From assembly GCF_001701045.1 (NCBI RefSeq), contig NZ_CP016757.1, forward strand, positions 1,605,501 through 1,669,500: a DNA stretch of 64,000 nucleotides, written 5' to 3'. A program made the translations under genes and the position numbers. Numbering within the stretch: position 1 is the first letter of the stretch; each line of letters starts with the position of its first letter. Below are positions 1 to 64,000 of the stretch, piece by piece. The DNA is from Cloacibacillus porcorum (GTDB lineage Bacteria > Synergistota > Synergistia > Synergistales > Synergistaceae). The notes under the pieces are model-generated. The model ran no database searches, was not told where the DNA came from, and worked only from the letters and a program-made list of their open reading frames with translations.

Positions 1-118
1 AGTGTTGATAACAGGAATCAAATTGAACGATTTGAATTGTTAATTCAAAAATATTGAATTACTAAGACATGGCGAAGGCGGCGCAAGGCGCAGAAGATAT
101 ATTCAAGCCCCAAGACTG

Positions 119-153
119 GCGGTGAGGTCCGACTGCGATTTTGCCCTCACCGC
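119..153. repeat. Inverted repeat upstream of the thioredoxin gene
   Basis: GCGGTGAGG at 119-127 is an exact inverted copy of CCTCACCGC at 145-153, with a 17-nt loop. It is followed by TTTCAG rather than a T-run. It could be the terminator of a gene lying left of the window or an operator next to the promoter that follows. The rest of positions 1-118 shows no gene: all frames meet early stops. Confidence 0.4.
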
Positions 154-182
154 TTTCAGAGTAGGGGGACGGGCGCTATAAT
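154..182 (+). promoter_or_regulatory. Possible sigma70 promoter for the thioredoxin gene
   Basis: A perfect TATAAT lies at 177-182. A weak -35 (TTTCAG, 154-159) sits 17 nt upstream. The start codon proposed for the downstream gene is at 223, leaving a leader of about 35 nt. Confidence 0.4.
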
Positions 183-222
183 ATCGTCAGAGACAATGAC
201 TATCGAGAGAAGAGTGATCTGA

Positions 223-558
223 TTGAAGTCCATCAACGCGGCGGACTTTGAGCCGGAGGTCCGCAATGCCTCCGCCGTGAAGCCGGTGATACTTGATATA
301 TGGGACCCGGGCTGACCTCCCTGTCTGGCGCTCGCGCCTAAATTCGCGGCGCTGGGCGAAAGATACGGGGACCGTATCATATTTCTCAAGATGAACAGGG
401 CGGAGAACCGGGAGATAATGAAGACGCTGGCTCTGCGCGGCGTTCCGACAATCATCTTTATGAGCGGAGGCACTGAAATATGCGGCCGCCTCACGGGCGA
501 CGCCGAAGCCACCGCGGAGAATATCGAGGCGGCGATAACGAAGATCCTGGCCGTTTAG
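223..558 (+). CDS. Thioredoxin with predicted selenocysteine at the active site (in-frame TGA)
   Basis: Reading frame 1 from TTG 223 to TAG 556-558 gives 111 codons with one internal TGA at 313-315. With that codon read as U the active site is WDPG-U-PPC (U31, C34), which aligns with the W-A-x-WCGPC redox site of thioredoxin. The rest is a complete fold: DFEPEV at the N-terminus, VILDIW strand, ALAPKFAALGERY helix, the cis-Pro loop GVPT (P75), and IIFMSGG strand. The total length is normal for thioredoxin. Start choice: an AGAAGAG sequence lies 8 nt upstream of TTG 223, and the frame is closed by TGA at 220-222. A short hairpin (GGCG-CTCG-CGCC, 327-338) begins 11 nt after the TGA and might contribute to a SECIS, though I cannot confirm one. 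The alternative is a nonsense mutation, but a TGA falling exactly on the nucleophile with the frame intact on both sides argues for recoding. It is likely to reduce cytosolic disulfides or selenoenzymes. Confidence 0.75.
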
Positions 559-590
559 ACTATGAGGACTAAAGAGATATGGAGGTTTGA

Positions 591-1769
591 ATGATGAGGA
601 AATTGATTGTTTTAGCGGCGCTGTTTCTGCTTTACGCCCTCCCCGCATCCGCCGCCGCGCCGTTTCATATCGGCGTCGTTACGGGAACGGTCTCGCAGGG
701 AGAGGATAATGTCCGCGGTGCGGAAAAGCTCATCTCGATGTACGGCGACGCCTCCAAGGGCGGCATGATAAAGCATGTCACCTACCCGGACAACTTCGGC
801 GCGGAGATGGAGACCGTCATCAGCCAGATAGCCGGACTCGCGGACGACCCAAAGATGAGGGTCGTGGCGGTTATGGAGGGCGTTCCCGGTACGGCCGAGG
901 CCTTTCGCCGGATAAAGGAGAAGCGCGGCGACATCCTTTGTCTCACGGGGCAGCCGCAGGAGGACCCGAACGTTATCGGCGAGGTCGCGGACCTGGTCGT
1001 GAACTCCGACAACCTCGCGATGGGCTACATCATGCCCGCGGCGGCTAAAAAGCTCGGCGCCAAGACCTACGTGCACATATCCTTCCCGCGCCATATGAGC
1101 TACGAGCTGCTCTCGCGCCGCCGCAAGATAATGGAGGCGGCCTGTAAAGACCTCGGCCTGCGCTTTGTCTTTGAGACGGCCCCCGACCCGACGAGCGACG
1201 TCGGCGTTGCCGGAGCGCAGCAGTACGTTCTGGAAAAGACCGCCGCCTGGCTCAGGAAATATGGAAAAAACACCGCCTTCTTCAGCACCAACGACGCGCA
1301 GGTCGAGCCGCTGCTGAAGAAGATAACGGAGCTCGGCGGTTACTATGTGCAGACCGATTCGCCGCTGCAGGGCTACGCGGGCGCGCTGGGCATCGACCTA
1401 AGCAAGGAGAAAGGCGACTGGAAGGCGATCCTTGCCAAGATAGAGAAGGCCGTCGTCGCTAAAGGCGGCAAGGGGCGCCTCGCCACCTGGGCCTATCCCT
1501 CTGGCTACTGCATCACCGCCGCCCTCGGCGAAATTGGCAAACGCGTAGTGGAGAAGAGGGCGAAGCTGAACCGCCAGGCCGATGTGATGAAGGCCTTCGC
1601 GGTTTTTTCTCCCGGGATGACCTGGAACAGCAGCGCCTATACCGACGCCGCCACTGGAGTGAAGATGAAAAACTTCCTGCTCATCTACCAGGATACCTAC
1701 GTCTTTGGCAGAGGACCTCTCGGAATGGACAAGATAAAGGTCCCCGAGAAATACTATCGGATGAGGTGA
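591..1769 (+). CDS. DUF3798-type exported periplasmic binding-like protein
   Basis: A 392-residue protein starting MMRKLIVLAALFLLYA and followed by PASAAA, a clear signal peptide with cleavage near residue 22. The rest looks like a periplasmic-binding-protein fold: strand-rich start HIGVVTGTVSQGEDNVRGAE, alternating alpha/beta segments, and a C-terminal KVPEKYYRMR. From memory this matches the DUF3798 family of exported proteins with unknown ligand; I cannot name a substrate. GGAGG lies 7 nt before the first ATG, and the second ATG (594) is an equally possible start. The gene follows the selenocysteine thioredoxin by 32 nt with no terminator between them, so the two may share a transcript. 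No transporter genes accompany it. Confidence 0.7.
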   Translation: MMRKLIVLAALFLLYALPASAAAPFHIGVVTGTVSQGEDNVRGAEKLISMYGDASKGGMIKHVTYPDNFGAEMETVISQIAGLADDPKMRVVAVMEGVPGTAEAFRRIKEKRGDILCLTGQPQEDPNVIGEVADLVVNSDNLAMGYIMPAAAKKLGAKTYVHISFPRHMSYELLSRRRKIMEAACKDLGLRFVFETAPDPTSDVGVAGAQQYVLEKTAAWLRKYGKNTAFFSTNDAQVEPLLKKITELGGYYVQTDSPLQGYAGALGIDLSKEKGDWKAILAKIEKAVVAKGGKGRLATWAYPSGYCITAALGEIGKRVVEKRAKLNRQADVMKAFAVFSPGMTWNSSAYTDAATGVKMKNFLLIYQDTYVFGRGPLGMDKIKVPEKYYRMR

Positions 1770-1958
1770 ACCGTTGTTATGGACAAAACCAAAGATGCGC
1801 CCACAGCTCGAAAGGCGTCATTACATCTCGAAAATGGTCTGTATGCCCCTCTTGCGTGGCGTGAATGACGACGACGGCAGCGGCTTTCGTCGGGATACGC
1901 GTCGCGTCGAAGGCCTTTTCTTTTTCAGCAGGGGATATTCTTATTTTAAAATTTGCGT

Positions 1959-1964
1959 TATAAT
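1959..1964 (+). promoter_or_regulatory. -10 element placed for a leaderless toxin-antitoxin transcript
   Basis: TATAAT ends 6 nt before the ATG at 1971, so transcription would begin at or next to the start codon. No Shine-Dalgarno sequence is present. The -35 (TATTCT at 1936-1941) is poor. Confidence 0.4.
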
Positions 1965-1970
1965 AGTAGC

Positions 1971-2747
1971 ATGGTTAACAATAAAGAGCAAAAATTAAAA
2001 TCATTGGTTGGCATACGGATATCAGGAGTTCCTTTACTTGCATCGTATCTGACGAGGTCGGGCATATCGCCGAACTTGCAGCAGTATTATCGGCGAAGCG
2101 GGTGGCTTGAGCGGATCGGGCGCGGCGCTTATATCTGGCCTGGCGACATGCTCGATTGGCAGGGTATTCTTTATGCTCTTCAATCGCAGATCAATATGCC
2201 GGTCCATATAGGGGCGAGGACGGCGCTCGCGCTTCAAGGATATGCGCAGTTTCTGCGGGGAGAAGGGGAGCGCGTCTTTATATTTTCCGGTCAAACGCGT
2301 ATCCTTCCGGCGTGGACAGCGGATGCGGCCGGACTTACGAAGTTTTGTCTCTGCCATACGTCGTTTCTGACGGACGATCGTGCCGGTATCACGGATATAC
2401 CTCACAAGACCATCTCCATTCGCTGCTCCAGCCCGGAGAGGGCGATACTTGAAACATTGCACCTCGCACCGCAGACGATAAGCTATAGCGAGGCGTACCA
2501 GCTGACAGAAAATCTCGACACGCTGCGTCCCCAGCTGCTGCAGGAGCTTCTGTCGGGCTGTAATTCCATACGCGTCAAGCGGACGTTTTTGCTATTTGCG
2601 GATCGCGCTGGTCATTCGTGGGCACAGCGGCTCGACCGGGATAAAATATCCCTTGGCAAGGGGGTGCGCAGTTTGGGCAAGAATGGCGTTTATCTCGAAA
2701 GATACGGTCTGGTGATACCCCAGGAACTGAATCGGTTATGGCAATGA
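1971..2747 (+). CDS. AbiEi-family antitoxin (type IV toxin-antitoxin)
   Basis: A 258-residue protein starting MVNNKEQKLK. The N-terminal winged-helix part contains SYLTRSGISPNLQQYYRRSGWLERIGRGAY, typical of AbiEi antitoxins, in which this domain binds the operon promoter. The stretch IGARTALALQGYAQ continues the family signature, and the C-terminal half is the part known to neutralise the toxin. ATG 1971 is chosen over the earlier in-frame ATG at 1953, which would fall inside the promoter -10. The stop overlaps the next gene by 10 nt, so the pair is translationally coupled. AbiE systems act in phage defence and plasmid or island stabilisation. By analogy with other AbiE loci this protein probably represses its own promoter. 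Confidence 0.82.
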   Translation: MVNNKEQKLKSLVGIRISGVPLLASYLTRSGISPNLQQYYRRSGWLERIGRGAYIWPGDMLDWQGILYALQSQINMPVHIGARTALALQGYAQFLRGEGERVFIFSGQTRILPAWTADAAGLTKFCLCHTSFLTDDRAGITDIPHKTISIRCSSPERAILETLHLAPQTISYSEAYQLTENLDTLRPQLLQELLSGCNSIRVKRTFLLFADRAGHSWAQRLDRDKISLGKGVRSLGKNGVYLERYGLVIPQELNRLWQ

Positions 2748-3673
2748 ACTGTTTCGCTCAATCTTACATGGAGCAGCTTCACCTTGTTGTGCGGATTCTT
2801 CCGGCGATTGCGCGAAATGGTGCGTTTGCGCTCAAAGGCGGAACTGCCATCAATCTTTTCGAGCGCGGACTGCCGCGCCTGTCAGTCGATATCGACCTCT
2901 GTTACCCGCATTTCAGCGAACGCGCCGAAGCCCTTGGCTCTATTGTCAAACATCTGACATCGATCAGGCAGGACTTATCAAAGCGTATCCACGGGATAAA
3001 GTTTGTCAATCTTGGCGTGGAGTCGCTGGAATATAAGCTGCTTTGCCGGACGCCTGAAGCCATTGTCAAAATCGAGGTGAACACTACGATGCGCGGCCAC
3101 GTCTTTCCCATACGCACGATGCCCGTGCACCCAGACGCCGAAGAAATTCTCGGCCAGTACACGGAGATGCCGGTGATATCGAGAGAGGAGTTATACGGCG
3201 GAAAAATCTGCGCTGCGCTCGACCGCCAACACCCCCGCGATTTGTTCGATTTGGCTCCGTTTCTATCGGGTTCGGGAAATGGCTTCGACAGGCGAATTGT
3301 CCTTGGTTTCATCATCTGCCTGTTGAGCCATAATCGCCCACTCCATGAGCTGCTCGCACCCAACGCGCACGATATGAAGGAGGCGTTTGACAACCAATTT
3401 GTTGGAATGAGCGCTATGCCCTTTACCTATGAGGATTACGTCAAGACGAGGGAAATGCTCTTCGCGGCTCTTCCCGCCCTATTGGACGACGCCGACCGGA
3501 AATTCCTGGTATCGTTCGCCGAAGGTGCCCCCGATTGGAGCCTCTTTGAAGTTCCAGACGCTGCGAGGCTCCCCGCGATACTCTGGAAGCTTCGCAATAT
3601 CGATATATTGAAAGAACGTTCCCCTCGCAAATTCGACGATCAATGCGCGATCCTGCGTGAAGTATTGAAATAA
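2738..3673 (+). CDS. AbiEii-family nucleotidyltransferase toxin
   Basis: A 311-residue protein. The nucleotidyltransferase motif is visible near the N-terminus as ALKGGTAINL (residues 31-40) followed by RLSVDIDL (47-54), with the paired Asp metal ligands D51 and D53. A later conserved block EELYGGKICAALDRQHPRDLFD (around 148-170) is typical of the AbiEii/AbiGii family. These toxins transfer nucleotides to RNA targets and cause growth arrest; the exact target here is unknown. It is encoded directly after the AbiEi antitoxin with a 10-nt overlap. ATG 2738 or ATG 2744 could be the start. All motif residues are intact, so the toxin should be active. Confidence 0.87.
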   Translation: MAMNCFAQSYMEQLHLVVRILPAIARNGAFALKGGTAINLFERGLPRLSVDIDLCYPHFSERAEALGSIVKHLTSIRQDLSKRIHGIKFVNLGVESLEYKLLCRTPEAIVKIEVNTTMRGHVFPIRTMPVHPDAEEILGQYTEMPVISREELYGGKICAALDRQHPRDLFDLAPFLSGSGNGFDRRIVLGFIICLLSHNRPLHELLAPNAHDMKEAFDNQFVGMSAMPFTYEDYVKTREMLFAALPALLDDADRKFLVSFAEGAPDWSLFEVPDAARLPAILWKLRNIDILKERSPRKFDDQCAILREVLK

Positions 3674-3891
3674 ACAGCGAACGGTGTATGTAAAGTTTTC
3701 AACGAACACAGCCTTCCATTATTTCCATCTTCTTTACGTTATATCTTCCCTGAGGGGCATTATTGATTGTGACGCCGGTATTATTGATATACATTAAGAT
3801 TTTTATCCTTCCCTCTTTTTTCTTGTTAAATGGCGCGGCGAATGTCTATATACGGTGCGTAATATTCCGTCTCTGCCGTGCGCAAAAGTTA

Positions 3892-3897
3892 TATAAT
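3892..3897 (+). promoter_or_regulatory. Possible -10 element
   Basis: A TATAAT lies about 38 nt upstream of the start of the CPHC protein gene. No convincing -35 is seen. The 3674-3891 interval otherwise shows no gene. Confidence 0.3.
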
Positions 3898-3934
3898 ATT
3901 GGCAATAGATAAAACGAAAGGAATGGTGGCAGCA

Positions 3935-4198
3935 ATGAAGGAACTGAAGATGTTTATGTTCGAGGGATGCCCGCACTGCAAACGGGCTGAGGAGATGATA
4001 TCGGAGCTGCTTGCCAGGCACCCGGAATACAAAGAGGTGCCCTTCGTCATGATCGACGAAAAGAAGGAGCCCGAAGTTGCCGACAAATACGATTATTACT
4101 ACGTCCCCACATTTTTTGTCGGCAGCGAGAAGATCGCCGAGGGAGTTCCCACCGAAGAGGGTGTGGAAAAGGCATTCAGCACGGCATATAAAGGATAG
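3935..4198 (+). CDS. Small thioredoxin/glutaredoxin-like protein with CPHC site
   Basis: An 87-residue cytosolic protein, MKELKMFMFEGCPHCKRAEEMI, with redox motif C12-P-H-C15 and a cis-Pro loop YVPTFFVG near residue 64. Size and pattern fit a minimal glutaredoxin/thioredoxin fold. CPHC is the motif of oxidising DsbA enzymes and of some thiol transferases, so the physiological direction is unclear. ATG 3935 is preferred because GGTGG lies 5 nt upstream; earlier in-frame ATGs (3878, 3923) overlap the promoter or lack a site. Cysteine synthase follows 11 nt later, so the pair looks like an operon linking thiol redox chemistry to cysteine formation. Confidence 0.75.
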   Translation: MKELKMFMFEGCPHCKRAEEMISELLARHPEYKEVPFVMIDEKKEPEVADKYDYYYVPTFFVGSEKIAEGVPTEEGVEKAFSTAYKG

Positions 4199-4209
4199 GC
4201 GGGGAGAAC

Positions 4210-5130
4210 TTGAAGAACGTTGAAGATCTGGAAATAATGGAGCTGGTGGGCGGTACGCCGCTCTACCGGCTCAAAAGGGACGGCGGCGGCGCGCAGGCCT
4301 GGATAAAGCTTGAGGGCGGCAACCCCGGAGGCTCGATCAAGGACCGCGCCGCCTGGGGTATGCTGAAAGAGGCGCAGAAAAATGGCCAGCTCACGGAAAA
4401 GACGGTGATTGTGGAGCCGACGAGCGGCAACACAGGCATCGGGCTTGCGATGCTCGGACGGGCGCTCGGTCTGCCGGTGGTTCTGACGATGCCGGAATCG
4501 ATGTCGCAGGAGCGCCGCGCGGTGCTCGCCGCCTTTGGCGCGAAGCTTGTGCTGACCCCCGCCTCCGAGGGGATGGCGGGCGCGGTAAACGAGGCGAAAA
4601 GAATGCTGGCCGAGGATGCGAACGCGCTGATGCTCGACCAGTTTTCCAACCCAGGCAACCCGCGCGCGCATGAGGAGAGCACGGGGCCGGAGATCCTGGC
4701 CCAGCTGCCCGACGGCAAGAAGCTGGCGGCCTTTGTCGCCTCTTTCGGCACCGGCGGCACCGTCACAGGCGTTGGCCGCGCCCTGCGCAAAGAGTTTCCC
4801 GAGGTGAAGGTCATCGCCGTGGAACCGGCGTCCAGCCCTCTGATCACCAAGGGCAAGGCCGGTCCGCATAAGATCCAGGGGATCGGCGCGAACTTTGTCC
4901 CCGCGAACCTCGCCGTCTCAGAGATCGACGAGTTCATGACCGTCACCGACGAAGATGCTCTGTCGACCGCGCGCCGTCTGGCCGCCGAGGAGGGCCTTTT
5001 CAGCGGCATCTCCACCGGAGCCAACGTCTGGGCGGCGCTGAAGGTGGCGGCCGACCTCCCGCGGGACAATGTCGTCGTCACGGTCCAGCCGGACCGCGGC
5101 GATAAGTACCTGAGCATTTTTTCCAGTTAA
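4210..5130 (+). CDS. cysK: Cysteine synthase (O-acetylserine sulfhydrylase)
   Basis: A 306-residue PLP enzyme converting O-acetylserine and sulfide to cysteine. The PLP lysine is K44 in GGSIKDRAA. The substrate loop is TSGNTG (71-76), and the PLP phosphate loop appears as GTGGTVTGVGRA (around 178). Length is normal for the CysK/CysM family. The start is a TTG (4210) preceded by GGGGAG. The ORF ends in a serine-rich SIFSS tail. It lies 11 nt downstream of the CPHC protein gene. CysK and CysM cannot be told apart here, so O-phosphoserine or thiosulfate as substrate remains possible. No serine acetyltransferase gene is nearby. Confidence 0.9.
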   Translation: MKNVEDLEIMELVGGTPLYRLKRDGGGAQAWIKLEGGNPGGSIKDRAAWGMLKEAQKNGQLTEKTVIVEPTSGNTGIGLAMLGRALGLPVVLTMPESMSQERRAVLAAFGAKLVLTPASEGMAGAVNEAKRMLAEDANALMLDQFSNPGNPRAHEESTGPEILAQLPDGKKLAAFVASFGTGGTVTGVGRALRKEFPEVKVIAVEPASSPLITKGKAGPHKIQGIGANFVPANLAVSEIDEFMTVTDEDALSTARRLAAEEGLFSGISTGANVWAALKVAADLPRDNVVVTVQPDRGDKYLSIFSS

Positions 5131-5136
5131 TTTTCC

Positions 5137-5194
5137 GCAAAAGGCTGTACAAAATAAAGAATTACTGATAGTTTATCAGAGTAAAACCTTTTGC
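5137..5194 (+). promoter_or_regulatory. Nested hairpin ending at the ribosome binding site
   Basis: GCAAAAGG (5137-5144) pairs exactly with CCTTTTGC (5187-5194). Inside it, CTGATA (5165-5170) pairs exactly with TATCAG (5174-5179). The outer stem ends immediately before the GGAGGAG ribosome binding site of the methyltransferase gene, so it could act as a translational control element or as a cysK terminator without a T-run. Confidence 0.4.
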
Positions 5195-5206
5195 TGGAGG
5201 AGTTAT

Positions 5207-5782
5207 ATGCCACAGGTCGATCAAAATATAAAGGAAAAGATGCTCTTTATAAAAAAATTTGTCGCGGAGCCGCGTATGATCGGCAGCATTACTCCCAGCT
5301 CCCCGCAGCTTGTCGCCTCCATGCTCTGTAATGTAGACTGGGACAAAATCGCCTGTATCGCGGAGTTTGGCGCCGGTACCGGCGTTGTGACGAAGGCGAT
5401 CATGAAAAACAAGCTGCCGCAGAGCAGGCTCTTTGTATTTGAGATAGAGGACGACCTCAGGCAGAAGCTGATACGCGATACGGGGCTCGATATCTACGAC
5501 GACGCGAGGCGGCTGCCGCATGTACTCAGAGAGGAGCGGCTTCGCAAGGTCGATCTGATAGTCTCCGGCCTGCCTTACGCGGTTCTGCCGCAGGAAGTCA
5601 CCGCCGCCGTGCTCGACGGTATCTCCCGCACCCTCGCCGAGGACGGCATGTTTGTCGCTTTTCAATATTCCCTCCATATGAAGAGCGCCTTTGAGCGGAT
5701 ATTCAAAGAGGTCAAAATTCGATTTGTGATGATGAACATCCCCCCGGCCTTCGTATATGAGTGCCGGGGATTAAAGGGATAG
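5207..5782 (+). CDS. PmtA-like class I SAM-dependent methyltransferase
   Basis: A 191-residue protein. The arrangement GSITPSSPQLVASM, then IAEFGAGTGVVTKAI (SAM motif I, around residues 50-64), FVFEIEDDLRQKL (motif II acid), and IVSGLPYAVLP (motif IV, about residue 123) matches the phospholipid N-methyltransferase / rRNA dimethylase-like group of COG3963. Members methylate phosphatidylethanolamine or remain uncharacterised; a substrate cannot be assigned from sequence alone. A strong GGAGGAG site precedes the ATG. The gene is preceded by a nested hairpin and followed by a RhuM remnant. Confidence 0.7.
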   Translation: MPQVDQNIKEKMLFIKKFVAEPRMIGSITPSSPQLVASMLCNVDWDKIACIAEFGAGTGVVTKAIMKNKLPQSRLFVFEIEDDLRQKLIRDTGLDIYDDARRLPHVLREERLRKVDLIVSGLPYAVLPQEVTAAVLDGISRTLAEDGMFVAFQYSLHMKSAFERIFKEVKIRFVMMNIPPAFVYECRGLKG

Positions 5783-5811
5783 GCAAAGGGCCGTATTTCC
5801 CTGAAAGGCGG

Positions 5812-6141
5812 ATGATGCCGGTGGAAAGCAAGATCGCCCTCTTCACTGATAAAGATGTTACGCTTGAGGTTCCCGTATCTCCCGAACGTGATACGGTTTG
5901 GCTGACGGCAAATCAAATGGCGTTATTGTTTGATAAGGATGAGAAGACGATTCGCAAACATATCAACAATGTCTTTGCCGATGATGAGTTGTCTTTGGAG
6001 AACAACACGCAAAAAATGCGTGTTGTTGGCGTGAAGCAGCCGGTGGCTATTATGATTGCGGAATCCCGCACCGAGGAAAAGTTGGATGATTCAGTTGTCG
6101 CAAAATTTGCGACAACTGCCGCCGATGGAAAGACCTGCTAA
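5812..6141 (+). pseudogene. Truncated or rearranged RhuM-family protein
   Basis: The 110 residues from ATG 5812 contain the diagnostic RhuM N-terminus: TVWLTANQMALLFDKDEKTIRKHINN and NTQKMRVVGVKQPVA. Intact RhuM proteins are around 300 residues and continue after KQPVA into a FYSLDVIISVGYRV-type block. Here the frame jumps to IMIAESRTEEKLDDSVVAKFATTAADGKT and stops. That second piece resembles a displaced segment of another RhuM-type sequence, so an internal deletion or fusion is likely. It is probably nonfunctional. RhuM genes are often found on islands, which fits the nearby AbiE pair. Confidence 0.6.
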
Positions 6142-6163
6142 ATAAATTATCCGTACACAAAGC

Positions 6164-6192
6164 GAGGAGCCCCGGATTTTTCAGGGCTCCTC
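6164..6192 (+). terminator. Intrinsic terminator between convergent genes
   Basis: GAGGAGCCC (6164-6172) pairs with GGGCTCCTC (6184-6192) around an 11-nt loop, followed by TTCTGTT. It sits between the RhuM remnant on plus and purE ending on minus, and may work in both directions. Confidence 0.65.
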
Positions 6193-6214
6193 TTCTGTTA
6201 TCGCGAATGATTTT

Positions 6215-6727
6215 TTAATAGGCGTCCGCGGGGGCGGCGGGGAGGTTTTCGAGCTTCTTGCGGCTCTCGCGCACCTTGCTGGCCTCTTTTTCCGCGTAGG
6301 CTTCGAGCTTTGCCGTCAGTTCGTCGTCGGTCGCCGCGACGATGCGCGCCGCCAGCAGGCAGGCGTTTTTCGCGCCGTTGAGGCCGACGGAGGCGGCGGG
6401 GACGCCGGGGGGCATCTGCGCGATCGAGAGCAGCGCGTCAAGTCCGTCCATCGCGCCGCCCTTGACGGGAACGCCGATGACGGGCAGCGTGGTCGCGGCG
6501 GCCACCACTCCGGGGAGCGCCGCGGAGAGTCCGGCGACGGCGACAAGCGCCTTGATGCCGCGCTTGCGCGCGCCCTTCGCGTAGTTCTCGACGTCCGCGG
6601 GCGTGCGGTGCGCCGAGGCGATCGCCACTTCAAATTCTATGCCGAGCTCCTCAAGGACTGGCGTTCCCTTTTCCACGACGGGAATGTCCGAGGCGGAGCC
6701 CATGATGATGCCGATTTTCGGTGCCAT
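6215..6727 (-). CDS. purE: 5-(carboxyamino)imidazole ribonucleotide mutase / AIR carboxylase
   Basis: A 170-residue protein starting MAPKIGIIMGSASDIPVV. Visible motifs are GSASD (phosphate loop) and IASAHRTP with the catalytic His. The block GLSAALPGVVAAATTLPVIGVPV and the tail GAKNACLLAARIVA are typical of PurE. It carries out the carboxylation step giving CAIR. No purK is present in the operon, so this enzyme may work directly on AIR with CO2 (class II-like) or use a PurK encoded elsewhere. AGAGGAAA precedes the ATG. It is the last gene of the purine operon. Confidence 0.93.
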   Translation of the reverse strand: MAPKIGIIMGSASDIPVVEKGTPVLEELGIEFEVAIASAHRTPADVENYAKGARKRGIKALVAVAGLSAALPGVVAAATTLPVIGVPVKGGAMDGLDALLSIAQMPPGVPAASVGLNGAKNACLLAARIVAATDDELTAKLEAYAEKEASKVRESRKKLENLPAAPADAY

Positions 6728-6756
6728 TTTATTTCCTCTTTTCGTAAGCGAATTTA

Positions 6757-8028
6757 TTATCTCTTCAGCGATTTGTCGCCGATGTCGTTCCGGTAGTGGG
6801 CCTTTTCAAAGCTGATCTTTTTCACCCTGCTGTAGGCGCGTTCGCGCGCCGTGGGCAGATCGTCCGCGAGGCCGACGACGGTGAGGACGCGGCCGCCGTT
6901 CGTGACCAGCTCGCCCCTGTCGTTGAGCTTCGTACCGGCGTGATAGACGAAGGTGTTTTCAATTTCTTCGTCGGCGCCGCTGATGGGGCAGCCCTTTTCA
7001 AAGGTGTCGGGATAACCGCCGGAGGCCATGACGACGCCGAGGGCGACCAGCTTCGCGCCGGGCCAGGGTATATCGGCCAGCTCGCCTTTGGCGCAGGCGA
7101 GGATCACCTCGCCAAAGTCGCCGCCGAAGGCGGGCAGCACCACCTGCGTCTCGGGGTCGCCGAGGCGCACGTTATATTCGAGGACGGAGAGCGAACCGTC
7201 GGGCTTGATCATGATTCCCGCGTATATCACGCCGCAGAAGGGAATCTTTTCCGCCTTGAGGCCGTCGACCGTCGGGGTGAGGACCTCGTCTGTGACCTTC
7301 TTCATGAAGGCGTCGTCGACCCAGGGCACGGGCGAGTAGGCCCCCATGCCGCCGGTATTGTTCCCCTTGTCTCCGTCGAGCGCCCGTTTGTGGTCCTGGC
7401 TCGAAGGCAGGATGCGCACCGTCTCGCCGTCGGTGATGGCGAGCACGGTCATCTCCATGCCCTGAACGTAATCCTCGACGACGATGAGGTTGCCCGCGGT
7501 GCCCAGCTTTTGCTCCTCGAGCATCATGCGGCAGGTCGCGACGGCCTCATCGTAGCTTTCCGGGAGGAAGGCGCCTTTGCCGGCAGCGAGGCCGTCGGCC
7601 TTGACGACGAAGGGCGCGCTGCGTTTTGCGAGCGCGGCCTTGCATTCCTCGAGGTTGGTGCAGAGGTCGAAGTCGGAGGTGGGTACGCCGTGTCTCTTCA
7701 TGAACTGCTTGGAGAAGGCCTTGCTGCCCTCGAGGCGCGCGCCGGAGGCTCCTGGGCCCATGACGAGGATGCCCGCCTCGCGCAGCGCGTCCGCCGTACC
7801 GGCCACAAGCGGCGCCTCAGGTCCGACGAATACGAGTTCGATGCCGAGTTTTTCGCAGAGCGTCTTCATCGCCTGCGGATCGCAGGGATCTCCGGCGTGG
7901 CACTGCGCGAGCTTCGCGATCCCCGGGTTGCCGGGGCAGCAGTGCAGTTCGCTCGTTATCTTTGATTTGGAGAATGCGTGGACGACCGCGTGTTCTCTGC
8001 CGCCTCCGCCTAGTACCATTACCTTCAT
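6757..8028 (-). CDS. purD: Phosphoribosylamine-glycine ligase (GAR synthetase)
   Basis: A 423-residue ATP-grasp enzyme that joins glycine to phosphoribosylamine. The start MKVMVLGGGGREHAVV is the canonical PurD N-terminal nucleotide-fold motif. ATP-grasp features include FVVKADGLAAGKGAFL (around residue 138) and LEYNVRLGDPETQVVLP (about 287) with the metal-binding acid and Asn. Length matches the family. It lies 11 nt downstream of purH and 29 nt upstream of purE on the same strand. Confidence 0.97.
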   Translation of the reverse strand: MKVMVLGGGGREHAVVHAFSKSKITSELHCCPGNPGIAKLAQCHAGDPCDPQAMKTLCEKLGIELVFVGPEAPLVAGTADALREAGILVMGPGASGARLEGSKAFSKQFMKRHGVPTSDFDLCTNLEECKAALAKRSAPFVVKADGLAAGKGAFLPESYDEAVATCRMMLEEQKLGTAGNLIVVEDYVQGMEMTVLAITDGETVRILPSSQDHKRALDGDKGNNTGGMGAYSPVPWVDDAFMKKVTDEVLTPTVDGLKAEKIPFCGVIYAGIMIKPDGSLSVLEYNVRLGDPETQVVLPAFGGDFGEVILACAKGELADIPWPGAKLVALGVVMASGGYPDTFEKGCPISGADEEIENTFVYHAGTKLNDRGELVTNGGRVLTVVGLADDLPTARERAYSRVKKISFEKAHYRNDIGDKSLKR

Positions 8029-8039
8029 TTTAGCGGCTC

Positions 8040-9555
<1,516 letters not shown>

Positions 9556-9566
<11 letters not shown>

Positions 9567-10179
9567 CTTTTCCATCCTCTTCACCCTTCCATTGATCGAT
9601 ATCTACCGGATGTTTCTCCAGAAATTCTTTCAGAGTGCGTTTATAGAGCTGATGTTCCACCGCGTGTATCTTCGCTTCCAGCGTCTCAAGCGTGTCGTCG
9701 GCGGTGCGCCGGACCTTTTCCTGCGCGAGGATCGGGCCGTGGTCGACCTCCTCGTCCACAATGTGGACGGTGACGCCCGTCTCCGGAACTCCGGCGTTCC
9801 AGGCGTCGAGGATGCCGTGCGCGCCGGGAAAGGCCGGCAGCAGCGCGGGGTGGATGTTGATGATCCGCCCCTTGAAGCGGCGCACGAACTCGGGCGAAAG
9901 AACGCGCATGAAGCCGGCAAGCACTATCCAGTCGCTGTGCGTCTCCTCGACCGCCGACGCGATGGCCTCTTCCGCCGCGGCGCGTCCGTCGCGCTTATAA
10001 AAAAAGACCCGCGTCTGCGCTCCGAGTGCGGCAGCCGTGGAAAGCCCCTTGGCCTCCAGCCGGTCGCTGCCGACAAAGGAGACCTGCGCCGGCAGCTCAC
10101 CGGTAATGGAGGCCTTTAAAAGCGCCTCCATGTTCGTTCCCGTCCCCGATATGAGTATCGCTATCCGCGGGATGTACAT
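9556..10179 (-). CDS. purN: Phosphoribosylglycinamide formyltransferase
   Basis: A 207-residue folate-dependent GAR transformylase. Visible motifs: RIAILISGTGTNMEALL at the N-terminus; VLAGFMRVLSPEFV; the catalytic block IINIHPALLPAFPGAHG (His in the HP motif); and VHIVDEEVDHGPILAQ (catalytic Asp). Slightly longer than E. coli PurN because of a charged tail, WKGEEDGKDGN. It overlaps purM by 19 nt upstream and purH by 11 nt downstream. Confidence 0.97.
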
Positions 10180-11174
10180 TTAATGACCTCGCCGATGACG
10201 ACGGGTTTTTCTCCAAGCGGGGCCAGCGCCTCTTCGAGCCGCTTCAGCTCCGTTGCGTCGATGACGAAGACATAGCCGATGCCGAGGTTGAATACCCGCT
10301 GCATCTCCTCTTCGTCGATCCCCGCGCTCTGGATCAGGTCAAAAATCGCCGGACGTTCCCATGATTTGAAGTCCACCGCGATATCCAGATGCTTGGGGAT
10401 GATGCGGATGACGTTGCCGTACATGCCGCCGCCGGTGATGTGAGCCATCCCGTGGACGACGCCGGTCTTGATAGCGGCGAGCGCCGCCTTGACGTAGAGC
10501 TTCGTCGGGCGCATCACCGCCTCGGCGACGCTCTCCTTCCAGCCCTTGGGGGTGCTGTCGAGAGGGATGTCAAGCCCGCCCTTTCCAAGGGCGCTGCGCA
10601 CGAGGCTGTAGCCGTTGCTGTGGACTCCAGAGCTGGGGAGCCCGACCAGAAGGTTGCCCTCCTGGATATTGCTGCCGTCGATGATCTTGTCCTCGTCGAC
10701 GATGCCGACCGAGAAACCGGCGAGGTCAAAGCCGTCGGCTCCGTAGACGCCGGGCATCTCGGCGGTCTCGCCGCCGAGCAGCGCGCAGAGGCTCTCGTCG
10801 CAGGCGTCGATGACGCCCTCCACTATCTGCTTCAATATCGTTTCGTCAAGCTTGCCGCAGGCCGCGTAATCGAGGAAGAAGAGCGGACGGGCGCCGACCG
10901 TCACCAGGTCGTTGACGTTCATCGCCACCAGGTCCTGCCCCAGCCCCTTATAGAGCCCCGTCGCTTTGGCCAGCTCGAGCTTAGTCCCGACGCCGTCGCA
11001 GCAGGCGGCAAGGCACTGGCCGCCGCCGATGCGGTATAGTCCGGCAAAGCCGCCGACGCCGCCGACGCAGTTCTTATCTTTAGGGTGCTTTGACAGCAGC
11101 CCCTTTATCGTCTCCACCCAGGCGTCGCCGCCCGTGATGCTTACTCCAGAATTTTCGTAACTGAGCTTACTCAT
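10161..11174 (-). CDS. purM: Phosphoribosylformylglycinamidine cyclo-ligase (AIR synthetase)
   Basis: A 337-residue enzyme making AIR from FGAM with ATP. Typical PurM elements include LSYENSGVSI at the start, CDGVGTKLELAKATG, the metal/ATP-binding stretch AMNVNDLVTVGARPLFFLDY, LLGGETAEMPGVY, and the C-terminal HITGGGMYGNVIRIIP. It is the first gene after the 191-nt gap that holds repeat copy A, so its expression as part of the operon depends on read-through of that hairpin. AGGAGT lies 10 nt upstream of the ATG. Confidence 0.97.
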   Translation of the reverse strand: MSKLSYENSGVSITGGDAWVETIKGLLSKHPKDKNCVGGVGGFAGLYRIGGGQCLAACCDGVGTKLELAKATGLYKGLGQDLVAMNVNDLVTVGARPLFFLDYAACGKLDETILKQIVEGVIDACDESLCALLGGETAEMPGVYGADGFDLAGFSVGIVDEDKIIDGSNIQEGNLLVGLPSSGVHSNGYSLVRSALGKGGLDIPLDSTPKGWKESVAEAVMRPTKLYVKAALAAIKTGVVHGMAHITGGGMYGNVIRIIPKHLDIAVDFKSWERPAIFDLIQSAGIDEEEMQRVFNLGIGYVFVIDATELKRLEEALAPLGEKPVVIGEVIKCTSRG

Positions 11175-11203
11175 CGGCTCTTTACTCCTATCCTTTAAGG
11201 TAA

Positions 11204-11327
11204 CCGCTGATTATATGTGCCGCCTGCGTCACGGACAGGCCCCGCCTGTGGCTCCAACGTATTTTTATATACGCCTCCGCCCCATGCGGGGCCAGCCCGT
11301 TTAGCGTCTGACACATCTAATCAGCGG
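11204..11327 (+). repeat. Palindromic structured element, copy A (within the pur operon)
   Basis: A long imperfect hairpin spanning nearly the whole gap between purM and purF1. Ends CCGCTGATTA / TAATCAGCGG pair exactly. It carries the family hallmarks: a T/C mismatch after the outer stem, the 5' arm GC-GTC opposite the 3' arm TTA-GC flanked by ACGG/CCGT, and an apical CGTAT...ATACG stem bordered by TCC and CTCC. The family orientation is plus, opposite to pur transcription. It is closest to copy B at 19481. Confidence 0.8.
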
Positions 11328-11365
11328 AACGCACATTTTTGTTTTGCTGAACGGATTCTGTTTAA

Positions 11366-12718
11366 TCAGCGTTCCTCAAGATATTTGCCGGTGAAGCAGG
11401 CGGTGCAGAGCTTATCCTCCGGCAGTCCGATCGCCGCTATGAGATCCTCTTCCGTGAGATAATCGAGCGAATCGGCGCCGACCTTCCTGCAGAGTTCGTC
11501 GAGCGTCATGCGCACCGCGGCGAGGGTCTCCTCTTTCCGTGTGTCGATACCGTAACGGCAGGGGTGGAGCACCGGCGGCGAGGCGATACGGAGGTGGACC
11601 TCCGCCGCGCCGCAGTTGCGTATCATCGAGACGATGCGTTCGGCGGTGGTGCCGCGCACGATCGAGTCGTCTACGATGACGGCCCTCTTATCTTTGAAAA
11701 TCTCGGCGATGGGGTTCAGCTTTATCTTCACGCCGAGTTCGCGCACCTTCTGTGTCGGCTGGATGAAGGTGCGGCCGACATAGCGGTTGCGGACGACCCC
11801 CATCTCGAAGGGGGTGCCGGCGGCCTGCGCGTAGCCGATCGCCGAGATCGTGCCGCTGTCGGGCATCCCCGCGGCGAGGTCCGCGCCGCCGCAGGGCGAC
11901 TTGCGGGCCAGGCGGCGGCCCATCTCTTTCCTGGCCTCGTAGACTGAGCGCCCGTCGATGATGCTGTCGGGGCGCGCCGTATAGACATATTCAAATGAAC
12001 AGTGCATGCAGCGTCCGCACCGCTCCTGGCGGACGCGCAGGCTCTTCATGCCCTTCGCGCCGATCACGACGATCTCGCCCGGTTCGACGTCGCGCAGCAG
12101 CTTCGCGCCGACGATGTCGAGCGCGCAGGACTCCGAGGCCGCGTAATAGGTTCCGTCGCGTTCGCCGATCACAAGAGGCTTGAAGCCGTACGGGTCGCGG
12201 GCGGCGACGAGCGAATCCTCAAGCAGCACCGCGATCGCGTAAGAACCTTCGAGCTTTTTAAGCGCGTCGACGAGCGCGTCTATCGGCTGCATGTGCGACT
12301 TCTGGGCCATCATGTGAAGGATGGCCTCTGAGTTCGTCGAAGACTGGAATATCGCTCCGCGCTGTTCCAACTGGCGCGTGAGTTCCGCAAGATTCGTCAC
12401 CAGTCCGTCATGCGCGATGGCCACGGGGCCGCGCGCATAGTTCGCGCAGATCGGCAGCACGTTATGCAGCTGCGAACTTTCCAGCGGCACATACCTCACA
12501 TGGCCGATGGCGCAGTTCGCGCTCTCGCCGGCCAGGCGCTGCTGGTCTATCGCGTTGTGCAGCAGCCCCATGCCGCGCACGGAGGCGACGTGGCCGTCCT
12601 CGGCCCAGGCGATGCCCGCCGATTCCTGGCCGCGGTGCTGCAATGCGTAAAGGCCGAGATAGACCTCTTCGAGGACGGGCTTATTTGTTGTGCTGTAAGC
12701 GCCAAAGATTCCGCTCAT
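11366..12718 (-). CDS. PurF paralogue with inactivated glutaminase site
   Basis: A 450-residue amidophosphoribosyltransferase homologue beginning MSGIFGAYST, where active PurF has MCGIFG. The essential N-terminal Cys nucleophile is Ser. The oxyanion/glutamine motif AHNGN is AHDGL (Asn to Asp at 104), the glutamine-binding Asp of the S-D-T/S-E motif is Asn 129 (STNSE), and the segment after GHVRY is altered (VPLESSQ). The phosphoribosyltransferase half looks intact: AVIVDDSIVRGTT (PRPP loop). The four Fe-S cluster cysteine positions (HCSFEYVY, HPCRYGID, LCTACF) are also present. It is thus probably ammonia-dependent or a regulatory partner of the intact PurF (13506-14879). It follows purC by 6 nt. 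Confidence 0.85.
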   Translation of the reverse strand: MSGIFGAYSTTNKPVLEEVYLGLYALQHRGQESAGIAWAEDGHVASVRGMGLLHNAIDQQRLAGESANCAIGHVRYVPLESSQLHNVLPICANYARGPVAIAHDGLVTNLAELTRQLEQRGAIFQSSTNSEAILHMMAQKSHMQPIDALVDALKKLEGSYAIAVLLEDSLVAARDPYGFKPLVIGERDGTYYAASESCALDIVGAKLLRDVEPGEIVVIGAKGMKSLRVRQERCGRCMHCSFEYVYTARPDSIIDGRSVYEARKEMGRRLARKSPCGGADLAAGMPDSGTISAIGYAQAAGTPFEMGVVRNRYVGRTFIQPTQKVRELGVKIKLNPIAEIFKDKRAVIVDDSIVRGTTAERIVSMIRNCGAAEVHLRIASPPVLHPCRYGIDTRKEETLAAVRMTLDELCRKVGADSLDYLTEEDLIAAIGLPEDKLCTACFTGKYLEER

Positions 12719-12724
12719 GGCTGG

Positions 12725-13438
12725 TTATGCTGATATTCTCTTCCAGATCTCTTCATATGCTCCGAGGACGTCTCCGAGATCCTTGCGGAAACGGTCCTTG
12801 TCGAGGTGGTCGCCCGTCGAGCTGTCCCAGAAGCGGCAGGTGTCGGGCGAGATCTCGTCCGCGAGAATAAGGTTGCCCTGCATGTCCTTGCCGAACTCCA
12901 GCTTGAAGTCTACGAGCACGACGCCCTTCTTCGCGAAATAATCCTTGAGGATTTCGTTGACGCGCAGCGATATCGACTTGATCTTGTCGAGCTCTTCCTC
13001 AGTCGCCCAGCCGAAGAGCAGCGCGTGGTCCTCGATGATGAAGGGATCGCCGAGCTCGTCGTCCTTATAGCACATCTCAAAGAGCGGGCGGGGGAGCACC
13101 TTGCCCTCTTCCACGCCGAGGCGCTTACAGAGAGAGCCGGTGGTGATGTTGCGGACGATGACCTCCAGCGGCACGATCTGGACGCGCTTGACTATCTGGT
13201 TCGTGTCGTCGACCTGCTCGACAAAATGCGACTCTACGCCGTTATCGGCGAGCATCTGGAATAGCTTTGAGGATATCTTGTTGTTGAGGACGCCCTTGCC
13301 GCTCATCGTCGCCTTTTTCTGGCCGTTGAAGGCGGTGAAGCTGTCCTTATATTCAACGATCACATAGTTCGGGTCCTCGGTCGTGTAAAGCCTCTTGGCC
13401 TTGCCTTCGTAGATAAAATCCTTCTTTGTCAGATTCAT
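12725..13438 (-). CDS. purC: SAICAR synthase
   Basis: A 237-residue enzyme adding aspartate to CAIR. The N-terminal MNLTKKDFIYEGKAKRLYTTEDPN is the standard PurC start with the glycine-rich nucleotide loop. Further motifs are VEQVDDTNQIVKRVQIVPLEVIVRN and LVDFKLEFGKD, then ILADEISPDTCRFWD near the C-terminus. ATG 13438 is preferred over ATG 13456 because GGAGG lies between them, 9 nt from the chosen start. It is located between the two purF genes. Confidence 0.96.
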   Translation of the reverse strand: MNLTKKDFIYEGKAKRLYTTEDPNYVIVEYKDSFTAFNGQKKATMSGKGVLNNKISSKLFQMLADNGVESHFVEQVDDTNQIVKRVQIVPLEVIVRNITTGSLCKRLGVEEGKVLPRPLFEMCYKDDELGDPFIIEDHALLFGWATEEELDKIKSISLRVNEILKDYFAKKGVVLVDFKLEFGKDMQGNLILADEISPDTCRFWDSSTGDHLDKDRFRKDLGDVLGAYEEIWKRISA

Positions 13439-13505
13439 TTTGGTGCGCCTCCGCATATTCTTTATTTTTATTGGGCAGTTTTACTGTCTTTATTACTCGC
13501 TTTTA

Positions 13506-14879
13506 TTAAACTTCCAGCAGAGACTGGTCGTCCTCTTCCTCTAAATAATTGCCGTCGAAGCAGGCCGTGCAGAGTTCGCCGAGCGGCAGCCCTATCGCTT
13601 CGCAGAGTTCGTCGCAGCTGATGTACCGCAGCGAGTCCGCGCCGATCTTTTCACACAGCTCCGGGATATCCATCTGCGCCGCGATAAGCTCCTCCGAGCT
13701 GGGGGTGTCGATACCGTAATAACAGGGGTAACGGACCGGCGGCGAGGCGATGCGCATATGCACCCTCTCCGCGCCGCTCTCACGTATCATGGAGATGATG
13801 CGTCCGGCGGTCGTGCCGCGGACCAGAGAGTCGTCGACGATGACCGCCTCCTTGCCGTCGAATATTCCCGGCTGCGGATTAAGCTTTATCTTGACCCCCG
13901 CCTCGCGCACGCGCTGGGTCGGCTGGATGAAGGTGCGGCCCACGTAACGGTTGCGGACGACTCCGGCCTCGAAGTCCATACCCGCCTCTTCGGCCAGTCC
14001 GAGCGCCGCGAACGTGCCGCTGTCGGGCATTCCCGCGACGACGGCCTCACGCGGGCAGCCGCAGCTCTTCGCAAGGCAGGAGCCGAGCCTCTTCCGCGCG
14101 CTGTAGACGGAGCGTCCGTCGATCACGCTGTCGGGCCGCGCGAAATAGACATATTCAAAGGAACAGTGATGGTGGCGCTGCGCCTCCTTCGGCAGTTTGC
14201 GCGAGATGATGCCGCGCCTGTCGATGACGAGGATCTCTCCCGGTTCGACGTCACGGACGAGCTCCGCGCCGATGATGTCCAGCGCGCAGGATTCCGAGGC
14301 GACGAAATAGGTATCGTCGCGGCGTCCGAGCACCAGCGGGCGGAAGCCCCAAGGGTCGCGCGCCGCGATCAGGCAGTCGTTGAGCAGGACGGCGAGGCTG
14401 TAGGCCCCCTTGATCTTTGAGAGCGCCGTCTCCAGCGCCTCAAGCTGCACCGTTCCCGGCTGGTGGGCCATCAGCTGAATGATCGTCTCCGTGTCGCAGG
14501 AGGTCTGGAAGATCGCCCCGCGGTTCGCGAGATAGCTCGAAAGCGCCACGGCGTTCGTCAGATTGCCGTTATGCGCGATCGCTATCGGTCCCTGCGCGTA
14601 ATTCGCGCCGAGCGGCTGGCTGTCCTCCGGACGCGTACCGCCGGCGGTGGCATAGCGCACATGGCCGATGGCCGTGTGCGCCTCAACCTGCGCGAGCTCG
14701 CTCTGTGAAAGGGCCTCGTGGACGAGGCCCAGACCCTTCTTGATGTGCACGGAGCCGCCGTCGATCCAGGCTACGCCCGCCGAAAGCTGTCCCCGGTGCT
14801 GCAGGGCGCAGAGCCCGAGATATATATCCTCAAGTACCGCCGAGCCGCTCTGGCTATACGCTCCGAACACGCCGCACAT
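13506..14879 (-). CDS. purF: Amidophosphoribosyltransferase, catalytically complete copy
   Basis: A 457-residue enzyme making phosphoribosylamine from PRPP and glutamine. It starts MCGVFGAYSQ with the Cys nucleophile directly after Met, without the longer propeptide of B. subtilis PurF. Glutaminase residues are present: GHVRYATAGG, AHNGNLTN, and the Asp of SCDTETI. The PRPP loop AVIVDDSLVRGTT is present. Fe-S cluster cysteines are at HCSFEYVY, RYPCYYGID and LCTACF. The family is feedback-regulated by purine nucleotides. It lies 3 nt downstream of purL with GGAGG before its ATG. Confidence 0.96.
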   Translation of the reverse strand: MCGVFGAYSQSGSAVLEDIYLGLCALQHRGQLSAGVAWIDGGSVHIKKGLGLVHEALSQSELAQVEAHTAIGHVRYATAGGTRPEDSQPLGANYAQGPIAIAHNGNLTNAVALSSYLANRGAIFQTSCDTETIIQLMAHQPGTVQLEALETALSKIKGAYSLAVLLNDCLIAARDPWGFRPLVLGRRDDTYFVASESCALDIIGAELVRDVEPGEILVIDRRGIISRKLPKEAQRHHHCSFEYVYFARPDSVIDGRSVYSARKRLGSCLAKSCGCPREAVVAGMPDSGTFAALGLAEEAGMDFEAGVVRNRYVGRTFIQPTQRVREAGVKIKLNPQPGIFDGKEAVIVDDSLVRGTTAGRIISMIRESGAERVHMRIASPPVRYPCYYGIDTPSSEELIAAQMDIPELCEKIGADSLRYISCDELCEAIGLPLGELCTACFDGNYLEEEDDQSLLEV

Positions 14880-14882
14880 CTG

Positions 14883-17033
14883 CTATTTTTCCTCCGTGAA
14901 GGCCTTTGCGAGCTCTTCAAGGGGCAGAGTCAGAATGCCCTGCCAGCTGAACTTATCTCCTCCGGCTTTGCCCGCTTTGACGCAGGGGAAGCCGCTCCAG
15001 GCCGCTTCAAATTCCGCGGCCTTTTCAGGAGAGACCGCGTAAACGGCGCGCGCGCCGCCCTCGGAGAAGAGAAGCGTTTCGACGCCGCCCCGCGGGGCCA
15101 GTTCGATATCCATTCCCACCCCGGAGGCGATAGCCTCGTTGGCGAGCGCGGAGGCGAGCCCGCCTCCGGCCACAACGCGGCCGGAATTCGCAAGCTGCCG
15201 CTGCGCAGTCTTAAGCGCGCGGTCGCGGAAGGCCTTTTCCGCCTCGGCGTCGGGGGCCGCCGTCTTGCCGAGCGGCTTGCCGTCCTTCGCCTGCTGATAA
15301 CGCGTCGCGCCGAGCGAGCCCTCGGGCGCGCCGACCAGATATATGAAATCTCCCGCCTTCGTCCTTCCCGCGCGGATCACCCTGTCGCGGTCAACGACGA
15401 GTCCGGCGGTGACGACGAGCGGCGTCGGATAGATGCGGTCCGTCGCCGTCTCGTTGTAGAGGCTGACATTGCCGGAGACGACGGGGCAGTCGAGGGCGCG
15501 GCAGGTATCCGCGAGCCCGCGCAGACATTCCTTAAGCTCGTAAAACTTCTCCGGCACCTCCGGCGAGGCGAAGTTGAGGCAGTTCGTCATACCGAGCGCG
15601 TCAGCGCCCGTGAGCCAGAGGCCGCGCAGAGAGAGCGCCATCGCCTCGGAGGCTCCCGTGTAGGGATCGGTCCAGCATTTATAGGGTTCGGCCTCCATCG
15701 TGAGGACGCAGGCGCGGTGTGTATCGGGAACCTCGACGATCGCCGCCGGCTCGCCGGGGCCCGCTATCGTGTGAAGCTGTACCATCGAGTCGTACTGCTC
15801 CCAGATCGCGTCCTTGCGGTGTCCGTTGGGGCAGGAGAGCATCTCGAGAAGATCCTTCGCGGGATCGGCGCTCGCCAGCTTTGAAAGTTCAATGGCCTGC
15901 CGCGCGGGCAGGTCCTTCGGCTCGGCGGCGGGCCAGAGGATCTCCGGCGTATCTCCCAGTATCGAAGTCGGCAGCTCCGCCTCCAGCACGCCGTTCTTAT
16001 AGACGCGGTAACGTTTGCTGTCCGTCATCTCGCCGACGATCGCGCAGTCGAGGCCGTAGTGCTTCGCCATCGCGAAGACCGGCTCCAGCTTCTCCTCCTC
16101 GACGATCAGAAGCATACGCTCCTGCGACTCGGAGAGGAAAATCTCCCAGGGAAGCATATCCGCTTCGCGCAGGGGGATCTTTTCGACCTGAATATCGATG
16201 CCGCAGCCGCTCTTATGGGCGATCTCGCTTGACGACGAAAGGATGCCCGCCGCGCCCATATCCTGCATCGAGGCGATGAGCTTCTTGTCGAGGAGGTCCA
16301 TGCAGCACTCAATGAGCAACTTTTCCTCAAAGGGGTCGCCTATCTGTATCTGGGGCTTGCTGGCCTTGGAATCCTCGTCGAGTTCGCGCGAGGCGAAGGA
16401 GGCTCCGGCGATGCCGTCGCGTCCCGTCTTTGAGCCGAGTAGTACCGCGTAATCTCCGGGTTTGGCCGTCTGTGAGCTAGCCATCTTGTCCAGACGCACG
16501 AAACCGGCGCTGAAGGCGTTGACGAGCGGGTTGTCGTTGTAACAGGGCGAATAAAAGGTCTTACCGCCGACGATCGGCACGCCGACCGCGTTGCCGTAAG
16601 AGCCGATACCCTCGACGATGCCCTTGGCGAGGTTGCGCGTCTTCTGTAGCGAGGCGTCGCCGAAGAAAAGGCCGTCCATCGAGACCGAGGGACGGGCGCC
16701 CATCGCGATGATGTCACGGATGATGCCGCCGACTCCCGTCGCCGCTCCCTGGAAGGGCGCGACCGCGGAGGGATGGTTGTGGCTCTCTACCTTAAAGGCA
16801 AAGCCCCAGCCCTCGCCCATATCGACGACGCCGGCATTTTCCCCCTGTCCCTGAAGCACATACTTCCCCTTGGAGGGGAAGGTGCGGAGCAGAGGCCGCG
16901 TCGACTTATAACTGCAATGCTCTGACCACATGACGCCGATAAGCTCCAGCTCAAGATCGTTCGGCTCGCGGCCGAGCAGCTCTATTATCCTCTTATATTC
17001 CGACTCCGAGAGTCCAACTTCACGAAAACCCAT
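14883..17033 (-). CDS. purL: FGAM synthase subunit II (small-type PurL)
   Basis: A 716-residue protein. This is the small PurL type, which needs separate PurQ and PurS, both encoded directly upstream. Recognisable motifs are GVMWSEHCSYKSTRPLL near the N-terminus, ESHNHPSAVAPFQGAATGVGGIIRD (ATP and Mg binding), QDMGAAGILSSSSE, and the C-terminal VVAGGGLASALANEA. It converts FGAR to FGAM with ammonia channelled from PurQ. Its ATG shares one base with the purQ stop codon. Confidence 0.97.
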   Translation of the reverse strand: MGFREVGLSESEYKRIIELLGREPNDLELELIGVMWSEHCSYKSTRPLLRTFPSKGKYVLQGQGENAGVVDMGEGWGFAFKVESHNHPSAVAPFQGAATGVGGIIRDIIAMGARPSVSMDGLFFGDASLQKTRNLAKGIVEGIGSYGNAVGVPIVGGKTFYSPCYNDNPLVNAFSAGFVRLDKMASSQTAKPGDYAVLLGSKTGRDGIAGASFASRELDEDSKASKPQIQIGDPFEEKLLIECCMDLLDKKLIASMQDMGAAGILSSSSEIAHKSGCGIDIQVEKIPLREADMLPWEIFLSESQERMLLIVEEEKLEPVFAMAKHYGLDCAIVGEMTDSKRYRVYKNGVLEAELPTSILGDTPEILWPAAEPKDLPARQAIELSKLASADPAKDLLEMLSCPNGHRKDAIWEQYDSMVQLHTIAGPGEPAAIVEVPDTHRACVLTMEAEPYKCWTDPYTGASEAMALSLRGLWLTGADALGMTNCLNFASPEVPEKFYELKECLRGLADTCRALDCPVVSGNVSLYNETATDRIYPTPLVVTAGLVVDRDRVIRAGRTKAGDFIYLVGAPEGSLGATRYQQAKDGKPLGKTAAPDAEAEKAFRDRALKTAQRQLANSGRVVAGGGLASALANEAIASGVGMDIELAPRGGVETLLFSEGGARAVYAVSPEKAAEFEAAWSGFPCVKAGKAGGDKFSWQGILTLPLEELAKAFTEEK

Positions 17034-17746
17034 TAGAGTGCACCCCTCTTTGCAAAATCTTGTGCGATCGAACGCCAGAAATCTCCGCCGTCGGAACCGC
17101 CGTTGAGATGTGCGATCGTCGCGCGCTCCGGGTGCGGCATCAGGCCGAGGATATTTCCTTCCTTATTACAAATGCCGGCGATGCCGTTCAGCGCGCCGTT
17201 CGGCGCGTACTCCGCGCCCGCCTCGCCCGTCTGCGGGTCGGCGTAGCGGAATACCACCCGTCCCGACTCCTCGAGCTCGCGAAGCTCCTTATCGGGGAGG
17301 AAATAGAGCCCCTCGTGGTGCGCGATCGGATACTGGACGATATCGCCCTTCTTGAAGCCGGAGGTGAAACGGTTGTCGGTACGCTCAACGCGCATCCAGC
17401 ATTTTTTACAGAGGAAGGTGGTGCTGGTATTCGCCAGCAGGGCGCCCGGCAGGAGCTTCGTCTCCGTCAGCACCTGGAAGCCGTTACAGATGCCGAGCAG
17501 GAGCTTTCCCGCCTCAGCGTGCCTGCGCACCGCTTCGATGATCGGCGAACGCGCGGCCATCGCGCCGGAGCGCAGATAATCCCCGTACGAAAAACCTCCG
17601 GGGAGAATGACGAGATCCGGCTGTGAGGCGAACTCACGCTCCTCATGCCAGACCATATCCACGGGCGTCTTTAATGTTTCGGCGACGGCGCGCTGAACGT
17701 CGCGGTCGCAGTTGCTTCCGGGAAAAACGACAACGGCGGTTCTCAT
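17033..17746 (-). CDS. purQ: FGAM synthase subunit I, glutamine amidotransferase
   Basis: A 237-residue class I glutamine amidotransferase supplying ammonia to PurL. It begins MRTAVVVFPGSNCDRDV. The nucleophile elbow is LLGICNGFQVL (Cys), and the catalytic His/Glu pair lies in LMPHPERATIAH. ATG 17746 is the start that matches the family; the in-frame extension up to 17812 overlaps purS and looks unlike PurQ. It sits 2 nt after the purS stop. Confidence 0.97.
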   Translation of the reverse strand: MRTAVVVFPGSNCDRDVQRAVAETLKTPVDMVWHEEREFASQPDLVILPGGFSYGDYLRSGAMAARSPIIEAVRRHAEAGKLLLGICNGFQVLTETKLLPGALLANTSTTFLCKKCWMRVERTDNRFTSGFKKGDIVQYPIAHHEGLYFLPDKELRELEESGRVVFRYADPQTGEAGAEYAPNGALNGIAGICNKEGNILGLMPHPERATIAHLNGGSDGGDFWRSIAQDFAKRGAL

Positions 17747-17748
17747 CG

Positions 17749-18000
17749 TTACGCTTCCCGAACCGATATCTTGTAGGTCTCTATCAGATCGTTGGCCAGA
17801 AGATCCTGGCACATATTTTTCACAGCTTCCGCCGCCGCGTCGCCGTCCTTGGCCTCGAGCCGCATCGTCACGATGCGTCCGACGCGCACCTCGCTCAAGC
17901 CCTCATAGCCGAGATGGGTCAGCGTCTTCTCTACAGCCTTGCCCTGTGTGTCCAGAACTCCTTCGCGCGGGGTGATAACGGCCTCTGCATGGAAAATCAT
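17749..18000 (-). CDS. purS: FGAM synthase subunit PurS
   Basis: An 83-residue protein, MIFHAEAVITPREGVLDTQGKAVEKTLTHLGY, with the PurS signature of a PREGVLDxQG start and a conserved hydrophobic C-terminal half (LLANDLIETYKISV). PurS dimers bridge PurQ and PurL in the ammonia-channelling complex. It is the first gene of the purine operon, with AAGGAGGA about 8 nt before its ATG and a consensus promoter 68-96 nt upstream. Confidence 0.95.
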   Translation of the reverse strand: MIFHAEAVITPREGVLDTQGKAVEKTLTHLGYEGLSEVRVGRIVTMRLEAKDGDAAAEAVKNMCQDLLANDLIETYKISVREA

Positions 18001-18067
18001 AGAATAACATCCTCCTTGAGATGTTTATTTAGTGTGATTGTGTGGAATTGTCCACGGTGATGCTAAG

Positions 18068-18096
18068 AATATAACGCTCATATCAGTAAATGTCAA
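18068..18096 (-). promoter_or_regulatory. sigma70-type promoter of the purine operon
   Basis: On the minus strand TTGACA (plus positions 18091-18096) and TATATT (18068-18073) are separated by exactly 17 nt. The leader to purS is about 60 nt. No purine riboswitch fold was recognised in it. Confidence 0.8.
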
Positions 18097-18130
18097 TGAT
18101 GTGTCATTTCAGAAAAATGCAGACAAAAAA

Positions 18131-18158
18131 TTGACTCTATGTCACAAAATAGTATAAT
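18131..18158 (+). promoter_or_regulatory. sigma70-type promoter of the liv operon
   Basis: TTGACT (18131-18136), 16-nt spacer, TATAAT (18153-18158). It is divergent from the pur promoter, with 34 nt between the two -35 hexamers. Any regulator binding that gap could affect both operons. Confidence 0.8.
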
Positions 18159-18209
18159 ATTGAGCAGAGCAAAAATATTTTGTTCTAAAAAAAGGGAGGT
18201 AGATGTATC

Positions 18210-19475
18210 ATGAAACTAAGTAAGCGCACCACGGTTGTCGTTATGTTGGTTCTTTGCACCGCCCTCTTCGCCTCGACGGCGGCCTTTGCCGCCGAAGAGA
18301 TCAAAATCGGCGCTCTCTTCCCGCTGACCGGCCCCGCGGCGGTCTCCGGACAGAACTGCGTGAACTCCGTCCTCGCGGCAGCCGACGTCATCAACAAGAA
18401 AAATCCCGACATCAACGCCCCTCTCGCGGCGGGAGAGGGCCTTCTCGGCGGCAAGTACGTCATCAAGATAGTCCCCGCCGACCATCAGGGCAAGCCGGAT
18501 GTCGCTAAATCCGAGGCCGAACGCCTCTACAACCAGGAAAAAGTCTTTGCGATCATCGGCAGCTACAACAGCGCCGCCACCAAACCGGCCAGCGCCGTCG
18601 CCGAGCGCGCGAAGAAGATCTTCATGTGCGGCTGCTCGAGCTCCGCGGCCCTCACCGAGCGCGGCTACAAGTATTTCTTCCGCCACGCCCCGACGGACGC
18701 TATCGAATCCGTTGAATTCGTCGATTACATCGAATACCTTAATAAGGAAAAGAAGGCCGGCATAAAGACCCTCGGCCTCATCTATGAAAACACCGAATTC
18801 GGCAAGCACGCCGCCGACGAGGCGCGCAAAGCGGCCAAGAAGATCGACCTTAAAGTAGTGGCCGACGTCCCCTTCAACAACGGCGCGACGAACCTCAACA
18901 GCGAAGTCCAGAAACTCAAGTCTGCCAACCCCGACGCCGTATTCGGCGCGGCGCTCGGCGGCGACTACTCACTGTGGGTACGCACCATGAAGCAGGTCAA
19001 CTGGCTCCCGAAGATCGCCCTCAACTACTGCACCGGCTACCAGAACCCCGCGGTACAGAAAGAGCTCGGTTCCGACGGAAACTACTTCATGGGCGGCATG
19101 GGCTACTCGCCTGAACTCGCGAAACAATTCATGCCCGAAGCGATCAAAATCCAGGACAAATACTACACGCCGAGAAGCAATCAGCCCTTCGACAGCGACT
19201 CCATCCAGGAGGCGGTCATGCTGATGGTCCTCGCCCAGGCGATAGAGAAGGCGGGCGGCCCCGACACGGAGAAGGTCCTCAAAATAATCCAGACCGACGA
19301 ATTCCCCTCCGTCATGTCGCTGAGCGGCAGCGTGAAATTCGGCCCCGACGGCCAGAACATCAAAGCGCTCTCCGTCATCACACAGCTTGACGAACAGAAA
19401 TACAACACCGTATTCCCGCTTAAGTACAAAGACTCCGAGCCTGTCGTCCCGATGAAGCCCTGGGACAAGAGGTAA
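18210..19475 (+). CDS. livK: Branched-chain amino acid ABC transporter, substrate-binding protein
   Basis: A 421-residue protein with a signal peptide MKLSKRTTVVVMLVLCTALFA, cleavage near AFAAEE. The mature start EEIKIGALFPLTGPAAVSGQ is the classic LivJ/LivK type 1 periplasmic binding fold. AIIGSYNSAATKPASAVAERAK and the block GLIYENTEFGKHAADEARKA continue it. The ligand is probably a branched-chain or related amino acid. A strong GGGAGG site precedes the ATG. The gene is followed by repeat copy B and a terminator, which should keep its expression above that of the membrane and ATPase genes. Confidence 0.93.
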   Translation: MKLSKRTTVVVMLVLCTALFASTAAFAAEEIKIGALFPLTGPAAVSGQNCVNSVLAAADVINKKNPDINAPLAAGEGLLGGKYVIKIVPADHQGKPDVAKSEAERLYNQEKVFAIIGSYNSAATKPASAVAERAKKIFMCGCSSSAALTERGYKYFFRHAPTDAIESVEFVDYIEYLNKEKKAGIKTLGLIYENTEFGKHAADEARKAAKKIDLKVVADVPFNNGATNLNSEVQKLKSANPDAVFGAALGGDYSLWVRTMKQVNWLPKIALNYCTGYQNPAVQKELGSDGNYFMGGMGYSPELAKQFMPEAIKIQDKYYTPRSNQPFDSDSIQEAVMLMVLAQAIEKAGGPDTEKVLKIIQTDEFPSVMSLSGSVKFGPDGQNIKALSVITQLDEQKYNTVFPLKYKDSEPVVPMKPWDKR

Positions 19476-19480
19476 AAGCG

Positions 19481-19602
19481 CCGCAGATTATATGCGCCAT
19501 CCGCGCCGCGGACAGACTTTGCCCGAAGCTCCAACGTATTGATATACGCCTGCGCTCCGTGCGAAGCCTGCCCGCTTAGCGGCCGGTACATCTAATCAGC
19601 GG
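19481..19602 (+). repeat. Palindromic structured element, copy B (livK-livH gap)
   Basis: It begins 5 nt after the livK stop and shares the organisation of copy A. Ends are CCGCAGATTA / TAATCAGCGG, with one A/A mismatch. The internal loop is GC-GCC opposite TTA-GC, flanked by the exchanged helix GCGG/CCGC. The apical stem is CGTAT-tgat-ATACG. Helix sequences differ from copy A by paired changes. Confidence 0.78.
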
Positions 19603-19653
19603 ACAGGCTCTCAGAATTTTTCACACGTTAATCAGACATTATAGTAGCCTTCC

Positions 19654-19688
19654 GGCGGGGCGCCTTGACACAACAGCCCCGCCTTTTT
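19654..19688 (+). terminator. Intrinsic terminator between livK and livH
   Basis: GGCGGGGC (19654-19661) pairs exactly with GCCCCGCC (19676-19683), followed by TTTTT. It lies 17 nt before livH, so it is probably a partial terminator setting the ratio of binding protein to permease. Confidence 0.85.
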
Positions 19689-19705
19689 ACTAAGGAGGTC
19701 GTTGC

Positions 19706-20566
19706 ATGAGCAATTTTCTGCAGGTCCTGATCGACGGGATCTTGAGCGGTCTGCTTTACGCTCTCGTCGCCGCCGGCCTCAGCATGATATGGGGCGTAAT
19801 GGACGTTATCAACTTTGCCCACGGAGAGTTCCTCATGGTGGCGATGTACATCTGCTACTGGATGGGCTTCATACTGGGGATAGATCCGCTCTTTACCTGG
19901 GTTGCGGCTGGAATCTTCCTATTCATTATGGGAGGGCTCACATACAAATGGATCATCAAAAGAAGCCTCGGCAAGGCGGCGATGGCGCCGCTGCTCGCCA
20001 CCTTCGGCCTCTCGATGCTCCTCAAAAACTTCTGCATGAACCGCTTCTCGCCTAACTTCCGTCTGCTCTCCGGTACCATCCTCGACGGAAAGACCTTTGA
20101 GGTCGGCGGGGCCATCGTCTCCGTTCCCCAGCTCGTTACAGGCGTATTCGCCCTCGTTGTGCTCGCCGTCGTCTACTGGCTTATAAAGAGAACCCGCCTC
20201 GGCTGGGCGATCCAGGCCACCGCGATGGACAAAGAGGCGGCGGAGCTCATGGGTATCGATACGGAAAAAATATACCTGCTCGTCTTTGGCATCGGCGGGG
20301 CCTGCGTCGGCATCGCCGGCGGCCTGATGACCACCTATCTCGCGGTCCATCCCGAGGTCGGCAGCCTCTTCAGCCTCATCGCCTTCGTCGTCGTCGCCCT
20401 TGGCGGCTTCGGCAGCATACCTGGCGCGCTCTTTGCCGCGCTGCTCATCGGCCTCGTCGAATCCTTCACCGGCTTCTACGTCGCCGCGGTTCTCAAATAT
20501 GTCGCCGTCTTCGCGATATATCTGATCGTCATACTTGTGCGCCCCAAGGGCCTCTTCGGGTGGTGA
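19706..20566 (+). CDS. livH: Branched-chain amino acid ABC transporter, permease LivH
   Basis: A 286-residue polytopic inner-membrane protein. The start MSNFLQVLIDGILSGLLYALVAAGLSMIWGVMDVINFAHGEFLMVAMY is the typical LivH N-terminus with its conserved NFAHGEF motif. About eight hydrophobic segments follow. The coupling-helix region RTRLGWAIQATAMDKEAAELMGI matches the permease EAA loop. AAGGAGG precedes the ATG. It forms the translocation channel with LivM. Confidence 0.95.
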   Translation: MSNFLQVLIDGILSGLLYALVAAGLSMIWGVMDVINFAHGEFLMVAMYICYWMGFILGIDPLFTWVAAGIFLFIMGGLTYKWIIKRSLGKAAMAPLLATFGLSMLLKNFCMNRFSPNFRLLSGTILDGKTFEVGGAIVSVPQLVTGVFALVVLAVVYWLIKRTRLGWAIQATAMDKEAAELMGIDTEKIYLLVFGIGGACVGIAGGLMTTYLAVHPEVGSLFSLIAFVVVALGGFGSIPGALFAALLIGLVESFTGFYVAAVLKYVAVFAIYLIVILVRPKGLFGW

Positions 20567-20571
20567 CGGCT

Positions 20572-21570
20572 ATGCAGCTAAATAAAAAGGATAAACTCTG
20601 GTACGGTTTCATCATAGCGGCGTTAATACTGCCCTGCATCCCCGGGCTTATCGGCGGTTCCTCCTTCTTCGGACACGTGGCGACGATGGTCCTGCTCTAC
20701 GCCGCCATGGCGCAGTCCTGGAACATCATCAGCGGCTACGGCGGACAGGTCTCCTTCGGCCACTCCGTATTCTTCGGAATCGGGGCCTACGGAGCCGGCC
20801 TCGCGGTCGTCACCTTCGGCTCGCTGCCCTGGTACGGCGCGCCGCTCGGAATGCTCGCCGCGGCGGTCGTCTCCATCCTCATCAGCTACCCCTGCTTCCG
20901 GCTCAAGGGCCACTACTTCGCCATCGCGACCTTCGCCATCGTGGAGATATTCAACCGCCTCTTCATGATCTGGGACGCCGTCGGCGGCGCGCTCGGCCTT
21001 GACTATCCGATCCTGCCCGACGGCTGGAAAAACTTCTCCTGGTCGGACACCAAGACCGGCTACTACCTCGGGGCGCTCGCGATATTCGTCCTCGTCTACG
21101 GCATCGTGCGCTGGATAGAGAAAAACCGCATGGGCTACTACCTGCTCGCCGTACGCGAGGGACAGGAGACCGCCGAATCCCTCGGCGTCAACAGCACCTT
21201 CGTCAAACTCGGCGCGATGGCCCTCTCCGCGGCGCTGGCGGCCCTCTGCGGCGCCTTCTTCGCGCAGTACAACTACCGCGTGGACCCGCCGATGGTCATG
21301 TCGCTCGACATGTCGATGAAATTCGTGCTCATAACGATACTGGGCGGCATCGGCACCTTCTGGGGGCCATTCCTCGGCGCCCTCGTGCTCATACCGCTGC
21401 AGGAATACACCAGGGCCTACCTCTCGCACCTCGGCGCGGGGATAGACCTGATAATCTTCGGCATAATAATCATCATCGTGATGATAAAAGAACCGCGCGG
21501 CATCATGGGGCTGCTCTCCTACTTTACTAAAAGATCCGACGCGGATAAAAGAGAGGAGGCGAAGTGCTGA
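20572..21570 (+). CDS. livM: Branched-chain amino acid ABC transporter, permease LivM
   Basis: About 332 residues, polytopic. It carries YAAMAQSWNIISGYGGQVSFGHSVFFGIGAYGA, the LivM counterpart of the LivH NFAHGEF region, and the coupling loop MGYYLLAVREGQETAESLGVN. The start is uncertain: GTG 20560 or 20563 would overlap livH, while ATG 20572 gives MQLNKKDKLW with GGTGG upstream and is preferred. The hydrophilic C-terminus (KRSDADKREEAKC) is cytoplasmic. Confidence 0.94.
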   Translation: MQLNKKDKLWYGFIIAALILPCIPGLIGGSSFFGHVATMVLLYAAMAQSWNIISGYGGQVSFGHSVFFGIGAYGAGLAVVTFGSLPWYGAPLGMLAAAVVSILISYPCFRLKGHYFAIATFAIVEIFNRLFMIWDAVGGALGLDYPILPDGWKNFSWSDTKTGYYLGALAIFVLVYGIVRWIEKNRMGYYLLAVREGQETAESLGVNSTFVKLGAMALSAALAALCGAFFAQYNYRVDPPMVMSLDMSMKFVLITILGGIGTFWGPFLGALVLIPLQEYTRAYLSHLGAGIDLIIFGIIIIIVMIKEPRGIMGLLSYFTKRSDADKREEAKC

Positions 21571-22382
21571 TGGCTCTGCTTGAAGTGAGAGACCTGACAA
21601 TGAAATTCGGCTCGCTGCTCGCTAACAGCGACGTCTCTTTCGACGTTGAAAAGGGAACCATCGTCGGCCTCATCGGTCCCAACGGCGCGGGAAAGACGAC
21701 CCTCTTCAACTGCGTCGCGGGGCTCTACACCCCCACGGCGGGAAAAGTATTCTTCAAAGGCGAAGACGTCACCGACCTGCCGGCCTACAAAATGGCGCGC
21801 CGCGGCGTCGCGCGCACCTTCCAGGTCGTGCGCCCGCTCAAAGAGATGACCGTCTTTGAAAACATCCTCGTAGGGGCCTACATGCGCACCGGCGACAGCG
21901 CCAAGGCCAAAGAGATCGCCGAGCGCTGCCTGGAGCTCTGCTTCCTTGGCGAACACCGCTGCCGTCTCGCGGGAGGACTCACCATCGGCAACAAAAAGCG
22001 GCTGGAGGTAGCGCGCGCCCTCGCCACCGAACCCGAGCTGCTGCTGCTCGACGAGGCTGTGGCAGGACTCACCTCAACGGAGGTCAGAGAGATGGTCGAA
22101 GTCATCGTCCGCCTGCGTGAAGAGGGCATCACCATCCTCATGGTCGAACACATAATGGAAGCCATCATGCCCATCGCCGACAAAATAGTAGTCCTTGCGA
22201 GCGGCAAAAAAATCGCCGAGGGCGCGCCGGCGGATATCGTCAAAGATCCCGTCGTCATCACCGCCTACTTCGGCGAAAAATTCAGCAAACGGATCAACGA
22301 ACATAAAGCGGACGCCCCCGCGGAAAATTCGGATGTTCACGCGGAGCGCGAACAGGGGACTGCGCATAAGGAGGGAATATAA
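21570..22382 (+). CDS. livG: Branched-chain amino acid ABC transporter, ATPase LivG
   Basis: About 270 residues. The Walker A motif is GPNGAGKTT, the Walker B region LLLLDEAVAGLTSTEV, and the switch His appears in MVEHIME. The ABC signature is degenerate: GGLTIGNKKRLEVARAL in place of LSGGQ, as usual for LivG. An extended hydrophilic C-terminus (KADAPAENSDVHAEREQG) is unusual. ATG 21570 overlaps the livM stop in a TGATG; GAGGAGG lies upstream. Confidence 0.94.
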   Translation: MALLEVRDLTMKFGSLLANSDVSFDVEKGTIVGLIGPNGAGKTTLFNCVAGLYTPTAGKVFFKGEDVTDLPAYKMARRGVARTFQVVRPLKEMTVFENILVGAYMRTGDSAKAKEIAERCLELCFLGEHRCRLAGGLTIGNKKRLEVARALATEPELLLLDEAVAGLTSTEVREMVEVIVRLREEGITILMVEHIMEAIMPIADKIVVLASGKKIAEGAPADIVKDPVVITAYFGEKFSKRINEHKADAPAENSDVHAEREQGTAHKEGI

Positions 22383-23095
22383 TGACGGCGATGCTTGAAG
22401 TTAAAAACATACACTGCGCCTACGACCAGGTCTCCGTCATCCACGGCATCTCGCTGCATGTGAACGAGGGAGAGATCGTGGCCATCCTCGGCGCGAACGG
22501 GGCGGGGAAGTCCACGCTCATGCGCGCCGTCGCGGGCCTTATGCACCCGACCGCCGGAACCATAACCTTCGACGGCTGCGACATCACGAAGATGTCCGCC
22601 TCCAAAAGCATAAAATTGGGGCTAAGCTACGTCCCCGAGGGACGCAGGCTCTTCTCCAAACTTACCGTGCGCGAAAACCTTGAACTCGGAGCCTTCAGCG
22701 TCACCGATAAAAGTGTCGTCGCCGAACGCCTCGACGAAATGTACGAACTGTTCCCGATACTCAAAAGCCGCTCCGGACAGACCGCGGAGACGATGAGCGG
22801 CGGTGAACAGCAGATGTGCGCCATCGCGCGCGGCCTCATGTCCCGTCCGAAGCTGATAATGCTCGACGAACTTTCGCTCGGGCTCCAGCCCAGCCTCGTG
22901 GAGAGAGTCCTTGAGGCCGTCGCCGAAATAAGAAAACGCGGCGTCACCGTCCTGCTCGTCGAACAGATGGTGCAGGAGGCGCTGGAGATCGCCGACCGCG
23001 GCTACGTCCTCCAGACGGGGCGCGTCGTCCACAAAGGCACCTCGCAGGAGCTCCTCGACTCGGATGAGGTGCGCAGAGCTTACATGGGCATGTAA
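22382..23095 (+). CDS. livF: Branched-chain amino acid ABC transporter, ATPase LivF
   Basis: A 237-residue ATPase with Walker A GANGAGKST, the signature TMSGGEQQMCAIARGLM, Walker B LIMLDELSLGLQP and the switch region VLLVEQMVQEAL. The segment LSYVPEGRRLFSKLTVRENL is characteristic of LivF. Its ATG overlaps the livG stop as TAATG with GGAGGG upstream. It is the last gene of the operon; repeat copy 1 starts at its stop codon. Confidence 0.95.
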   Translation: MTAMLEVKNIHCAYDQVSVIHGISLHVNEGEIVAILGANGAGKSTLMRAVAGLMHPTAGTITFDGCDITKMSASKSIKLGLSYVPEGRRLFSKLTVRENLELGAFSVTDKSVVAERLDEMYELFPILKSRSGQTAETMSGGEQQMCAIARGLMSRPKLIMLDELSLGLQPSLVERVLEAVAEIRKRGVTVLLVEQMVQEALEIADRGYVLQTGRVVHKGTSQELLDSDEVRRAYMGM

Positions 23096-23223
23096 AAATC
23101 GGTGCGAATAAGCACCGTATGCGTCATAAGCCGGTCCCTGAGTGTCCTCGCCGTATGAACAATACGGCTCCGGTACTCAGAGACCGGCTTATTTAGCCTA
23201 CGGCACTTCTTCGCACCGATTTT
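23095..23223 (+). repeat. Palindromic structured element, copy 1 (after livF)
   Basis: The outer stem AAAATCGGTGCGAA (from 23095) pairs exactly with TTCGCACCGATTTT (ends 23223). The internal loop GC-GTC opposite TTA-GC is flanked by ATAAG/CTTAT, and the apical stem CCGTAT/ATACGG is bordered by TCC and CTCC. It starts on the last base of the livF stop codon, so it may double as the operon's transcription end, though no T-run beyond TTTT is present. Confidence 0.8.
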
Positions 23224-23386
23224 CCTGCTGTCATGTGAATTTTCAAAACCGATTTCCTTCGGGTAGGAAAAGAGATAAATAACGATTTACCAAAGATTTT
23301 GGCGCCCTCTCTGAGGGAGCTCCCCGCGATGAACAGAGTCCCGCAAACCGGACAACGCTATAAAAGCTCCCAAGGGTATCAAAAAT

Positions 23387-24259
23387 TTATTCAATAAAGA
23401 GACTTCGATATTGCATCGGAGCCTTTTTCAATTTTATCTGTATCCTGTCGTTATTATAATACCTTATATATTCGTCTATGGCATCTTTGGCCTCCTCGTA
23501 GTTCTCCCATTTTACTCGGTTGACGAGTTCTGATTTAATGTGACTAAAGAAGTTTTCTGCACATGCATTATCCAAACAATTTCCTTTCCTTGACATTGAG
23601 ACCTTGAGTCCGTATCTTTGTGTCAGGTTGAAATATGCATGGCTTGTATATTGAAACCCCTGGTCGCTGTGGAGGATTGGTCCATCAGCGACCACCTTAT
23701 TATTATTTTCAAATGCTTTCTTCAATGTATCGGTTACTAACTTAATATTATTATTACGACTGATTTGATATCCCTGTATGGAATTATCAAAGAGATCTTT
23801 TATCATGGAGAGGAATATATTACCCTTTTTTGTTCGTATATATGTGATATCAGTAACCAGTTTCTGGTTTGGTCTGTCGGAACGAAATTCTCTGTTCAGG
23901 ATATTCTCATAGCTGTGGATATTTCCTGACATCACTTTAAACTTTTTCTTTTTTCTTATTTCCGCTTGAAGTCCCGCTTTTTTCATAACACGCCTTACCC
24001 TCTTATTGTTTACATGAATGCCAATGAAGTTGTTGAGCCACAGAGTCATTCGCCTGTACCCATAAGTGTTTTTGTTGATATTCTGTCCCGTTCTTATTGC
24101 TTCTATGAGAGGACCGTCTTTATCTTTCATTCCACGCCGCTTTAGCCAACTGTAGTATGCGGAGCGTGATACGGACAAAAATCTACACATTCCACAGACA
24201 GAATGTTTTGTTGAAAATTCAAAAATGATCCTGTATTTAATATTTCTTTCTATCACCAC
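23387..24259 (-). CDS. IS3-family transposase OrfB (DDE integrase)
   Basis: A 290-residue reading frame with an rve-type integrase core. The catalytic triad is visible as D in KLVTDITYI, D in ILHSDQGFQYTS, and E in DNACAENFFSHIK. The N-terminal HTH_21-like region SVCGMCRFLSVSRSAYYSWLKRRG is typical of IS150-group OrfB. The 5' end overlaps orfA by 7 nt. The likely product is an OrfAB fusion, because a run of seven A (plus positions 24277-24283) lies in the overlap zone and a -1 shift there joins LKK to SLRAAKVVIERN. It is nearly identical to the copy at 36488-37360. Confidence 0.93.
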   Translation of the reverse strand: MVIERNIKYRIIFEFSTKHSVCGMCRFLSVSRSAYYSWLKRRGMKDKDGPLIEAIRTGQNINKNTYGYRRMTLWLNNFIGIHVNNKRVRRVMKKAGLQAEIRKKKKFKVMSGNIHSYENILNREFRSDRPNQKLVTDITYIRTKKGNIFLSMIKDLFDNSIQGYQISRNNNIKLVTDTLKKAFENNNKVVADGPILHSDQGFQYTSHAYFNLTQRYGLKVSMSRKGNCLDNACAENFFSHIKSELVNRVKWENYEEAKDAIDEYIRYYNNDRIQIKLKKAPMQYRSLFIE

Positions 24260-24696
24260 CTTTGCAGCTCTAAGGCTTTTTTTAATACGTCGACCTGCAT
24301 TTCCAGCTCTTTAATCTTTTCTATGCTATTTGTAACTTCCAATTTCTTATCTGGACAGTCTTGTTTTGAACTAGAAATATCCCCTTGTTCGATAAATTCC
24401 TTACACCATCGTCTTAAAAGAGAGGGACTTGAAATGTTAAAAGATGAGGTAACATCTACCATAGTACGTCCCTCTTCTAAATGAGCCGAAACAGCTTCAA
24501 GTTTTACAGCCTTGCTGTAGGTTCTTTTTTTCCTTGTATCATCCAGTAAGTCCTTCTGTCCGCTCTTATATAAAGATATCCATGTTTTAACAGAATCAGG
24601 ACTAACACCAAGTTCTTCAGCAATCCGCCTTCGTGGAATTCCCTGTTTGTGCATCTCAATTGCTCTTATTCTTTCTTCTGTTTTACGTTTACGCAT
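24253..24696 (-). CDS. IS3-family transposase OrfA (HTH protein)
   Basis: A 147-residue protein with two helix-turn-helix segments: RRIAEELGVSPDSVKTWISLY and MVDVTSSFNISSPSLLRRWCKEF. A C-terminal leucine-zipper-like coiled coil IEKIKELEMQVDVLKKALEL follows. It binds the terminal repeats and multimerises. It differs from copy 2 by three residues seen on inspection (R/K, I/L, Q/R). Confidence 0.93.
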   Translation of the reverse strand: MRKRKTEERIRAIEMHKQGIPRRRIAEELGVSPDSVKTWISLYKSGQKDLLDDTRKKRTYSKAVKLEAVSAHLEEGRTMVDVTSSFNISSPSLLRRWCKEFIEQGDISSSKQDCPDKKLEVTNSIEKIKELEMQVDVLKKALELQRW

Positions 24697-25036
24697 AGAA
24701 GATCCCCCTTTATATGTATTTAGTTTTATTATAATCCAGGGGCTTTATTTGGCTGTCCGATTTTCGGGATGCTGTTCACGAAGCGGGGTGAGGGAGTTTT
24801 GACCTTAGGTTTTCCCGCGGCTTTTGCCGCGGGCTCTGTTTGGTGCGGTTTCCGCGCCAAACAGAGCAACACTCCTTCCGTCTCGCCGCAAAAGCGGCGG
24901 CGATCCACCTTCCTCAGAGAGGAAGGCTTTAAGAAAAAAACCGCTGTTTATCATCGATAGGGCAAAAGCTAAATCGCTATTTATCTTTTCCCCACTCAAA
25001 ACTAAACCACAATTTACCGCTTTCCCCTCTCGAAGA

Positions 25037-25164
25037 TAAATCGGCGTTTAGACGTGCGAGTTGCTAAATAACTTTGGGCTCTGGAACCGGAGCCGTATCT
25101 TTATACGGTGAGGATGCCAGAGCCCGAAGTTATGACGCAAGTCGTGCTTATAAACGCCGATTTA
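25037..25164 (-). repeat. Palindromic structured element, copy 2 (inverted)
   Basis: On the minus strand this element is almost identical to copy 3 (36246-36373), including TAAATCGGCGTTTA / TAAACGCCGATTTA ends, GC-GTC opposite TTA-GC, and the apical CCGTAT-aaag-ATACGG. The similarity continues a few tens of bases past its left end. It lies about 80 nt upstream of the sigma-like gene. The 24697-25247 interval holds this element and the end of repeat R, and no gene. Confidence 0.8.
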
Positions 25165-25247
25165 CATTTGTGAACGGACCTTCCGCCTACCACTGTTACA
25201 TTTATCACACGCAGCAGGTAACAGACAAAATAAGGAGGGTCACAGAC

Positions 25248-25859
25248 ATGAAGAACAAAAAAGTTCCCCCGTCGCCCATACCGCCGCGCGGCTCCTCGCC
25301 GCGCTGTACCGACTACCGCCCCGGCCTCCCGCCGCTTCCTGAGAGCTCTTTTCCGCCGCCGGTTCCCGCTCCATCCGCCGCCGCCCTCTCCCTTCCCGAA
25401 ATAATCCGCGCCTACAGGCCGCTTGTGCTCGCTGTCGCGGGCAGGTATCAGGGGCGCGGCGCGGACTTCTGCGACCTTGAACAGGAGGGCTACCTCGCGC
25501 TGCTCATCCTCGTGCCGCAGTGTCCCGACATGAACTGGCTCGCATACTTCCTGCGCTGCCGTCTGCCCGGCGTCGTGCGCGACGCGGCGGCGCGCCTGAG
25601 ACGGGCGCGGGCGCGCGCGGGGATGCTTCTTGAAGAGATAGAGGAGACGCTGGGGGCGGAGGAGGGGCGTTACCGCGAGATCGAGCTGCGCGCCACCCTC
25701 GCCCGCGAACTCACCACGGAAGAATACCGCCTCGCGCAGCTGCTCTCCGAGGGAAACACCCAGAGCGAAATAGCGAAAGAACTTGGCGTCACCCAGCAGG
25801 CCGTCGCCGCGCGGCTCAAAAAAATACGCGCTAAACTGAAAAAAGCGCTGCGGGAATAA
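25248..25859 (+). CDS. Sigma70-like RNA polymerase factor / HTH regulator
   Basis: A 203-residue protein starting MKNKKVPPSPIPPRG. After a proline-rich 45-residue lead comes a region 2-like segment, IIRAYRPLVLAVAGRYQGRGADFCDLEQEGYLALL. Next is an Arg-rich linker (RDAAARLRRARARAG), then a region 4-type HTH: LTTEEYRLAQLLSEGNTQSEIAKELGVTQQAVAARLKKIRAKLKKAL. ATG 25248 has AAGGAGGG 8 nt upstream; the upstream in-frame extension is repeat DNA. It is shorter than ECF sigma factors in the linker, so whether it is a true sigma factor or a phage-type late regulator is open. It precedes the OmpH-like and adhesin genes, separated only by an IS, so these could be its targets. Confidence 0.65.
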   Translation: MKNKKVPPSPIPPRGSSPRCTDYRPGLPPLPESSFPPPVPAPSAAALSLPEIIRAYRPLVLAVAGRYQGRGADFCDLEQEGYLALLILVPQCPDMNWLAYFLRCRLPGVVRDAAARLRRARARAGMLLEEIEETLGAEEGRYREIELRATLARELTTEEYRLAQLLSEGNTQSEIAKELGVTQQAVAARLKKIRAKLKKALRE

Positions 25860-25997
25860 CCAAATCTTTAATATTTATGTTAGAATGTAGTCCGTATTAT
25901 TGCTTATATAAAAATAAATAATGGAGGCTAAAGTGCACTAGTCAACAAAACCTGGACAGTTGACTTGCTTAACTCTGTATAGTAGGGGGGTATCTCG

Positions 25998-26828
25998 TTA
26001 CGTCCTACTCCTAAAACTGCCGTTTCCGCTATACGCCTCCTTATACTGTTTCGGCGTCATGTATCCCAAAGCATAGGCCGGACGCTCTTCATTGAAGAAT
26101 TTTATGTATTCCTCTATCTCCCGCTCTATGTTTTCTTTGCCTGTTACATGAAAGTCTGTAAACAGCTCCGCTTTCAGCCAGCCGTTTATCGCTTCCATCG
26201 CCGCATTGTCCGTAGGAGTTCCGCTTCTGGACATGGAGTGGGCTATATGGTTCAGTTCCAAGATGTCGTTGTATTTCTTGGAGGCGTATACCGCGCCCTG
26301 GTCTGTGTGCAGTATCGTCTGCCATTCCGTTTTTTTATCTTTATTCATTATCAGTCCTTCCAGCCCGTCTATGTATGTCATTCTGTCTCCGCGCCTTGAA
26401 GACAACGCATGGCTTACTATTTCGTTGTTCCATAGGTCCATATACAGTGTCAGCTCATAGTACGTACCTTTGAAGCAGAATGCCGTCATATCGCTCGCTA
26501 TGTACTGCATCGGTGAGTATACCGGCAGGCCTGCAAGAAGCAGGTTGGGGAATAATCTGTACGGATTGCCTGGTTTTTTATAACGGTAGTGTTTTGCCTT
26601 GCTCTTTATACCGGCAGCCCTGCAACATTTATAGGCGTACGGATCTGAATGGACTATTCCGGTGTCAAGGCGTATCTTCGCGTTAAGCCATCTGTATCCG
26701 TGCGACGGATATCTTTTATGATATTCCATAAAGAGCATTACGCTTCTAGCAAAATCCCTCGCTCTTTTGGACGGTTCAAACAGGCTGCGTTTCCAGTTAT
26801 AGAAGCTGCTTCTGGGAATCCCCGTCAC
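25998..26828 (-). CDS. IS3-family transposase OrfB of the second element
   Basis: A 276-residue frame from GTG 26828. The integrase core is visible: D in YIASDMTAFCF, D in ILHTDQGAVYAS, E in NAAMEAINGWLK. The same frame upstream of the GTG reads LEYQVILELSEYFPVVILCR, the usual N-terminal part of OrfB, so the functional product is probably an OrfAB fusion made by -1 frameshift in the overlap with orfA. Family members cut and join the ends through a circular intermediate. Confidence 0.9.
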   Translation of the reverse strand: MTGIPRSSFYNWKRSLFEPSKRARDFARSVMLFMEYHKRYPSHGYRWLNAKIRLDTGIVHSDPYAYKCCRAAGIKSKAKHYRYKKPGNPYRLFPNLLLAGLPVYSPMQYIASDMTAFCFKGTYYELTLYMDLWNNEIVSHALSSRRGDRMTYIDGLEGLIMNKDKKTEWQTILHTDQGAVYASKKYNDILELNHIAHSMSRSGTPTDNAAMEAINGWLKAELFTDFHVTGKENIEREIEEYIKFFNEERPAYALGYMTPKQYKEAYSGNGSFRSRT

Positions 26829-26872
26829 ACGGCACAGGATGACTACAGGAAAATACTCGGATAGTTCCAGAA

Positions 26873-27238
26873 TTACTTGGTATTCGAGCTGTCTAAAAGG
26901 ATATATTCCTTTACCGGACCATCTCCTTTCACCTCGTAGCCTTTTTTTAATCTTGCTTCCGCTACTTTCGCTTTAATCAACTCAACAATGAGTTCTTTTT
27001 TTGTCATGGACTCATAATCTGATAGGTCAGGCTGTCTTTCGGAAGGCTTGTAAACATAACTGTCCGAACCGTTTCCGGAAGACTTGGGCGGCAGACTGTT
27101 GGAATCACGATACATCCGCATATAGTCCCTAGCCGTGTCGTCGCTGATGCCGTAGGCTTCGGCAGCCTCGTAACGTGTCATTATCCCCTCATAAACTTTT
27201 CGTCCGATTTCAAGACGCTCTTCTTTCGTGTATCGCAT
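26873..27238 (-). CDS. IS3-family transposase OrfA of the second element
   Basis: A 121-residue protein from ATG 27238, MRYTKEERLEIGRKVYEGIMTRYEAAEAYGIS, containing an HTH (RYEAAEAYGISDDTARDYMRMY), then a serine-rich linker and a C-terminal helix (TKKELIVELIKAKVAEARLKKGY) that serves as the oligomerisation zipper. A longer frame reaches up to 27307, but the shorter start matches the family. Confidence 0.8.
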   Translation of the reverse strand: MRYTKEERLEIGRKVYEGIMTRYEAAEAYGISDDTARDYMRMYRDSNSLPPKSSGNGSDSYVYKPSERQPDLSDYESMTKKELIVELIKAKVAEARLKKGYEVKGDGPVKEYILLDSSNTK

Positions 27239-27336
27239 TACAGGCCTCCTGTGCATATAAACATGGCTCTTGTGCCACAAGATATTATTGTCATGTATAA
27301 AAGACAATTATATCTTGTCTCACTTTTACCCCCTAT

Positions 27337-28032
27337 ATGTACAGGATTAGTTTAGCAGTGCACATTAAAGCCCTAAACGAGAGTACCCCCCCCCCAGAAG
27401 TAAAATCAGGTTTAAAATATTCAAGATATCCCTATCCATCATCATCCCTATGCCCATCCTCCGTCTCCGTGCCGAATGCCGCGCGGAATACAGGGTCTTC
27501 GCGTCCCGCCCCCTCCGCCCGCGGCGGAGGTGAAAAAACATTCGCGGCGCTCTTCGCGCCATACTCCAAAACATTTAAGATCCTGCTCATCGCCGCCATT
27601 ATGCTGCTGCCGGCTCTGCGCGCCATTCCCGCCCTCGCGGGGGATACGGCCTTTGTCGACGTGGCGCGCGTCATCGACGCGAGCCTTCCCGGAAAAGCGG
27701 GGCAGCGATACATCGACGGCGTAAAGGCCGACCTTGACGCGGAGCGGGAAAAATTCAAAAAAAGCCTTGGCGGCGTAGCGGACAACGACCCGCGCCTCGC
27801 GCAGAAAGACGCGCAGCTCACCGCCCGCTACCGTGAGGAATACTCCCGCGTCACCGGCCTGCTTATGGGCGAACTCAAAAGAGTGACGAGCAGCTGGCTT
27901 AAGACAAACAAGCGCGGCTTTACGGCGGTCCTGCCCGCAGGCATGGCGCTGGCCGTCGCCCATGAGAGCGACGTCAACGCCGACATCCTGCGCCTCTTCA
28001 ACGCGGTCACCATAGACTTTGCGAAGAGATGA
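27337..28032 (+). CDS. OmpH/Skp-like exported protein; 5' end altered by the IS
   Basis: The frame is 231 codons, but its first codons lie inside the IS end, so the native start is lost or unclear. GTG 27469 is the only later start before the signal anchor and it lacks a ribosome binding site. A hydrophobic segment FKILLIAAIMLLPALRAIPALAG (around residues 80-102) acts as signal peptide. The mature part TAFVDVARVIDASLPGKAGQRYIDGVKADLDAEREKF is coiled-coil-rich, and the end AVAHESDVNADILRLFN resembles the OmpH (Skp) periplasmic chaperone family. It overlaps no neighbour and is followed 19 nt later by the adhesin gene, so it may chaperone that adhesin. A C10 tract (27386-27395) lies in the 5' part of the frame. 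Confidence 0.6.
   Translation: MYRISLAVHIKALNESTPPPEVKSGLKYSRYPYPSSSLCPSSVSVPNAARNTGSSRPAPSARGGGEKTFAALFAPYSKTFKILLIAAIMLLPALRAIPALAGDTAFVDVARVIDASLPGKAGQRYIDGVKADLDAEREKFKKSLGGVADNDPRLAQKDAQLTARYREEYSRVTGLLMGELKRVTSSWLKTNKRGFTAVLPAGMALAVAHESDVNADILRLFNAVTIDFAKR
27386..27395 (+). repeat. Homopolymeric C10 tract
   Basis: Ten consecutive C residues lie 24 nt inside from the IS border and upstream of the OmpH-like/adhesin pair. Such tracts slip during replication and can switch surface genes on and off. Here it could alter either the reading frame from an upstream start or promoter spacing. Confidence 0.7.
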
Positions 28033-28051
28033 GGGGAAGTGCTCCGGTAAA

Positions 28052-31000
28052 ATGAAAAAAGAAAACCTTGTGAAAAGCCTCGCCCTCTGGGCCGCCGTCG
28101 CCGCGCTCTTTGCCCTGCCCGTTCTGAGGGCGGCGGAGGCGAACTACACCGCGGACGGCGGCACCGTCGGCAGCGGCGTGGAGCACGCGATCGCGATAGG
28201 CAGCGCCGTCGCGTCAAAGGATAATACCATCGCCATTGGCAACGGTACACAGGCTACCGGCCACATGAGTGTCGCGATTGGTCTAAATGCGCAGGCGACG
28301 CATATCGGCACCTCGGCCTACGGAAATAACGCGCAGGCGACGGGAAGTGGCAGCTCGGCCTACGGAGACAGTGCACATGCGACGGAGAGTGGCAGCTCGG
28401 CCTACGGATACAACGCGCAGGCGGCGGGAGCCTACAGTTCGGCCTACGGATTTTACGCGCATGCGACGGGAAGTGGCAGCTCGGCCTACGGAAGCGAAGC
28501 CCTTGCATCGGCGGACAACTCCATAGCCATCGGCAGCGGCAGCAGCACTGATACGGGCTACTTAAAATATACCAAGGCGACAGCGGAACGCGCCGCCGCC
28601 ATCGGTTACCTGGCCCAGGCGACGGCTGTTGACGCGCTGGCACTCGGAAGCAACGCAAACGCCGCCGCCGACTACGCCACCGCCCTCGGCGCGAACGCCA
28701 GTGCCTCCGAGTCATACAGCATAGCGATAGGCAGCGCCGACGCGACGGAGGACAGAGCTATCGCCATCGGCAACGGCACACAGGTTACCGGCCGCAGGAG
28801 TGTCGCGGTTGGTCTAGATGCGCAGGCGGCGAAAGGAGGTAGCTCGGCCTACGGAAGCAGTGCGAAGGCGACGGGAATCAATAGTTCGGCCTACGGAGCT
28901 AATGCTAATGCGTCAGGAGGTGCCAGCTCAGCCTACGGAAATGGAGCCATCGCCTCGGCGGACAACTCCATAGCCATCGGCAGCGGCTATGATAGCTATG
29001 ATATGTACTTCTCAAAACAAACCTTGGCTACAGCGGAGCGCGCCGCCGCCATCGGCTATCTGGCGCAGGCGACATCGGCTGACGCGCTGGCACTCGGAAG
29101 CAACGCAAACGCCACCGCCGACCACGCCACGGCGCTAGGCGCGAACGCCAGCGCCTCCGGCCAATACAGCATAGCGATAGGCAGCGCCGACGCGACGATG
29201 GAAAACGCCATTGCCATCGGCAAAGGCGCAAAGGCTGCCGGTGGTGGAAGTGATGGCGAGGTGGTAGGTAGTGTCGCTGTTGGCGTAAATGCGCAGGCGA
29301 CGGGAGAATACAGCTCGGCCTACGGAAACGGCGCGATAGCGGAGGGAAAGGGGAGCTCGGCCTACGGAAGTAGTGTAGCCGCGAGTGGAGAATTCAGCTC
29401 GGCGTACGGAAAATATGCTGCCGCGACAGGAGAATCCAGCTCAGCCTACGGAGACAATGCGGAGGCGACGGGAGACTACAGCTCGGCCTACGGAGCTTAT
29501 GCTTCCGCGGCAGGAGAATCCAGCATGGCTTACGGGTACTACGCGCAGGCGACAGGAGGAAGCAGCTTTGCCGCAGGCGCTCTTACTTTGGCTTCGGGAG
29601 ATGCCTCCATCGCCATCGGCAGCGGCCTCGGCGAGAGCGGTATAGTCACGGAGGCCACCGGATATAGGAGCGTAGCCGTCGGAAACGCGGCGCAGGCGAC
29701 GGGAAACGACAGCTCATCGTACGGAACTTATTCTAAAGCGACAGGAGAATCCAGCTCAGCTTACGGAGGCGGTGCGGAGGCAACGGGAAGTTCTAGCTCT
29801 GCCTACGGAAGCGGCTCTGTCGCCTCAGGAGACCAAAGCTCTGCCTATGGAAACGGAGCCCTCGCCTCGGCGAACAACTCCATAGCCATCGGCAGCGGCT
29901 ATGATGTGGAATTCTCAAAACAGACCTCGGCGACAGCGGAACGCGCCGCCGCCATCGGTTACCTGGCCCAGGCGACGGCTGTTGACGCGCTGGCTATCGG
30001 AAGCAACGCAAACGCGTGGGGCGGAGGCAGCACTGCCGTCGGAGCCTCCGCCGTGGCCTCCGCCAACCACGCCTCGGCATTTGGAGACAACGCGAAGGCT
30101 AACGCAGACTACGCCACAGCGCTGGGCGCGAACGCCAGCGCCTCCGGCCAATACAGCATAGCGATAGGCAGCGCCGACGCGGCGGAGAAAGATGACATCG
30201 CCATCGGCAACGGCGCAAAGGCTGCCGGTGGTAGCAGGTGGGCAGGTACTGTCGCGATTGGCGTAAATGCGCAGGCGACAGCACAGCAAAGCTCTGCCTA
30301 CGGAAACGGTGCGGAAGCGTCAGGAAGATACAGCTCAGCTTACGGAGCCGGTGCGGTGGCGACGGGAGAATACAGCTCGGCTTACGGAAGCGGCGCGGAG
30401 GCGACGGGATACTACAGCTCGGCTTACGGAAGCGGCGCGGAGGCGACGGGATACTACAGCTCGGCCTACGGATATTGTGCGGAGGCGTCAGTCGCCTACG
30501 GCGTGGCGCTGGGAGCGTGGTCCGTCGCGGATAGGATGACGACGGCGGCGGGCGTCTACGTTCCCACCGGCGCGGATGCCGGCGGTGTGAACGCCACGGT
30601 AAAGGGCGGCGGTATCGGCGTAGTATCAATAGGCGGCACTCAAGGCATTATAGAGTTCACGCGCCAGCTGACGGGCGTGGCGGCTGGCGTGACGAGCACC
30701 GACGCGGTGAACGTCGCACAGCTCGCGGCGCTTGACGGTGTGGTCGTCTCACAGGACGCGCTCATCGCGGGCAACACGTCGGCGATAAACGCCGTAAGCG
30801 CCGACGTGGCGATGGCGGTCAAATACGACGACGGCAAAACGAGCGTGACGCTCGGTAACGGTACAGATATGGTGACGCTGAAAAACGTAGCCGCCGGTGT
30901 CACCTCGAACGACGCGGTGAATTTTGAACAGCTCTCGGCGACAGAGCTGAAAGTAGCCGCGGTGAGCGGCGACGTAAGCGTCCTTGGCGGCAGGGTGGCG

Positions 31001-34000
31001 GCGAACGAGACGGCGATAACCTCGCACGACGCGCGCATCGCGGCAAACGAGAGCGGCATCGTCACGCTGAACACGGCGGTCGCCTCTCACGATACGCTCA
31101 TCGCGGGCAACAGAGCGGCGATAAACGCCGTAAGCGCCGACGTGGCGATGGCCGTTAAATACGACACGGACAAAAAGAGCGTGACGCTCGGTAACGGCAC
31201 AGATATGGTGACGCTGAAAAACGTCGCGGCGGGAGTGACCTCTAACGACGCGGTGAACTTTGAACAGCTGACGGAGACGGAGCTGAAAGTAGCCGCGGTG
31301 AGCGGCGACGTAAGTTCCCTCGGCGGCAGGGTGGCGGCGAATGAGACGGCGATAACCTCGCACGACGCGCGCATAGCGGCGAACGAGACGGGTATCGTAA
31401 CGCTGAACACGGCGGTTGCCTCGCACGATACGCTCATCGCGGGCAACACGTCGGCGATAAACGCCGTAAGCGCCGACGTGGCGATGGCGGTTAAATACGA
31501 CGTTGGCAAAAAGAGCGTGACACTCGGTAACGGCACAGATATGGTGACGCTGAAAAACGTCGCGGCGGGAGTGACCTCGAACGACGCGGTGAACTTTGAA
31601 CAGCTCTCGGCGACGGAGCTGAAAGTAGCCGCGGTAAGCGGCGACGTAAGCACCCTCGGCGGCAGGGTGGCGGCAAACGAAACGGCGATAACCTCACATG
31701 ATACTCGCATAGCGGCGAACGAGAGCGGCATCGTCACGCTGAACACGGCGGTCGCCTCGCACGATACGCTTATCGCGGGCAACACGTCGGCGATAAACAC
31801 CGTAAGCGCCGATGTGGCGATGGCCGTCAAATACGACGCTGGCAAAACGAGCGTGACACTCGGCGACGGTACGAATATGGTGACGCTGAAAAACGTCGCC
31901 GCCGGTGTCACCTCAAACGACGCGGTGAACTTCGCACAGCTCTCGGCGACGGAGCTGAAGGTGGCCGCGGTGAGCGGCGACGTAAGTGCCCTCGGCGGCA
32001 GAGTGACGGCAAACACGCTGAATATCGGCAGGGTGAGCGACGACCTCAGAATGCTCGACGACAAGGCCGTCAAGTACAATGACGCTAAGACGGAGGTAGC
32101 TCTCGGCGGCTCAGGGGGCCCCGTCAAACTGACTAATGTCGCCGACGGAACCATCGCCGCGGGCAGCCGCGAAGCTGTGACTGGCGGTCAGCTCTATACC
32201 GTCAGCGCCGATATCAATACCAGAATAGACAATATCGTCACCAGCGGGGACGCCCGCGCCGTCAGATATGACGACGACGCGAAAACGTCAGTGACGCTCA
32301 ACAATGGTGGGAACGCCGTCACGCTGAAAAACGTCGCGGCGGGCGTCACCTCAAACGACGCGGTGAACTTTGAACAGCTGTCGGCGACGGAGCTTAAAGT
32401 GGCCGCGGTGAGCGGCGACGTAAGCACCCTCGGCGGCAGGGTGGCGGCGAACGAGACGGCGATAACCTCGCACGACGCACGCATCGCGGCAAACGAGAGC
32501 GGCATCGTCACGCTGAACACGGCGGTTGCCTCGCACGACACGCTCATCGCGGGCAACACGTCGGCGATAAACGCCGTAAGCACCGACGTGGCGATGGCGG
32601 TTAAATACGAGGACGCTTTGAAAACGTCAGTCAAGCTCGGCGACGGAGTGAATCCCGTAAAGCTCACAAACTTGGCGGCGGGCGAGATCGCCAGAGACAG
32701 CAAGGACGCGGTGACCGGCGGCCAGCTCTTCGCGACAAATGAGCGGGTCGCGGCGAACGAGGCAAGTATCGGCGCGGTTAGCTCGGATGTGGCGATGTCC
32801 GTCAAGTACGCTTCCGGCTCGGCCAACAGGCTTACTCTGACGGACGGAAGCGACGGCGCGGTGAAGATTTCCAACGTCGCGGAGGGCAAGGTCGCCGCCG
32901 ACAGCAGGGAGGCGGTGACGGGCGCTCAGCTGTTCGCGACGAATCAGAGCGTCGCGGCGGTGAGCGGCGACGTAAGCACGCTGAAGGTCTCCGTCGACTC
33001 GAACACGGCAAATATCAATACACTGACAAACAGTTTGGAGACGGTTAGCGGCGATGTAAGCGCTCTCGGCGGCAGAGTTGCGGTGAATGAAACGAATATC
33101 GGCGCGATAAGCTCCGACATGGCGATGGCGGTGAAATACGCCTCCGGTTCCAGCAATAAACTTATCCTGACGGACGGCGGCGGCGGCACGGTGAAGATTT
33201 CCAACGTTGCCGATGGCAGGGACGACACTGACGCCGTCAATTACAGACAGCTTAAGGGCGTCAGCGACGATTTGAGCCAGAAGATCGACGATATCGCCGT
33301 TACGGGAGACCCAAGGGCCGTCAGATACGACGTTGCGGGAGGCAGCGTCATCACCCTCGGCGGAGCCGGACATGCTCCCGTAAAGATAACCAATGTCGCG
33401 AGAGGCACGGAAGATGGCGACGCCGTCAACTACGGGCAGTATAAAGAGTTGGACGGCAAACTCGACACCCTCGGCACGACGCTTGCCGAGAGGACCGGCG
33501 GCTCCTACGACAGCGTGAGCGGATCTTTCGACATCACCTATCCGCCGAGCCCCATGCCTTCAACGGGGCAGAACACGCAAAACTCAAGTGGCGCGGTACA
33601 GAACAGCGGCGATCCGCACCTTAATGACACCCTGCAAAGTATGTGGGACGCCATCGGCTCTATTCAGGGCGGCAGCGTAACGGCGGGGGATAATATCGTC
33701 GTTGAGGGAAATAAGGTCTCGGTCTCCAAAAATCCCGAATTTGAGAGAGTCAAGGTGGGGGCGATCGACATCGGCGGCGGCGGTATCGATATGGGCGGCG
33801 GCAAAATAACCGGGTTATCAAACGGTGACCTCTACCAGGGAAGCACCGACGCCGTCACCGGCGATCAGCTCTGGAACGCCTACCGCAGGATAGATACTAT
33901 CGACGAACGTGTGCAGGTGGTAGGCGCGCACGCGGCGGCCCTCTCGGCGATGCACCCCGTGGCCTACAATCCCTACGAGCCGACGACCATTTCCGCCGGA

Positions 34001-34303
34001 GTCGGCTATTACCGCAGCGAACAGTCTCTCGCTGTGGGCGTCTTCCATTATATAAGGGAGAACGTACTTGTGAACGCGGGCGTCGCCTTCAACTCGGACG
34101 GAGATACGATGGGCCGCGCGGGCATCAGCTTCTCTGTCGGAGGACATAAGGGAGGCAAACAGGCCTCTGTGTACAAAGACATGACCGAGATGCAGAGACA
34201 GATGGCGGCGATGCGTGAAATGCTCATGCAGCTGAAAGACGAGAACGATAAGAACAGGGAGACGATAAAGGAGCTTAAAGAGGCTCTGAAAGATAAGAAC
34301 TGA
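28052..34303 (+). CDS. Giant trimeric autotransporter adhesin (YadA-like)
   Basis: A 2,083-residue outer-membrane adhesin from ATG 28052, with GAGGGGAAG upstream. Signal peptide KSLALWAAVAALFALPVLRAAEA. Residues about 30-870 are YadA-type head repeats of roughly 14 residues (pattern ATGxxSSAYGxxA), with longer inserts such as AIGSGYD. From about 871 comes the stalk, with repeated neck/stalk modules VAAGVTSNDAVNFEQL and coiled-coil segments, followed by a Gly/Pro/Ser linker. The YadA anchor is around 1968-2028 (TISAGVGYYRSEQSLAVGVFHY ... RAGISFSVG), the four-strand unit that trimerises into a 12-strand pore. Unusually, some 55 residues follow the anchor and form a charged coiled coil (MQRQMAAMREMLMQLKDEND) that would lie in the periplasm. 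Expected role: attachment to host surfaces or other cells. Confidence 0.93.
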   Translation: MKKENLVKSLALWAAVAALFALPVLRAAEANYTADGGTVGSGVEHAIAIGSAVASKDNTIAIGNGTQATGHMSVAIGLNAQATHIGTSAYGNNAQATGSGSSAYGDSAHATESGSSAYGYNAQAAGAYSSAYGFYAHATGSGSSAYGSEALASADNSIAIGSGSSTDTGYLKYTKATAERAAAIGYLAQATAVDALALGSNANAAADYATALGANASASESYSIAIGSADATEDRAIAIGNGTQVTGRRSVAVGLDAQAAKGGSSAYGSSAKATGINSSAYGANANASGGASSAYGNGAIASADNSIAIGSGYDSYDMYFSKQTLATAERAAAIGYLAQATSADALALGSNANATADHATALGANASASGQYSIAIGSADATMENAIAIGKGAKAAGGGSDGEVVGSVAVGVNAQATGEYSSAYGNGAIAEGKGSSAYGSSVAASGEFSSAYGKYAAATGESSSAYGDNAEATGDYSSAYGAYASAAGESSMAYGYYAQATGGSSFAAGALTLASGDASIAIGSGLGESGIVTEATGYRSVAVGNAAQATGNDSSSYGTYSKATGESSSAYGGGAEATGSSSSAYGSGSVASGDQSSAYGNGALASANNSIAIGSGYDVEFSKQTSATAERAAAIGYLAQATAVDALAIGSNANAWGGGSTAVGASAVASANHASAFGDNAKANADYATALGANASASGQYSIAIGSADAAEKDDIAIGNGAKAAGGSRWAGTVAIGVNAQATAQQSSAYGNGAEASGRYSSAYGAGAVATGEYSSAYGSGAEATGYYSSAYGSGAEATGYYSSAYGYCAEASVAYGVALGAWSVADRMTTAAGVYVPTGADAGGVNATVKGGGIGVVSIGGTQGIIEFTRQLTGVAAGVTSTDAVNVAQLAALDGVVVSQDALIAGNTSAINAVSADVAMAVKYDDGKTSVTLGNGTDMVTLKNVAAGVTSNDAVNFEQLSATELKVAAVSGDVSVLGGRVAANETAITSHDARIAANESGIVTLNTAVASHDTLIAGNRAAINAVSADVAMAVKYDTDKKSVTLGNGTDMVTLKNVAAGVTSNDAVNFEQLTETELKVAAVSGDVSSLGGRVAANETAITSHDARIAANETGIVTLNTAVASHDTLIAGNTSAINAVSADVAMAVKYDVGKKSVTLGNGTDMVTLKNVAAGVTSNDAVNFEQLSATELKVAAVSGDVSTLGGRVAANETAITSHDTRIAANESGIVTLNTAVASHDTLIAGNTSAINTVSADVAMAVKYDAGKTSVTLGDGTNMVTLKNVAAGVTSNDAVNFAQLSATELKVAAVSGDVSALGGRVTANTLNIGRVSDDLRMLDDKAVKYNDAKTEVALGGSGGPVKLTNVADGTIAAGSREAVTGGQLYTVSADINTRIDNIVTSGDARAVRYDDDAKTSVTLNNGGNAVTLKNVAAGVTSNDAVNFEQLSATELKVAAVSGDVSTLGGRVAANETAITSHDARIAANESGIVTLNTAVASHDTLIAGNTSAINAVSTDVAMAVKYEDALKTSVKLGDGVNPVKLTNLAAGEIARDSKDAVTGGQLFATNERVAANEASIGAVSSDVAMSVKYASGSANRLTLTDGSDGAVKISNVAEGKVAADSREAVTGAQLFATNQSVAAVSGDVSTLKVSVDSNTANINTLTNSLETVSGDVSALGGRVAVNETNIGAISSDMAMAVKYASGSSNKLILTDGGGGTVKISNVADGRDDTDAVNYRQLKGVSDDLSQKIDDIAVTGDPRAVRYDVAGGSVITLGGAGHAPVKITNVARGTEDGDAVNYGQYKELDGKLDTLGTTLAERTGGSYDSVSGSFDITYPPSPMPSTGQNTQNSSGAVQNSGDPHLNDTLQSMWDAIGSIQGGSVTAGDNIVVEGNKVSVSKNPEFERVKVGAIDIGGGGIDMGGGKITGLSNGDLYQGSTDAVTGDQLWNAYRRIDTIDERVQVVGAHAAALSAMHPVAYNPYEPTTISAGVGYYRSEQSLAVGVFHYIRENVLVNAGVAFNSDGDTMGRAGISFSVGGHKGGKQASVYKDMTEMQRQMAAMREMLMQLKDENDKNRETIKELKEALKDKN
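30953..31960 (+). repeat. Three tandem 336-nt stalk repeats inside the adhesin gene
   Basis: The codons for VAAVSGDVS recur at 30953, 31289, 31625 and 31961, exactly 336 nt (112 residues) apart. The units between them are nearly identical at DNA level. A further related unit starts at 32399. Each unit holds one neck motif and one coiled-coil segment, so unit number should set stalk length. Confidence 0.85.
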
Positions 34304-34312
34304 CGGTTCACG

Positions 34313-34350
34313 GCGCGCCGGTCTTCCGCGGCGGCGGAGGTCCGGCGCGC
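34313..34350 (+). terminator. GC-rich hairpin after the adhesin gene
   Basis: GCGCGCCGG (34313-34321) pairs exactly with CCGGCGCGC (34342-34350). An inner TCCGC/GCGGA stem is also possible. The nearest T-run (GATTTTT) is about 14 nt further on, so termination may be weak or factor-assisted. Confidence 0.6.
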
Positions 34351-34451
34351 TCTCCGTCTGGTGATTTTTACAGTCTAAGAGATTTATGAAATTTTCTTTA
34401 TGACTTTTGTATCCGAGCGGCGCGGAATTTTTTGCCTGGGAGGCCGTTTGT

Positions 34452-34751
34452 ATGGGGGTCTGTGCTTGTCAAGTGGGTGATAGTTTGCATAGTAGGAACG
34501 CGGAGGCATTTTTTAACGACCTGATCCAAAACGAGAGGACACGCGGCTTGTGTCTTGAGATAGCCCTGCTGCCGGAGAATGAACGCGGCGACGCCGTCCG
34601 CGCGCTGGGGTATGATTTTACCGCGAAGGAGATGGACGAGGTCGTCTGCCGTGAGTATGTCGCGCTTTCGGAGAAGAGACGGCATATTCTTGGCGGCGGA
34701 GATCTGCGGGATATAGTAATGGAGAAGTGGGGTAATCATATGGACCCGTAA
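34452..34751 (+). CDS. Orphan Nif11-like leader peptide (putative RiPP precursor)
   Basis: A 99-residue protein. The segment NAEAFFNDLIQNERTRGLCLEI...DAVRALGYDFTAKEMDEVV matches the Nif11-type leader pattern: an N-terminal F-x-x-x-L helix, a central acidic helix, and the G-Y-x-F-T-x-x-E block. It is followed by ILGGG, a double-glycine-type processing site. That would leave a 16-residue tail DLRDIVMEKWGNHMDP as the core. ATG 34452 is chosen because GGGAGG lies 8 nt upstream; the in-frame TTG at 34407 is less likely. No modifying enzyme, peptidase or exporter lies in the window, and the core has no Cys and no Ser or Thr. It may be an orphan or degraded member. The downstream IS256-type element begins 22 nt after its stop. 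Confidence 0.5.
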   Translation: MGVCACQVGDSLHSRNAEAFFNDLIQNERTRGLCLEIALLPENERGDAVRALGYDFTAKEMDEVVCREYVALSEKRRHILGGGDLRDIVMEKWGNHMDP

Positions 34752-34773
34752 ATCACCTTAAATCGGGAGCCTA

Positions 34774-36238
34774 TGAAACAAACTCTGTAAATAAAGAAAT
34801 CGCCCAAAAAGGCCTTCTGTGATAAATTAAAATTACTTACAGGAGGCCTTTAAAATGGCAAAAGATAAGAAGATTACTCACAAAGTTCAGATGACAGACG
34901 GGAAAAGAGATATCATCAGATACCTACTTCAGGAATACGATATCAAATCTGCAAAGGATATCCAGGATGCGCTGAAAGATCTTCTGGGGGGTACGATTAA
35001 AGAGATGATGGAGACTGAGATGGACGAACATCTCGGTTATAAGAAATCTCAGCGTTCAGAAGGCAGCGACTACCGCAACGGATACAAACAAAAGCATGTA
35101 AACTCAAGTTTTGGAGAGTTTTGCATAGACGTTCCTCAGGACAGGGAATCCAGCTTCGATCCTAAGATAGTAAGAAAGCGACAAAAAGATATTTCCGAGA
35201 TAGACCAGAAAATAATATCTATGTACGCTAAAGGAATGACTACCCGTCAGATATCGGCAACGATACAGGATATTTACGGGTTCGACGTTTCAGAAGGCTT
35301 CATATCGGATGTGACTGACAAGATAATGCCGCAGATCGAAGAATGGCAGAACAGGGCACTCTCCGAAGTCTATCCCATTGTTTTTATAGATGCGATTCAT
35401 TATTCTGTCAGGGAAGATAACGCTGTAAAGAAGCTCGCAGCCTATGTAATACTTGGAATCAACAGCAACGGTATAAAAGAAGTGCTTTGTCTGCAGGTGG
35501 GAGAAAATGAAAGCGCCAAATACTGGCTGACAGTCCTGAATTCCCTGAAGAACCGTGGTGTAAAGGATATCTTCATTCTCTGTGCAGACGGCCTTAGCGG
35601 AATGCGCGAAGCAGTAGAAAGTGCGTTCCCGCAGACTGAATACCAGCGCTGCCTTATACATCAGGTCAGGAGCACTATGAAATATGTGGTTGAAAAAGAC
35701 CGCAAAGAATTTGCCGCAGACCTAAAAACAATATATCAAGCTCCCGACGAGTCCCATGCGCTGGAAGCGAGGGAGCATGTTGCTGAGAAGTGGGGATTAA
35801 AATATGCAAATGCAGTGAAGGGGTGGGAGCGCAACTGGGATACGATCTCTCCGATATTTAAATTTTCTTGCCAGGTAAGAAAGGTCATTTACACGACAAA
35901 CGCGATAGAAAGCCTTAATTCCACCTATCGCAGGCTCAACAGCCAAAGAAGCGTATTCCCCAGCGCAGGCGCCCTTCTGAAAGCCTTATATCTTGCTACT
36001 TTTGAAGCAACCAAGAAATGGAGTATGCCAGTTAGGAACTGGCGCAGTATCCTTGGTGAACTAGCTGTAATGTATGAAGGACGGATGCCTGAATAGGCTA
36101 AGAATAATAAAAAGCGGCCAGTGTTTGTATTGACACTGGCCACTTAATAGGTTGATAATTTTGTTATACAGGGATCGTTATTAGCCCTAGTTGTATTGGA
36201 TTTCTCACAGAAGGTCCATATTTACAGAGTTTTTTTCA
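34774..36238 (+). mobile_element. IS256-family element, about 1465 bp
   Basis: The imperfect terminal inverted repeats are TGAAACAAACTCTGTAAATA at 34774 and, inverted from 36238, TGAAAAAAACTCTGTAAATA, with one mismatch in 20. No matching 8-9-bp target duplication is seen outside these ends. One transposase gene fills the element. The right end is only 7 bp from structured repeat copy 3. Confidence 0.85.
34855..36096 (+). CDS. IS256-family (mutator-type) transposase
   Basis: A 413-residue transposase. Family hallmarks: LLGGTIKEMMETEMDEHLGY near the N-terminus and DYRNGYKQKHVNSSFGEFCIDVPQDR. The catalytic Asp lies in YPIVFIDAIHYSVRE and a second Asp in FILCADGLSGMREAVESAFP. RCLIHQVRST and TTNAIESLNSTYRRL carry the catalytic Glu. 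AGGAGG precedes the ATG. The reading frame is intact, so the element could be active. Confidence 0.95.
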   Translation: MAKDKKITHKVQMTDGKRDIIRYLLQEYDIKSAKDIQDALKDLLGGTIKEMMETEMDEHLGYKKSQRSEGSDYRNGYKQKHVNSSFGEFCIDVPQDRESSFDPKIVRKRQKDISEIDQKIISMYAKGMTTRQISATIQDIYGFDVSEGFISDVTDKIMPQIEEWQNRALSEVYPIVFIDAIHYSVREDNAVKKLAAYVILGINSNGIKEVLCLQVGENESAKYWLTVLNSLKNRGVKDIFILCADGLSGMREAVESAFPQTEYQRCLIHQVRSTMKYVVEKDRKEFAADLKTIYQAPDESHALEAREHVAEKWGLKYANAVKGWERNWDTISPIFKFSCQVRKVIYTTNAIESLNSTYRRLNSQRSVFPSAGALLKALYLATFEATKKWSMPVRNWRSILGELAVMYEGRMPE

Positions 36239-36245
36239 CACGCCC

Positions 36246-36373
36246 TAAATCGGCGTTTATAAGCACGACTTGCGTCATAACTTCGGGCTCTGGCATCCTC
36301 GCCGTATAAAGATACGGCTCCGGTTCCAGAGCCCAAAGTTATTTAGCAACTCGCACTTCTAAACGCCGATTTA
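36246..36373 (+). repeat. Palindromic structured element, copy 3
   Basis: Ends TAAATCGGCGTTTA / TAAACGCCGATTTA pair exactly. The internal loop GC-GTC opposite TTA-GC is flanked by ATAAC/GTTAT. The apical stem CCGTAT-aaag-ATACGG is bordered by TCC and CTCC. It is an inverted near-duplicate of copy 2. The 36097-36430 interval holds the IS256 end, this element and the left part of repeat R; no gene is seen. Confidence 0.8.
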
Positions 36374-36487
36374 TCTTCGATAGGGGAAAGCGGTAAATTG
36401 CGATTTACCAAAGATTTTGGCGCCCTCTCCTGAACAGAGTCCCGCAAACCGGACAACGCTATAAAAGCTCCCAAGGGTATCAAAAAT

Positions 36488-37360
36488 TTATTCAATAAAG
36501 AGACTTCGATATTGCATCGGAGCCTTTTTCAATTTTATCTGTATCCTGTCGTTATTATAATACCTTATATATTCGTCTATAGCATCTTTAGCCTCCTCGT
36601 AGTTCTCCCATTTTACTCGGTTGACGAGTTCTGATTTAATGTGACTAAAGAAGTTTTCTGCACAGGCATTATCCAAACAATTTCCTTTCCTTGACATCGA
36701 GACCTTGAGTCCGTATCTTTGTGTCAGGTTGAAATATGCATGGCTTGTATATTGAAACCCCTGGTCGCTGTGGAGGATTGGTCCATCAGCGACCACCTTA
36801 TTATTGTTTTCAAATGCTTTCTTCAATGTATCGGTTACTAACTTAATATTATTATTACGACTGATTTGATATCCCTGTATGGAATTATCAAAGAGATCTT
36901 TTATCATGGAGAGGAATATATTACCCTTTTTTGTTCGTATATATGTGATATCAGTAACCAGTTTCTGGTTTGGTCTGTCGGAACGAAATTCTCTGTTCAG
37001 GATATTCTCATAGCTGTGGATATTTCCTGACATCACTTTAAACTTTTTCTTTTTTCTTATTTCCGCTTGAAGTCCTGCTTTTTTCATAACACGCCTTACC
37101 CTCTTATTGTTTACATGAATGCCAATGAAGTTGTTGAGCCACAGAGTCATTCGCCTGTACCCATAAGTGTTTTTGTTGATATCCTGTCCCGTTCTTATTG
37201 CTTCTATGAGAGGACCGTCTTTATCTTCCATTCCACGCCGCTTTAGCCAACTGTAGTATGCAGAGCGTGATACGGACAAAAATCTACACATTCCACAGAC
37301 AGAATGTTTTGTTGAAAATTCAAAAATGATTCTGTATTTAATATTTCTTTCTATCACCAC
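36488..37360 (-). CDS. IS3-family transposase OrfB, second copy
   Basis: A 290-residue DDE transposase identical to the 23387-24259 copy except for a few residues (MEDKDG for MKDKDG and GQDIN for GQNIN). All three catalytic acids are retained. The A7 frameshift run is at plus positions 37378-37384. Confidence 0.93.
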   Translation of the reverse strand: MVIERNIKYRIIFEFSTKHSVCGMCRFLSVSRSAYYSWLKRRGMEDKDGPLIEAIRTGQDINKNTYGYRRMTLWLNNFIGIHVNNKRVRRVMKKAGLQAEIRKKKKFKVMSGNIHSYENILNREFRSDRPNQKLVTDITYIRTKKGNIFLSMIKDLFDNSIQGYQISRNNNIKLVTDTLKKAFENNNKVVADGPILHSDQGFQYTSHAYFNLTQRYGLKVSMSRKGNCLDNACAENFFSHIKSELVNRVKWENYEEAKDAIDEYIRYYNNDRIQIKLKKAPMQYRSLFIE

Positions 37361-37797
37361 CTTTGCAGCTCTAAGGCTTTTTTTAATACGTCAACCTGCA
37401 TTTCCAGCTCTTTGATCTTTTCTATGCTATTTGTAACTTCCAATTTCTTATCTGGACAGTCACGTTTTGAACTAGAAATATCCCCTTGTTCGAGAAATTC
37501 CTTACACCATCGTCTTAAAAGAGAGGGACTTGAAATGTTAAAAGACGAGGTAACATCTACCATAGTACGTCCCTCTTCTAAATGAGCCGAAACAGCTTCA
37601 AGTTTTACAGCCTTGCTGTAGGTTCTTTTTTTCCTTGTATCATCCAGTAAGTCCTTCTGTCCGCTCTTATATAAAGATATCCATGTTTTAACAGAATCAG
37701 GACTAACACCAAGTTCTTCAGCAATCCGCCTTCGTGGAATTCCCTGTTTGTGCATCTCAATTGCTTTTATTCTTTCTTCTGTTTTACGTTTACGCAT
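37354..37797 (-). CDS. IS3-family transposase OrfA, second copy
   Basis: A 147-residue HTH and leucine-zipper protein, equivalent to 24253-24696. The differences noted are IKAIEM for IRAIEM, EFLEQ for EFIEQ and SSKRDC for SSKQDC. It overlaps orfB by 7 nt. Confidence 0.93.
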   Translation of the reverse strand: MRKRKTEERIKAIEMHKQGIPRRRIAEELGVSPDSVKTWISLYKSGQKDLLDDTRKKRTYSKAVKLEAVSAHLEEGRTMVDVTSSFNISSPSLLRRWCKEFLEQGDISSSKRDCPDKKLEVTNSIEKIKELEMQVDVLKKALELQRW

Positions 37798-38098
37798 AGA
37801 AGAGCCCCCTTTATATGTATTTAGTTTTATTATAATCCAGGGGCTTTATTTAGCTGTCCGATTTTCGGGATGCTGTTCATCCGAGGGAGCTCCCCGCGAA
37901 GCGGGGTGAGGGAGAGTTGACCTTCGGTTCTCCCGCGGCTTTTGCCGCGGGCTCTGTTTGGCGTGGTTCCCGCGCCAAACAGAGCAACACTCCTTCCGTC
38001 AGCCGCCAAAAGCAGGCGGCCGACACCTCCCTCGGAGAGGGAGGCTGTAAGGGCAAAGTCAGAAGCTAAATCGTGATTTATCTTTTTCCTAACCTGAT

Positions 38099-38626
38099 TT
38101 ACGGTGCGGTTGTCGCTTCGTCGAGGCAGTCGAGGCAGAGAAGTTTACCATCGCTGACGCGGAGCCAGGGTTCGGCGGTCGGTTCGCCGCAGCGGGCGCA
38201 GCGGCGCGACTGGTAGATTTTTGCCTCGCGCGGCAGAGCGAAGCGCGCCTCCTCGATCTTGAATATCTCTTCCGTGGGGGCTTCGCGCATGAATTTTCGC
38301 TTTTCCTCTTTGGAGGCGAATTCTTTTTCTTTCAGCACGATACGGAAGGAATCACCGCTTTTTCTATCGAAGAAGGTAAAGGCCTGTTTGCCGCGCAGCC
38401 GCAGGATGAGGTTGCCCTTGCCGGCGGTGCAGCCGAGCAGCGCCTGTACCGCGTCTATCCCGCAGGCGTCGTTCTCCGCGACGCAGACGATTTCTTCGTC
38501 GGGCGACGGCTCCGTGATCGCGAACCGTTCCATTGCGCAGAGCGCCGCGCGGAAGCCGATGAGCAGGCCGCCGCAGCTGTGGCCGTGAAAATCGACGCAT
38601 TTTTTATATAGAAGTTCTTTATCCAT
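38099..38626 (-). CDS. FmdE-family metal-binding protein
   Basis: A 175-residue cytosolic protein, MDKELLYKKCVDFHGHSCGGLLIGFRAAL. The FmdE signature of clustered His/Cys ligands is visible (C-x3-HGHSCGG), then ENDACGIDAVQALLGCTAGKGNL. A C-terminal zinc-ribbon-like pair CARCGEP...LLCLDCLDE follows. The family was named after a subunit encoded with tungsten/molybdenum formylmethanofuran dehydrogenase. Bacterial members occur near molybdoenzymes or selenoproteins, and their reaction is unknown. ATG 38626 is preferred to 38641 because GGAGG lies between them. It is transcribed divergently from the malic enzyme gene. Confidence 0.82.
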   Translation of the reverse strand: MDKELLYKKCVDFHGHSCGGLLIGFRAALCAMERFAITEPSPDEEIVCVAENDACGIDAVQALLGCTAGKGNLILRLRGKQAFTFFDRKSGDSFRIVLKEKEFASKEEKRKFMREAPTEEIFKIEEARFALPREAKIYQSRRCARCGEPTAEPWLRVSDGKLLCLDCLDEATTAP

Positions 38627-38671
38627 CTGTCTGGCCTCCATTGTATTTGCAACTTAATTTCCCTGGGAATT

Positions 38672-38677
38672 ATTATA
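38672..38677 (-). promoter_or_regulatory. -10 element for the FmdE-family gene
   Basis: On the minus strand this reads TATAAT, about 45 nt upstream of the start. No strong -35 was found. Confidence 0.4.
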
Positions 38678-38701
38678 TCGAATAAAGATAAAAAAGATAA
38701 T

Positions 38702-38730
38702 TTGCAATTCAACTTATATGGAGTTAAACT
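38702..38730 (+). promoter_or_regulatory. Promoter for the malic enzyme-lysA pair
   Basis: TTGCAA (38702-38707), 17-nt spacer, TAAACT (38725-38730). The motif ATTTGCAA occurs twice in this divergent region (overlapping this -35, and near 38645), a possible operator. Confidence 0.5.
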
Positions 38731-38762
38731 TTTTTAATCGGATTTGTGCGGAGGTATGGAAT

Positions 38763-39947
38763 ATGAAAAAAGAAGACGTATTTGCAAAATCGCTTGATAT
38801 GCACAGGGAGCTGGGGGGCAAACTGGATATCGAGTGTAGGAAGAAGATAGAGAGCATGGAGGATCTCTCCCTCGTCTATACGCCGGGGGTGGCGGAGCCC
38901 TGCCGCGCCATCGAGCGCGATCCCGAAGAGCTCTGGAATGTTACGATAAAGAATAATTTGGTGGCCGTTATCACGGACGGCTCGGCGGTGCTGGGGCTTG
39001 GAGATATCGGCCCCGCGGCCTCGATGCCGGTGATGGAGGGCAAGAGCTGCCTCTTCAAGCGATTCGCGGGGATAGATTCTGTCCCGTTCGCTGTGTCTAC
39101 GAATGATGTCGACGAATTTGTCAATGTGGTGTCGAAGATCGCCGTATCATTCGGCGGCATCAACCTTGAGGATATTTCCGCGCCGCGCTGCTTTGAGATC
39201 GAGCGCCGCCTTCAGGAAAGGCTGGATATTCCCGTCTTTCACGACGACCAGCATGGCACGGCGGTGATCGCGCTTGCCGCCTATAAGAACGCCCTGCGCC
39301 TGACGGGGCGCGGCATCGAGGACGCGGTGCTTGTCATTAACGGCGCGGGAGCGGCGGGCAGTTCGATCGCGCGTTATTTCCTCGCTGCGGGCGTAAAGAA
39401 TATTATTATGTGTGATGTGGGCGGCGCGCTCTGCGAGGGATATACGGAGGGGCTGAATCCGGCGCAGATCGAGCTTTCCAAGATAACGAATCCCGAAAAG
39501 CGGCGCGGCAGCCTCGCCGAGGTGATAAGGGGAGCGGACGCCTTTCTCGGAGTTTCGCGCCCCGGTCTGCTCACCGGCGAGATGGTGCGCAGTATGGCCC
39601 CCAATCCCGTAGTTTTTGCGATGGCGAACCCGACGCCGGAGATTTTTCCCGACGAGGCGCTTGCCGCCGGCGCGGCGGTGGTCGCCACGGGACGAAGCGA
39701 TTTCCCAAACCAGGTGAACAACTGTCTCGGTTTTCCGGGGATTTTCCGCGGCGCGCTGGATGTGCGCGCAAGGTGCATAAATGAAGAGATGAAGCTCGCC
39801 GCCTCGGAGGCGCTGGCCTCGCTGGTATCGGAGTCTGAGCTTTCGAGGGAGTATATTATTCCCTCCGCCCTCGACCCGCGCGTGGTGCCCGCTGTGGCTG
39901 CGGCGGTGGCCGCTGCCGCGCGCCGTACCGGCGTATCCAGGATATAG
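38763..39947 (+). CDS. NAD(P)-dependent malic enzyme
   Basis: A 394-residue enzyme decarboxylating malate to pyruvate. Motifs: LSLVYTPGVAEPCRAIE (malic-enzyme signature), TDGSAVLGLGDIGPAASMPVMEGK, the metal-binding FHDDQHGTAVI, the nucleotide fold VLVINGAGAAGSSIAR, and ATGRSDFPNQVNNCLGFPGIFRGAL near the C-terminus. The length is that of the short bacterial type without a phosphotransacetylase domain. ATG 38763 has GGAGG 7 nt upstream; the longer frame from 38718 overlaps the promoter. Cofactor preference is not decidable here. lysA follows 12 nt later. Confidence 0.93.
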   Translation: MKKEDVFAKSLDMHRELGGKLDIECRKKIESMEDLSLVYTPGVAEPCRAIERDPEELWNVTIKNNLVAVITDGSAVLGLGDIGPAASMPVMEGKSCLFKRFAGIDSVPFAVSTNDVDEFVNVVSKIAVSFGGINLEDISAPRCFEIERRLQERLDIPVFHDDQHGTAVIALAAYKNALRLTGRGIEDAVLVINGAGAAGSSIARYFLAAGVKNIIMCDVGGALCEGYTEGLNPAQIELSKITNPEKRRGSLAEVIRGADAFLGVSRPGLLTGEMVRSMAPNPVVFAMANPTPEIFPDEALAAGAAVVATGRSDFPNQVNNCLGFPGIFRGALDVRARCINEEMKLAASEALASLVSESELSREYIIPSALDPRVVPAVAAAVAAAARRTGVSRI

Positions 39948-39959
39948 GGGGGTAGGCGG

Positions 39960-41180
39960 ATGTTTCTGAAAAACGAAGAGGCCTTTGAGATAGTCCGGGA
40001 GTTTGGTTCGCCGGTCTATGTCTACAGCGAGGATATATTGAGGCAGAGGTGCCGCGAACTGCTCGACGCCTTTGAGGGGCGGCTTTCGCCGAGTTTTTCC
40101 GTCAAGGCGAATTCCAATCTGTCCCTGCTCCGCATCATCCGTGAAGAGGGGATCGGGGTGGACGCGATGTCCCACGGCGAGATTTTTCTTCTTGAACACG
40201 CAGGTTTCAGCAGCGATGAGATTTTTTATATCGGCAACAATGTCTCCGCCGACGAACTGCGTTATTGTATAGACAGGGGGATACTCGTCAGCGCCGATTC
40301 GCTCTCTCAGCTGGAGGCCCTCGGGCGGATAAACCGCGGCGGGCGCGTCGCCCTCCGTTTCAATCCCGGCGTCGGCGCGGGCCACTGTGAGAAGGTTGTG
40401 ACGGCGGGGCACAAGACGAAGTTCGGCATCGATCCCCGGTTCTGCGCGCAGGCCAAGGAGCTGCTGGCGAGGTATGATATGAAGCTCGTCGGTATAAATC
40501 AGCATATCGGCTCCCTCTTCCTGGAGCCGGAGCCATATGTCGAGGCGGCGGAAAATTTGCTGGCGCTGGTGCTGGAGAATTTTCCCGGCCTTGATTTCAT
40601 TGATTTCGGCGGCGGTTTCGGCGTCCCCTATCGTCAGGATGAGAAACGGCTGGATTTCGCCGCTCTGCGCGGACAGCTGTTCCCCGTTCTTGATTCGTTT
40701 GTCGAACGTTATGACAATAAGTATGTCCATTTTAAATGTGAGCCGGGACGTTATCTGGCCGCCGAATGCGGCCTGCTTCTCGGCACGGTGCATGCCGTGA
40801 AGGAGAATTACGGCGAGACCTATGTCGGGACCGATATCGGCTTCAATGTTTTGATGCGTCCCGTCCTCTATGATTCTTATCATGAGGTCAGGCTGCTGAA
40901 GGGCGGCGAACATGGCGACGGAGCGGAGGAATCTGCTTCGACCGTGACGGTGGTCGGCAATATCTGCGAAAGCGGTGACATTCTCGCGGCGGAGCGCCGG
41001 TTGGACGGCGTGCGCGAGAATGATTTGATCGCGGTGGAGAACTCGGGAGCCTACGGCTATTCGATGGCCTCGAATTATAACTGCCGCCTGCGTCCGGCCG
41101 AGGTGCTCAAGACGTCACAGGGTGAGATAAAACTTATCCGCGCCGCGGATACGCTTGAAAGCCTGATCGAGAATTTTTAA
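39960..41180 (+). CDS. lysA: Diaminopimelate decarboxylase
   Basis: A 406-residue PLP enzyme making lysine from meso-diaminopimelate. Features: the N-terminal barrel start GSPVYVYSEDILRQRC, the PLP lysine in FSVKANSNLSLL (around residue 45), NPGVGAGHCEKVVTAGHKTKFGI (a hallmark of LysA), DFGGGFGVPY, and the C-terminal active-site block VVGNICESGDILA with Cys. ENSGAYGYSMASNYN completes the signature. It is co-transcribed with malic enzyme. Confidence 0.94.
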   Translation: MFLKNEEAFEIVREFGSPVYVYSEDILRQRCRELLDAFEGRLSPSFSVKANSNLSLLRIIREEGIGVDAMSHGEIFLLEHAGFSSDEIFYIGNNVSADELRYCIDRGILVSADSLSQLEALGRINRGGRVALRFNPGVGAGHCEKVVTAGHKTKFGIDPRFCAQAKELLARYDMKLVGINQHIGSLFLEPEPYVEAAENLLALVLENFPGLDFIDFGGGFGVPYRQDEKRLDFAALRGQLFPVLDSFVERYDNKYVHFKCEPGRYLAAECGLLLGTVHAVKENYGETYVGTDIGFNVLMRPVLYDSYHEVRLLKGGEHGDGAEESASTVTVVGNICESGDILAAERRLDGVRENDLIAVENSGAYGYSMASNYNCRLRPAEVLKTSQGEIKLIRAADTLESLIENF

Positions 41181-41200
41181 AGAGAATAGTTATGAGAGAG

Positions 41201-41227
41201 GACGGATTGGAAAAAATCCGTCTTTTT
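41201..41227 (+). terminator. Intrinsic terminator after lysA
   Basis: GACGGATT (41201-41208) pairs with AATCCGTC (41215-41222), followed by TTTTT. Confidence 0.9.
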
Positions 41228-41338
41228 CTATGCAGCGCCTACCGTTGATTTTTATTGTGGTAAAATAAATTCGTTATCGTTGAGCCGCTGTCAGAATGCA
41301 GTTATCTTTGATTCATAAACTTGGAAGGACTGAATCAT

Positions 41339-41701
41339 TTGAATAAAGAGTTGTTGGTCTCTGCCGGAATAGATTATGACGGAGGCGTCCGGCGTTTTAT
41401 GGGAAACGCCCCTCTATTTGAAAAGATGCTTTGCAAATTCCTTACGGATCAATCCTTCTCGGAGGCACGGAAGAGTTTTGAGAGCTGCGAATGGCAGTCT
41501 TTTATGCGGAATGTGCATACTCTGAAGGGACTCAGCGGAAATCTCAGTATAAATGTCATTTACCATACGGCCTCACAAATAGTTTCGCTGCTGCGCGCCG
41601 ACGACATCGAAGGGGCGAAGGCGCTGTTTCCCTCGCTGGAGGAAGAATACGGCGCCGTCTCTAAGGCTATAGGGCTGGCCGCAGAGGCAGACCGGCGATG
41701 A
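41339..41701 (+). CDS. Hpt-domain histidine phosphotransfer protein
   Basis: A 120-residue protein from TTG 41339, with GGAAGGA about 9 nt upstream. It is a single four-helix Hpt domain with the phosphorylatable His in RNVHTLKGLSGNLS (around residue 60). The preceding FLTDQSFSEARKSFESCEWQSF helix and C-terminal IEGAKALFPSLEEEYGAV fit the family. The stop overlaps the response-regulator start by 4 nt (ATGA), so the two are made together. It likely passes phosphate to or from the receiver domain next door. No histidine kinase is encoded nearby. Confidence 0.85.
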   Translation: MNKELLVSAGIDYDGGVRRFMGNAPLFEKMLCKFLTDQSFSEARKSFESCEWQSFMRNVHTLKGLSGNLSINVIYHTASQIVSLLRADDIEGAKALFPSLEEEYGAVSKAIGLAAEADRR

Positions 41702-44232
41702 CAGCTGAAAAAGGCGTTCTTATCGTTGACGATCTTGAATTAAACAGGATATTGCTCGCGGAGATATTCAAGGGCAGTTACAGGGTATTTGAAGCCGGCA
41801 ACGGTGTTGAGGCTCTTGAACTGCTGCGGCGGGAGACGCCGCGGATCGACATGGTGCTTCTGGATATCGTGATGCCGGTAATGGATGGTTTTGAGACTCT
41901 CGCCGTGATGCGGGAGGATGCGGGGCTCTCCGGTATTCCGGTGGTCGTCATCACGGCGGGGGACGACCCCGACGACGAGATAAAGGCGCTGAACCTCGGA
42001 GCCACGGACTTTATCACGAAACCATTTGATCCGCGCGTCGTCATAAGCCGTGTGCGCAATATAATCGAACGGCGCGAGATAGACGAGATAAAACTTGAAA
42101 ATAAGATGCTGCGCAGACAGACGCTCGCGCAGGTCCAGCTTCAGGCGATTCTGGACAATATGATCGGCGGCGTCGCGCTTATTGAGTTTTCGGAGCAGCC
42201 GCACGCGATTTATATGAGTCCGGGGTTCTATAGTCTGACAGGCTGTTCAAAAGAGGTCTTTGAGGCTCACAAGGATGATTTCTTTTTCCGGGTTCACCCG
42301 GACGACCGGCCGAAGCTTGAGGCGGAGATCAAGGCTGGGATGGACGGGAAGGCCCCCATCAGCTGTGAATTCCGCGTGATAAGAGTTGATGACAGGCCCT
42401 GCTGGGCTCATGTTCAGGGGATTAAGATATCATATCCCGACAGCCCCCATCCGGTCATGATAATGATATTCACCGATATTACGAACGAGAAAGAGAACGA
42501 GCGGCAGCTTATGGAGGCTAACGCCGAACTGCGTTATATGGCCTATCATGACTCTCTGACCACGATATTCAACCGTGAAGCCTTCTCGGAGATGACCAGC
42601 GCGATGCTGCGGAACAACCCCGACAAGGAGTTTGTGCTCATATGCTGGAATGTGGAGCGGTTTAAGTTTATAAACGAGCTCTTCGGGAAAAACACAGGCG
42701 ATCTAATTCTTAAGGACGTCGCGGCGCTTTTGAAGAGGGAAATCTCCCATATCGGAACGTACGGAAGGCTGGAGGCGGACCATTTTGCCGTCTGTTTTCC
42801 GAAAGATGAGATAGATATTGACGCTCTGATCGAGCGGATAAAACCATGTGAAGACTTCCAGCGGAACCATTATGAACTAGTAATCCATGTGGGGGTATAC
42901 GAAATAGAGGACCCGACAGTGCCGGTAGACCAGATGTGCGACCGCGCGAACCTCGCCCTACAGTCTGTAAAGGGCAATTATCTGCGGCGCTGCGCCTATT
43001 ACACCGATGATCTGCGTTCTTCGCTGCTGCGCGAACAGGAGGTCGTCCGTGAGATGAGCCAGGCTCTTGAGGAGGGGCAGTTCGTCCCCTGGCTCCAGCC
43101 GCAGTACAACCATGCCACGGGTCGTATAGCCGGCGCGGAGGCGTTAGCGCGTTGGGAGCATCCCGTGCGTGGATTGATCCCCACCGGCGGCTTTATCCCG
43201 ATTTTTGAGAAAAACGGCTTTATCTCAAAGCTCGACGAGAGTATCTGGGAGCAGGTCTGCCGTCTTCTGCGGCGGTGGCTTGACGAAGGGCGTCCGGTGG
43301 TTCCCATATCGGTCAATATTTCACGCGTGGACATCTATAATCCCAAACTTGAATCTATTCTCACCGGTCTGGTCAAGAAGTATGACATCCCCATCTCGCT
43401 TTTCCGCCTGGAGATCACGGAATCCGCCTGTGTGGAGAATCCCGCTCAGCTTATCAAGGTCATCAGCTCTCTGCGTGAGAGAGGTTTCTTCATAGAGATG
43501 GATGATTTTGGCAGCGGCTACTCTTCGCTTAATTCGCTGAAGGATATGCCGATAGATCTTGTAAAGCTGGATTTGAAGTTTTTGCTTGGCGACGACGAAT
43601 ACCAGCGCGGGGGAAATATTCTCGCCTCGGTAGTGCGCATGACGAAGTGGCTCAGCCTTCCCGCGATTGCCGAGGGTGTGGAGACGGCGGCGCAGGCCGA
43701 CTTCCTGAAGAGTATCGGCTGCAACCTGGTTCAGGGCTATCTCTACGCGCGCCCGATGCCGGTCGGAGACTTTGAGGCGCTGCTGGACGCCTCTTCTCTC
43801 GACACGGAGCAGCTTGTAAAAAAATCGGAAAATATCATTGATGTCAACGAGTTCTGGCGGGCCGATTCGCAGAGTTCTTTTGTATTTAACGCGCTGCTCG
43901 GTCCGGCGCTGGTATTTGAATATAACGACGGAAGTATCGACATGCTGCGGGCGAACGACGAATTCTTTTCCCTGCTCGGCCTTGACAGCGACCACGCGCC
44001 ATTTCATAAGCTGTCCCTCATCGACCAAATTTGCGCCGACGACAGGGAACGGTTCATCTCCATGATCGAAGCGATGTCTGAAGGCGGGGAAGAACGGGCC
44101 GCCTGCATCTGCTGGCGGAACGGCGGCGGGGAAGAGCTGCGGCGCGTAAAGGTGCGGGCGCGTATGCTGGCCGAAAGCGACGGACGCAAGATAATCTTCG
44201 CCTCCCTGGAGGATATCACCGATTTCTGTTAA
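41698..44232 (+). CDS. Response regulator with PAS, degenerate GGDEF, EAL and PAS domains
   Basis: An 844-residue signalling protein. Receiver 1-125 with phospho-acceptor D56 (VLLDIVMP) and K in TKPFDP. A PAS domain is around 140-270. The GGDEF region is about 285-415 but its site reads LEADHF, so it should lack diguanylate cyclase activity and may bind GTP. The EAL domain at about 430-685 has intact key motifs: EALARW, PISVNIS, RLEITES, MDDFGSGYSSL, LKLDLKFL-type, AEGVET, and QGYLYARP. It is probably an active c-di-GMP phosphodiesterase. A second PAS closes the protein (about 720-844). Co-encoded with Hpt, so its activity is likely phosphorelay-controlled. Confidence 0.92.
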   Translation: MTAEKGVLIVDDLELNRILLAEIFKGSYRVFEAGNGVEALELLRRETPRIDMVLLDIVMPVMDGFETLAVMREDAGLSGIPVVVITAGDDPDDEIKALNLGATDFITKPFDPRVVISRVRNIIERREIDEIKLENKMLRRQTLAQVQLQAILDNMIGGVALIEFSEQPHAIYMSPGFYSLTGCSKEVFEAHKDDFFFRVHPDDRPKLEAEIKAGMDGKAPISCEFRVIRVDDRPCWAHVQGIKISYPDSPHPVMIMIFTDITNEKENERQLMEANAELRYMAYHDSLTTIFNREAFSEMTSAMLRNNPDKEFVLICWNVERFKFINELFGKNTGDLILKDVAALLKREISHIGTYGRLEADHFAVCFPKDEIDIDALIERIKPCEDFQRNHYELVIHVGVYEIEDPTVPVDQMCDRANLALQSVKGNYLRRCAYYTDDLRSSLLREQEVVREMSQALEEGQFVPWLQPQYNHATGRIAGAEALARWEHPVRGLIPTGGFIPIFEKNGFISKLDESIWEQVCRLLRRWLDEGRPVVPISVNISRVDIYNPKLESILTGLVKKYDIPISLFRLEITESACVENPAQLIKVISSLRERGFFIEMDDFGSGYSSLNSLKDMPIDLVKLDLKFLLGDDEYQRGGNILASVVRMTKWLSLPAIAEGVETAAQADFLKSIGCNLVQGYLYARPMPVGDFEALLDASSLDTEQLVKKSENIIDVNEFWRADSQSSFVFNALLGPALVFEYNDGSIDMLRANDEFFSLLGLDSDHAPFHKLSLIDQICADDRERFISMIEAMSEGGEERAACICWRNGGGEELRRVKVRARMLAESDGRKIIFASLEDITDFC

Positions 44233-44250
44233 AGCTAAATGAAATAAAAG

Positions 44251-44284
44251 CCCCGCGGGACCATTTCGGCTCCGCGGGGTTTTT
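44251..44284 (+). terminator. Intrinsic terminator between convergent genes
   Basis: CCCCGCGG (44251-44258) pairs with CCGCGGGG (44272-44279), followed by TTTTTG. On the minus strand the stem is followed by CTTTTATTTC, so it can serve the converging gene too. Confidence 0.88.
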
Positions 44285-44313
44285 GTTGTGCCTCTATTAA
44301 CGGTGAGGGATTG

Positions 44314-45417
44314 CTATCTTACCGAGCAGACGCTGCCCGCCGCCGTCGGGACGACGAGGCGGTCTCCCGCGATCGCGGGGGTCGCCACGATGTCGCCCTC
44401 AAGCTGCAGCTGCCAGGCGGGATTTCCCGTGTTTATATCAAGGGCGTAAAGGTTGTCGCTGTTTGAGCCGATATAGACGCTGTCGCCGAGCGCCGCCGCG
44501 GAGGAGAAGACGGAGCCGCCGGTATTGTATACCCAGGCTTTGGAGCCGTTCTGAGCGTTGAGCGCCGTCACGTTGCCGGAGATGTCGCCAAAGACGACCT
44601 TACCGTTATGCACGAGCGGCGCGGTCTCGATCTGCGCCTTCGCGTCGTAGCGCCAGATCACCGCCTGATGTTTGATGCGCGCGCAGTAGATCTTGCCGTC
44701 CTGGCTTGTAAAGTAGAGCAGGCCGTCCGCCACCGCGGGAGCCGCCGTTATCGGCCCGCCGACGATGGCGCGCCATTTTAGTTTGCCGGTCGCGGTATCG
44801 ATGGCGTACATTTTGCCGTTGCGGTTGCCGATATAGACCACGCCGTCGGCGACGACCGGCGAGCCGGTGACGGCGGCGTCGGTCTTGAATTTCCACTTCT
44901 GCCAGCCGGTCTTGATCGAGACGGCGTAGACATATCCGTCGTTTGAGCCGAAGTAGACGGCGTCATCGGCGACGGCGGGCGAGGTCGCCACGCTGTTGGA
45001 GGTCGTGAATTTCCATATTTGCTCCCCTGTATCGGCGTTGAGGCAGTAGAGACGGCTGTCAAAGCTGCCTACATAGACCCGCCCGTTGACCACGGCGGGA
45101 GAGGAGGTCACCCAGTTGTCGGTGGTGAACTTCCACACCTGCTGTCCGGTGTTGAGGTTAAGTGCGTAAACTACGCCGTCGTTTGAGCCGAAGTAGACCT
45201 TGCCCTTGTAGACGGCGGGCGAAGAGGCGATGTTCTGCCACAGCTGCGTCGTCCATTCGCGCTGCCCTGCGAGGCGCGCGGTCGAGACGGTCTCTGTCGG
45301 CATCGTACCGCTGCGCAGAGCGTTGTTTTTGAAGAGCGGCCAGTTCTCCGCGTTGGCGGTCGCCGCCGCGGAGATGATCGCCGCCGCGGCGATAATGACC
45401 TGTATCTGTCTTTTCAT
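44314..45417 (-). CDS. Exported PQQ-like beta-propeller repeat protein
   Basis: A 367-residue protein from ATG 45417 (GGAGG 10 nt upstream; the frame extends to 45441 but includes that site). Signal peptide MKRQIQVIIAAAAIISAAATANA. The mature part is built from about eight PQQ/WD-like repeats with the pattern PAVxxGxVYxGSxDxxxYALxxxTGxxxWKF, forming a beta-propeller. It resembles BamB of the outer-membrane assembly machine, but BamB-type and other propellers cannot be separated here. No metal or PQQ ligands were recognised. It is single-gene and monocistronic. Confidence 0.82.
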   Translation of the reverse strand: MKRQIQVIIAAAAIISAAATANAENWPLFKNNALRSGTMPTETVSTARLAGQREWTTQLWQNIASSPAVYKGKVYFGSNDGVVYALNLNTGQQVWKFTTDNWVTSSPAVVNGRVYVGSFDSRLYCLNADTGEQIWKFTTSNSVATSPAVADDAVYFGSNDGYVYAVSIKTGWQKWKFKTDAAVTGSPVVADGVVYIGNRNGKMYAIDTATGKLKWRAIVGGPITAAPAVADGLLYFTSQDGKIYCARIKHQAVIWRYDAKAQIETAPLVHNGKVVFGDISGNVTALNAQNGSKAWVYNTGGSVFSSAAALGDSVYIGSNSDNLYALDINTGNPAWQLQLEGDIVATPAIAGDRLVVPTAAGSVCSVR

Positions 45418-45556
45418 GGTTATGTTACCTCCATTAATCATTTATTTTGGCGTGATTATACTATACTTCCTGGCAAAATAGCCTTCATTCGCAGTCATTT
45501 ATCTTTAATGGTAACGGCAGATTTTTTTAAGGTGCGTTGTGGTATAATTACCAGCT

Positions 45557-46600
45557 TCAATCCTGGTAGTCGCCGCGCTCCGTCACCACTTCGTAGCCGA
45601 TGGCGCGCATTCTCTTTTCGAGCGAGGCCCGCGCCTCCGCCGCTTCGTCGCCCGTGCTTATCTTATTGTCGTACAGCATGTATTTTTTGCGCACGCTGAG
45701 CGGCGAGAGGTTGGGCATCACGACGTTGCACCCCGCAAGCACGCCGAGCTCGCGCCCGTTGTCCTCGATCGTCCCCAGCGCCGTCGTCGCCGGCAGCAGT
45801 ACCTTGGGATTCATGAGGCGCACGATTGCGAGAAGGAAGAGCGTGAGCTCCGCCGTCCCCGCCTTTTCATGCGCGAAGGGGGTGTCGTGGTGGGGAATAA
45901 AGGGTCCCATGCCTACCATCTGCGGGGCGAAGCTCTTTATAAAGAGCAGGTCGCTGACGATGTTGTCGAGGGTCTGGTAGGGCGAGCCCACCATCGAACC
46001 GCAGCCGACCTGATAGCCGATCTCTTTCAGACTGCGCAGGCATTCGATCCTGCTTGCCAGCGAGAGTTCCGCGGGATGCAGCTTTGCGTAGTGTTCCGGC
46101 GTCGCCGTCTCATGGCGCAGTAGGTAACGGTTGGCCCCCGCGTCGTATAGCCTCTGGTAGCTCTCCCGGGTTTTTTCTCCGAGAGAGAGGGTGATCGCGC
46201 AGTCGGGATATTTCGTGCGGATGGCGCTGATGATCTCCGCCATCATATCGTCGGTGTAATACATGTCCTCGCCGCCCTGAAGCACGAAGGTACGGAAGCC
46301 GAGGCCGTAGCCCGCTTCGCAGCACTGCATGATATCCTCTTCTGTGAGGCGGTAGCGCTGGGCCGCGGCGTTGCTGCGGCGGATGCCGCAGTAATAGCAG
46401 TCGTTGCGGCAGTAGTTTGTCATTTCGATGAGGCCGCGCACATATATTTTGTTTCCGAAATGGGCGCGCGCTACGGCGGCGGCCCGTTCAAAGAGCGCTT
46501 GGGAAATATCGGTGCTGCGGTTTTCTATCAGCCAGAGCAGATCTTCGCGCGAAGCCTCCTGTTTTTTATAAAGGGAATCTATTATATCTATTGCCCTCAT
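45557..46600 (-). CDS. hydE: [FeFe]-hydrogenase maturation radical SAM protein HydE
   Basis: A 347-residue radical SAM enzyme. The cluster motif is C64-x3-C68-x2-C71 in TNYCRNDCYYCGIRRSN. The family block YRLTEEDIMQCCEAGYGLGFRTFVLQGGED follows, with GSMVGSPYQTLDNIVSDL and MGPFIPHHDTPFA downstream, as in HydE of the biotin-synthase-like group. HydE helps build the dithiolate-bridged di-iron site of [FeFe]-hydrogenase. ATG 46600 has GGGAGTGAGG directly upstream; longer in-frame starts (46615, 46645) overlap that site or the -10 element. HydF, HydG and the hydrogenase lie outside the window. Confidence 0.92.
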   Translation of the reverse strand: MRAIDIIDSLYKKQEASREDLLWLIENRSTDISQALFERAAAVARAHFGNKIYVRGLIEMTNYCRNDCYYCGIRRSNAAAQRYRLTEEDIMQCCEAGYGLGFRTFVLQGGEDMYYTDDMMAEIISAIRTKYPDCAITLSLGEKTRESYQRLYDAGANRYLLRHETATPEHYAKLHPAELSLASRIECLRSLKEIGYQVGCGSMVGSPYQTLDNIVSDLLFIKSFAPQMVGMGPFIPHHDTPFAHEKAGTAELTLFLLAIVRLMNPKVLLPATTALGTIEDNGRELGVLAGCNVVMPNLSPLSVRKKYMLYDNKISTGDEAAEARASLEKRMRAIGYEVVTERGDYQD

Positions 46601-46644
46601 GGCCCTCACTCCCATATTTGAAAACGTTTGAAATACTAATGGCA

Positions 46645-46650
46645 ATTATA
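46645..46650 (-). promoter_or_regulatory. -10 element for hydE
   Basis: Minus-strand TATAAT about 45 nt upstream of the hydE start. The -35 is not clear. Confidence 0.4.
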
Positions 46651-46741
46651 TCTTATTTTTGCCTAAAGTATGTTAGAATGGGCCGTCTGCATCCCATACC
46701 GTATATTTTGAGGCCAGCTTTTTAAGAAAGAAAGGGTCGCC

Positions 46742-48028
46742 GTGTTTATAAAAGATTCAGCATTCAGCGTAACCAAGGGAGTACTTTCACTGATAAATGA
46801 CAAACTCGTCGACCACGGCGTCCGCACCGCCTATATACTGAAGTCTATGATGGCTCTGCAGGGTGAGCTAGAGCGGGAGACGATGAAGAATATCCTCTTT
46901 CTCGGTATCTTTCACGACGTCGGCGCAAACAAGACCGAAGAGATCGCCAATCTGCTGAAATTCGAGACTACGGAGACGATACCGCATTCGGTCTACGGTT
47001 ATCTCTTTTTAAAATATCTCTCACGGCTCGGTGACCGCGCGGAGACGATCTTATATCACCATCTTGCCTACGCTGAGCGCGGCGGCTGCCGCTCCGCCTA
47101 CAGGGAGCTCGCCCTCAAGCTGCATCTCGCTGACCGCGTTGACATCTGCGCGATGGGCGAGAGTTCCGACCGCCTTGTGATAGAGACGGTGGAAAGGTAC
47201 GGCGGAGAGCAGTTCGACCCGGCGGATGTAGAGCTCTTCAAGGCCGCCGACAAAAGATTCGGCGTCATGAGGACTCTTCGCGGCTGCGGCTGCGAGGAGG
47301 ATATCAGGGAGTGCTATCGGGCGCTGGCCTTTTCCGAGGACGAGCTTATGGATCTCGTTCAAACGCTGGTATTCGCGATAGACTTCCGCAGCGAGCAGAC
47401 GGTGCTGCATACCATACTGACGGCTAACTACGCCGAGATGCTCGGGGAGCACGCGGGGCTGGAAAAAGATGACTGCCGGAAGCTCTATTATGCCGGATTG
47501 CTGCACGATATCGGCAAGATAAAGGTTCCGGTGGCGATCTTGGAGAAGCCGGGCGCGCTGACGCGCGGGGAGATGTTGGAGATGCAGAGGCATGCCACCT
47601 ACACGCGGCGGATCATTGAGGGCCATGTCGACGGAGAGATAGTAGAGATCGCCGCCCGCCACCACGAAAAGCTGAACGGTTTTGGTTATCCGTAGGGACT
47701 CACGGCGTCGGAGCTGACGCTTCCGCAGCGTATCATGGCGGTCGCGGACATCACGAGCGCCCTCTTCAGCCGCCGCTCATACCGTGAGAAGATGCCGAAG
47801 GCCGACGTTTTGGAGATCCTTGGCAAAATGGCGCTGAATGACCAGCTTGACGCCTCGGTGGTGGGGATCATGACGGAGCGGTACGATGAGATAACCTCCG
47901 CCAGCGCCGCCAAATCATCGGATATCGTACGCAGCTACGAAGCTCTGAAAAGAGAATATCCTCTGTGCGTGAAGGAATATATCAAAGGGTCAAAGGATAC
48001 CGGCAGCCGCTCAGAGCTATTTTTCTAA
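46742..48028 (+). pseudogene. HD-GYP phosphodiesterase interrupted by an in-frame TAG
   Basis: A GTG start at 46742 and one frame through 48028 give 428 codons broken only by TAG at 47693-47695. Residues before it hold an N-terminal degenerate HD domain (GIFHDVGANK) and a second HD domain with LLHDIGKIKVPVAILEKPGALT, HATYTRRII and ARHHEKLNGFGYP. The frame resumes directly after the TAG with GLTASELTLPQRIMAVADITSAL, the normal continuation of the GYP motif. So a single codon at a variable position was changed. Intact members hydrolyse c-di-GMP. It is either a recent nonsense mutation or a suppressed amber. It has AAAGGG near the start and lies divergent to hydE. Confidence 0.75.
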
Positions 48029-48110
48029 AAAGGGAGCGCAGCTGTTTCTGAGATATCAAGGTATATCTTACTCCCAGAGCAAACGCGTCAAATCTGTTAA
48101 CGGACATATT

Positions 48111-48163
48111 GAGCAGCCTGAGACGGCTGCTCTCATGCGTTTAATACGGCCCTCCGCCGTATT
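48111..48163. repeat. Two adjacent perfect hairpins
   Basis: GAGCAGCC (48111-48118) pairs with GGCTGCTC (48125-48132). AATACGGC (48143-48150) pairs with GCCGTATT (48156-48163) around CCTCC. They lie downstream of the HD-GYP gene without a long T-run. Confidence 0.55.
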
Positions 48164-48212
48164 CACCTCCATCTTTTGCCTGCGATAATGGTATGATATT
48201 TGTAATATTGGC

Positions 48213-48249
48213 GGAGCCGCCCGGCGTTCCTGCCGTCCGGCTCCTTTTT
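48213..48249 (+). terminator. Intrinsic terminator just upstream of the AddB-like gene
   Basis: GGAGCCG (48213-48219) pairs with CGGCTCC (48238-48244), followed by TTTTT. It ends 44 nt before the next start codon, so it either closes the upstream transcript or attenuates the nuclease operon. Confidence 0.75.
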
Positions 48250-48292
48250 ACAGGCTCGGCAGACTGGACTGCCCGTTGACTGACGGAGGGTA

Positions 48293-51175
48293 ATGATGGC
48301 CGCGACGATCGAAAGTTACTATAACATTACGGAAAAGGTAGACAGGCTGCGCGCCTTTTACAATAAATACGGCGGGGAGGCGCTGTTTATCGTACCCTCC
48401 GGCCTCGACCGGGATGCGCTGCTCGACATCATCTGTGGCGGCGATCCCTATTTCGGAGACCGCCCCACGGTCTGGACCGTCGGCGACCTGTATAAAGAAC
48501 TGCAGCGTATCACCGGCTCGTCTGTGCGGGTCATTGACCCGCCAGACCACAACCTGATCCTGCGCTGGCTGCTGGAAGAATTTCTCTCCGAGATGGAGAA
48601 GGATGGCGTCGCGCTGGCTCCCGGCCTCTACCATAAGGGGTTTGTCACAGTTCTGGGGGACAACATAAAGGAGCTGCTCGCCGAGGAGGTCTCCTGCGAA
48701 GGGCTTTCGCAGGCGCTCTTTGACGAGGAGGAGCCCGATCCGGCGCTGCCCGAGGCGGTCCTTATCACTTTATATGAACGGTATACGGACTATCTTGCGG
48801 AGTACGGCCTCGCCGACGCGGCGCAGATTGCCACCCTGACGCGGCTGAAGCTGAACGCGCCGGAGGCGCTGGAATTCGTCGCCGGTAAGAGGCTGGTGCT
48901 CGCCGGTTTCCTCTCCTTCACGGGGGCGCAGCTGAAACTTGTCCGCGCGCTCTGCGATATCGCCGAGGTGCTGATGCTGCAGCCCGAAACGGGACTGGAC
49001 GGTTTCCATGACGGCATCAGCCAGCTGGGGAGCGAATATTACGGGCGTCCCGAGTGGAACGTTCCCATCGTGAAGCTCGAAGCGAGCAACGCCTATCTTG
49101 AGCTGGAGGCGCTGGCGCGCGAGACGGCGCTCTGGATCGAGGGCGCGGGCGGTTTTGCGGAGCTCGGCGGCCTCGACGACTACGGCGAGGTAGGGCTGCT
49201 GATATCTCCCGACCGGCTGCCGGTTATGGAATACGCGCTGTCACGCTATAAGATACCTTACAATATCCAGGTACGGGGCACGGTCGGCGAGACGCTGGCC
49301 GGCGATCTGCCTTCAATGATATGGCGGGTCTGGAACTCTAACTGGGACAACTACAACACGGCGATACTGCTTGCGAATCCGCTGCTCTTCTCGGAGGAGG
49401 GAGGATTTGCGGCGGAATATGACGAGAGCTCTTTTCCCGAGGGCTACGACGAATGGCGGCGGGCGCTCTCTCCTTCGGCGCGAAAGAGGCTGGCCGAAAT
49501 ACGCGCGCTCTGCCTCGCGTTTGAAAAGGGCGGCAGACCGGCGGATATCCTCTCGCTCTGGCATGATTTCCTCGAAGGGGCCGACGCGGTCGGCGGCGCG
49601 GTACGCGTCGCCTCCGGCGAACCTTCGCTTGACGAGAGGGTGAAGGACGTTTCCCACGCAATTTATGAACTCAAAAAAAAGATAAAAAACCTTAATGACG
49701 AGGCGAAATACATCGGTCCGGCGGCGGGGGTGGTGCTGCGCGGCGGCGATGCGGCAGCCTTCATCAGCGACTGGGGCCGTACCGCCACGCTGCCGATACA
49801 GCTGCCGCAGAGCCACTCTCTGACGCTGTACGCGGGGATGCCGCCGATACTGACGGAGCATCGCTACTGGCTGATGGCGGGCGTCGATTACAACAGCTGG
49901 CCGGGGATGCTGAGGGAATCTCTGCTGCTGCGCAACGATAATAAGGTGAGGTTTAACGCCGGTTCGCCGGATGATGAGGAGCACCCACATCTGCCGGAGA
50001 TACGCGAGGAGCGCGAGCAGAAGGAGGCTATCTTCCGCCGCCTGCTCGCCACGGGGAGGGAGGGCGTGGTCATCGCCCGCTCTCTGACCGACGCGAGCAA
50101 AGATCCTGTGGCGGAGTCGCAGTTTGTCGCGCCGCTGTTTAAGCGGCATGACCCTAAAAGGGGCTGGCGCGAGGCGGGGAAGGTCTGCTACCCGCTTGAC
50201 GCGGCGCTTCCGGACGGAGACGGCCCGTGGTTTCCGCAGGCGGAGATAATCTGCACGCCGGTAAGTCCCGCCCCCACGCACAAGGTACCGGAGGGGCGAG
50301 CCGATGAAGAAGGAAAACCGGTCGTGCGCATCAGCGACATCGACACATGGAATGTCTGCCCCTATCTCTACTGGTGCCAGAGCCGCCTGCGCTTTGAGCG
50401 GCCTCGCACAGAGCTGTATGACCCGCGCGTTGCGGGTATACTTTCCCACCGTATATGGGAGGAGGCCATTCAGGCAAAGGCCGCCGAGCCGAAGCTTTCT
50501 CTGCAAATATATGTGATGGAAAACTGGCGCCGTTTTAAGGACGAATGTTACCCTGCGCTCGACGCGGACCCGCGGCTTGCGCGGCATGAGAAAAACCTCA
50601 TGCGCCAGCTGTTTGCGATGGCGGCCATGCAGGATGAAATTGAGGCGCGCATCCCCGCTGGCGCGCGCCTGAAGATAGAGACGGAATGCGCCCTGGAGGG
50701 CTTTGAGCTGAACGGAGCCCTCTTCAGGGGACAGGCCGACAGGATCGACTATTACGCCGACGGGGCCGTAGTGATGGACTATAAGCTCGGCAGAAGCGCC
50801 GCGCATGATAAAGAGCTGCAGGTTCCCGCCTACTGCGCGATATTGAAAGAGGCGGGGATCGCGGTGCAGGGGCTCGGGTGGTTCGGACAGCGGGACTGCT
50901 CGGTCTCCGGCTATTTCAACGGCGGATATTTTGATATTTACGCGGCGGGCGGGACGAAGCGCAGCCGCCAGAGCGCCGACGAGAGGATGGAAGAGGCGCT
51001 CTCGGTGATGGAGCAGATGGCCGAGTCCGTCAAAAACGGGATATACCGCCCGAAGTACGACGTGAAGGCCCAGCGGTGCAAGAGCTGCGCCTTTTATGTG
51101 CTTTGCCGCAAGCGCGAGACGCAGGGCTATATAGCGGCGGAACCGGAAGAGAGCGAGGGGAACGGCGATGAGTAG
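48293..51175 (+). CDS. addB: AddB-like PD-(D/E)XK nuclease subunit
   Basis: A 960-residue protein. The N-terminal two thirds resemble an inactivated helicase core, as in AddB, with DALLDIICGGDPYFGDRP in the place of a Walker A. The C-terminal nuclease shows GQADRIDYYADGAVVMDYKLGRS (D and the DYK motif around 828). An AddB-type Fe-S staple is suggested by Cys in NVCPYLYWC (around 688) and the cluster QRCKSCAFYVLC (around 928). Partner AddA follows with an 8-nt overlap. The pair would process double-strand breaks to 3' tails for RecA. Either of two consecutive ATGs (48293, 48296) may be used; GGAGGG spacing favours the second. Confidence 0.83.
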   Translation: MMAATIESYYNITEKVDRLRAFYNKYGGEALFIVPSGLDRDALLDIICGGDPYFGDRPTVWTVGDLYKELQRITGSSVRVIDPPDHNLILRWLLEEFLSEMEKDGVALAPGLYHKGFVTVLGDNIKELLAEEVSCEGLSQALFDEEEPDPALPEAVLITLYERYTDYLAEYGLADAAQIATLTRLKLNAPEALEFVAGKRLVLAGFLSFTGAQLKLVRALCDIAEVLMLQPETGLDGFHDGISQLGSEYYGRPEWNVPIVKLEASNAYLELEALARETALWIEGAGGFAELGGLDDYGEVGLLISPDRLPVMEYALSRYKIPYNIQVRGTVGETLAGDLPSMIWRVWNSNWDNYNTAILLANPLLFSEEGGFAAEYDESSFPEGYDEWRRALSPSARKRLAEIRALCLAFEKGGRPADILSLWHDFLEGADAVGGAVRVASGEPSLDERVKDVSHAIYELKKKIKNLNDEAKYIGPAAGVVLRGGDAAAFISDWGRTATLPIQLPQSHSLTLYAGMPPILTEHRYWLMAGVDYNSWPGMLRESLLLRNDNKVRFNAGSPDDEEHPHLPEIREEREQKEAIFRRLLATGREGVVIARSLTDASKDPVAESQFVAPLFKRHDPKRGWREAGKVCYPLDAALPDGDGPWFPQAEIICTPVSPAPTHKVPEGRADEEGKPVVRISDIDTWNVCPYLYWCQSRLRFERPRTELYDPRVAGILSHRIWEEAIQAKAAEPKLSLQIYVMENWRRFKDECYPALDADPRLARHEKNLMRQLFAMAAMQDEIEARIPAGARLKIETECALEGFELNGALFRGQADRIDYYADGAVVMDYKLGRSAAHDKELQVPAYCAILKEAGIAVQGLGWFGQRDCSVSGYFNGGYFDIYAAGGTKRSRQSADERMEEALSVMEQMAESVKNGIYRPKYDVKAQRCKSCAFYVLCRKRETQGYIAAEPEESEGNGDE

Positions 51176-54100
51176 CGACGGGCCGCGGTGGCATTCGCTT
51201 ATCAAGGGCACGGAGGCGCAGATAGAGGCGCTGACAAGCGATAAATACCTGACCGTGGTCAGCGCGGGCGCGGGTACCGGCAAGACGCAGACTCTGGCGC
51301 AGCGCTTCGCCTGGCTGCTTGCCTCCGACCCGGAGTGCGGCGTCGGTGAGGTGCTGGTGCTCACCTTCACCAAGAAGGCGGCGCGCGAGATGCAGGAGCG
51401 TATAAAGGGCACGCTTGAAAGGTGGTACGCGGAGTGTCCCGACGAGCTGGCCCACCTTAAAAGCAGGATCGAGGGCATCGACGACGCCTACATATCGACG
51501 ATCCATTCATTTGCGATGAAGATCATCCGCGAGTCGGGGCTTGCGCTTGACATCGACCCTACGGCCTCGATCATGCCCGCGCCAAAGGCCGACATCTGGT
51601 GGCGCGAGTTTGCCTCGATGCTATCCGCGGCCTCCGAAGAGAGGATACTGGCGGCGCTGCCGGCCGAGTGGCGCGCGCGCGCCTCGGAGCTCATGCGCGA
51701 GCCGGAGTTTATCGAAATGCTGAACGCCTTCGGCCCGGAGGCGGTGGCGGAGGCGGCCAAAAGCTGTTCGGAAAAGCTCTACTGCGCGGGGCAGAGCCCG
51801 GAATCTCTGTGGGAACATGACGATACGGAGCTGACAGCCTCAATAGAATCCCTCAAAGAGCTTAAAAAAGATATCTATGAACTCTGGTCGCGCGACGTTT
51901 TCCCAGCGATATTGTCGTCGCCCGAATTCAGCGGCGGCGGAAACAGGAAGCCGACGAAGGCTAAAGAGAAGCTCGCCCCATTCATCGATCGCTGGCTCGC
52001 CGCTCCGGCGGCTTCGGATGAGGCGCTCAGCCAGTTCTGTGGCGAGCTCTTTGAAAGCGTCCTCGTTCCGCTGTCGGGGGGGAAGATAAAAGATGCTATC
52101 AGCGAGGCGCTGGGCACAGGCCTCAAAGAATGGCGCGATGAGACGAAGGCTCTGCTGGCGCTTGCCGTCCCGCCGTCGGAAGGTGAGAAGCGGGTCAACG
52201 CCCTTCTCTGCCGCGTTTGTGCCGTAGGCTGGGCCTGCTGGGACGAGTTCCGCCGCCGTGAGAACCTGCTCTCCCTCTCCGACCTCATCTTTTACGCCTC
52301 CGAGGTGCTGAATTCATCCGCCGACTACAAAAGAAAATTCAAGCACATCATGGTCGACGAGTTTCAGGATACCGACCCCTTACAGGACGGCCTCATCGAG
52401 GCTCTTTGGGTGACGCCGGAGGCTGAGAGCGACTTTAATAATACGCTTTTTCTCGTCGGAGACCAGAAGCAGTCGATCTACCGCTTCCGCCACGCCGACC
52501 TTACCCTCTTCCGCGGCTATATAGAGCGCTGCCGCTGTCACGGCGCGGAAGGATACTGCAAATATGTTTCGCTTGACCAGAATTTCCGCACGGCGAGCGG
52601 ACTGCTGGAAAAATTTAACGGCCTCTTCGGCGAGCTGTGGGGCGGCGGTTCGGAGATCTTCTACGAGCCGCTGCTGCCGCCGCAGGACGAAGATATCCGC
52701 GAACGGCGCAACGCCTCCGTCGAGAGGCCGCAGCTTGAGCTGCTGTGCGCGGTATCCCCCTATGGCGACAGAGACGAAAAGATATTGATGCCGGAGCTGC
52801 GCCTGCGCCTCTACAGCGAACTGGGGCGCAGGATGGCGCGAATGCGCGAGGAGGGGCGGCTGATATGGGATAAGGGGCGGGGAGAATTTCGTCCCGTAAG
52901 GTGGCGTGACTTCGCCGTGCTGGTACCGGCACGCACCGAATACTCAATGATCGAAAGGGCCTTCGAACGGCTTGGCCTTCCCTATCTGCTCTCAACGAAT
53001 AAAAATTATTTCGCGCGCGGCGAGATCGGCGACCTCGTAAACCTTATCTCGCTGCTCGCCGAGCCTGAAAATCCCCTCTTCCTTGGAGGCTGGCTGGCAT
53101 CGCCCTTCAGCGGGGTATCTATCGAAGAGGCGGAACGGATGCTGGCGGCGGCGCTGGAGAGCAGAGAGAGCCGAAAGGCGCTGCCTCTCGCGGAGGTCGT
53201 CCGCCGCGAGCACCCGGAGCTATGCGCGCGCCTGGAGCACCTTCGCCGGACGGCGCTTCTCTCAGGAGTATCCGCCGTGATCCTCGAAATACTGCGGGAA
53301 CCCTCGTTCCTGGAAAACTACGGCGGTCTGCGGCGGCGGCGCGTGAACGCCAATATCATCTATCTCGCCCAGCTTGCGGAGGAGTACGAACGCTCGCAGG
53401 GGAAATCGCTGAAGGGCTGCGCGGAATACCTGCTCTCTGCGGCCTCCTCCGAGGGCGCGAAGGAGGAGCCGGACGCCGCCGACGAGGATACGGATGCCAT
53501 CCAGGTGATGACGATACACGCCTCCAAGGGACTCGAATTTCCCGTTGTGGCGCTGATATATGCCGATAAGAGAGGGCCGCGGAGCTCCGCGCTCCAGGTG
53601 TCGAAAAGGTACGGCGTCATCGCGAAAGAGACGCCAGATTTTCTTCTTCATGAGGAGCCGGGCGGAAAGAATATCTCCGCGATGTGGGAGATGAAAGAGG
53701 AATCGGAGGCCGAGTCGGCGGAGCGCGACCGGCTTTGGTACGTCGGCTTCACACGCGCGCAGGACCGGCTGATCCTCTGTGCGGCCTATCAGGAGTCAAA
53801 GGCCGACGCGGAGGGAGGTAAAAGTCCCACACTGCTGAGCCGGACGGCCGGCGTTCTGCCGCCGGAGGATATCTCCCATATAACGGAGGAGCCGGAGGAG
53901 CTGCCGAAGTACGCGCCTTACGAAGCAAAGGCGCAGACAGAGGGGATGGCACTGAAGATCGTGAGCCCCGCCAAGCTCGGGCGTATATCGGCCTCGGCCT
54001 ATGCGCTGATCTCCTGGTGCCCTGCGGCCTACCGCACCGTATACCGCCAGGGCCGGACTGTAAGCTGGACTGTAAAGGGCGGCGAGGGGGGCGGCTCAGA

Positions 54101-54755
54101 CTTTGGTTCGCTGACGCACTGGCTGCTGGCGCGCTGGGACTTCCGCGCCGAGAGCCTCGTCCGCTGGCTGCCCTTCAGCCGCGAGGGGCAGGGTTACGAG
54201 GCTGTTATGCGCCGTCTGCCGGTCGAACTCAGAGATGAATTTGCCTCCGGCGCGAAACGACGCGAGATACGCGAGCTTTTGCAGAGATACGCGCAGAGTG
54301 AAGAGTGCTCTCTGTTCGCTGAACTTGCCTCGGCGGAGAGCCCTGTCAAGCTCTTCCGGGAGATGCCCTTCCGCGTGCCGGACCGTGGCACCGTCCTCGT
54401 CGGCGCGACGGACCTATTCTGGCGCGACGATTCGGGGCTGCATCTGCGCGACTGGAAGAGCTCGTCAGAGGAATACGCTCCCTCATATTATTATGAGCGG
54501 CAGCTGGAATTCTACGCCTACGCGCTGCACCGCTTTTTTGAGCCGCGCGGCGGCGTCATTCCCATTGATTCCGCGGTCATATACCTGCGCTCGCAGGATA
54601 ATGAGAGAAAGATACGCCTCTACGGGGCGGAGGACTTTAAAGCGGTCGGCGGTCTGATCGAGGCGGCGGCAATCGAAGCTCTTTCCGGCAATTTTGTGGG
54701 TAAAAAGGAGCGCTGCGCCGCCTGTCCGTGGCGAACTGACTGCGAGGCCCGTTAA
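51168..54755 (+). CDS. addA: AddA-like UvrD-family helicase-nuclease
   Basis: A 1,195-residue SF1 helicase with C-terminal nuclease. Motif I is VVSAGAGTGKTQTLAQRF (around 30-47), Ia VLTFTKKAAREMQERIK, II HIMVDEFQDTDPLQ, III FLVGDQKQSIYRFRHAD, V/VI VMTIHASKGLEFPVVAL and WYVGFTRAQDRLILC. The nuclease site is VGATDLFWRDDSGLHLRDWKSS (DWK around 1095). Domain order and length fit AddA of AddAB. It translocates on the 3'-ended strand and cuts DNA ends together with AddB. Confidence 0.9.
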   Translation: MSSDGPRWHSLIKGTEAQIEALTSDKYLTVVSAGAGTGKTQTLAQRFAWLLASDPECGVGEVLVLTFTKKAAREMQERIKGTLERWYAECPDELAHLKSRIEGIDDAYISTIHSFAMKIIRESGLALDIDPTASIMPAPKADIWWREFASMLSAASEERILAALPAEWRARASELMREPEFIEMLNAFGPEAVAEAAKSCSEKLYCAGQSPESLWEHDDTELTASIESLKELKKDIYELWSRDVFPAILSSPEFSGGGNRKPTKAKEKLAPFIDRWLAAPAASDEALSQFCGELFESVLVPLSGGKIKDAISEALGTGLKEWRDETKALLALAVPPSEGEKRVNALLCRVCAVGWACWDEFRRRENLLSLSDLIFYASEVLNSSADYKRKFKHIMVDEFQDTDPLQDGLIEALWVTPEAESDFNNTLFLVGDQKQSIYRFRHADLTLFRGYIERCRCHGAEGYCKYVSLDQNFRTASGLLEKFNGLFGELWGGGSEIFYEPLLPPQDEDIRERRNASVERPQLELLCAVSPYGDRDEKILMPELRLRLYSELGRRMARMREEGRLIWDKGRGEFRPVRWRDFAVLVPARTEYSMIERAFERLGLPYLLSTNKNYFARGEIGDLVNLISLLAEPENPLFLGGWLASPFSGVSIEEAERMLAAALESRESRKALPLAEVVRREHPELCARLEHLRRTALLSGVSAVILEILREPSFLENYGGLRRRRVNANIIYLAQLAEEYERSQGKSLKGCAEYLLSAASSEGAKEEPDAADEDTDAIQVMTIHASKGLEFPVVALIYADKRGPRSSALQVSKRYGVIAKETPDFLLHEEPGGKNISAMWEMKEESEAESAERDRLWYVGFTRAQDRLILCAAYQESKADAEGGKSPTLLSRTAGVLPPEDISHITEEPEELPKYAPYEAKAQTEGMALKIVSPAKLGRISASAYALISWCPAAYRTVYRQGRTVSWTVKGGEGGGSDFGSLTHWLLARWDFRAESLVRWLPFSREGQGYEAVMRRLPVELRDEFASGAKRREIRELLQRYAQSEECSLFAELASAESPVKLFREMPFRVPDRGTVLVGATDLFWRDDSGLHLRDWKSSSEEYAPSYYYERQLEFYAYALHRFFEPRGGVIPIDSAVIYLRSQDNERKIRLYGAEDFKAVGGLIEAAAIEALSGNFVGKKERCAACPWRTDCEAR

Positions 54756-54825
54756 AGATTCCCGTAAAGCTATTTTTATTCAAAAAGACAAAATTATAAA
54801 ATCAAATAGGCTATTATACTTAGGG

Positions 54826-54855
54826 GGACCGGAAAGTTCAGTTCCGGTCCTTTTT
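54826..54855 (+). terminator. Intrinsic terminator after the AddAB-like operon
   Basis: GGACCGGAA (54826-54834) pairs exactly with TTCCGGTCC (54842-54850), followed by TTTTT. Confidence 0.92.
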
Positions 54856-55108
54856 ACGGTTTAATTTTTCGATTCAGAGGGCTTAGAGGTTAGCTTTTGA
54901 AAAGCATTTGGGTAAAAAAAGTCGAAATTTAGGCTTATTTTACGAGAAATGTTAGGTACGTTATGACATTAGGCCTATGAAATATCCTCCCTGTTGAACT
55001 TTAACAGTTGTTTATTTTTACATACTTTTTTCGATAAAAAAGCTCTTAAAAATAATAAAAAGCCATTTTATGAAAAGTTTCATGATATTTTATGGTAATG
55101 TGTGAAAA
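54856..55108. other. AT-rich intergenic segment upstream of the V-ATPase operon
   Basis: About 250 nt, much richer in A and T than the flanks, with no gene seen. It contains small palindromes: CTGTT-gaacttt-AACAG and ATGAAA-ag-TTTCAT. TTAGGCTTAT / TTAGGCCTAT occurs as a near direct repeat. It may act as an UP-type or regulator-binding region. Confidence 0.4.
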
Positions 55109-55137
55109 TTGACGCAATTTAGAGATGCGGTTAAAAT
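55109..55137 (+). promoter_or_regulatory. sigma70-type promoter of the V-ATPase operon
   Basis: TTGACG (55109-55114), 17-nt spacer, TAAAAT (55132-55137). A near-palindrome ATGGGTGACCCTAT lies in the early leader (around 55151-55164), a candidate operator. Confidence 0.8.
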
Positions 55138-55188
55138 CTTATGGTGTATTATGGGTGACCCTATGATTATGGAGGGGAGGTGATCTTA

Positions 55189-55501
55189 TTGGCAGAGAAT
55201 CTGGCACAGGAGATCAGAGATCAGGAGGCTATCGCGAAGAGCATTGTTTCAAACGCCAAAGCCGAGGCTGCTAAGATATTGGCGGCGGCGACGGCGGATG
55301 CGGAGCAGTCTGTCAAAAGCACAAAACAGCAGTGTCACAGACAATGGCGCGAACGAGTTGCCGCCGCAGAAAAAGAGGCCGAGGCCAAAGCGCAGGAGAT
55401 AACTGCGAAGGGCGAGGCCGACGCGAAGTCATTCTACGAAAAAAAGAAGAACGAAACAGACGGAGTTGCAAATTGGCTGGTTAGAGAGGTGATGGCGGCT
55501 T

Positions 55502-55524
<23 letters not shown>
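55189..55524 (+). CDS. V-type ATPase peripheral-stalk subunit (H/NtpF-like)
   Basis: A 111-residue, highly charged and almost wholly helical protein (IVSNAKAEAAKILAAATADAEQSVKSTKQQ, KEAEAKAQEITAKGEAD), as in the AhaH/NtpF stalk subunit that pairs with subunit E. The start is TTG 55189 with GGAGG 8 nt upstream; the GTG at 55180 overlaps that site. First gene of the operon; overlaps subunit I by 23 nt. The reading of its role depends mainly on position and coiled-coil character. Confidence 0.8.
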
Positions 55525-58065
<2,541 letters not shown>

Positions 58066-58085
58066 TTGAAGAAGACCGGAATGCC

Positions 58086-58670
58086 ATGTCTTTAGCCCAG
58101 ATTACAGAAAAAATCAGGAACGACGCTCAGAAAGAGGCTGATGAGATTCTCTCAAAGGCTAAAGCACAAGCGGATTTCATCACCCAGAAGGCCGGACAGG
58201 AATGCGATGAAATAAAGGCGGGTTTCGACGCCCGTTTTGAAGCTGAGCGTCCCGAGATAATGAAGCGCAGGGAGATAGTGGCCAATCTTGACGTTGAGAA
58301 GATGATGCTGCGCGCCAAGAGAGATCTTATCGAAGACGTCTACCGCGGCGGGCTCGCCAAAATGGCGGAGCTCCCGAAGGACGAATATCTTAACTTCTGC
58401 GCCAGCCTCCTTGACGAAGCCGTCAGCTCGCGCGACGAGAAGGTGACGGTAGGCGCCGGGGAGAAATACATTGACCGTGAGTGGCTCGCCGCCTACAACG
58501 GCGAACATGGTTCGAATCTCGAACTCTCCGAGGAAAGGGCCGATATCGCAGGCGGATTCATCCTCGTAAGGGGACGGACGAGCATAGACTGCTCATGGGA
58601 TATGCTTATTAAGGTTTTACAGGAAAAACAGGAATCCGACGTTGTAAAGCGTTTGTTCCCGTCAGAATAA
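58086..58670 (+). CDS. atpE: V-type ATPase subunit E
   Basis: A 194-residue peripheral-stalk protein. The N-terminal half is a long charged helix (EKIRNDAQKEADEILSKAKAQADFI) and the C-terminal globular part carries GGFILVRGRTSIDCSWD, the usual subunit E ending. ATG 58086 gives MSLAQITEKIR; longer frames overlap the NtpK gene and lack similarity. It pairs with the H-type subunit to form the stator. Confidence 0.92.
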   Translation: MSLAQITEKIRNDAQKEADEILSKAKAQADFITQKAGQECDEIKAGFDARFEAERPEIMKRREIVANLDVEKMMLRAKRDLIEDVYRGGLAKMAELPKDEYLNFCASLLDEAVSSRDEKVTVGAGEKYIDREWLAAYNGEHGSNLELSEERADIAGGFILVRGRTSIDCSWDMLIKVLQEKQESDVVKRLFPSE

Positions 58671-58686
58671 TGAAGGAGGTGGTCTG

Positions 58687-59703
58687 ATGTCACGTAAGGA
58701 GGCTTATGGTTACGCTGTAGCGCGAATACGCGCTATGGAGCAGCGCCTTCTTGATGCTGCGGCCTTCGCAAGGCTGCTGGATGCCGAAGACACGGCCTCC
58801 GTCCTCAAAATTCTTGGGGAGACATCTTACGCGTCTGTACTGACATCAGTCTCCGGCGAGAGCGGTTTTGACAAGGTTCTGGAGACCGCCCTCCACGATA
58901 CATACGAGGAGATCAGCTCCTTTGTTCCCGATAAGGAACTGATAAGCCTGCTTCGCCTGCAGTATGACTTCAGCAATGTCAAGGTGATGCTGAAGAGCCT
59001 CTTCAACGCGAGGAGCGGCGGCAAAAAGAGATGGGACCTACTCACCTCGCTTGCCTCCTATCCCGTCGACAGGCTCATTTCAGACGCGGAAGCCGAGGAA
59101 TACCAGCTTCTGCCCTTTGGTCTCAACACCCTCTATCCCAGGTGCATCTCGGTATGGGAACAGAGCAGGGATGTGCTTGAGGCGGAGAGGCTCCTTGACC
59201 GCCAGATGTTCGAGGTAATGCTGAAAGAGGCGAAGTCGCTGGGTATGCCGGAGATACTTGACTGGGTACGCACGAGGATCGACGGAGAGAACATCCGTTC
59301 GCTCCTGCGTCTCAAGAGGTTTGGCTTTGACGCGGCGCGCGCGCTGCCGTTCATGCACGAGGGCGGAAAAATTGATCTGAACATCCTCGTGCCGATGATA
59401 TCCGAACCTTTCGAGACCTGGAGCCGGATGATCGACTTTACGGACCTATCGCCGCTGCTCGGTCAGGTGGACAGTGCGGCAGGATTTGCCGAGATAATAA
59501 TGGATATCGAGAGAGCGCTCGACGACTTCTATCTCGATTCCATCGCAAAAAGCAAGTACAGCCCCGACGCCCCCGGCAATGTCATTGCCTACCTGTGGGC
59601 GAAGGAGCTTGAGGTAAAAAATATTCGGATGATCTTTGTCTCAAAGTCCAACAGACAGGACAAAGACCAGGTAAGGAGGCTCCTGCGCCATGTCTACGTC
59701 TAA
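58687..59703 (+). CDS. atpC: V-type ATPase subunit C (d-subunit homologue)
   Basis: A 338-residue mostly helical protein of the AtpC/NtpC family, which sits on top of the K ring and joins it to the central stalk. YAVARIRAMEQRLLDAAAFARLLDAEDTASVLKIL at the N-terminus and YLWAKELEVKNIRMIFVSKSNRQDKDQVRRLLRHVYV at the end are the family's conserved boundaries. AAGGAGG precedes the ATG. It overlaps subunit F by 14 nt. Confidence 0.94.
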   Translation: MSRKEAYGYAVARIRAMEQRLLDAAAFARLLDAEDTASVLKILGETSYASVLTSVSGESGFDKVLETALHDTYEEISSFVPDKELISLLRLQYDFSNVKVMLKSLFNARSGGKKRWDLLTSLASYPVDRLISDAEAEEYQLLPFGLNTLYPRCISVWEQSRDVLEAERLLDRQMFEVMLKEAKSLGMPEILDWVRTRIDGENIRSLLRLKRFGFDAARALPFMHEGGKIDLNILVPMISEPFETWSRMIDFTDLSPLLGQVDSAAGFAEIIMDIERALDDFYLDSIAKSKYSPDAPGNVIAYLWAKELEVKNIRMIFVSKSNRQDKDQVRRLLRHVYV

Positions 59704-60031
59704 TCAGAGAGCGCCAATGGCCGCCGTCGGCAGTTATGAAAGCATACTGCCCTTCAAGGCTATCGGTTTGGACGTGGTAGTTCTCACGGAAGAGAACAGC
59801 GAGAGCATCGCTCCGGTCCTTCATAAATACTCGCGTTCGGGCTACGCCGTGCTGTTTCTTGAAGAGGAACTCTTCGTGAAATACAGGGATACCGTGGACG
59901 AGATAAACGAATATACAGACCTTAGCATTATACCCGTACCAAACCAGAAGGGATCCATGGGAATTGGTCTTGATTCAATACGCCGCAACGTCGAACGCGC
60001 GGTCGGCATGGATATATTTGGTGAGAAATGA
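59690..60031 (+). CDS. atpF: V-type ATPase subunit F (NtpG-like)
   Basis: A 113-residue central-stalk protein. AAVGSYESILPFKAIGLDVVVLTEE and GYAVLFLEEELF, followed by SIIPVPNQKGSMGIGLDSIRRNVERAVGMDI, match subunit F. The GSxxxGxxxIRRxVERAVG ending is diagnostic. It binds subunit D in the rotor shaft. AAGGAGG lies inside the end of the C gene, supporting coupled translation. Confidence 0.94.
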   Translation: MSTSNQRAPMAAVGSYESILPFKAIGLDVVVLTEENSESIAPVLHKYSRSGYAVLFLEEELFVKYRDTVDEINEYTDLSIIPVPNQKGSMGIGLDSIRRNVERAVGMDIFGEK

Positions 60032-60054
60032 TGATAATGATGGAGGCGATGTAA

Positions 60055-61854
60055 TTGACCACACCCAACGCCGTTACTGGGTACATCGAAAAGATATCCG
60101 GCCCGCTTGTAATTGCAGGCGGCATGGCTGGCGCCTGTATGTTCGATGTCGTTAAAGTTGGCAGCGCGGGCCTTGTCGGCGAGATAATAGAACTCAAGGA
60201 AGACAAGGCGTCCGTTCAGGTCTATGAGGAAACATCCGGGCTGGCTCCGGGAGAACCCGTCGTCAGCACCGGCGAGCCGCTCAGCGTTGAGCTTGCGCCG
60301 GGACTCATAGAGGAATTCTTCGACGGGATACAGCGTCCCCTCGAAGCGATAGAACAAAAGGCTGAGAGCCCCTATATCCTTAGAGGCATCAGCGTTCCCG
60401 CTGTGAGCCGCACCCGCAAGTGGCCCTTTGAGCCCTGGCTCAAAGAGGGCGACGAAGTCGGCCCTGGGGACTTCATCGGCTCCGTTAAGGAGACGGTGCT
60501 TGTCGAGCACAAGATAATGGTCCCGCACCGCGTCAGCGGCAAGATAAAAGAGATAAAGAGCGGTGAGTTTACCGTCGACGAGACGATAGCGGTCGTAGTG
60601 GACGCCAAGGGCAGGGAACATGAGCTCAAGCTGCTCCAGCGCTGGCCCGTCCGCAGCCCGCGTCCTGTCGTCAAGCGCCTTCCGCCGGAGGTCCCCCTTA
60701 CGACCGGACAGCGCGTCGTAGACACCTTCTTCCCGATCGCGCGCGGCGGCACCGCCTGCGTCCCCGGACCCTTCGGTTCCGGAAAGACGGTCATCCAGCA
60801 CCAGCTCGCGAAGTGGGCCGACGCTGAAATAGTCGTCTATATCGGCTGCGGCGAGCGCGGGAACGAGATGACCGACGTTCTTCTCGAATTCCCGGAACTT
60901 GAAGACCCCCGTTCGGGACAGCCGCTTATGAAGAGGACGCTGCTTATCGCAAATACCTCAAATATGCCTGTCGCCGCCCGTGAGGCCTCTATCTATACCG
61001 GCATCACGATCGCGGAGTATTTCCGCGACATGGGTTATTCCGTGGCCCTTATGGCCGACTCCACCTCACGCTGGGCCGAGGCTCTTCGCGAGATGTCCGG
61101 ACGCCTTGAGGAAATGCCCGGTGAAGAGGGATACCCCGCTTACCTCGGTACGCGTCTTGCCTCCTTCTACGAAAGGGCCGGACGTGCGATCTGCTTCGGC
61201 AAAGACGGCCGCGAGGGCGCGGTCTCCGTCATCGGAGCCGTTTCGCCTCCCGGCGGCGACCTTTCCGAGCCGGTAACTCAGAACACCCTCCGCGTCACCA
61301 AGGTCTTCTGGGGCCTTGACGCGCAGCTCGCCTACCAGCGCCACTTCCCGGCGATCAACTGGCTCAACAGCTACTCGCTCTACGCGCAGAAGCTCGGCGA
61401 ATACTGGGACGGCTTCTACGACGGAGAGTGGAGCGTCTACCGCACAGAGGCGATGGCCCTGCTCGAAGACGAAGACAAGCTCAAAGAGATAGTCCGTCTC
61501 GTCGGCGTCGACGCCCTCTCAAAAGAGGAGCGCATGGTGCTCGAAACCTCTAAGTCGATTCGTGAGGACTTCCTCCACCAGAACTCCTTCCACGAGATAG
61601 ACACCTACGCGTCGATGGACAAGCAGTTCAAGATGCTGCGCAACATCCTCACCTTCCATCAGCTTGGAATGCAGGTGCTGACGCGCGGCGGTTCGCTGCG
61701 TACCGTCATCGAGCTTCCGATACGCGACGAGATCGCGCGTATGCGTTATGTGGAAGAGACGGATATCGCGAAACTCGACGAACTTGAGACAAAGATAAAA
61801 GCCGAACTTGGCAAACTGCTTGCAATGGGAGGTGAGCACGATGAGGTTGCCTGA
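60055..61854 (+). CDS. atpA: V-type ATPase catalytic subunit A
   Basis: A 599-residue catalytic subunit from TTG 60055 (GGAGG 8-10 nt upstream). The P-loop is [13 protein letters not shown]. The non-homologous insert typical of A subunits is present (around 115-190, with [19 protein letters not shown] at its end). [21 protein letters not shown] and [31 protein letters not shown] are the standard catalytic blocks. It hydrolyses or makes ATP together with subunit B. Confidence 0.97.
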
Positions 61855-63259
61855 GAAATATAGAACCATATCCAACCTTTCGGGCCCGCTTATGATGGTC
61901 AACAAGGTGCAGGATGTAAGCTATGACGAACTTGCCGAGATCACCCTTGGGGACGGGGAACACCGCCGCGGACGCGTGCTCGAAATAGACCAGGACAGAG
62001 CCCTTGTCCAGGTCTACGAGGGAAGCAGCGGCATCGACGTCAATTCGACGGAGATCCGCTTCCTCGGAGACGTCCTTAAACTTCCCGTCTCGAAAGACAT
62101 GCTCGGGCGTATATTCAACGGACGCGGAGACCCCATCGACGGCGGCGCCGCGATCATTCCCGAGGCCTATCTCGACGTAAACGGAAACCCGATGAACCCC
62201 TTCTCGCGTGACTTCCCCTCGGAATTCATTCAGACGGGAGTCTCGACGATAGACGGTATGAACCCGCTCGTCCGCGGACAGAAGCTGCCCATATTCTCGG
62301 GAAGCGGTATGCCGCACAACAAAATGGCGGCGCAGATCGCGCGCCAGGCGACGGTTATCAGCGGACACTCTGACTTCGCCGTCGTCTTCGCCGCGATGGG
62401 TATCACCTTTGAAGAGGCCTCCTTCTTCATGGAGGACTTCCGTAAGACCGGCGCCCTCGAGCGTACAGTTATGTACGTCAACCTTGCGGACGACCCCGCG
62501 ATCGAGCGTATCTCCACGCCGCGTCTCGCGCTGACCGCCGCGGAGTACCTCGCCTTTGAAAAGGGAATGCACGTCCTCGTCATCCTCACCGACCTTACGA
62601 ACTACTGCGAAGCTCTGCGAGAGATCTCGGCGGCGCGTAAGGAAGTCCCCGGACGCCGCGGTTATCCCGGATACCTCTACACGGACCTTGCGACCATGTA
62701 CGAGCGCGCCGGACGCCTTCGCGGCAAAAAGGGCTCGATCACGCAGATACCGATCCTCACGATGCCCGAAGACGACAAGACCCACCCGATCCCCGACCTT
62801 ACGGGATACATAACGGAGGGGCAGATTATACTTGCGCGTACTCTGCACCGCAAGGGTATCTATCCGCCGGTCGACGTCATGCCTTCGCTTTCGCGTCTTA
62901 AGGACAAGGGAATCGGCAAGGGCAAGACGCGCGAGGACCACGCGGACCTCATGAACCAGCTTTTCGCCGCCTACTCGCGCGGTAAAGAGGCCAAAGAACT
63001 TGCCGTCATCCTCGGCGAAGGCGCGCTCTCCGAAGAGGACAAGGCCTTCGCTAAGTTCGCCGACCAGTTTGAAGACCGCTATGTGCGTCAGGGTGAATAT
63101 GAGAACCGTACCATCGAAGATACGCTGCTGCTCGGCTGGGAGCTTCTCACCATCGTTCCCGTCCGCGAATTGAAGCGTGTGAGAGACGAATACATAGAGA
63201 AATACCTGAAGCCGCTCGTCGCCGCGCAAGAGGATCTCGAACAGCTGGCAAAGCCGTAG
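61841..63259 (+). CDS. atpB: V-type ATPase regulatory subunit B
   Basis: A 472-residue non-catalytic nucleotide-binding subunit. The P-loop region is altered, as expected for B subunits: [23 protein letters not shown]. Other blocks: [71 protein letters not shown], and the C-terminal [21 protein letters not shown] 61841 has GGAGGTG upstream within the A gene (14-nt overlap). Confidence 0.97.
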
Positions 63260-63275
63260 GAAGGGGTGACCTCTG

Positions 63276-63902
63276 ATGGCAAAGGCGCTTAATGTCAACC
63301 CCAATAGAATGGAGCTCTCGAGGCTCAAAAGGCTGCTCGTCGTCGCCAAGAGGGGACACAAGCTGCTCAAGGACAAGCAGGACGCCCTCGTAAAGGAATT
63401 CCTTGTCCGCGCGCGAGCCGTCTACGAGCTGCGCCAAGAGGTAGAGAGAGAGCTCAACGACTGCTACGGAGGCTTTCTCATGGCCCGCGCGCAGACGCTG
63501 CCGCAGATGCTGGAACAGACGCTGATGGCCGCCGGCGGCGACCTTCGGGTCGAGGTCGAGTACAAAAACGTGATGAGCGTACGCGTTCCGGAATATGTGC
63601 TTCCCGAACAGCGCGCCGAGCTTGGCTACGGCCTCGCGACATCGCCGGGCAGCCTCGACGTGGCACTTGAGAAGTTCCTCAAAGTGATGCCGAAGCTCGT
63701 CCACCTTGCGGCGGAGGAGAAGGCGGTGCGCTCGATGGCCCTCGAGATCGAGAGGACACGGCGCAGGGTCAACGCCCTGGAGCACGTCATGATCCCCTCC
63801 TACACCGAGGCGATCCGCTCCATCTCCATGAAGCTCGAAGAGATGGAACGCTCGACGCTGAGCAGGCTGATGGTCATCAAGGAGATTGTCAGGAACCACT
63901 AA
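63276..63902 (+). CDS. atpD: V-type ATPase central-stalk subunit D
   Basis: A 208-residue rotor-shaft protein. LNVNPNRMELSRLKRLLVVAKRGHKLLKDKQDALVKEF at the N-terminus and TRRRVNALEHVMIPSYTEAIRSISMKLEEMERSTLSRLMVIKE at the C-terminus are the two long helices forming the left-handed coiled coil of subunit D. Last gene of the operon; GAAGGGG lies upstream of the ATG. Confidence 0.96.
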   Translation: MAKALNVNPNRMELSRLKRLLVVAKRGHKLLKDKQDALVKEFLVRARAVYELRQEVERELNDCYGGFLMARAQTLPQMLEQTLMAAGGDLRVEVEYKNVMSVRVPEYVLPEQRAELGYGLATSPGSLDVALEKFLKVMPKLVHLAAEEKAVRSMALEIERTRRRVNALEHVMIPSYTEAIRSISMKLEEMERSTLSRLMVIKEIVRNH

Positions 63903-63929
63903 CGGCCTTCTGACAAAAGATAAAATGCG

Positions 63930-63957
63930 GTGCGTCCATTGGACGCACTGTTTTTTA
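63930..63957 (+). terminator. Intrinsic terminator of the V-ATPase operon
   Basis: GTGCGTCC (63930-63937) pairs exactly with GGACGCAC (63941-63948) around a 3-nt loop, followed by TGTTTTTTA. Confidence 0.92.
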
Positions 63958-64000
63958 TTTTTAGATTATAATAACAAAGAGATTACGAGAGAAAGCGGTG

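Follow-up and report, generated by a model that had tools for sequence, protein, structure and literature searches.

Thioredoxins of the Pfam family PF00085 with selenocysteine in a UxxC motif are an established family of bacterial selenoproteins, with hosts such as Treponema denticola, Geobacter spp., and Carboxydothermus (PMC1794560, PMC9312934, PMC13188914). A thioredoxin-like selenoprotein with the same type of motif, SaoT, belongs to the Sao ABC-transporter locus and has been listed together with selenoprotein components of ABC transporters (PMC13188914). Cloacibacillus porcorum strain MFA1 encodes all genes for Sec insertion and requires selenium (PMC10838667). For strain CL-84, 18 known selenoprotein genes have been described, all of which were recovered by deep-Sep (PMC12013277).

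Here we describe a locus from the genome of C. porcorum CL-84 (a single contig of 3,585,187 bp) which lies in a stretch of 64,000 nucleotides at positions 1,605,501–1,669,500, hereafter called the window. Judging from its sequence, this locus is almost certainly a functional selenoprotein gene that codes for a Sec-thioredoxin. Like the described bacterial Sec-thioredoxins, the predicted protein combines a thioredoxin domain with Sec in place of the N-terminal catalytic Cys and a UxxC motif, in an anaerobic host that contains SelABCD. Unlike these proteins, it carries UPPC within a WDPx context, its gene is linked to a DUF3798 gene, and the candidate SECIS is atypical. The locus also differs from that of SaoT, since its neighbor is a DUF3798 gene with no permease or ATPase gene adjacent to it; in an NCBIfam scan at E 1e-3, the SaoT model NF040730 did not match the protein. 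This Sec-thioredoxin is a member of an established family, either new or already listed among the 18, and adds a well-supported selenoprotein to a selenium-reliant gut anaerobe.

The thioredoxin gene and its predicted product

The initial annotation had proposed a thioredoxin frame with a TGA codon exactly at the first redox cysteine. The coordinates were right (Table 1), and both the Pfam match and an alignment with PDB structures agree with this proposal. That gene callers would overlook such a frame, as the initial annotation also stated, is plausible. The frame comprises a TTG start, 30 codons ahead of the TGA, which is codon 31, and 80 codons from there to the TAG stop. With the TGA translated as U, the sequence reads LKSINAADFEPEVRNASAVKPVILDIWDPGUPPCLALAPKFAALGERYGDRIIFLKMNRAENREIMKTLALRGVPTIIFMSGGTEICGRLTGDAEATAENIEAAITKILAV. 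The Pfam Thioredoxin model (PF00085) matches residues 3–104, and hence spans the TGA, with an E value of 3.4e-15 and 56.4 bits against a gathering cutoff of 23.5. In an alignment with many PDB thioredoxins, U31 coincides with the N-terminal catalytic Cys. Preserved are C34, the resolving Cys, which completes the UxxC motif, the Asp-x-Trp element ahead of the active site (D25 and W27), and the cis-Pro region GVPT. Against the NCBIfam equivalog models for housekeeping TrxA, the protein scored under the cutoffs (NF047697: 65.5 bits vs 140; TIGR01068: 49.9 bits vs 96.8); by this measure, it is a divergent thioredoxin. No signal peptide could be recognized by eye.

Table 1. Features of the Sec-Thioredoxin Locus (Positions in the Window)
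Feature	Position	Strand	Remarks
Sigma-70-like promoter, TTCAGA-16-TATAAT	155..182	+	consensus match only
Sec-thioredoxin gene	223..558	+	TTG start at 223, one in-frame TGA, TAG stop at 556–558; 111 residues
UGA for selenocysteine, U31 of WDPG-U-PPC	313..315	+	G021 has TGA at this codon and G006 a codon for Cys; purifying selection on both sides
Hairpin 1, candidate SECIS	322..360	+	apical loop from 20–23 nt after the UGA by fold; loop of 8–10 nt
Hairpin 2, GATACGG-GGA-CCGTATC	362..378	+	7 bp, GGA triloop; inside the coding region, 46–63 nt after the UGA
DUF3798 (PF12683) secreted solute-binding-type protein	591..1769	+	follows the thioredoxin gene after 32 nt; 397 bits

These features suggest the following mode of action. 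SelB and Sec-tRNA would read the UGA as selenocysteine, and the resulting thioredoxin would be cytosolic, with U-P-P-C as its active site. The selenolate of U31 would attack disulfides, or other oxidized sulfur or selenium groups, in the substrate, and C34 would then resolve the mixed selenenyl-sulfide. The gene appears to have its own promoter, which probably drives the thioredoxin and the DUF3798 gene together. The block GCTATAATATCG in this promoter region is also found upstream of the orthologous gene in a genome from another genus (G021, see below). A scan of the 64-kb window with Rfam at gathering thresholds gave no match.

Orthologues, selection, and selenocysteine machinery

Within Synergistota, this thioredoxin subfamily was detected in only three of 188 genomes (E < 1e-50), namely, C. 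porcorum and two genomes from other genera, G021 and G006. The orthologue from G021, which belongs to the same family as C. porcorum, is 60% identical to the CL-84 protein, and the only in-frame stop is a TGA at the very same codon, within WDPS-U-PPC. The G006 orthologue contains no in-frame stop; here the site is occupied by TGT, and the motif reads WDPC-C-PPC. Two points raised in the initial annotation are thereby settled: homologues do carry U or C at the active site, and when we looked for decay in close relatives, we found intact frames. The three proteins form one clade with support of 100/99. In a tree of Synergistota thioredoxins, this clade is a separate branch, set apart from the others, including the one linked to glycine reductase. 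The branches of this tree are long, and the grouping of the three proteins is also backed by gene order. The same-genus genome G001 lacks a close orthologue. Two contig searches were uninformative: in genome contigs, the three-row alignment yielded no more than two partial matches, both enterobacterial, and in viral contigs the thioredoxin-like matches were all distant, with identities of 23–27%.

Comparison of the C. porcorum and G021 genes by the NG86 method gave dN 0.34 and dS 1.47 downstream of the TGA, which corresponds to a dN/dS of about 0.23. Upstream of the TGA, pN was 0.34 and pS was 0.77. The two wrong frames showed dN/dS values above 1.3 and several stops. The low ratio after the TGA and the high ratios in the wrong frames show that selection on the protein sequence runs on through the TGA.

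The genome of C. porcorum CL-84 also contains the machinery for selenocysteine insertion. We found a tRNA-Sec gene (77.4 bits against a gathering cutoff of 47), which ARAGORN also reports as tRNA-SeC with anticodon tca, and SelA (562 bits) directly adjoining SelB (380 bits). SelD (321 bits; locus L049, 1432–2529) has an in-frame TGA of its own, within SG-U-AAKIAP, and GrdA and GrdB both have in-frame TGA codons at the known Sec positions. The search for selA, selB, selC, and selD suggested in the initial annotation thus recovered all four, as expected for a host that makes selenoproteins. SelA and tRNA-Sec are also present in both G021 and G006. Because they are present in G006, the Cys form in this genome represents a Sec/Cys exchange within an organism that uses Sec, and the subfamily offers an example of such an exchange at a single active site between related genera, all with Sec machinery. 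Taken with the TGA- and Cys-containing orthologues and the selection on both sides of the codon, this machinery strongly supports the earlier proposal of a selenocysteine UxxC thioredoxin.

Hairpins after the UGA and alternative readings of the codon

A bacterial SECIS had been expected after the TGA, and this expectation was weakly borne out: a stem–loop (hairpin 1) does occur at the usual distance, but the fit to the consensus is not clean. In CL-84, hairpin 1 is more stable than GC-matched synonymous variants (P about 0.006–0.03, depending on the length folded), and in G021 a codon-preserving fold test placed its stability not above that of synonymous controls. The published model for bacterial SECIS elements calls for a G within the first two positions of the loop (PMC13188914). 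The most stable fold of hairpin 1 has no G at these positions. Both species comply with this rule only if the loop is allowed 10–11 nt (spacing of 20 in CL-84 and 22 in G021), and with loops capped at 9 nt, CL-84 has another hairpin that passes (spacing of 32) and G021 has none. The scan has little power, because 35–51% of random TGA triplets pass as well. GrdB and SelD from the same genome fit the model well, with GGU and GGC loops at spacings of 18 and 17, respectively. GrdA, which belongs to an accepted selenoprotein family, also fits poorly, and atypical SECIS elements have been reported in the literature. The Sec-thioredoxin of C. porcorum serves as a test case for an atypical bacterial SECIS in a genome where GrdB and SelD have textbook GG-loop hairpins.

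Hairpin 2 is paralleled at the same codons in G021 by GATACGC-GGG-GCGTATC, again a stem of 7 bp but with a GGG triloop and with one G–C pair replaced by a compensatory C–G pair. Given the protein sequences and codon usage, the chance for a stem with seven of seven pairs is 0.0038 in CL-84 and 0.0007 in G021, values that apply to a site picked post hoc in two related species. Conservation of this hairpin with a compensatory pair is for these reasons no more than suggestive. When folding starts 9–12 nt after the UGA, as if the ribosome sat there, the same two-hairpin layout is predicted for both species; when the UGA-proximal bases are included, the G021 sequence prefers a different structure. 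The loop of hairpin 2 lies 53 nt after the UGA and thus beyond the accepted range for bacterial SECIS elements. This hairpin may contribute to the recoding signal, or it may have arisen by chance. It was also flagged by a terminator scan.

We considered three other explanations for the TGA. Since a single codon separates the frame from that of an ordinary Cys thioredoxin, the TGA might be a nonsense mutation in a pseudogene or a sequencing miscall. This explanation is very improbable, as an independent genome of another genus has a TGA at the same codon despite about 40% divergence of the protein, and the downstream frame is under selection; with the G021 orthologue sharing the TGA, we rejected it. 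UGA is an ordinary stop elsewhere in such bacteria and the SECIS fit is imperfect, so the codon could also be a true stop, followed by re-initiation to produce the 3′ part (PPC...) or leaving a short peptide as the product. But neither half would make a complete thioredoxin domain, the residue lost would be the catalytic nucleophile, and the G006 orthologue has Cys at exactly this position. We regard this possibility as scarcely credible.

The imperfect SECIS fit might equally point to near-cognate readthrough, by which the TGA would be decoded as an amino acid other than selenocysteine. This idea is again highly implausible in view of the dedicated Sec machinery and the other recognized selenoproteins in this genome; moreover, homologues have the catalytic Cys at this site, and most other residues there would be inactive. 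Decoding of the UGA as selenocysteine thus remains by far the most probable reading.

The DUF3798 neighbor and the glycine reductase question

The gene downstream of the Sec-thioredoxin codes for a protein of 392 residues with an N-terminus that resembles a signal peptide. It is a clear member of the DUF3798 family, an uncharacterized family of secreted binding proteins for which PDB 3qi7 is the only solved relative that we found by sequence. The two genes probably form one operon. The pair occurs in all three genera with the thioredoxin; the DUF3798 proteins from the other two are 89 and 71% identical to that of C. porcorum, and the intergenic gaps are longer. DUF3798 as such is common, being present in 160 of 188 Synergistota genomes. 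None of 30 DUF3798 loci sampled across this phylum adjoins a thioredoxin of the Sec-thioredoxin type, and the pairing therefore looks lineage-specific. In G001, no close DUF3798 was found either (best identity 63%), and absence of both genes from this genome is as expected if the pair was gained or lost together.

Other DUF3798 genes of C. porcorum adjoin genes for an ABC ATPase and a BPD_transp_2 permease. This location suggests that DUF3798 proteins are best read as the solute-binding parts of ABC importers. The copy in the window stands alone in this respect: it has no adjacent permease or ATPase gene and is linked to the Sec-thioredoxin instead. At locus L146 (4514–18548), three genes of this family lie close to an M24 peptidase gene and to two sets of genes for ABC ATPases and permeases, which supports a solute-binding role of DUF3798 in ABC importers.

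The linkage of a Sec-thioredoxin to DUF3798 raises the question as to how the two proteins may be related. Direct contact between them is unlikely, because the thioredoxin has no signal peptide by eye and the DUF3798 protein is secreted. The more economical idea is a shared substrate pathway. We tentatively suggest that the thioredoxin may be a dedicated reductant in a pathway tied to the substrate of the DUF3798 protein and not the thioredoxin of glycine reductase, although we consider this function possible rather than probable. A more elaborate proposal would combine a two-gene selenium-dependent module, in which DUF3798 captures a substrate on which the Sec-thioredoxin, or a partner reduced by it, acts, with two-hairpin recoding that includes the distal GGA/GGG-loop hairpin. 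This combination strikes us as distinctly unlikely.

The initial annotation had also suggested that the enzyme may serve glycine-reductase-type or other selenium chemistry. C. porcorum is indeed rich in grdB-type genes, and thioredoxin is the reductant of glycine reductase (PMC10838667, PMC13188914), so that the Sec-thioredoxin could be the partner of a reductase for glycine, betaine, or sarcosine. Our analysis lent no support to this partnership. The grd cluster of glycine/sarcosine type (approximately 2.449–2.453 Mb) lies approximately 845 kb away from the Sec-thioredoxin gene (1.606 Mb) and contains a Cys thioredoxin of its own (2.452 Mb), which has a CVPC motif and is nearest to the TrxA-Clost model. 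This protein is 30% identical to the Sec-thioredoxin from the same family and genome but differs from it by having Cys in place of Sec, by its location in the grd cluster, and by falling into a separate clade. The Sec-thioredoxin is neither encoded inside the grd cluster nor grouped with this grd-linked protein; it forms a separate long branch and lies beside DUF3798 in all three genera. Since a thioredoxin is already encoded within the grd cluster, a role of the Sec-thioredoxin in glycine reduction is not supported, and partnership with any of these reductases appears unlikely.

Locus L053 (2501–6703) of the same genome, a reductase cluster, contains a grdE-type gene, grdB (TGA at 4884), a gene for a Cys thioredoxin (5842–6165), and grdA (TGA at 6356). 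The top model for the B component of this reductase is that of the sarcosine reductase GrdF, yet the score is under the cutoff of this model.

Just downstream of the Sec-thioredoxin/DUF3798 pair, the window encodes an AbiEi-type antitoxin (1953–2747) and an AbiEii nucleotidyltransferase toxin (2738–3673), which overlap and constitute a type IV toxin–antitoxin pair. The following region (3878–5130) contains a gene for a small protein that carries CPHC as a redox motif and looks glutaredoxin-like by eye but has no Pfam hit at E 1e-8; the gene immediately after it codes for a PLP-dependent enzyme of the cysteine synthase type (PALP).
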